IMG/VR virus record: IMGVR_UViG_3300030107_005022
Coordinates: 39,348 to 61,189 of that record
Source of the DNA: a virus
Reading direction: 5' to 3' (one strand)
DNA: 21,842 nt
The translations under genes were made by a program, and so were the position numbers. The number at the start of each line of letters is the position of its first letter. The stretch's first letter is position 1. The notes under the pieces are model-generated. The model made no database searches. It was not told the origin of the DNA and was given only the letters and a program-made list of their open reading frames with translations. Of the stretch, positions 1 through 21,842 are shown piece after piece.

Positions 1-2
1 GT

Positions 3-428
3 GAAGTATACGAAGAACTAGTTAAAAAATACCCTGAAGAAAAAATTGCTAAATCTACAGTTTATTCTTGGCCTACAAGAAATGATTGGAAAACAGACTT
101 TAAAGAAATTCAAATAAAAGCTAAAAAAGAAATACAAGAATCTGAAAGTCAAAGACTAGCTAGAACAAATCTAGAACACTTAGATGAATATACGACTCTT
201 AGAAGTAAAGCCTTAGCAGAATTAGGTATATTAGAATTTAAAACTGCTGAAGGAGCTGCTAAAGCCCTAGATATGGGTATACAAGGAGAAAGAAAAGTAA
301 TGGATGGTCTAATTAATTTGAATTTTGTTCAAGATATAATAAGTGTTCTCGTAGATGAAATTGAAGATAAAGAATTATTAAGAAAAATAAGCCTAAAAAT
401 AAAAGGTGTTTTACAAGAACATGAATAA
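3..428 (+). CDS. Terminase small subunit-like protein (5' partial)
   Basis: The frame is open from the left edge and stops at TAA 426-428, giving about 141 residues with the start outside the window. The N-terminal part (VYEELVKKYPEEKIAKSTVYSW, read in two pieces: EELVKKYPEEK and STVYSWPTRNDW) looks like a helix-turn-helix of the kind used by small terminases to bind DNA at the packaging site. The rest is charged and helical (IQIKAKKEIQESES, then LRKISLKIKGVLQ), as expected for an oligomerising region. It lies directly upstream of the large terminase and overlaps it by 8 bases (ATGAATAA), so the two are probably translationally coupled. No family was recognised with certainty; the call rests on the HTH, size and position. 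An alternative is another HTH regulator. Confidence 0.6.
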   Translation, partial: EVYEELVKKYPEEKIAKSTVYSWPTRNDWKTDFKEIQIKAKKEIQESESQRLARTNLEHLDEYTTLRSKALAELGILEFKTAEGAAKALDMGIQGERKVMDGLINLNFVQDIISVLVDEIEDKELLRKISLKIKGVLQEHE

Positions 429-2091
429 AAAAGTAGACTTTAAACAATTAATTTCATATACAGATGCTTTTGAAAAATTAGCAGATGGATTAGTATCTTC
501 TGATGGAAAAACATATATAGGAGATTTTCATTCTTTTTTAAGAGACGTTTGGTCTCAAAGTTTTGATCATCCTGAATATTTTAATGCTTGGCATATAGGG
601 GTTTTAGCCGATGATATAGAAAGATGTTTAGATGAGGGGAAAAATTTAGTAGCTGTTCTTCCAAGATTTCATTTTAAGTCTACTATTCTAGGACATGCTT
701 TTAGTGTATGGAGATTATTACAATCAAAAAGAGATATGTCAGTTCTTTATCTATCATTTAGTGATGGAATGGCTAGATATCATTTATCAGAAATAAATAA
801 AACAGTACAGAGAAATCCTATTTTAACTAGTATGATGGTAAACAGATCACCAAAAGCAGATTTTTCTTTTAGATATTATATAAATAAAAACCCTATGGAA
901 ATTATGCATGGGGGATTGTTTTCCTTCAAAAGAGGGATGCACGTCAATGGAGCTTTGATAGCTGATGACGTATTAAGAGACCCTGAAAACCCTTTGAACA
1001 TGGGGCAGATAACAAAAGTAGAAGATCACTTTATGACAGAATCAATGTTTATACCATTAAAAGGAGTTCCTGTTATTGTATTAGGAACCCCTATGATGCC
1101 GGGAGATTTATTAAGCAAGCTGCAAAATGATGAAAGATTTATAGCTAGAACATTACCTGCTTTAGACCCAACTCCAAAAAGAAGAGTATTAATGCCTGAA
1201 TTATATGACGAAAAATGGTTATTAAATCAACAGAAAGCAAGACCTAAATCTTTTGCTTCAGAGTTTTTATTGCAACCACACTTCTCTACTGAATCTTATT
1301 TTGAAGAAGACCAAATTACTGCTTGTGAAGACGAAAAATTATTGAATTTATCGTATAATAAGATATATCAAAAATCTATAGATGAACAAATATTTGGGGG
1401 ATTTGATGTCGGTAAAAAAAGACATCCTTCTCACTTAGTTCTATTCAGTAGAATAGGAGACGAAGTAAAACAAATCCATTCCTCCTTTTTAGATGGGTGG
1501 AATTATACAGACCAAGTAGATTATCTGAATGAAGTAGCTGAAAACTACCAATTAGATGGAGGATATGTAGATAATACTAGAGGAGAATTAGAAGACAGGG
1601 GTTTGCATAGACTTTGGAGATCAATGTCTTTTACAAGAAAGTCTAAAAATACAATGGCTCAAGTCTTTGAGAAGTTTATAGTATCAGGAAAACTAAAGTT
1701 AATACAAGACGAGAGGCAGAAGCAACAAATAATCTCAGTTAACAATGAGTTAAAAGCCCCTGAAACCCCAATGGGTCATGGAGATGCTTTCTTCTCAATA
1801 GCTATGGCTTTACAGGCTATACACGAAACAGGAGAATTTAAATACGAAAATATAGGAAGTGTTTCAGATTGGTTAGATGCGATATCACCTGATGAATCGC
1901 CTAAACCGAAAGAACATCCTGTACTTAAAAAATTAAAGTTTGAAGGGGACACTAAAACAACAATCTCGATTGATGGAGTTCAGGAAAGAGATATGGAATC
2001 ATTAAACCCTAACTGTAGGGAACAGTTTTGTGTACCGGAATTTTGGGTTCTAGAAAATAAATTATGTTTATATTGCAATTACAGAGGATAA
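421..2091 (+). CDS. terL: Terminase large subunit (TerL)
   Basis: This is the motor ATPase and nuclease that packages phage DNA into the prohead. Numbering from ATG 421 (556 aa), a Walker A-like segment PRFHFKST lies at about 81-88, a Walker B segment ALIADDV at about 178-184, and a coupling-type motif VLGTPMMPGD at about 220-229. RNase H-fold nuclease acidics are GFDVG (about D329), GYVDN (about D384) and GHGDAFFS (about D455). The C-terminus carries Cys 532, 537, 549 and 552 (C-x4-C-x11-C-x2-C), which looks like an added zinc-binding knuckle. ATG 421 is preferred because it overlaps the preceding stop; a GTG at 406 would add five residues but has no better ribosome binding site. The Walker A lacks the usual glycine before Lys, a variation also known in other terminases. 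Confidence 0.92.
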   Translation: MNKKVDFKQLISYTDAFEKLADGLVSSDGKTYIGDFHSFLRDVWSQSFDHPEYFNAWHIGVLADDIERCLDEGKNLVAVLPRFHFKSTILGHAFSVWRLLQSKRDMSVLYLSFSDGMARYHLSEINKTVQRNPILTSMMVNRSPKADFSFRYYINKNPMEIMHGGLFSFKRGMHVNGALIADDVLRDPENPLNMGQITKVEDHFMTESMFIPLKGVPVIVLGTPMMPGDLLSKLQNDERFIARTLPALDPTPKRRVLMPELYDEKWLLNQQKARPKSFASEFLLQPHFSTESYFEEDQITACEDEKLLNLSYNKIYQKSIDEQIFGGFDVGKKRHPSHLVLFSRIGDEVKQIHSSFLDGWNYTDQVDYLNEVAENYQLDGGYVDNTRGELEDRGLHRLWRSMSFTRKSKNTMAQVFEKFIVSGKLKLIQDERQKQQIISVNNELKAPETPMGHGDAFFSIAMALQAIHETGEFKYENIGSVSDWLDAISPDESPKPKEHPVLKKLKFEGDTKTTISIDGVQERDMESLNPNCREQFCVPEFWVLENKLCLYCNYRG

Positions 2092-2100
2092 GGAGTAGAA

Positions 2101-3975
2101 ATGGATAATATAACAACATCTCTTAATGAACAAACAGAAGAAATCGGAGAGTCTGAATCAGAACTGACCGAACAAGCCGAAGTAGTATTAAACCATAGGT
2201 ATTATTTAAAAGATACTGAGGGAGAAGTTACTGAAAATAGTTCAGAATTATTTAGAAGAGTAGCGAAAGCTGTATCTTCTATAGAAAAAAGTTATAAAAT
2301 TTTACCTGTAGAATCAGAATTACTAGAAAAAGATTTCTATTCTATGATGTCAAAATTAGAATTTATCCCTAACTCACCTACATTAATGAATGCAGGAACA
2401 GAACAAGGTACATTATCAGCTTGTTTCGTACTTCCACTAGAAGACTCTATGGAAGACATAATGAAAACAGCTCATGATATAGCTATGGTTCAAAAATTTG
2501 GTGGTGGTACAGGATTTGCCTTATCACATTTAAGACCAAAAGGAGATAAAATAAAAACTACTCATGGGATTGCTTGTGGGCCTATAGCTGTTTTAAAAAC
2601 TTTATCTCAAGTATCTTCTATGATTACTCAAGGTGGAAAAAGAGATGGAGCAAATATGGCAGTAATGGCTGTATCACATCCTGATATTGAAGAGTTTATT
2701 TCTTGTAAAGCTGTAGAAGGCGATATACATAATTTTAATATTTCAGTTGGTGTAGATACCAAGTTCATGGAAGCTGTAAAGAATAATACTAGTTATCCTC
2801 TTGTTAATCCAAACACTAAACAGATTACTAAATGGATAGATGCAAGAGAATTGTTTAGTACTATAGTAGATGGGGCTTGGAGAAACGGAGAACCCGGTAT
2901 GATTTTCTTGGACAAAGTAAACGAAGATAATGTTGTTATAGATACTCTCGGAGAAATGGTTGCAACTAATCCTTGTGGGGAACAACCACTTTTAGGAAAT
3001 GAAAGTTGTAATTTAGGCTCAATAAACCTAGCTAAATTTTATAGGAATGTTAAAGGAAGTTGGGAAGATAAAATAGATTGGGATAATTTGAAAAAAGTTA
3101 CTACTCTATCTACACATTTCTTAGACAATGTAATTGATGCAAATAAATATGCTACTAAAGATATAGAAAATATGACGAAATCTACTCGAAAGATAGGGTT
3201 AGGTGTCATGGGATTTGCAGATTTACTAATCCAATTAAGAATTCCTTATAATACCGAACTAGCTAGAGAAGTCGGAGAATACATAATGAAATTTATTAGA
3301 GAAAACTCTGATTTTTATTCTAAACATTTAGCTAATCTTAGAGGAGTATATCCTGCAGGAGAAGGGAATGATGAATATAGGAATGCTTGTAGAATGACAG
3401 TAGCTCCAACAGGAACTATTTCTATGATTGCAGGTTGTTCTAGTGGAATAGAACCTTCTTTTGCGTTGGTGTGGAAGAAAGCTAATATACTAGAAGGTAA
3501 AACTTTATACTATTCTAATAAGTATTTTGAAGAAGATGCGAAAAAACACGGATTTTATTCAGAAGATTTAATGGAATATTTATCTAATGGGGGTTCTTTA
3601 CAAGATAGAGATGAAGTTCCACAATGGATAAAGAGTGTATATATTACTTCCCCTGAAATTTCACCTGAAGCTCATGTATTAATGCAATCAGCTTTTCAAA
3701 AATCTGTTGATTCAGGTATATCTAAAACAATTAATTTCCCAAATGAAGCTACTAGAGAAGATGTTCAAGAAGCTTACTTGTTAGCATGGGAAACAGGATG
3801 TAAAGGTATAACTGTTTATAGAGCAGGTAGCAGAGAAAAAGAAGTATTAGTAAAAGGAACTGATAAAAAAGAAGAAGAGGAAGTTTTTATGTGTTGTGAT
3901 TCTCCTAATATAGTAGAAGAGTCAGGATGTGAAACTTGTAAGGTGTGTGGTTGGAGTCTTTGTCATGTTGCATAA
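2101..3975 (+). CDS. nrdJ: Class II (adenosylcobalamin-dependent) ribonucleotide reductase
   Basis: The enzyme reduces ribonucleotides to deoxyribonucleotides with a B12-generated thiyl radical, supplying dNTPs for phage DNA synthesis in the cytoplasm. It has 624 aa, close to the core length of the family. Recognisable signatures are NSPTLMNAG at about 91-99, the first redox Cys in GTLSACF (C108), FGGGTGF at about 133-139, NPCGEQ at 290-295 (radical Cys 292, Glu 294), ESCNLGSINL (C303), TVAPTGTISMIAG, and KTINFPNEAT...GCKGITVYRAGSR near the end. The C-terminus has the class II type swivel cysteines (C598, C599, C610, C613, C616, C621; CETCKVCGWSLC). AAGGAG precedes the ATG. It sits between terL and portal, an uncommon place for a nucleotide-metabolism gene, and its base composition matches its neighbours. 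Confidence 0.93.
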   Translation: MDNITTSLNEQTEEIGESESELTEQAEVVLNHRYYLKDTEGEVTENSSELFRRVAKAVSSIEKSYKILPVESELLEKDFYSMMSKLEFIPNSPTLMNAGTEQGTLSACFVLPLEDSMEDIMKTAHDIAMVQKFGGGTGFALSHLRPKGDKIKTTHGIACGPIAVLKTLSQVSSMITQGGKRDGANMAVMAVSHPDIEEFISCKAVEGDIHNFNISVGVDTKFMEAVKNNTSYPLVNPNTKQITKWIDARELFSTIVDGAWRNGEPGMIFLDKVNEDNVVIDTLGEMVATNPCGEQPLLGNESCNLGSINLAKFYRNVKGSWEDKIDWDNLKKVTTLSTHFLDNVIDANKYATKDIENMTKSTRKIGLGVMGFADLLIQLRIPYNTELAREVGEYIMKFIRENSDFYSKHLANLRGVYPAGEGNDEYRNACRMTVAPTGTISMIAGCSSGIEPSFALVWKKANILEGKTLYYSNKYFEEDAKKHGFYSEDLMEYLSNGGSLQDRDEVPQWIKSVYITSPEISPEAHVLMQSAFQKSVDSGISKTINFPNEATREDVQEAYLLAWETGCKGITVYRAGSREKEVLVKGTDKKEEEEVFMCCDSPNIVEESGCETCKVCGWSLCHVA

Positions 3976-4402
3976 AGAAATATTTTTAGATATAATAAGT
4001 AAAGCAAAGAAAACAGCTAAAAAAAGAAATCCTGCTTTATGGTCTAGAATAAAATCTGCTGTAAAAGCAGGGAGTAAAGGTGGAAGAGCTGGTCAATGGT
4101 CTGCTCGTAAAGCCCAATTAGCAGTACAAAGATATAAAAAATCAGGTGGAGGATATAAAGGAAAGAAAACAGGTAAGACAGGATTAAGTAGATGGACTAA
4201 ACAGAAATGGGGAACTAAATCAGGTAAACCTAGTAGAAAGACAGGAGAAAGGTATTTACCTAAAAAAGCTAGACAAGCTTTATCTCCACAAGAATATGGA
4301 GCTAGTACAAGAGCTAAAAGGAAGGCTACTAAACAAGGGAAGCAATTCTCAGCCCAACCTAAAAAAATAGCTCGAAAAACAGCAAAGTACAGAAAAAAGT
4401 AA
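3965..4402 (+). CDS. Strongly basic DUF5872-like protein
   Basis: The product is a 145-aa lysine- and arginine-rich protein, likely to bind nucleic acid. The central segment (TGLSRWTKQKWGTKSGKPS, then GERYLPKKARQALSPQEY, then TRAKRKATKQGKQF) matches what I recall of the DUF5872 family, found in phages and some large DNA viruses. An N-terminal part, NPALWSRIKSAVKAG with GQWSARKAQLAV, is also typical of such proteins. ATG 3965 is chosen because GGAG lies 8 nt upstream; a GTG at 3929 in the same frame would extend it by 12 residues. The gene overlaps the end of nrdJ by 11 bases, so the two are probably co-translated. Function is unknown; DNA condensation or packaging is inference from charge and position. 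Confidence 0.8.
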   Translation: MLHKEIFLDIISKAKKTAKKRNPALWSRIKSAVKAGSKGGRAGQWSARKAQLAVQRYKKSGGGYKGKKTGKTGLSRWTKQKWGTKSGKPSRKTGERYLPKKARQALSPQEYGASTRAKRKATKQGKQFSAQPKKIARKTAKYRKK

Positions 4403-4408
4403 AAAATT

Positions 4409-4420
4409 TAGTATAATATA
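4409..4420 (+). promoter_or_regulatory. Candidate -10-only phage promoter, copy 1
   Basis: The 12-mer TAGTATAATATA lies in the 32-base gap before the gene at 4435, with TATAAT at 4412-4417. No -35 hexamer is visible at a normal distance. The identical 12-mer occurs twice more in intergenic gaps (9234-9245 and 9978-9989), which is the main reason to call it a promoter. AGGAG at 4424-4428 then serves the ATG at 4435, so a transcript from here would have a very short leader. Confidence 0.4.
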
Positions 4421-4434
4421 AATAGGAGTATAGT

Positions 4435-4881
4435 ATGGCAGTAGGCAATATGCTTAGAGATAGAGACATTCAGTATGTGGCTATGAAAGATGAAACCACA
4501 CAAACGTGGAGAATTTTAGACACATGGCATGAAGAATTAAAGAATTTAGACCCGGATGATGACGTACCTGATGATAGTAAAGCAGTTAGTGTACTAACAG
4601 AAGGACAATTCTTGGCTATAGTAAAAGAAGCAGCTAGATTAGGAGTTTTACAGAATGTAAACCTTTCTAATGTCGAAGAAGTTGAAGAATTAGAAGATAA
4701 GATTTTAGGTTTAGAAGAAGAAATATCAGATTTAAAAACTGATGCTACTAAACATGAAACAGAAAATAACATTTTAAAGCAAGAACCTACATCTGAAAGT
4801 TTTATGATAAAGAAATTAGCTATGAATAACATTATGAAACTTGCAGCTATAGATGATGTAAACAAACTTGCAGTAGATTAA
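4435..4881 (+). CDS. Hypothetical coiled-coil protein upstream of portal
   Basis: This is a 148-aa acidic protein that I do not recognise. The N-terminal half (RDIQYVAMKDETTQTWRILD and a QFLAIVKEAARLGVL helix) looks globular. Residues from about 78 to 108 (VEEVEELEDKILGLEEEISD) form a clear heptad-type coiled coil, and the end is helical (MIKKLAMNNIMKLAAIDDV). It has AGGAG six bases before the ATG and follows a candidate promoter motif. It lies between the basic DUF5872-like gene and the portal gene, 11 bases before the latter, so a role in the virion or in head assembly is possible but not shown. Confidence 0.72.
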   Translation: MAVGNMLRDRDIQYVAMKDETTQTWRILDTWHEELKNLDPDDDVPDDSKAVSVLTEGQFLAIVKEAARLGVLQNVNLSNVEEVEELEDKILGLEEEISDLKTDATKHETENNILKQEPTSESFMIKKLAMNNIMKLAAIDDVNKLAVD

Positions 4882-4892
4882 AAGGTGAAAAT

Positions 4893-6833
4893 ATGGCAAA
4901 ATTAGGTGATTACCTTCCTGAAGTACCTCAAATAGTTAATCAAATGACTGAATTCAACGAGAATTTGAATTTATTACAGTTAATGAAATCAGATGGAGAT
5001 AAAGCAACAGCCCCAACATTAGGTCTTGACCATGTAGTAAATACATGGGTCAGACACCAAATGGCTTATAGACAACAATTAGTAATGGATTTACAGACTA
5101 TTACTTATTCAGTTGCTGAAATAAGGTCTCCACTAGGACATATAACTAGTGAAGTATTTAGAAGAGGGGTAAAAATTCTTCCTAAAGTTGAAAATCCAAG
5201 CATGGAAGAAAAAGAAAGACTAGAGAAATTAATTTTAGACTGTAATATTTTTGATCAGACTTTAGAAGAAGTGTTTAGACAGTTTCATTATGATGTAAAT
5301 TCTATTGATGATGGATTTATTTATATAGTTAAAGAATATACATCTAGAGAAAACAACAGAATAACGTCTAGAGTTAAAGAAATAAGAAGATTAAATCCAG
5401 CTTTAGTAGAATTTGATTTAGATACTGCTGGATTACCAAAAAATTCACATTTTCTATGTCCAATACATAGAGAAGAAGTAAGCGAAAAACCCGGTATTTG
5501 TAAATCTTCAGGCTGTAGCCATAAATTATGGCCAGCTATGTATAAATATTATCATAGAAATCAACATGTATACTTATTTGATGGAGAAGTTATTCATGTT
5601 TCTAAGTTCTCTCCATCAGAAACATATGGTTGGTCGCCTATATTAACTATATTTGAAAAAGCTTTAACTCTTATAGGTATGGATAAAAATATTTATAGGT
5701 ATTTCTTCGAGAGAAAAATGCCAGCTTCTATGGTAATGGTAACAACAGACGATCCTGAGAGTCTAAGAAGGGAAAGAGCTCATATAGCAGCTCAAACTAG
5801 AATAGACCCTAATTATATACCTATGGTAGCTGTATCTTCTAGAAACAATAGAGGTAGAGTTGATATGGTTAGACTGTTTCATACTCTACAAGAAATGGAC
5901 TACTTACCTGTTAGACAGGAAATAAGAGAAAGAGTAGCTGCAATGTGGGGTGTTACTCCTGCATGGCAAGGTACTCCTGATGCTTTCGGTGGTTTATCGA
6001 CACAAACCCAACAATTAGTTGTTATGGGTCGTGTTGTAGAAGCAGATCAAAGATTATTCCATGAAAAAGTTATCCCCTTACTTATGAAAGCTTTATCTGT
6101 AGAAGATTGGGTTATTCAATTAGAACAACCTGAAGAAAAAGCTGAAGCAACTAGAATAAGTTTTGCTACACAAAGAGCTCAAATTGCCAATCAATATTTA
6201 CAGATGGGATTTGATGTAAAATTAAAACAGAGTGATGTTTCAATAGATGATGCTGAATTCTTAATAGCAGGTGAACCTGTTCCAACAGCTAAAATGCAAG
6301 GAGAACAAACAGCTATGGCCATTGAACAGCAAAAAGAACAAGCTGAACAAATGAAAGCTATGCAAGAAGGGGCAGGTGGAGAAGAAGGAGGAGGAGAAGA
6401 AATGGAAAAATCTTTAAATATAGATGAAGGGGCTATAAGAACAGCTGTAGAAAAAGCTTTTACTCCTGATTTCCATGCTAAAGGCCCTGATAAAGAAAGA
6501 GATATAGATGAATGGGCTAAGAAAAGAGAGAAAAAAGCTGAAGACAGAGCCTATGGTTTTAAAGATGTAGGAGGAAATCCTAAAAATTATCAAAAATCTT
6601 GGATAGAAGATTTATCAGATCAAGGATTTACATCTCCAATAATTAAATCTGTAACAGATGATGGGTCTCAAATGTGGTTCTCTCAAAATAATATTGATTA
6701 TGTAGCTTTATTATCTCCTTCAGGAGTAGTAAATGTAGAGAAAGCTTCTTTTACTCCTACAACTCCTTCAGTTTCATATAATCCAACAGGTTCAAATACT
6801 AGAAATAATAAAGAAGATGATGAGGAAGATTAA
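4893..6833 (+). CDS. Portal protein
   Basis: The dodecameric portal forms the DNA entry vertex of the head and docks the terminase. The 646-aa size, the position after terL and before the capsid genes, and segments such as DGEVIHVSKFSPSETYGWSP (about 230-249), the long helical stem region (PVRQEIRERVAAMWGVTP) and SIDDAEFLIAGEPVP support the call. An insertion at about 186-212 holds C189, H192, C203, C208 and H210 (CPIH...CKSSGCSH), probably a zinc-binding loop. After about residue 470 there is a Gln/Glu-rich helix, a GGEEGGGEE linker and an extra C-terminal domain ending in an acidic tail. AAGGTG precedes the ATG by 6 nt. The stop overlaps the next start as TAATG. Confidence 0.88.
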   Translation: MAKLGDYLPEVPQIVNQMTEFNENLNLLQLMKSDGDKATAPTLGLDHVVNTWVRHQMAYRQQLVMDLQTITYSVAEIRSPLGHITSEVFRRGVKILPKVENPSMEEKERLEKLILDCNIFDQTLEEVFRQFHYDVNSIDDGFIYIVKEYTSRENNRITSRVKEIRRLNPALVEFDLDTAGLPKNSHFLCPIHREEVSEKPGICKSSGCSHKLWPAMYKYYHRNQHVYLFDGEVIHVSKFSPSETYGWSPILTIFEKALTLIGMDKNIYRYFFERKMPASMVMVTTDDPESLRRERAHIAAQTRIDPNYIPMVAVSSRNNRGRVDMVRLFHTLQEMDYLPVRQEIRERVAAMWGVTPAWQGTPDAFGGLSTQTQQLVVMGRVVEADQRLFHEKVIPLLMKALSVEDWVIQLEQPEEKAEATRISFATQRAQIANQYLQMGFDVKLKQSDVSIDDAEFLIAGEPVPTAKMQGEQTAMAIEQQKEQAEQMKAMQEGAGGEEGGGEEMEKSLNIDEGAIRTAVEKAFTPDFHAKGPDKERDIDEWAKKREKKAEDRAYGFKDVGGNPKNYQKSWIEDLSDQGFTSPIIKSVTDDGSQMWFSQNNIDYVALLSPSGVVNVEKASFTPTTPSVSYNPTGSNTRNNKEDDEED

Positions 6834-7762
6834 TGCCAATTAAAAAAACCAATAAGGGATGGTATTGGGGAAGTAAAGGCCCCTTCAACTCTAAAAAGAA
6901 AGCCCAAGAAGTTGCTCAAGCAGCTTACGCTTCAGGATATAAGAAGAGTTTCCAAGAAGGAAATATAACTAAATTAATAGAAAGTATTGTATATGACCTG
7001 AGAAAAGAAAATGGGGGAGGTTTTAACGGAAGTAGTGGTACAGTTTTTACTTCAACTAATTCAGGAATCTTTACTCCTACTTATGGTAGTTCAAAGTCAA
7101 CACGCAGACGGAAAAAGAAAATCCGTGATAAAAGAAGTAAAGGTCAAGGATTAATAAGTGCTAAAAAAAGATCAGGAGTAGAAAGACTTCAAAGATGGAT
7201 GTCTGATAGATCACCTGTAAAAAAATTAAAGAAGGATGTTGAAATATCTAAAGGTAATCAATCAGGAATTCTTACAGGAAGTTCTTCAGGGTATCAAACC
7301 CAACCTGTAAACAATCCTATGCGAATAGATTGGCAAAAACCCCATAAAGATATGATTAGACATAAAGAGGATGACACGCCTAAATATGTAGAGAGAGGAG
7401 AAGAAGACGATAAAAAACAAAATTTATCTGTTATAGAACAAAACGATTTTGAAAGGAAGGTAACTGAAATGGATGATGATAACAAAAGAAAAACTAGAGG
7501 AAGAGACACTAAAGAATTAGATAACGAAGCTTCTGCAGCTGCAGGAGTAATGCAGTTATCAAAACAACCAAATAAATTTGGTAATCCTCAAGATGATGAA
7601 TTGTTGCGAGGAGCAAAAAAAGACAAATCAAAACAAAATGGAAAGGTAAATTTAGAGTTAGATGCTAATAAGCCTTTACATTCAATTGAAAAAGCGTTAG
7701 AATTAGCAGATAAAGATGGAATAAGCATCTTTGAAGCATTAAGAAAAATAGATAATGAGTAA
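6833..7762 (+). CDS. Phage protein with GWYWGSKGPF motif
   Basis: The product has 309 aa and unknown function. The first 35 residues (KKTNKGWYWGSKGPF, then KKAQEVAQAAYASGYK) match a short motif I have seen repeatedly in phage structural or portal-associated proteins. A Gly/Ser/Thr-rich linker follows (about 60-90), then a strongly basic stretch (RRRKKKIRDKRSKGQG at about 93-108) and a largely disordered acidic and basic C-terminal half. The end, HSIEKALELADKDGISIFEAL, looks like a small helical module. TAATG overlap with the portal stop implies translational coupling. A virion-associated or portal-accessory role is inference from position. The basic tract could contact DNA. Confidence 0.75.
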   Translation: MPIKKTNKGWYWGSKGPFNSKKKAQEVAQAAYASGYKKSFQEGNITKLIESIVYDLRKENGGGFNGSSGTVFTSTNSGIFTPTYGSSKSTRRRKKKIRDKRSKGQGLISAKKRSGVERLQRWMSDRSPVKKLKKDVEISKGNQSGILTGSSSGYQTQPVNNPMRIDWQKPHKDMIRHKEDDTPKYVERGEEDDKKQNLSVIEQNDFERKVTEMDDDNKRKTRGRDTKELDNEASAAAGVMQLSKQPNKFGNPQDDELLRGAKKDKSKQNGKVNLELDANKPLHSIEKALELADKDGISIFEALRKIDNE

Positions 7763-8039
7763 TATTTTATCTAAACAGGAGTGCCCTAAATGTACAGGGA
7801 AAATGTTTCTAAATCAAGATAAAGATTTACAATGTTTATATTGTGGAAAAATAATAGTTTTAAAGATTAGGAGAAGTTATGATACCGGAAAAGGCAAAAT
7901 CAGAGATAATAAGAAAACACGCAATGGGGGAGACTTGGACAGCCATAAGGAATTGGTTGGAAGAAGAGTATGGGGTGAAGGTTCACAGAACAACCATTTC
8001 AAGATGGCACGCAAAAGAGGTTTATTCAAGACCTATTAA
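7755..8039 (+). CDS. Small zinc-ribbon protein with overprinted tail
   Basis: This 94-aa frame starts at ATG 7755, overlapping the preceding stop as ATGAGTAA. Residues 10-30 form a clear zinc ribbon (CPKC, then CLYC: Cys 10, 13, 27, 30). The ribbon ends at about residue 38, and from 7879 on the same DNA is read in another frame by the HTH-phosphoesterase gene. The last 54 residues (Gly-, Lys- and Arg-rich, no recognisable fold) are therefore overprinted over 161 bases. The ribbon looks real. The tail may be only a passenger extension, or the site may involve a frameshift that fuses the ribbon to the downstream protein. Function is unknown. Confidence 0.6.
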   Translation: MSNILSKQECPKCTGKMFLNQDKDLQCLYCGKIIVLKIRRSYDTGKGKIRDNKKTRNGGDLDSHKELVGRRVWGEGSQNNHFKMARKRGLFKTY

Positions 8040-9213
8040 AGAAGAAGAAGATATAGAAATTGAAGTAAACCTATCCGAAGAAGACAGGATAAAATTAGAT
8101 AAAAAAGTTATCACTCATAAAGCTGAATCTAAATACTTTAAAAAAATGTATGAGAAGGTTTTAAAAGAGAATACAAGAGTCGATCTTATCATAGAAGCTA
8201 TTCAAAATTATGCCCCTGCTTTTAAAAGTCATCCTAAAATTAAATACCCAAAACCCAAAGGAAAAGTAAGAGGGAAAAGTCCTGTAACAGCTATTGCTCC
8301 TTTGACTGATACTCACGTTGGAGATGTTGTTCGTGCTGATCAAATGTTAGGATTAAATGCTTATGACATAGATATCTTTAATAAAAGGTTATATGGATGG
8401 GCTGAACAAGTATTGAATCTAACTAACTTTCAAAGAACTCATACAGAAGTCACTCATTTAGTAATTCCAATGCTTGGAGATATGATTAGTGGGGATATAC
8501 ATGATGAGTTAGCTAGAACAAATGCAGACAATAATTTAGGTCAAATGATTAGAGGAGCCAATTTAATATCTCAAGCTTTAATGTATTTAGCTCCACACTA
8601 CGAAGAAATAAGAGTTCCTTGTATTGTAGGTAATCATGGTCGTATGACTAGAAAGATACCTGCTAAAGATAAATATTTAGATTGGGATTACATGTTGTAT
8701 CAATGGGTAGCAACTTTTTGTAGAAATCAAAAGAATATAAAGTTTGAAATACCTAAAAGTTTTGCTCATATCTTTGAAGCAGCAAACAGAAAATTCCTTA
8801 TTTTACATGGAGATTCTATAAGTGGTTCAGGAAGTTTAGTAGGAATGAATAACTCAGCTGCTAAATTAAGAGGAGTATTGCAATATAGGAAAGGTCTAGA
8901 AGAAGAAGTATCTAGGCTTAATATAGATAGTGCTGCTCCGATAGGATATGATTTTGATACTGTTATGATGGGACATTTTCATAGAGTAGATGAGATAGAT
9001 ATTGGTACAGGAGAGTTATTTATATGTGGAACTATGAAAGGTGGAGACGAATATGCCCTAAATAGACTTCATTTAATATCTAAACCTAAACAAATCATTA
9101 CTTGGTGGCATCCTAAATATGGATATCTAAGCAAGAATATTATATATTTAAACCGATATGATTCAAGCGAAGAAGCTTTTGAAGATGTTTTACCTGAAAT
9201 TTGGGCTGACTAG
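7879..9213 (+). CDS. HTH plus calcineurin-like metallophosphoesterase
   Basis: This is a 444-aa two-part protein. Residues 1-50 (KSEIIRKHAMGETW, then GVKVHRTTISRWHAKE) form a helix-turn-helix resembling those of recombinases and small terminases. Residues about 138-370 carry the metal-binding motifs of calcineurin-like phosphoesterases in order: TDTHVGD (D144, H146), GDMISGD (D201), GNHGR (N252, H253), LHGDS (H310) and GHFH (H366, H368). Such proteins hydrolyse phosphodiesters or phosphomonoesters with two metal ions. With the HTH, a DNA-directed nuclease or phosphatase is likely, but the substrate is unknown. AGGAG lies 5 nt before the ATG. It overlaps the zinc-ribbon frame at its 5' end. 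Confidence 0.85.
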   Translation: MIPEKAKSEIIRKHAMGETWTAIRNWLEEEYGVKVHRTTISRWHAKEVYSRPIKEEEDIEIEVNLSEEDRIKLDKKVITHKAESKYFKKMYEKVLKENTRVDLIIEAIQNYAPAFKSHPKIKYPKPKGKVRGKSPVTAIAPLTDTHVGDVVRADQMLGLNAYDIDIFNKRLYGWAEQVLNLTNFQRTHTEVTHLVIPMLGDMISGDIHDELARTNADNNLGQMIRGANLISQALMYLAPHYEEIRVPCIVGNHGRMTRKIPAKDKYLDWDYMLYQWVATFCRNQKNIKFEIPKSFAHIFEAANRKFLILHGDSISGSGSLVGMNNSAAKLRGVLQYRKGLEEEVSRLNIDSAAPIGYDFDTVMMGHFHRVDEIDIGTGELFICGTMKGGDEYALNRLHLISKPKQIITWWHPKYGYLSKNIIYLNRYDSSEEAFEDVLPEIWAD

Positions 9214-9233
9214 GGGAAAAACGACCACTTCAT

Positions 9234-9245
9234 TAGTATAATATA
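9234..9245 (+). promoter_or_regulatory. Candidate -10-only phage promoter, copy 2
   Basis: TAGTATAATATA is repeated here exactly, in the 44-base gap before the neck-protein gene, with TATAAT at 9237-9242. No TTGACA-like -35 can be found 16 to 18 bases upstream (the region reads GGGGAAAAACG). AGAGG at 9248-9252 follows and serves ATG 9258. Confidence 0.45.
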
Positions 9246-9257
9246 CAAGAGGTGGAA

Positions 9258-9716
9258 ATGTCTTTAGATAAAGTTTTCAAAAACACATTCAATAGATTTA
9301 AAATTGATACTTTACAAAAGGTAAAGGAATCTGCCCCTGTAAAAAGTGGAAATCTCAGAGATTCGATATCTGTAGCAGGAACTTATCCTAAAGCTGTTAT
9401 CTCTGTAGCTGCTCCTTATTCATCTGAAGTTAATAAGGGAGTAGGCGAAGATAGAAAATTTACAGGAGATTATACAGTAAATAGAAAAGCTTATCAAAGA
9501 AGAACTAAGAATGGAAGAACGTCTTATGTACCAGCTTCTTCCTACACTCTTAGGGATAAGAGACCTGTACAAGTATCTGAAGGTGTATTTAGAACTCTCT
9601 CTGAAGTAAAAGGCTCAGAGGGTTCAGGATTTATAGATAAACACCTTGAAGATGCTAGCGAAAGATATGAAAAAATCTTAAAAGAAGAATTAGCAAAGTA
9701 TTATAGAGTTAAATAA
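9258..9716 (+). CDS. HK97-gp10-like neck/tail-completion protein
   Basis: The product has 152 aa. The N-terminal pattern, a helix followed by VKESAPVKSGNLRDSISV and then AAPYSSEVNKGVGEDRKF, is the hallmark of the HK97 gp10-like (minor tail or head-tail connector) family, in which SG.LR.S and the Y...ve.G segment are conserved. Its position between the portal and capsid genes suits a neck component that closes the head-tail interface. ATG 9258 is chosen because AGAGG lies 5 nt upstream; a GTG two codons earlier is the alternative start. The stretch NRKAYQRRTKNGRTSYVPAS is longer than the usual loop. Confidence 0.8.
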   Translation: MSLDKVFKNTFNRFKIDTLQKVKESAPVKSGNLRDSISVAGTYPKAVISVAAPYSSEVNKGVGEDRKFTGDYTVNRKAYQRRTKNGRTSYVPASSYTLRDKRPVQVSEGVFRTLSEVKGSEGSGFIDKHLEDASERYEKILKEELAKYYRVK

Positions 9717-9726
9717 GGAGAAAATT

Positions 9727-9939
9727 ATGGCAGAACCTATAAAAATTACACCTGATCAAGAATATATAATGTCTAGACATTCTAAAATGGTAGGAAAAGT
9801 TTTAGATTTAATAGAAGCTTCTATGCCTGAAGGCAATCAATGTGAAAAAATGAAGAAATTAATTCAGCAACCCTTATATGATTATCGAAATGAGATGTTA
9901 AAATTCATTTCCGATGGTCAAAAAGTAGAAGATAACTAG
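9727..9939 (+). CDS. Small conserved-looking phage protein
   Basis: This is a 70-aa helical protein. The segment LIEASMPEGNQCEKMKKL, followed by LYDYRNEML, resembles a pattern found in many small phage proteins of unknown function that I cannot name. AGGAG lies 5 nt before the ATG. It is the last gene before the capsid promoter and 10 bases after the neck gene, so it belongs to the packaging/neck transcription unit. Confidence 0.7.
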   Translation: MAEPIKITPDQEYIMSRHSKMVGKVLDLIEASMPEGNQCEKMKKLIQQPLYDYRNEMLKFISDGQKVEDN

Positions 9940-9955
9940 CTATTTCCTATTCAAT

Positions 9956-9986
9956 TTGTGAAATTTTTCACTTTTCATAGTATAAT
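9956..9986 (+). promoter_or_regulatory. Capsid-operon promoter
   Basis: The -10 is TATAAT at 9981-9986 inside the third copy of TAGTATAATATA (9978-9989). A weak -35 candidate, TTGTGA at 9956-9961, is 19 bases upstream. It lies in the 159-base gap before the scaffold gene, and transcription should start at about 9992-9994. As the only large gap in this half of the window, upstream of the scaffold and capsid genes, it is the best supported member of the motif family. Confidence 0.6.
9958..9971. promoter_or_regulatory. Palindrome in the promoter upstream region (operator candidate)
   Basis: GTGAAATTTTTCAC is a perfect 6-bp inverted repeat with a 2-base centre. It covers the -35 position of the capsid promoter and could be a repressor or activator site. 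It is followed by TTTT, so a very short weak terminator for the upstream unit is an alternative reading. Confidence 0.35.
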
Positions 9987-9995
9987 ATAACTGAG

Positions 9996-10008
9996 GGGTA
10001 TTATACCC
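9996..10008. promoter_or_regulatory. Palindrome at the capsid promoter start site
   Basis: GGGTATTATACCC is a perfect 6-bp inverted repeat around a central T, just after the predicted start point. As DNA it could be an operator. As RNA it would give a 5-bp hairpin with a 3-base loop at the 5' end of the capsid transcript. Its reverse strand also contains TATAAT, so a minus-strand -10 is possible but has no gene to serve. Confidence 0.35.
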
Positions 10009-10030
10009 TTTATTTTATAAATTATATTTA

Positions 10031-10098
10031 ACGAAGGCCGGGAGTGGCTTAGACCAGCTTTCCAATTAAATAGTTAAGTTTTGGAATGGAGGAAACTT
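10031..10098 (+). promoter_or_regulatory. Leader of capsid operon with possible structured RNA
   Basis: The leader is GC-richer than its AT-rich surroundings (about 10034-10059). AAGgCC can pair with GGCTT. AGTGG, overlapping that arm, can instead pair with CCAgCT. TTCCAA (10060-10065) pairs perfectly with TTGGAA (10081-10086), just before the GGAGG ribosome binding site at 10088-10092. The first two helices exclude each other. This is pairing by eye only, with no recognised riboswitch class. Confidence 0.3.
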
Positions 10099-10950
10099 AT
10101 GTCCGATGAAATCTTAGCGAATCTAGAAAAACACATGGAAGGCAATCAGCTAGCTCTTGCTGCTGTAGCAGAAGTGTTACAAAAGATGGATGCTCGATTA
10201 CTGAAAGAAGAAGAAGACGAAGAAGAGAAAGAAATGGAAAAGGCAGCTGAAGCTGAACAAGATGCTTTAGTGAAGTCCGTTACTAATAGTGTTATCTCTG
10301 CGTTAAAAGCAGATCAAGGTATGGATGTAGATGGTGATAAAACTAGATCAGCCTCACAAGGCCCAGCAGGCCAAGCTGACGAAGAAAAACCAGCTAATCC
10401 TACTACAAAAATAGAAGATCAGCAAGCAACAATTCAAGCTATGCAAAAAGCTGATGACGAAGAAGATGACGAAGATGCTGAAAAAGCAAGAATGAAAGCA
10501 GATGATGGAATGAAAATGAAAGCAGATGACGACAAAGAAGAAGACGATGATGAAAAAGAAATGGCAAAAGCTAAAGCCATGGGTGATGACGATGACGATG
10601 ATGACGACATGGAAAAAGCTGAAGACGACACAATAACAGCAATGAGAAAAGAACTTGATGCACTTAAAAAACAATTAGGTGATGCAGAGTCTAATATCGA
10701 AAAAGCTGTTCAGGAAGAGTCTGAAAGCCGATTAAGAAAAATGGGATTCAGAGAAGAAACTTCTCTACAAGCCCCTAAACTTACTCATCCACTAGGAACA
10801 GATGGTACTACACCTATCGTAAAAGGAGATAATCCTGAGAATACTGTAGACCAACTTGCTTCTCTTTCTTATAAAGAATTGAGAGACTTACAAAGTAAAA
10901 TTGAAATGGGCGATACCGATGGTGTTCCAAGAGAACTAATTGGTAAATAA
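10099..10950 (+). CDS. Acidic capsid scaffold-like protein
   Basis: The product has 283 aa and very skewed composition. It begins with a helical segment (NLEKHMEGNQLALAAVAEVL), has a low-complexity tract of Asp, Glu, Lys and Met from about 118 to 177 including eight Asp in a row, and then a coiled coil (ITAMRKELDALKKQLGDAESN) and a small C-terminal domain (LASLSYKELRDLQSKIEMG). Placement directly before the major capsid gene, high charge and coiled coil fit a scaffolding protein that guides prohead assembly and is removed by the protease. ATG 10099 has GGAGG 6 nt upstream; an upstream TTG at 10081 lies inside the leader and is unlikely. Confidence 0.72.
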   Translation: MSDEILANLEKHMEGNQLALAAVAEVLQKMDARLLKEEEDEEEKEMEKAAEAEQDALVKSVTNSVISALKADQGMDVDGDKTRSASQGPAGQADEEKPANPTTKIEDQQATIQAMQKADDEEDDEDAEKARMKADDGMKMKADDDKEEDDDEKEMAKAKAMGDDDDDDDDMEKAEDDTITAMRKELDALKKQLGDAESNIEKAVQEESESRLRKMGFREETSLQAPKLTHPLGTDGTTPIVKGDNPENTVDQLASLSYKELRDLQSKIEMGDTDGVPRELIGK

Positions 10951-11007
10951 TCATTACAATTTTTAATTATTTTATAAACACAGAAAAAACATGAGGAAAT
11001 AAATATT

Positions 11008-12348
11008 ATGGCAAATCCATCCTTATCAGAATACGTTTCCCAAAGTCAAAGAGGCTTATACTCTTCAGTATTTGGCCCTGAATACTTAATGAAGCAGACC
11101 TACTTTACTGTAGATACTGCAACAGGCATATTCAATACGACTTACGGAAGAAAAGTATGGCAAGCTTTGAACAACCAAACTCGTGCTTTTAATGCAATAC
11201 CAAGAACTGTATGGGGTAATACAGCTGGTTGGAGAATCAGAACTGACAGAGGTTCAGGAAGATCACGACCTGTAACAGAAACAGGTTCTCTACCTACTGT
11301 TGACGTTTCAAATATAGAAAGCGTCAGCTCCCTACCAAAGATTGTATCAACAACCTTTGGAGCATCAGTCAAGTCCGTATTTACTGCCCAATTAGAAGGT
11401 GGTGTAGGTGACGTATTAGCATTAGAAAACGAAAATGCTCAACTTGACCATGTAAAAGAAATGAACCAAGAATTATTAGCTGGTTCTGCATACCAATTAT
11501 CAGGTGGTTCAACTACCACATCGGTACTTGGTTCAAACTCAACTGAAGCAGCCCACTTTAAAGTAGGCGACACAGTAGCTTTCTACGATGCTTCAGCTAC
11601 AGCTAACATTAAAACAGACGCTAGTGTAACAGTATCTAGCGTATCTTCAGCAACAATTACTCACGGAGCTGCAGGTGTAACCCTAGCAGACGGAGACGTT
11701 ATTTTCGCTTTGAGAAGAGCTGGAATAACTTCCCTTGATGACATTGTGTCCGAAGATGGAATGGCAGTAGGTGGTGTAAATGCTTCACCTTCAGCTTATG
11801 ACTTAACAGTCGCAGGAAGAACAGCTGGGCAATGGAATGCAGCAGCTAGTGCTTCTTACAATAGTGGTACAGGAAGAGATTTATCTCTAAACCTTTTAGA
11901 TACTGCTATCCAAAAAATCAGAACTAATGGTGGTGAACCTAAAGTAATCATCATGGGTCATGATCAGTACTTCAAGCTAGAGAGATTATTAAACTCTCAA
12001 CAGAGGTATATGGGACAAGAAGAATACCAAGTTGGTGTCGGATCAGAAAAGACTTTCCCCGGTACTAGAACAGGTCTTGTTCTTGCAACTTATCAGGGTA
12101 TTCCAATACTACCTGATGCAGATACTCCGAAGTCAATTAACTCTTCAGATACTGCTTTAGGTTCAAACGTTTACGTTTTGGATACCGACTATCTCGAAAT
12201 CGCTATAGCTCAACCTACTCAGTATGTTGAGAATAGAGACTACTTCGCAGCCAATGCTTTGGTTGTAAGAGGTCTTCTTTACACTATGGGTGAAATGAGA
12301 TGTCACAACTTCTTTGTACAAGCAAAGATTGCTGACTTAAACAGCTAA
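11008..12348 (+). CDS. Major capsid protein, HK97-fold type
   Basis: This 446-aa protein should form the icosahedral shell. The N-terminal region (SLSEYVSQSQRGLYSSVFG), the Thr/Ser-rich beta segments, the long central helix (LDHVKEMNQELLAGSAYQL) and the C-terminal part with IIMGHDQYFKLERLL, GTRTGLVLATYQGIPILP and YVLDTDYLEIAIAQPTQY fit a phage major capsid protein of the HK97 fold. Residues about 168-236 look like an inserted beta domain (HFKVGDTVAFYDAS...TLADGDVIFAL). Codon choice is more C-rich at third positions than in its neighbours, consistent with high expression. AGGAAA precedes the ATG by 9 nt. A strong terminator follows. Confidence 0.86.
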   Translation: MANPSLSEYVSQSQRGLYSSVFGPEYLMKQTYFTVDTATGIFNTTYGRKVWQALNNQTRAFNAIPRTVWGNTAGWRIRTDRGSGRSRPVTETGSLPTVDVSNIESVSSLPKIVSTTFGASVKSVFTAQLEGGVGDVLALENENAQLDHVKEMNQELLAGSAYQLSGGSTTTSVLGSNSTEAAHFKVGDTVAFYDASATANIKTDASVTVSSVSSATITHGAAGVTLADGDVIFALRRAGITSLDDIVSEDGMAVGGVNASPSAYDLTVAGRTAGQWNAAASASYNSGTGRDLSLNLLDTAIQKIRTNGGEPKVIIMGHDQYFKLERLLNSQQRYMGQEEYQVGVGSEKTFPGTRTGLVLATYQGIPILPDADTPKSINSSDTALGSNVYVLDTDYLEIAIAQPTQYVENRDYFAANALVVRGLLYTMGEMRCHNFFVQAKIADLNS

Positions 12349-12355
12349 AACATAT

Positions 12356-12399
12356 TTTATAAGGGGTGGAATTGATCTACCCCTTATAAATATCTTTTT
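12356..12399 (+). terminator. Rho-independent terminator after capsid gene
   Basis: TTTATAAGGGGT (12356-12367) and ACCCCTTATAAA (12379-12390) form a perfect 12-bp stem, extendable by three inner pairs, followed by TATCTTTTTATT. It should end or attenuate transcription after the capsid gene, lowering expression of the minor virion proteins downstream. Confidence 0.82.
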
Positions 12400-12438
12400 A
12401 TTAATAAAAATTTAACCTTAAATATTAGGGGGAAATAA

Positions 12439-13233
12439 ATGGCATTATCAATAACAACGTCATCTAATGGAGTAGACTATCCATCAGGAGTTATAGGTGA
12501 CTTAAAATATAAGGTAATTGAGATTACATTTGACTCTTCATACGCTACAGGTGGTGAATCACTAACTGCTAGCGACATTGGATTTGATCAAATTGTATTA
12601 GCTCAAATAGAACCTACTGATGGAATGAAATTTGCTTATGACTATACAAACAGTAAAGTAAAAGCTTATGGAGTAGCTCCTCTTCCTGTAAAAATAAAAG
12701 ATGACGATTCAGCAGCTTCTAATGGAGTAGCTGTATATGCTCATATTGATACAATAGGAACAGATGCAGATAGAAAAATAGCTCATTTAGAATCAACTAC
12801 AGCTAATAACGCTACTGTTTACTTTACAGGTACTTCTTCCAATAGTGCTACAGGTACTATGTGGGATGATGACGCAGCTTCTACTAATGGACTTCAAGTC
12901 TATGTAGACGAGAATGGAGATACTGATTTATCAGGAGCTAAGTTCTTAGTCGATAACGACACTACAGAAACTGACTTATATGTTCCTTTGAGTGATGGTT
13001 CTTATTTAACTTTGTTCAATGACGACTCTGCTTCATCTAATGGAGTAGCTGTTTACTTTGATGACAATGCTTCTAACACTTATGATAAGTGGCTCTTGGT
13101 AACACCAAGTAACGCTGATGTATCCGTTCATACATCTACAGTAGTAAGTGATAGATCAGAATCAGCTGAAGTACAAGCAACAGGAAACTTGTCATTACAG
13201 ACCAGCATAAGAGCTTTTATACTAGGTCATTAA
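12439..13233 (+). CDS. Virion decoration-like protein with three internal repeats
   Basis: The product has 264 aa, is beta-rich, and has no signal peptide. The first 80 residues (LKYKVIEITFDSSYATGGES, then SDIGFDQIVLAQIEPTDG and FAYDYTNSKVKAYG) match a type of structural protein often encoded just after phage capsid genes. Three imperfect repeats follow: KDDDSAASNGVAVY (about 87-100), WDDDAASTNGLQVY (142-155) and FNDDSASSNGVAVY (193-206), spaced about 51-55 residues apart. The conserved DD.A..NG..VY suggests Asp-rich turns on successive beta units, perhaps binding calcium. GGGGG precedes the ATG by 7 nt. A capsid decoration or head fibre role is inference. Confidence 0.72.
   Translation: MALSITTSSNGVDYPSGVIGDLKYKVIEITFDSSYATGGESLTASDIGFDQIVLAQIEPTDGMKFAYDYTNSKVKAYGVAPLPVKIKDDDSAASNGVAVYAHIDTIGTDADRKIAHLESTTANNATVYFTGTSSNSATGTMWDDDAASTNGLQVYVDENGDTDLSGAKFLVDNDTTETDLYVPLSDGSYLTLFNDDSASSNGVAVYFDDNASNTYDKWLLVTPSNADVSVHTSTVVSDRSESAEVQATGNLSLQTSIRAFILGH
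12694..13065 (+). repeat. Three tandem-type coding repeats in the decoration-like gene
   Basis: Copies lie at about 12694-12747, 12859-12909 and 13012-13065. They share TCTAATGGAGTAGCTGT in copies 1 and 3 and a diverged form in copy 2, encoding (D/N)DD.A..NG..VY. Copies 1 and 3 are closest, which suggests later duplication or recombination between them. Confidence 0.65.
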
Positions 13234-13254
13234 TAATTAATTTAGAGTATTGTA

Positions 13255-13286
13255 TTGAATCATCAATGTAATCGTTGGTGATTCAA
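13255..13286 (+). promoter_or_regulatory. Intergenic hairpin without U-run
   Basis: TTGAATCATCAA and TTGGTGATTCAA form a 12-bp stem with one G-U pair and an 8-base loop (TGTAATCG). There is no T-run, so it is not a normal terminator. It stands 33 bases before the next ATG, in the 85-base gap between two virion genes, and could be an operator, RNA-processing site or stabiliser. Confidence 0.45.
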
Positions 13287-13318
13287 ACAGTACATATTTA
13301 TATATATGAGGAGATCAA

Positions 13319-14269
13319 ATGTCCGAATTTAATTTTTCAGAGGGTTGGCATGGTTGGGAAAGAGACCCAAGCACTAGGACTAGTGTACATGCTATCACTA
13401 AATACTATCCCTTTAGAGCTGCAACTTCTACAACTGCTTCGACTCTTTTTACTGTAGACAGAGGAATACCTTCTGTAAATTTGGTAACTAACCCAAGAAT
13501 CGAAGATTCAGGTATTACTATGTATACTGCTACAGGCTCTGCTATCTCAAGAGATACAGGACAGTCGTCTTCAGGAGCAGCTTCCTTACTAGTTAATCCT
13601 GCAAACTCAGCAGCAGGAGAAGGCTTCTATTGGACATCAGATACATTAGCAGCTAATTATAATCAAGGGGAAAGCTTTCTAATGGCTACTTGTGAAGTCA
13701 GAGGGGCTTCTGCAAGTGGAACTGTACATATACAGATACAGGATTCAAGTGGAACTGCTTTAGCTACATCAGATACACATAGCTTAACTACAGGTTTCGT
13801 TAAAATATCAGTAGTTTATAAGCTACCTAAAACAAGTGACCCAGCAGCTTACAGAATAGCTGTTTTATCACAAACTCAACACAATATAAATTGGTATACA
13901 GATAAAATTCATGTAGAACAAAGAGCAGATGGAAACGTAGTTGACTATGTTGACGGAGCTCAAGGACTTAATTATGAGTGGGAAGGAACAGCTGAAACAA
14001 CTAAATCAAGAAGAAGAGCTGGAATTGAAGTAATAAGAGGAATTTTTATTAGAAATGAATCTACTACAGCAGCTGATATAGTATATGTGGCTTTAGATCA
14101 AACAGCTACAACAGCGACAGGAATATCAATCCCCGGTGCTGCAGCAAATGCAGGCCCCAACGAGTTTTACTCACAATGGCCATTAGACTTTAGGAATAAA
14201 GTTTCGGTCATAGCAGCCCAAAATACTCCCACAGTTAGTGGAGTTGTTTGGGGAATTCATTCAGGATAA
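13319..14269 (+). CDS. CBM-like virion surface protein
   Basis: This 316-aa beta-rich protein has a central part of about 50-215 that reads like a carbohydrate-binding jelly-roll module of the CBM4/9 or phage-fibre type: NLVTNPRIED, SLLVNPANSAAGEGFYW, MATCEVRGASASGTVHIQIQ, TTGFVKISVVYKL and INWYTDKIHVEQ, ending YVDGAQGLNYEWEGT. The last 90 residues (IRGIFIRNESTTAADIVYVA) form a further beta domain. GAGGAG lies 5 nt before ATG 13319. Binding to a glycan on the host surface or decorating the capsid is inference from the fold and from neighbours that are virion genes. Confidence 0.7.
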   Translation: MSEFNFSEGWHGWERDPSTRTSVHAITKYYPFRAATSTTASTLFTVDRGIPSVNLVTNPRIEDSGITMYTATGSAISRDTGQSSSGAASLLVNPANSAAGEGFYWTSDTLAANYNQGESFLMATCEVRGASASGTVHIQIQDSSGTALATSDTHSLTTGFVKISVVYKLPKTSDPAAYRIAVLSQTQHNINWYTDKIHVEQRADGNVVDYVDGAQGLNYEWEGTAETTKSRRRAGIEVIRGIFIRNESTTAADIVYVALDQTATTATGISIPGAAANAGPNEFYSQWPLDFRNKVSVIAAQNTPTVSGVVWGIHSG

Positions 14270-14284
14270 TAAGGAGAATAATTT

Positions 14285-14749
14285 ATGGCTTCAACAATTT
14301 CAGCAGCGACATTAACAGTAACAATTACTGAAGCAGTAACCTTAAATGGTTACGATCAAGGCTCGTCAAACAGCTTAACTATATCTAGTGTTAACGAAGT
14401 AATGAAAAGAATTGTAACTTGTACAGCGAGTCAAACTACAACTCTTGTAACTTTCGCTGCTAGTGTACATACATCAGTACATGCATTAGATGTGGAAGAT
14501 ACTAAATATATTAGAATAACAAATAAAGATGATACCAATGCAATAGAACTAGCTGTAGTCGGAGCAGCAACATTATATCAAGTAGAGCTTGGAGCAGGGG
14601 AAAGCCATATATTGGGCAATCCTGATGCTGTAATGTTAGCTGAAGCTGATACAAGCCCAAGTTTTGGAACAATGGCAGACATAGCTAGTATTCAAGTAAA
14701 CCCCGGTGGCAATGCTGTAGATGTAGAACTATTTGTAGCTAGTGCATAA
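14285..14749 (+). CDS. Small beta-rich virion-type protein
   Basis: The product has 154 aa and no charged clusters; it is rich in Thr, Ser, Ala and Val. Segments EVMKRIVTCTASQTT, TKYIRITNKDDTNAIEL and QVELGAGESHILGNPDAVM resemble small head-decoration or fibre proteins of aquatic phages, where a KYIRITN-type strand is common. AAGGAG lies 9 nt upstream of the ATG. It is 15 bases after the CBM-like gene and 12 before the protease, so the genes share one transcript. I cannot name the family. Confidence 0.68.
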   Translation: MASTISAATLTVTITEAVTLNGYDQGSSNSLTISSVNEVMKRIVTCTASQTTTLVTFAASVHTSVHALDVEDTKYIRITNKDDTNAIELAVVGAATLYQVELGAGESHILGNPDAVMLAEADTSPSFGTMADIASIQVNPGGNAVDVELFVASA

Positions 14750-14761
14750 AGGAAATAAATT

Positions 14762-16084
14762 ATGACAACTGAAATAGATAAAGATACTTGGTCTAAAGCT
14801 TTATACCAATTCGTAGAAGATGATGCTGAAATCCTTCCATTAGAGAAAGCAACTGATGGAAGAACTACAATGGATGAAATTGGGGGAGCTTTAGAAGAAT
14901 ATAAAAAATTATTTAAAGCAGGAATAGCCTCGAAAGCTGAGATATTAACTCTATCAAGAGCTTTTCCTGATAGCCCTGAATATACCGAAGCTGCTAAACC
15001 TCTCCTAGATGGAGAACCTATGGTAGTTGGAGGACCGGCCTCTGTTGAATTAATCGATAGAGAAGGGCATATGATTACTTCAAATGCTTTAAAGAAAGCT
15101 TTTGGAAACTATATGAAGAGTTTTAGAACTAGAAATGCAATGGTTTTACACTCTGATGTTCAAGTAGGATGGTGTTTACCTGCTTATATAAGCAAAGGTG
15201 GACAGATATTTAAAAGTGGTGTAGACGATAAAGGCTTGTTCTTTGTCTGTGAAATAAGAGATGATACTCGAATTGCTAAGAGAGTCATGGAACAAGTAAA
15301 CGAAGGAAAGCTAAAAAGCTATTCCATTGCAGGAAGTGCTACTAAAATAGAAAATGTACAGAAAGGTTTAGTACCATATATGAGAGTAGATGATATGGAA
15401 CTAGCTGAAGTAACTGTATGTGAAAAGGGTGTTAATCAATCAGCTTCTTTTGATTTATTGAAAGCTGAGGAAGACGAGAAAGAGAATGCAAAGGAAACTC
15501 AGGAAGAAATAAAAATAAAAATACCTGAGCTTAAAAAAGAACTATTTTTTAAATCAGATACTGAAATAGACTTCTTAACTACCTTTGTAAATTATAATGA
15601 TACTATTATAAACAAGGCTAAAGACCCTTTAACATCTAAAGAAGCTTTCACTACTCTACACAATTATGGGGGAAGAGTGGAAGAACACAACGAATTATTA
15701 GATAGAATGAAATTTCCTGATGAATTAGCCCCTGAAACATTAAGATATGCAACTGTAATACATGGAAAACAAAGCAAAGATGGGAAAAATATAGTATCTT
15801 ATAAACCCGGAATTGTAAATCAAGCAGGTGAAATGCTTGGAGATAAACATGATGAAGATGCTTCAACTTTTAAAACAAGTGATAAAAACAAATCTAGAAA
15901 AAAAGCAAATACAATCTCAATAACTAAAACCTTTCTAGAATTTGAAAAGAGATTTAAGAAGAAGAAGAAATCTAAGAAAGCAGGTATAGGAAATCTTGGC
16001 TGGGCTGCAGGAATATTAGCTGGTCTAGCTGCCCCTATAGCCCCTAAATACAATCCGGAAACATCGAGTTTTGAATGGAACTAA
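14762..16084 (+). CDS. HK97-type prohead protease with long C-terminal extension
   Basis: The 440-aa product contains a prohead protease domain at about 90-232. VELIDREGHMITSNALKKAF is the family N-terminal strand, MVLHSDVQVG holds the catalytic His (H130), LKSYSIAGSA the nucleophilic Ser (S188), and MELAEVTVCEKGVNQSA the third catalytic residue (probably E216). It should cleave scaffold and capsid proteins during maturation. Residues 1-89 and 233-440 are extra. The last part has KRFKKKKKSKK (396-406) followed by a hydrophobic GIGNLGWAAGILAGLAAPIA (408-427). In most phages the protease lies before the capsid gene; here it is four genes later. Start ATG 14762 has AGGAAA upstream. Confidence 0.82.
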   Translation: MTTEIDKDTWSKALYQFVEDDAEILPLEKATDGRTTMDEIGGALEEYKKLFKAGIASKAEILTLSRAFPDSPEYTEAAKPLLDGEPMVVGGPASVELIDREGHMITSNALKKAFGNYMKSFRTRNAMVLHSDVQVGWCLPAYISKGGQIFKSGVDDKGLFFVCEIRDDTRIAKRVMEQVNEGKLKSYSIAGSATKIENVQKGLVPYMRVDDMELAEVTVCEKGVNQSASFDLLKAEEDEKENAKETQEEIKIKIPELKKELFFKSDTEIDFLTTFVNYNDTIINKAKDPLTSKEAFTTLHNYGGRVEEHNELLDRMKFPDELAPETLRYATVIHGKQSKDGKNIVSYKPGIVNQAGEMLGDKHDEDASTFKTSDKNKSRKKANTISITKTFLEFEKRFKKKKKSKKAGIGNLGWAAGILAGLAAPIAPKYNPETSSFEWN

Positions 16085-16086
16085 CC

Positions 16087-16236
16087 ATGTGGGCAGTAAC
16101 AGATGATTATATGGCTCTCGCAGAGTGTGATTTAGGAGTTTGCAGTATAGACCATTGTATGTGGGAATGCGAATTTGAATGTATAGAAAATAGTATAAAT
16201 GAAGAATGTAATTGTATGTGGGAAGGAGTATTATGA
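16087..16236 (+). CDS. Cysteine-rich acidic small protein
   Basis: This is a 49-aa protein with seven Cys at 14, 19, 24, 28, 32, 41 and 43 (motifs HCMWECEFEC and CNCMWEGV). It is rich in Glu, Asp and Trp and has no membrane segment. The start at ATG 16087 is 2 bases after the protease stop, with GGA 7 nt upstream; its stop overlaps the next ATG as ATGA. The coupling on both sides supports its being real. Regularly spaced Cys suggest a metal site or disulphides. I do not recognise it. Confidence 0.62.
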   Translation: MWAVTDDYMALAECDLGVCSIDHCMWECEFECIENSINEECNCMWEGVL

Positions 16237-16367
16237 AAAAATGGAAAGCATCGTTATTAGCTACAGCAGTAGCAGGGACAACTATATTAGCAATAATAGG
16301 ATACCGAGAAGTACTTAATAGTATAGTTAACGGAATAACATTAGATTCATTAACAACAAATGAATAA
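16233..16367 (+). CDS. Small membrane protein (holin or lysis candidate)
   Basis: This is a 44-aa protein with a basic N-terminus (MKKWKAS) and a single hydrophobic segment, LLATAVAGTTILAIIGY (8-24), then a polar tail. AAGGAG lies 5 nt before the ATG, a strong ribosome binding site. It overlaps both neighbours (ATGA upstream, ATGAATAA downstream). It could be an exported peptide, since the N-terminus also resembles a signal peptide, or part of a holin group with the next two genes. Confidence 0.68.
   Translation: MKKWKASLLATAVAGTTILAIIGYREVLNSIVNGITLDSLTTNE
16283..16304 (+). repeat. Short direct repeat shared with 16961-16982
   Basis: The 22-base stretch here matches 16961-16982 at about 20 positions, both reading ILA(I/T)IGY in membrane segments of different small genes. 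It suggests descent of the two membrane pieces from one source, though codon-level convergence in AT-rich hydrophobic helices is possible. Confidence 0.45.
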
Positions 16368-16542
16368 AAGAAACACAGGAAAGAGATCAAAGATGTCACC
16401 TTTTAAACCTCAAATTTTTGTAGCCTTAATATTACTGTCCATACTTGGTGGAGCAGGACTTTACTTTGGTCATATAGAAGTTACTACAGGTTGTACAGGT
16501 GGTGTAATTGCTCTATCAATGAAACTTTTAGAAAATGAATAA
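16360..16542 (+). CDS. Small membrane protein, holin-like
   Basis: The 60-aa frame has KPQIFVALILLSILGGAGLYFG (about 15-36) as a membrane segment, then EVTTGCTGGVIALSMKLLE, which may form a second. It resembles small phage holin-like proteins that begin MSP.KPQI. The ATG at 16360 overlaps the previous stop; ATG 16393, with AGGAAAGAG upstream and the sequence MSPFKPQ, is an equally good start and would give 49 aa. No endolysin is adjacent, so the lysis role is only a possibility. Confidence 0.68.
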   Translation: MNKRNTGKRSKMSPFKPQIFVALILLSILGGAGLYFGHIEVTTGCTGGVIALSMKLLENE

Positions 16543-16552
16543 CGGAGGCATT

Positions 16553-16798
16553 ATGAATTTACCTTTACTCCCCTTTAGAATGGTTATACTTATCGTTACT
16601 GCGATTATCGGAGCTTTTGTCGGTGGTATAATTAGTGCTTTAAGACTTTTAATTAAATGTTCTTTCGATGGTAAAATAACTAAGAAAGAGCAGGAACAGG
16701 TGGAAAAGATCACTTGGGCTGCGACATGGAAATCTATGGGAGCAATTCCAATGATAACTGTATGTAGTGATTGTGGTGATGGTTGTACCTGTAAATAA
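16553..16798 (+). CDS. Membrane protein with Cys-rich C-terminus
   Basis: This 81-aa protein has one strong membrane span (FRMVILIVTAIIGAFVGGII, about 8-27), an amphipathic region with KKEQEQVEKITWAATWKSMG, and a Cys-rich end CSDCGDGCTCK (Cys 71, 74, 78, 80). GGAGG lies 4 nt before ATG 16553; an upstream ATG at 16535 (6 residues longer) overlaps the preceding stop but has no ribosome binding site. It is the last gene before a terminator. The Cys tail could bind metal or form disulphides, depending on topology. Function is unknown. Confidence 0.72.
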   Translation: MNLPLLPFRMVILIVTAIIGAFVGGIISALRLLIKCSFDGKITKKEQEQVEKITWAATWKSMGAIPMITVCSDCGDGCTCK

Positions 16799-16817
16799 TT
16801 AATATTTAAATAAGATG

Positions 16818-16860
16818 AAAATTCCCTTTGGCTTTCTTACAAGTTGAAGGGAATTTTTTT
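16818..16860 (+). terminator. Rho-independent terminator ending the capsid/membrane unit
   Basis: AAAATTCCCTT (16818-16828) pairs perfectly with AAGGGAATTTT (16847-16857) in an 11-bp stem with an 18-base loop, and the right arm runs into TTTTTTT. It marks the end of the virion and membrane-protein transcription unit, six bases before a strong promoter. Confidence 0.85.
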
Positions 16861-16865
16861 ATGTA

Positions 16866-16895
16866 TTGACAAAGCTAGATTGATTCAGATATAAT
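16866..16895 (+). promoter_or_regulatory. Near-consensus sigma70 promoter
   Basis: TTGACA (16866-16871), an 18-base spacer and TATAAT (16890-16895) match both consensus hexamers exactly. It lies directly after the terminator and 34 bases before the 20-residue ORF, so it drives the accessory operon with the Mom-like gene. Both hexamers suggest use of the host RNA polymerase, unlike the -10-only motif in the structural region. Confidence 0.85.
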
Positions 16896-16928
16896 GTTTT
16901 TATTACAAATTTAGTTTGGGAGAACTTA

Positions 16929-16991
16929 ATGGGAAATTTAACACCACTATGGTGTTTACTTATATTAGCAACAATAGGATATTACTTGTGA
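16929..16991 (+). CDS. 20-residue membrane micropeptide
   Basis: The frame ATG 16929 to TGA 16989-16991 encodes a peptide that is almost wholly hydrophobic (LWCLLILATIGYYL). GGGAG lies 6 nt upstream of the ATG and the gene is the first after the strong promoter. Its stop overlaps the GTG of the next gene (GTGA). The core ILATIGY echoes ILAIIGY in the 44-aa protein at 16233, with near-identical DNA. It may be a membrane peptide or a leader that couples translation of the next gene. Confidence 0.55.
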   Translation: MGNLTPLWCLLILATIGYYL

Positions 16992-17257
16992 GTAAATACG
17001 AAGACGAAATAAACGAGATACTAAATAGACAATATACTGTTAGTGAACTAAAAGAAAGGTTAGTTAAAACTAGAGAGTTATTGGCTATGGCAAATCAATG
17101 TGATAGAGGACAGGTTTTAAAAAGACATTTAAAACTATGTGAAACTCTATTAAGTTCTATTAGATGTCATGATTGTGTGAGGGAATTCGGAGATTCGATT
17201 AAGGAACTTAAGGAACTTTATGAGTATGAGAGTGACGATAATAAAGGTTATGTATGA
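16988..17257 (+). CDS. Small Cys-containing protein upstream of Mom-like gene
   Basis: The product has 89 aa from GTG 16988 and is helical (VSELKERLVKTRELLAMANQ). Cys 38, 51, 60 and 63 with H47 and H61 (SIRCHDCVREFG) could form a metal site. The frame extends upstream to a TTG at 16916, but that stretch overlaps the micropeptide ORF and the ribosome binding site, so GTG 16988 (AGGA about 7 nt upstream) is preferred. Its stop overlaps the Mom-like start as ATGA. In phage Mu the small zinc protein Com is coupled to mom in a similar way; similarity here is only in layout and one CxxC segment. Confidence 0.6.
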   Translation: MSKYEDEINEILNRQYTVSELKERLVKTRELLAMANQCDRGQVLKRHLKLCETLLSSIRCHDCVREFGDSIKELKELYEYESDDNKGYV

Positions 17258-17856
17258 GTAAAGAAAACTTCAGCATAGATTTAATTACTAAACATGAAGC
17301 CTCAGAAGTATTAAGTAAGTTTCATTACTTAACATCTTTAAGCAGAGGTTTTAAATCAGGAATTAACTTTGGTTTATTTGATGAAGAAGGGTCGTTAAGG
17401 GGAGTCTGTATTTTTACAGGCTTTCCTGTACCTGAATTATCAAAAGGATTGTTTGGATTAGACAGGGAAGACCAAGAAGGTCTTTACGAATTAAGTAGGT
17501 TATGTATGCATCCTAAAACACAGGAAGAGGAATATAATATTACTTCTTGGTTTGTAGCTAGATGTATAAAGGAATTAAAGAAGCAGGGAAAAGTAAGGGC
17601 TTTATTAAGTTATGCTGATACTGATTATCATAGTGGTATAATATATAGAGCTTTAAGTTTCGATTACTATGGGCTTACTGCCCCTAAGAAAGACTTTTAT
17701 ATTAAAACATCTGAAGGAAGTTATCTAAAACATTCTAGGGGTAAGGTAAAAGGGTTAGAAGGAGAGTGGAGAGATAGGACAAGGAAACATAGATATTTAA
17801 AAGTATTTGATAAAAAATTAAAACCTAAGTGGGAGAAAATAAAATGGCAAATGTAA
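17254..17856 (+). CDS. Mom-like GNAT-fold DNA adenine modification protein
   Basis: The 200-aa product fits the Mom family of GNAT-like enzymes, which modify adenines in phage DNA and so block restriction endonucleases. Visible motifs are KFHYL (HY at 24-25), GVCIFTGFPVP (about 50-60), the core ELSRLCMH (79-86), NITSWFVARCIKEL (95-108) and SYADTDYHSGIIYRA (119-133), followed by YYGLTAP, and a basic KHRYLKVF near the C-terminus. In Mu, Mom makes a carbamoylmethyl-type adenine; the exact product here cannot be told. The start overlaps the previous gene as ATGA, and the stop lies inside the next ORF's 5' end. Confidence 0.8.
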   Translation: MSKENFSIDLITKHEASEVLSKFHYLTSLSRGFKSGINFGLFDEEGSLRGVCIFTGFPVPELSKGLFGLDREDQEGLYELSRLCMHPKTQEEEYNITSWFVARCIKELKKQGKVRALLSYADTDYHSGIIYRALSFDYYGLTAPKKDFYIKTSEGSYLKHSRGKVKGLEGEWRDRTRKHRYLKVFDKKLKPKWEKIKWQM

Positions 17857-18005
17857 TGCAATATATGATTCAAAGACACGAAGAATATACAGCGAGAGTA
17901 GACGAATTAGAGAAAAGATTACATGCTGTAGAGGAAAAAGTGGCTCAAATACAGTATAATATAGAAAGACTAGATGAGTTTTTACGAATAAAATTATCAG
18001 ATTAG
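17844..18005 (+). CDS. Small coiled-coil protein
   Basis: This is a 53-aa protein that is almost wholly one coiled coil (YTARVDELEKRLHAVEEKVA, then IERLDEFLRIKL). GGGAG lies 8 nt before ATG 17844, and the start overlaps the end of the Mom-like gene by 13 bases. No family is recognised; oligomerisation or binding to another helical protein is the only thing the sequence suggests. Confidence 0.68.
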   Translation: MANVMQYMIQRHEEYTARVDELEKRLHAVEEKVAQIQYNIERLDEFLRIKLSD

Positions 18006-18013
18006 GAGTATTT

Positions 18014-18169
18014 ATGTATTCATTCTACGACAAATTTAAGGAATTGATAGGAGAAACTGTGTTCTTTAACAAAGCTTCTATCTCAAGACCCCCAACTGCT
18101 CATGAAATCTACAAGAGATTTAACATAGAAGCTGAAGTCACGGAAGAAGACGAAGAAGATGATGAGTAA
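18014..18169 (+). CDS. Small acidic-tailed protein
   Basis: This is a 51-aa protein with an amphipathic N-terminus (YSFYDKFKELIGETVFF), a middle with RPPTAHEIYKRF, and an acidic tail VTEEDEEDDE. AGGAG lies 5 nt before the ATG, at the end of the previous gene. The last codons overlap the start of a very basic 40-residue protein, and the acid-base pair may interact. No family recognised. Confidence 0.65.
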   Translation: MYSFYDKFKELIGETVFFNKASISRPPTAHEIYKRFNIEAEVTEEDEEDDE

Positions 18170-18284
18170 TTGGAAGAATAGAGATAAGAAAGTAGGGAAA
18201 AGAAAAGCTTATACCTTCAAAGCACATAAGAAGACTACCCCACAAGCAAAGAAAAACAAGACTTCTATAGGAAGACGAGTTTAA
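18162..18284 (+). CDS. Small highly basic protein
   Basis: This is a 40-aa protein from ATG 18162 with many Lys and Arg (KNRDKKVGKRKAYTFKAHKK, then AKKNKTS). It overlaps the preceding stop as ATGAGTAA; ATG 18159 would add one Met. No clear ribosome binding site is present, so translation probably depends on the upstream gene. Nucleic-acid binding or interaction with the acidic neighbour is inference. Confidence 0.55.
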   Translation: MSNWKNRDKKVGKRKAYTFKAHKKTTPQAKKNKTSIGRRV

Positions 18285-18285
18285 A

Positions 18286-18453
18286 ATGAGTGGCTTCTCT
18301 TGGGCAAAATTTATTAAAAGTGGTTTTCCCCTACTCTGTTTAATTTCTAATTGTAAGAAATGGGAATTAGAAGTATGGGAAAGCAGGACTTCGTATCAAA
18401 ATACTTTGATAAGATGTACCAAATGTAATAGAATTATAGGTAAGATTAGGTAA
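18286..18453 (+). CDS. DUF1660-like small zinc-ribbon protein
   Basis: This is a 55-aa protein with Cys 18, 23, 44 and 47. The layout CKKWELEVWE...LIRCTKCNRIIG resembles the small phage zinc-ribbon family DUF1660 (Cys-x4-His/Lys-Trp, then R-C-x2-C). The N-terminal segment FIKSGFPLLCLI is hydrophobic. It starts one base after the previous stop and has no good ribosome binding site, so coupling is likely. Function is unknown. Confidence 0.6.
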   Translation: MSGFSWAKFIKSGFPLLCLISNCKKWELEVWESRTSYQNTLIRCTKCNRIIGKIR

Positions 18454-18457
18454 GAAA

Positions 18458-18703
18458 ATGGATTTAATTGTAATATTTATGGGGCTTAATCTCTTGATTA
18501 ACCTCATTGCAGTACTTGTTTTAGGGTGGATTAATTTCAGAATCTACTTCATTTCCCAAGATATTTTAAAAGTTAGTGTTGACCTTTTAAATGAAACTGT
18601 TATAATTAAAAAAGATACAAAGCATATTAAAGGTGAAACAATTTTAATAAAAGATGAAACTGTTGATATGCATAAAACGATAGGGAAGGATATAGATGTT
18701 TAA
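18458..18703 (+). CDS. Membrane-anchored protein with Thr/Glu helix
   Basis: This 81-aa protein has one long membrane segment (LIVIFMGLNLLINLIAVLVL, about 3-22) followed by a soluble helix with a repeated IKKDT, IKGET, IKDET pattern about every 9 to 10 residues, likely a coiled coil. AGGT lies 7 nt upstream. The stop overlaps the next start (ATGTTTAA). It could be a membrane-attached coiled-coil protein acting at the host inner membrane; no family recognised. Confidence 0.68.
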   Translation: MDLIVIFMGLNLLINLIAVLVLGWINFRIYFISQDILKVSVDLLNETVIIKKDTKHIKGETILIKDETVDMHKTIGKDIDV

Positions 18704-18821
18704 AATAAAAAATACTTTTTGGTACAGAAGATTATTTTTAGGATTATTAGGAAGTATGCTTTCTATAGTATTTGGTTTAGGATTTATGATAGGATTTATA
18801 TTAGGAGCAGTATATGGGTAA
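18696..18821 (+). CDS. Small Gly-rich membrane protein
   Basis: This is a 41-aa protein with a basic start (MFKIKNTFWYRR) and a Gly-spaced membrane helix (LLGSMLSIVFGLGFMIGFIL, about 17-36). AAGGA lies 5 nt upstream of the ATG. It overlaps its neighbours on both sides (ATGTTTAA, ATGGGTAA). The regular Gly spacing suggests helix packing in the membrane. Confidence 0.65.
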   Translation: MFKIKNTFWYRRLFLGLLGSMLSIVFGLGFMIGFILGAVYG

Positions 18822-19038
18822 AATAAGGATAACGAAGGAACATGCTGACAGGACTTCTCAACATATGGGGTTGATAGGGACAGTAATAAGAGAAGGAATA
18901 GAGGAAGAGGGACTTGCATATTTAAAGTCAGCAGGGGGAAAGATGTGGTGTAATTTAACAGGGGTTAACTCAGAAAATCTAATGAGAGTAATTATAGGAA
19001 AATCCAACAGGAAATTTGATCCTAATGCCCTTATATAA
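18814..19038 (+). CDS. Small soluble protein, unknown
   Basis: This is a 74-aa protein with a helical N-terminal part and the segment GGKMWCNLTGVNSENLMRVI, which resembles a Trp-Cys-x-x-(A/T)-G-hydrophobic-x3-hydrophobic pattern in small phage proteins of unknown function. AGGAG lies 6 nt before the ATG. It overlaps the previous gene by 8 bases and the next by 14. Confidence 0.65.
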   Translation: MGKIRITKEHADRTSQHMGLIGTVIREGIEEEGLAYLKSAGGKMWCNLTGVNSENLMRVIIGKSNRKFDPNALI

Positions 19039-19351
19039 AGTATGTGTAAATAAAATTATAGTAGATACTTATGTGATAAAAGCAGAAGATGAGAATCATG
19101 CATTCAGTCGTGTTAGAGAAGGGAAAGCATTTGTTTCTGATTCAACTAAATTAGATGGAGATGGGATAGAAGTTATCGAGATAAATCAAGAAGATGCAGA
19201 CAGGTGGTTTGACACGAACAAGGAAGATAGTGTATACTTTGAATTGACTGATGGAGTGTGGGTAGCGAATATTTATAAAAAAGAAATGGATAAAGACCAT
19301 GCAGAAAAGTGGGGGAAAAATGAAGAAACTTTCAAACAAGATGATTCCTAA
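19025..19351 (+). CDS. Hypothetical acidic protein
   Basis: The product has 108 aa from ATG 19025 (MPLYKVCVNK). The N-terminal pattern (YKVCVNKIIVDTYVIKAED, then ENHAFSRVREG) looks like a small alpha/beta domain, and the C-terminal half is acidic (WFDTNKEDSVYFELTDGVW). A TTG at 19016 would add three residues but is less likely. It overlaps the previous gene and the next (19320). No family recognised. A promoter-like pair lies inside it at 19209-19238. Confidence 0.65.
   Translation: MPLYKVCVNKIIVDTYVIKAEDENHAFSRVREGKAFVSDSTKLDGDGIEVIEINQEDADRWFDTNKEDSVYFELTDGVWVANIYKKEMDKDHAEKWGKNEETFKQDDS
19209..19238 (+). promoter_or_regulatory. Possible internal promoter
   Basis: TTGACA (19209-19214), an 18-base spacer and TATACT (19233-19238) match a sigma70 promoter at 11 of 12 positions. 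It lies inside a coding region, so it may be chance, but it points at the downstream genes and has the same spacing as the promoter at 16866. Confidence 0.35.
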
Positions 19352-19478
19352 TTGGATAAAGAGGAAAAGGAAACAAAGGAAGCAAAAGGATTATGCTATG
19401 AGAACATTCCTTATAGTAGCCTTTCTTATTATACTTTTAGGGGCATACGATAACTGTACTGATTTGATTCTTAGATGA
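19320..19478 (+). CDS. Small basic membrane protein
   Basis: This is a 52-aa protein with a very basic N-terminal half (WIKRKRKQRKQKDYAMR) and a membrane segment, TFLIVAFLIILLGAY (28-42). GGGGG lies 4 nt before the ATG, inside the end of the previous gene, which it overlaps by 32 bases in another frame. The promoter at 19464 overlaps its own 3' end. Function is unknown. Confidence 0.6.
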   Translation: MKKLSNKMIPNWIKRKRKQRKQKDYAMRTFLIVAFLIILLGAYDNCTDLILR

Positions 19479-19492
19479 TTTCGTGGTATAAT
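19464..19492 (+). promoter_or_regulatory. Extended -10 sigma70 promoter
   Basis: TTGATT (19464-19469), a 17-base spacer and TATAAT (19487-19492) preceded by TGG (TGn, extended -10) make a strong promoter. It stands 18 bases before the ATG at 19510 and begins a new transcription unit. Confidence 0.8.
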
Positions 19493-19509
19493 AGTATACA
19501 GAGGTACTT

Positions 19510-20094
19510 ATGAAACCAACAAAAATAGTTAAAGAATTAGATAAAGAACAAGGTATAACATACACAGTTACAATAACGGATTATCATAAATCCCCAAATA
19601 ACCCTGTTGTGCCTTATGACACAGATGTAGAAGTAATTACATATAAAAGAAAGAATACTCCTAAAGACTATCATGCTTGGGTCAAGAGATATTATAAACA
19701 ATATGAAGATAGAAAGGATTGGTACTACACTCGTAAATATCCTAAACTTGTTTATAAAGGTCAAAGAGTAAAAGGAGTATCTAAAAAGATTACAAGATAT
19801 TTAAAAGAGAAGAAAGCTTTTTGGCTAACTGTTGTAGAAAAGAATAAAATAGAATATAGATGGTGGATTGATTCTTTTGGACATATATGTCAAGTAGATA
19901 CAGACCAAAAATTTTTAGGTGTGGGCATTCTTGGATATAGATATAAAGGTCAAATCCATTTAACTCAAGTATTAGATTTATTTACAACTACCGAAGGTAC
20001 TAAAGTATCTATGGAAAAAATATTAAAACTTCTTAAACCTATTAAAAGTGAGCCTGTAAAAAGGAGAAGAAGTATTTCAAGGGGGAGAATATAA
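19510..20094 (+). CDS. Hypothetical basic protein, first gene of last unit
   Basis: The product has 194 aa. Composition is rich in Lys, Tyr and Trp (HAWVKRYYKQYEDRKDWYYT at about 56-75). A beta segment, FWLTVVEKNKIEYRWWIDSF, follows, then GVGILGYRYKGQIHLTQVL, and a basic tail (PVKRRRSISRGRI). AGAGGT lies about 4 nt before the ATG. Its stop overlaps the next start as TAATG. No family recognised; the basic tail could contact nucleic acid. Confidence 0.7.
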   Translation: MKPTKIVKELDKEQGITYTVTITDYHKSPNNPVVPYDTDVEVITYKRKNTPKDYHAWVKRYYKQYEDRKDWYYTRKYPKLVYKGQRVKGVSKKITRYLKEKKAFWLTVVEKNKIEYRWWIDSFGHICQVDTDQKFLGVGILGYRYKGQIHLTQVLDLFTTTEGTKVSMEKILKLLKPIKSEPVKRRRSISRGRI

Positions 20095-20588
20095 TGAAAT
20101 TTACAAATTTTGATCACAATGGATTCATAGAAATTGATATAGATAAACAGTTAGAGGACAATTTCGTAAAGCTTAAAATGGCTAATAGTGTAGAAGTCTT
20201 ACACCCTTTAGCAAAATTAGTATTCGATTTAGAAGTATTATTAAATTATATTATTTTTAGAGTTATGAATAATAAAACCAATGAGATGTTCTTTGTATCT
20301 AATCAGATAGCTAATATACTCGCCTACATTGGATTCTCTCAGTTTGATGAATTAAAACCACAACTTGATAGAATAGAAAAAGGAAACATAGAAAACAAGA
20401 ATGAAGATATTTATGGAGAATACATTGGAGATTCTATACAAAGACTTTTAGGTATAGTACAAAGTTTTGAAGTAATCGATATAAAGGATTCAGAGAATAC
20501 AGGTTTGACAAATGGGAAAATGAATGATAAGCTTAAAAATAAATGGGATACATTGTTAAAGGATATAATAGATGATAACCAAGAATAA
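20094..20588 (+). CDS. Hypothetical helical acidic protein
   Basis: The product has 164 aa and is mostly helical (VEVLHPLAKLVFDLEVLLNY, then FVSNQIANILAYIGFSQFDE), ending in DTLLKDIIDDNQE. GGGGGAG lies 7 nt upstream of the ATG and the start overlaps the previous stop as TAATG. There is no membrane segment, signal or known motif. It overlaps the next gene by 17 bases. Confidence 0.68.
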   Translation: MKFTNFDHNGFIEIDIDKQLEDNFVKLKMANSVEVLHPLAKLVFDLEVLLNYIIFRVMNNKTNEMFFVSNQIANILAYIGFSQFDELKPQLDRIEKGNIENKNEDIYGEYIGDSIQRLLGIVQSFEVIDIKDSENTGLTNGKMNDKLKNKWDTLLKDIIDDNQE

Positions 20589-20979
20589 GAAAAGAGCAGA
20601 AAAGTTTGTAAATAATAATCTTCAGAGAAACCAATATCAAGGACATATCTCTTGGTGTATGGATTCAAAATGCTATGGAGTAAACTTCTTCTCTATTAAA
20701 TCTTATGACACTAAATGGATTAGTAGAATATTAAATGACCCTACTTTACAATATTCTTGTAGGTGGTGTGGGACAAAAGGACAGTTTAACTCTGTAATGT
20801 TTATGAATGGAGAACTTAATGCCAAGTTTTATAGAGAACTTAGAGAGGGGCAGATAGACAGATGTGTTACTTATATAAGTGGATTTCTATGGAAAATAGG
20901 AAACAAAGTTAGGAAAGAAAGTTTGAAAGAACTAATGAAGGAACTCTTAATTCATGAGGAGAGATTTGATGAAGATTAA
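20572..20979 (+). CDS. Hypothetical protein with Cys pairs
   Basis: This is a 135-aa protein with Cys 29 and Cys 34 (SWCMDSKCYG) and a further pair (SCRWCGTKGQF) near 63-66, so a treble-clef or zinc-ribbon-type metal site is plausible. The N-terminus is basic (KNKKRAEKFV) and the C-terminus helical (VRKESLKELMKELL). AAGGA is about 10 nt upstream. No family recognised. Confidence 0.65.
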   Translation: MITKNKKRAEKFVNNNLQRNQYQGHISWCMDSKCYGVNFFSIKSYDTKWISRILNDPTLQYSCRWCGTKGQFNSVMFMNGELNAKFYRELREGQIDRCVTYISGFLWKIGNKVRKESLKELMKELLIHEERFDED

Positions 20980-21277
20980 AGATACTTGGGAAGATAGGAA
21001 TAGTTTTGACCAAGCTTTCTATTCATTAGCTGATGATTGGTCTAAGTATATGATTAGATGTGATCAGCTAGATGTAAAGGGTACAGACGATTCTAAAGAT
21101 GATGAAATTAACTATGGATTATTAGAGAATATAGTTTTCTATGTTTTAGGTACTTGGTTTCATGATGAAGGTCAACTTCATATAGATTTAGAGCATTGTT
21201 ATAAAACCGAGTGGGAAACCAAACTAGAAGAAGCCTTACATAAGTTTGAAGACTTAAGGAAAAGATATGACGAATAA
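20969..21277 (+). CDS. Hypothetical acidic protein
   Basis: The product has 102 aa from ATG 20969, chosen because AGGAGA lies 6 nt upstream; the earlier in-frame ATG at 20954 includes that ribosome binding site in its own coding region. The protein has FDQAFYSLADDWSKYMIRCD at about 13-32, then a helical end (WETKLEEALHKFEDLRKRY). Unknown function. It overlaps both neighbours. Confidence 0.65.
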   Translation: MKIKDTWEDRNSFDQAFYSLADDWSKYMIRCDQLDVKGTDDSKDDEINYGLLENIVFYVLGTWFHDEGQLHIDLEHCYKTEWETKLEEALHKFEDLRKRYDE

Positions 21278-21446
21278 TTTTAATCAACAACATTGTTCAG
21301 ATAAGAATTCTACTTTAACTAAGGAACAATTTGAACAATTACAAAAATATATAGGGAGTTTGGAATATGGACAAAACAGATTCTACGAAACCGAATATGA
21401 AGAAGCAAACGAAGAAGCAAGAAGAGAAGCCGAAGATTATAATTGA
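21267..21446 (+). CDS. Small acidic helical protein
   Basis: This is a 59-aa frame with LTKEQFEQLQKYIGSLEYGQ, then YEEANEEARREAEDYN. AAGGA lies 6 nt before ATG 21267, and the start overlaps the preceding stop. Its last 80 bases are read in another frame by the next gene. Both frames have good ribosome binding sites, so both are probably translated. Confidence 0.55.
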   Translation: MTNNFNQQHCSDKNSTLTKEQFEQLQKYIGSLEYGQNRFYETEYEEANEEARREAEDYN

Positions 21447-21753
21447 AAAGCTTGAGATAGAAGCTAAAGATTTACCTAAAGAGTTACCGAAAAAAACTGA
21501 GGTAAAAAAGGAAGAGGTACTGAAGCAAGGGGAAGCTAAATGTGATAGATGTAAGATGACCTTTGAAGAAAGACTTGCTTATAAAGTAGAGATGTCAGAT
21601 AATCTTCAATGGGGAGAGTATCAAGACAACGACAAAAACCTTACTGTATCTAATGCTATGAAAGAATTGGGATTTTACATAATCTGTGATACCTGCTATA
21701 ATACTTCTATTGATGGTAGTACAGGTAGCATAAGTCGTGAATGGTTTGAATAA
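21367..21753 (+). CDS. Hypothetical zinc-finger protein with Lys/Glu-rich N-terminus
   Basis: The product has 128 aa. Residues 1-55 are low-complexity and charged (Lys, Glu, Thr), partly because the DNA is shared with the preceding frame. Cys pairs follow at CDRC (about 59-62) and CDTC (107-110), split by about 45 residues, a likely zinc site (KCDRCKMTFEERLAYKVE, then FYIICDTCYN). AGGGAG lies 8 nt before the ATG. The stop overlaps the next start as TAATG. Function unknown. Confidence 0.68.
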   Translation: MDKTDSTKPNMKKQTKKQEEKPKIIIEKLEIEAKDLPKELPKKTEVKKEEVLKQGEAKCDRCKMTFEERLAYKVEMSDNLQWGEYQDNDKNLTVSNAMKELGFYIICDTCYNTSIDGSTGSISREWFE

Positions 21754-21842
21754 TGAAGGGGTTTTTGACAAAATTAAAAAAATGGTTTAAACTGTATGCA
21801 AAGAAATTTAAAAATATTTATTACACAATAGATTGGGAGAAT
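21753..21842 (+). CDS. Basic protein, 3' partial
   Basis: The frame opens at ATG 21753, overlapping the previous stop as TAATG, and stays open for 30 codons to the window edge. It begins MKGFLTKLKKWFKLYAKKFK, a basic amphipathic helix. Too little is visible to identify it. Confidence 0.55.
   Translation, partial: MKGFLTKLKKWFKLYAKKFKNIYYTIDWEN

Follow-up and report, generated by a model that had tools for sequence, protein, structure and literature searches.

The stretch of DNA analysed here (the window) comprises the right-hand 21.8 kb (21,842 nucleotides, positions 39348–61189) of a 61,189-bp virus record, and coordinates given below are those of the window unless a locus is named. It opens with a terS-like gene (3–428, + strand), whose 5′ part lies outside the window and for which 154 homologous ORFs were found in the fetched loci. 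This gene adjoins and overlaps terL, which encodes the terminase large subunit (406–2091, +; phrog_38, E = 2e-25). A ribosome-binding site, AAGGAG (2090–2095, +), overlaps the terL stop codon and precedes nrdJ (2101–3975, +), a gene for a dimeric class II (adenosylcobalamin-dependent) ribonucleotide reductase (RNR) that begins 9 nt behind terL. Downstream of nrdJ follow the gene of a basic protein of 145 amino acids (3965–4402, +; match to phrog_14910/17747, with GGAG at 3953–3956), that of a 148-residue coil protein, o148 (4435–4881, +), and then the portal gene (4893–6833, +), which matches phrog_18178 (E = 2e-39) and the HVTV-1/HCTV portals (E = 1e-32). The placement of nrdJ between terL and the portal gene, as reported in the first-pass annotation, is thus confirmed.

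Two further features of the head module deserve mention. The C-terminus of TerL (2014–2091) carries a C-x4-C ... W ... L-C-x2-C arrangement, in which C537, C542, C554 and C557 are invariant in a 15-row alignment (A3); this zinc-knuckle-like Cys4 end is kept across the phage group. Between portal and capsid lies a conserved gene (7879–9213) that combines an HTH with an SbcD-like metallophosphoesterase, which gives the head module a second nucleic-acid enzyme. PADLOC gave no match for a defence role.

The nrdJ reading frame is intact, starts with ATG and encodes 624 amino acids. Its product scores 666.5 bits against the NrdJ_Z model TIGR02504, for which the curated cut-off is 399.95, and covers positions 4–606 of the 606 in the model. 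The Pfam search matched only the lgN (all-alpha) and lgC (barrel) domains, with no ATP-cone detected, and the best solved relative is the B12-dependent RNR of T. maritima (PDB code 1xje; E = 2e-108). In an 18-row alignment (A1), the redox cysteine C108 in SACFVLP (codon 2422–2424, +), the active-site loop N290-P-C292-G-E294 with the thiyl-radical cysteine (2968–2982, +; N290, C292 and E294 invariant) and the second redox cysteine C303 in CNLGS (codon 3007–3009, +) are all conserved without exception. The same holds for C610, C613, C616 and C621 of the C-terminal cysteine tail, GCETCKVCGWSLC (3925–3963, +), which would re-reduce the active site. All three catalytic motifs are present in 163/163 viral NrdJ copies.

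Other reductase classes fit less well: the monomeric class II model (RTPR, TIGR02505) yields 74.8 bits against a cut-off of 340, and the class I alpha model (NrdA/NrdE, TIGR02506) 305.8 against 341 bits, with no partner nrdB. A search for the class I beta subunit NrdB (PF00268) with a model that matches 7 of 14 controls found none in the 61-kb record, which is possibly incomplete. Because both domains and the active-site and tail cysteines are present and the NrdJ_Z cut-off is exceeded, we regard the reductase as complete; judged from its sequence, window 2101–3975 encodes a complete dimeric class II NrdJ, in line with the earlier description of a B12-dependent enzyme with all its catalytic cysteines. 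Truncation is ruled out by the full model coverage and the presence of the tail cysteines, and the possibility raised earlier that the B12-binding part is cut short does not hold, as barrel and C-terminal tail are complete. Dimeric class II RNRs are not known to possess a distinct B12 domain that might be lost in this way.

From what is known of the family, homolysis of adenosylcobalamin at the barrel would generate a thiyl radical on C292, which would in turn start the reduction of a ribonucleoside diphosphate; we infer cofactor use, substrate and activity in the viral protein. C108 and C303 would supply the electrons for this reduction, and the C-terminal cysteines would recharge this pair with the help of a thioredoxin-like donor. 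The outcome would be a raised supply of dNTPs during replication of the phage genome. An 87-residue protein with a CCPSC motif, encoded at locus L227 (518–781), has a weak Rdx/thioredoxin-like match and is a possible electron donor for NrdJ.

To place the gene order in context, relatives were fetched independently via nrdJ, terL, portal and capsid, the last three sets being made without using nrdJ. Most of the IMG/VR contigs are fragments. For the first three sets combined, nrdJ lies between terL and portal in 154/154 loci that hold both in order (best 80 matches per scan). After removal of duplicates by portal sequence and addition of the later capsid and portal sets, 133 distinct viruses that hold both genes remained, and every one of them (133/133) has nrdJ in this slot and on the same strand, with a median terL–nrdJ gap of 11 nt and with o148 present in the interval; these figures refer to the best 80 matches per scan, and a distant branch devoid of nrdJ may have escaped notice. 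The capsid- and portal-fetched set likewise has nrdJ in 55/55 loci that extend far enough upstream of the portal gene (best 80 matches per scan), and starting from divergent portals no relative without nrdJ was found among the matches listed. The order terL–nrdJ–(basic)–o148–portal is therefore universal in the sampled group, and since all 133 viruses share the slot, the placement is ordinary for these phages.

This comparison of terL–portal intervals bears directly on the first-pass annotation, which had taken nrdJ to be out of place and perhaps inserted and had named conservation of the order as grounds for giving up that view. Phage reductases do usually neighbour replication or nucleotide genes (PMC6302109 among the sources), as they mostly do in the other annotated phages that we looked at, and in virioplankton the RNR is also found near polA (PMC6302109). 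The slot itself appears permissive: the haloarchaeal virus HVTV-1 has an HNH endonuclease gene there, not an RNR. A recent transfer of nrdJ, perhaps together with the basic-protein gene, from elsewhere into the packaging module is nevertheless highly improbable in view of the position shared by 133/133 relatives, a single viral NrdJ clade and a G+C content of nrdJ equal to that of the neighbouring genes; with a replication module also immediately upstream, the gene is not misplaced. The conserved position refutes a recent insertion and leaves as possible only an old one, in the ancestor of the group.

The overlap of nrdJ with the basic-protein gene is a more local matter. It amounts to 11 nt if the latter gene starts at the ATG at 3965; the ORF listing gives an earlier GTG start at 3929. 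Close relatives that carry the basic gene retain the ATG, located ten bases ahead of the final nrdJ base, so translational coupling of the two genes, as read from this arrangement, is plausible there. The gene occurs, however, in only 14 of the 133 distinct relatives (best 80 matches per scan). The overlap noticed earlier is thus real, and the tie between the two genes that was drawn from it concerns a subclade only.

Upstream of terS, the same record encodes, all on the + strand, a sigma-70-like factor, DnaB, a Toprim primase, a family A polymerase, RecA and a RuvC-like nuclease, and these replication genes end just before terS. The sigma-70-like factor (regions 2 and 4; L228:8824–9357) stands in front of the replication genes. 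A replication and recombination module directly upstream of terS is found in almost every relative whose contig reaches that far (ruvC in 91/91, recA in 59/59, polA in 22/22 and dnaB in 6/7; best 80 matches per scan). It follows that nrdJ lies where the replication module meets the head module and is not far from the replication genes. No terminator-like site was found on the + strand of window 1–7000, and a promoter scan gave fewer matches than in shuffled sequences. Expression of nrdJ together with the head genes, suggested earlier, is plausible given the single strand, the tight spacing and the lack of a + strand terminator-like site, and nrdJ is probably part of a single transcript that covers the replication genes and continues into the packaging and head genes.

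One might go further and propose a late, packaging-linked enzyme, made with terminase and portal for DNA repair or completion, or even carried in the virion. The universal position inside the head module would agree with this, as would the likewise conserved HTH and SbcD-like phosphoesterase gene between portal and capsid. However, no extra domain is seen on the protein. The replication genes, moreover, share its strand and lie immediately upstream, so that late-only expression does not follow from the position by itself. We consider such a role improbable.

In phylogenetic trees, the viral NrdJs form one clade (support 100/100) that joins the NrdJs of SAR202-type Chloroflexota in a larger clade, again with 100/100 support, distinct from the remaining bacterial and archaeal sequences in the trees. 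Two NrdJ trees agree on the viral clade and on its grouping with the SAR202-type sequences, so that the tree called for in the first-pass annotation has now been supplied. The AU test did not separate a viral clade nested within SAR202 from one that is its sister (p = 0.33), and the viral stem branch is long (0.71). A genome scan likewise placed the nearest NrdJs in SAR202/Dehalococcoidia, where 15/294 Dehalococcoidia genomes encode an NrdJ of 58–65% identity and the rest do not exceed 53%. No phage genes flank the nrdJ loci of SAR202, which are cellular. A single viral clade joined to SAR202-type NrdJ points to one old acquisition and to a probable SAR202-type host. The phylogeny suggests that nrdJ came from SAR202-type bacteria long ago; the acquisition would have happened once, before the group diversified. 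An acquired gene bears on the host indirectly, since the phages may now infect cells other than the donor.

Several lines of evidence bear on the host itself. The sigma-70 and RecA genes of the virus are of bacterial type. Searches with a TerL profile gave homologues in 3/294 Dehalococcoidia genomes versus 0/574 genomes of three other classes, a small contrast (about p = 0.04 by estimate). The three homologues (L495:1719–3383, L496:7231–8895 and L493:774–2438) are distant, and their loci are remnants: the contigs are short, the neighbours are host-type genes, and neither portal nor nrdJ is present. A portal profile had no match in the 294 Dehalococcoidia genomes and thus revealed no provirus by that gene. 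Our literature search, which covered open-licence papers, returned no relevant paper on phages of SAR202.

The head proteins, by contrast, resemble those of archaeal viruses. The portal (4893–6833) and the major capsid protein (11008–12348) are nearest to those of haloarchaeal and methanoarchaeal viruses, namely HVTV-1/HCTV and, for the capsid, also a Methanofastidiosa virus, while the replication genes look bacterial. Membership of a Druskaviridae-like group was considered and rejected, as portal and capsid are only distantly similar and a TerL search gave no match to that group. An archaeal host, which the portal and capsid resemblance might suggest, is disfavoured by the phage sigma-70, RecA and the NrdJ tree.

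A broader alternative is that the nrdJ of an ancestral phage stemmed from a SAR202-type cell or a different phage, and that the group now infects other bacteria or archaea. The likeness of the head proteins to those of archaeal viruses, the failure of the portal search to reveal proviruses or binned copies in the 294 Dehalococcoidia genomes and the long stem of the viral NrdJ branch would all be compatible with such a history. It is opposed by the bacterial sigma-70 and RecA and by the restriction of TerL homologues to Dehalococcoidia among the four classes searched, and we hold it to be rather unlikely, if well worth keeping in mind. A SAR202-type bacterium is the probable host, as far as can be judged from genome comparisons. 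Our leaning, by a modest degree, is towards a large group of tailed phages that infects SAR202-type Chloroflexota and in which one ancestral capture of a host nrdJ became fixed between terL and portal.

Taken together, we are fairly confident that the gene encodes a normal phage dimeric class II RNR with a predicted role in dNTP supply, fixed at the boundary of the replication and head modules and acquired once from a SAR202-type bacterium, the likeliest host. The original observation is correct, and the arrangement is ordinary in a little-known group of uncultivated tailed phages, in whose sampled members nrdJ is a fixed gene. As a genome oddity the placement matters little, the order being the rule in the group. 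The part worth following is NrdJ as a testable lead to the host of these uncultivated phages, which have been sampled widely, and the terL–nrdJ–portal order offers a compact marker for finding further members in metagenomes.

Among known systems, the T. maritima enzyme (1xje) and the TIGR02504 family share with the viral protein the full barrel, the catalytic cysteines, the VYRxGS end and the C-terminal cysteine tail. The SAR202-type NrdJs, its nearest relatives, differ in their cellular genomic setting, their length of about 790–900 amino acids and a longer linker: the tail after VYR measures 49–106 residues in viral NrdJ versus 199–243 in nearly all SAR202 NrdJ, and the C-terminal linker of the viral enzyme would thus be shorter than in cellular enzymes. 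HVTV-1 and HCTV-5 (Druskaviridae) are alike in portal and capsid (26–31%) but have an archaeal host, and the TerL search matched none of them. Cobaviruses are marine phages likewise defined by a B12-dependent RNR; they are, however, podoviruses of Rhodobacteraceae (PMC6775973). The isolated and unrelated Janthinobacterium phage Donnerlittchen (NC_073031, Mesyanzhinovviridae) likewise has its reductase gene between terL and portal, although the reductase identity is only 29.5% and its interval also holds a tRNA, a DNA ligase and other genes.
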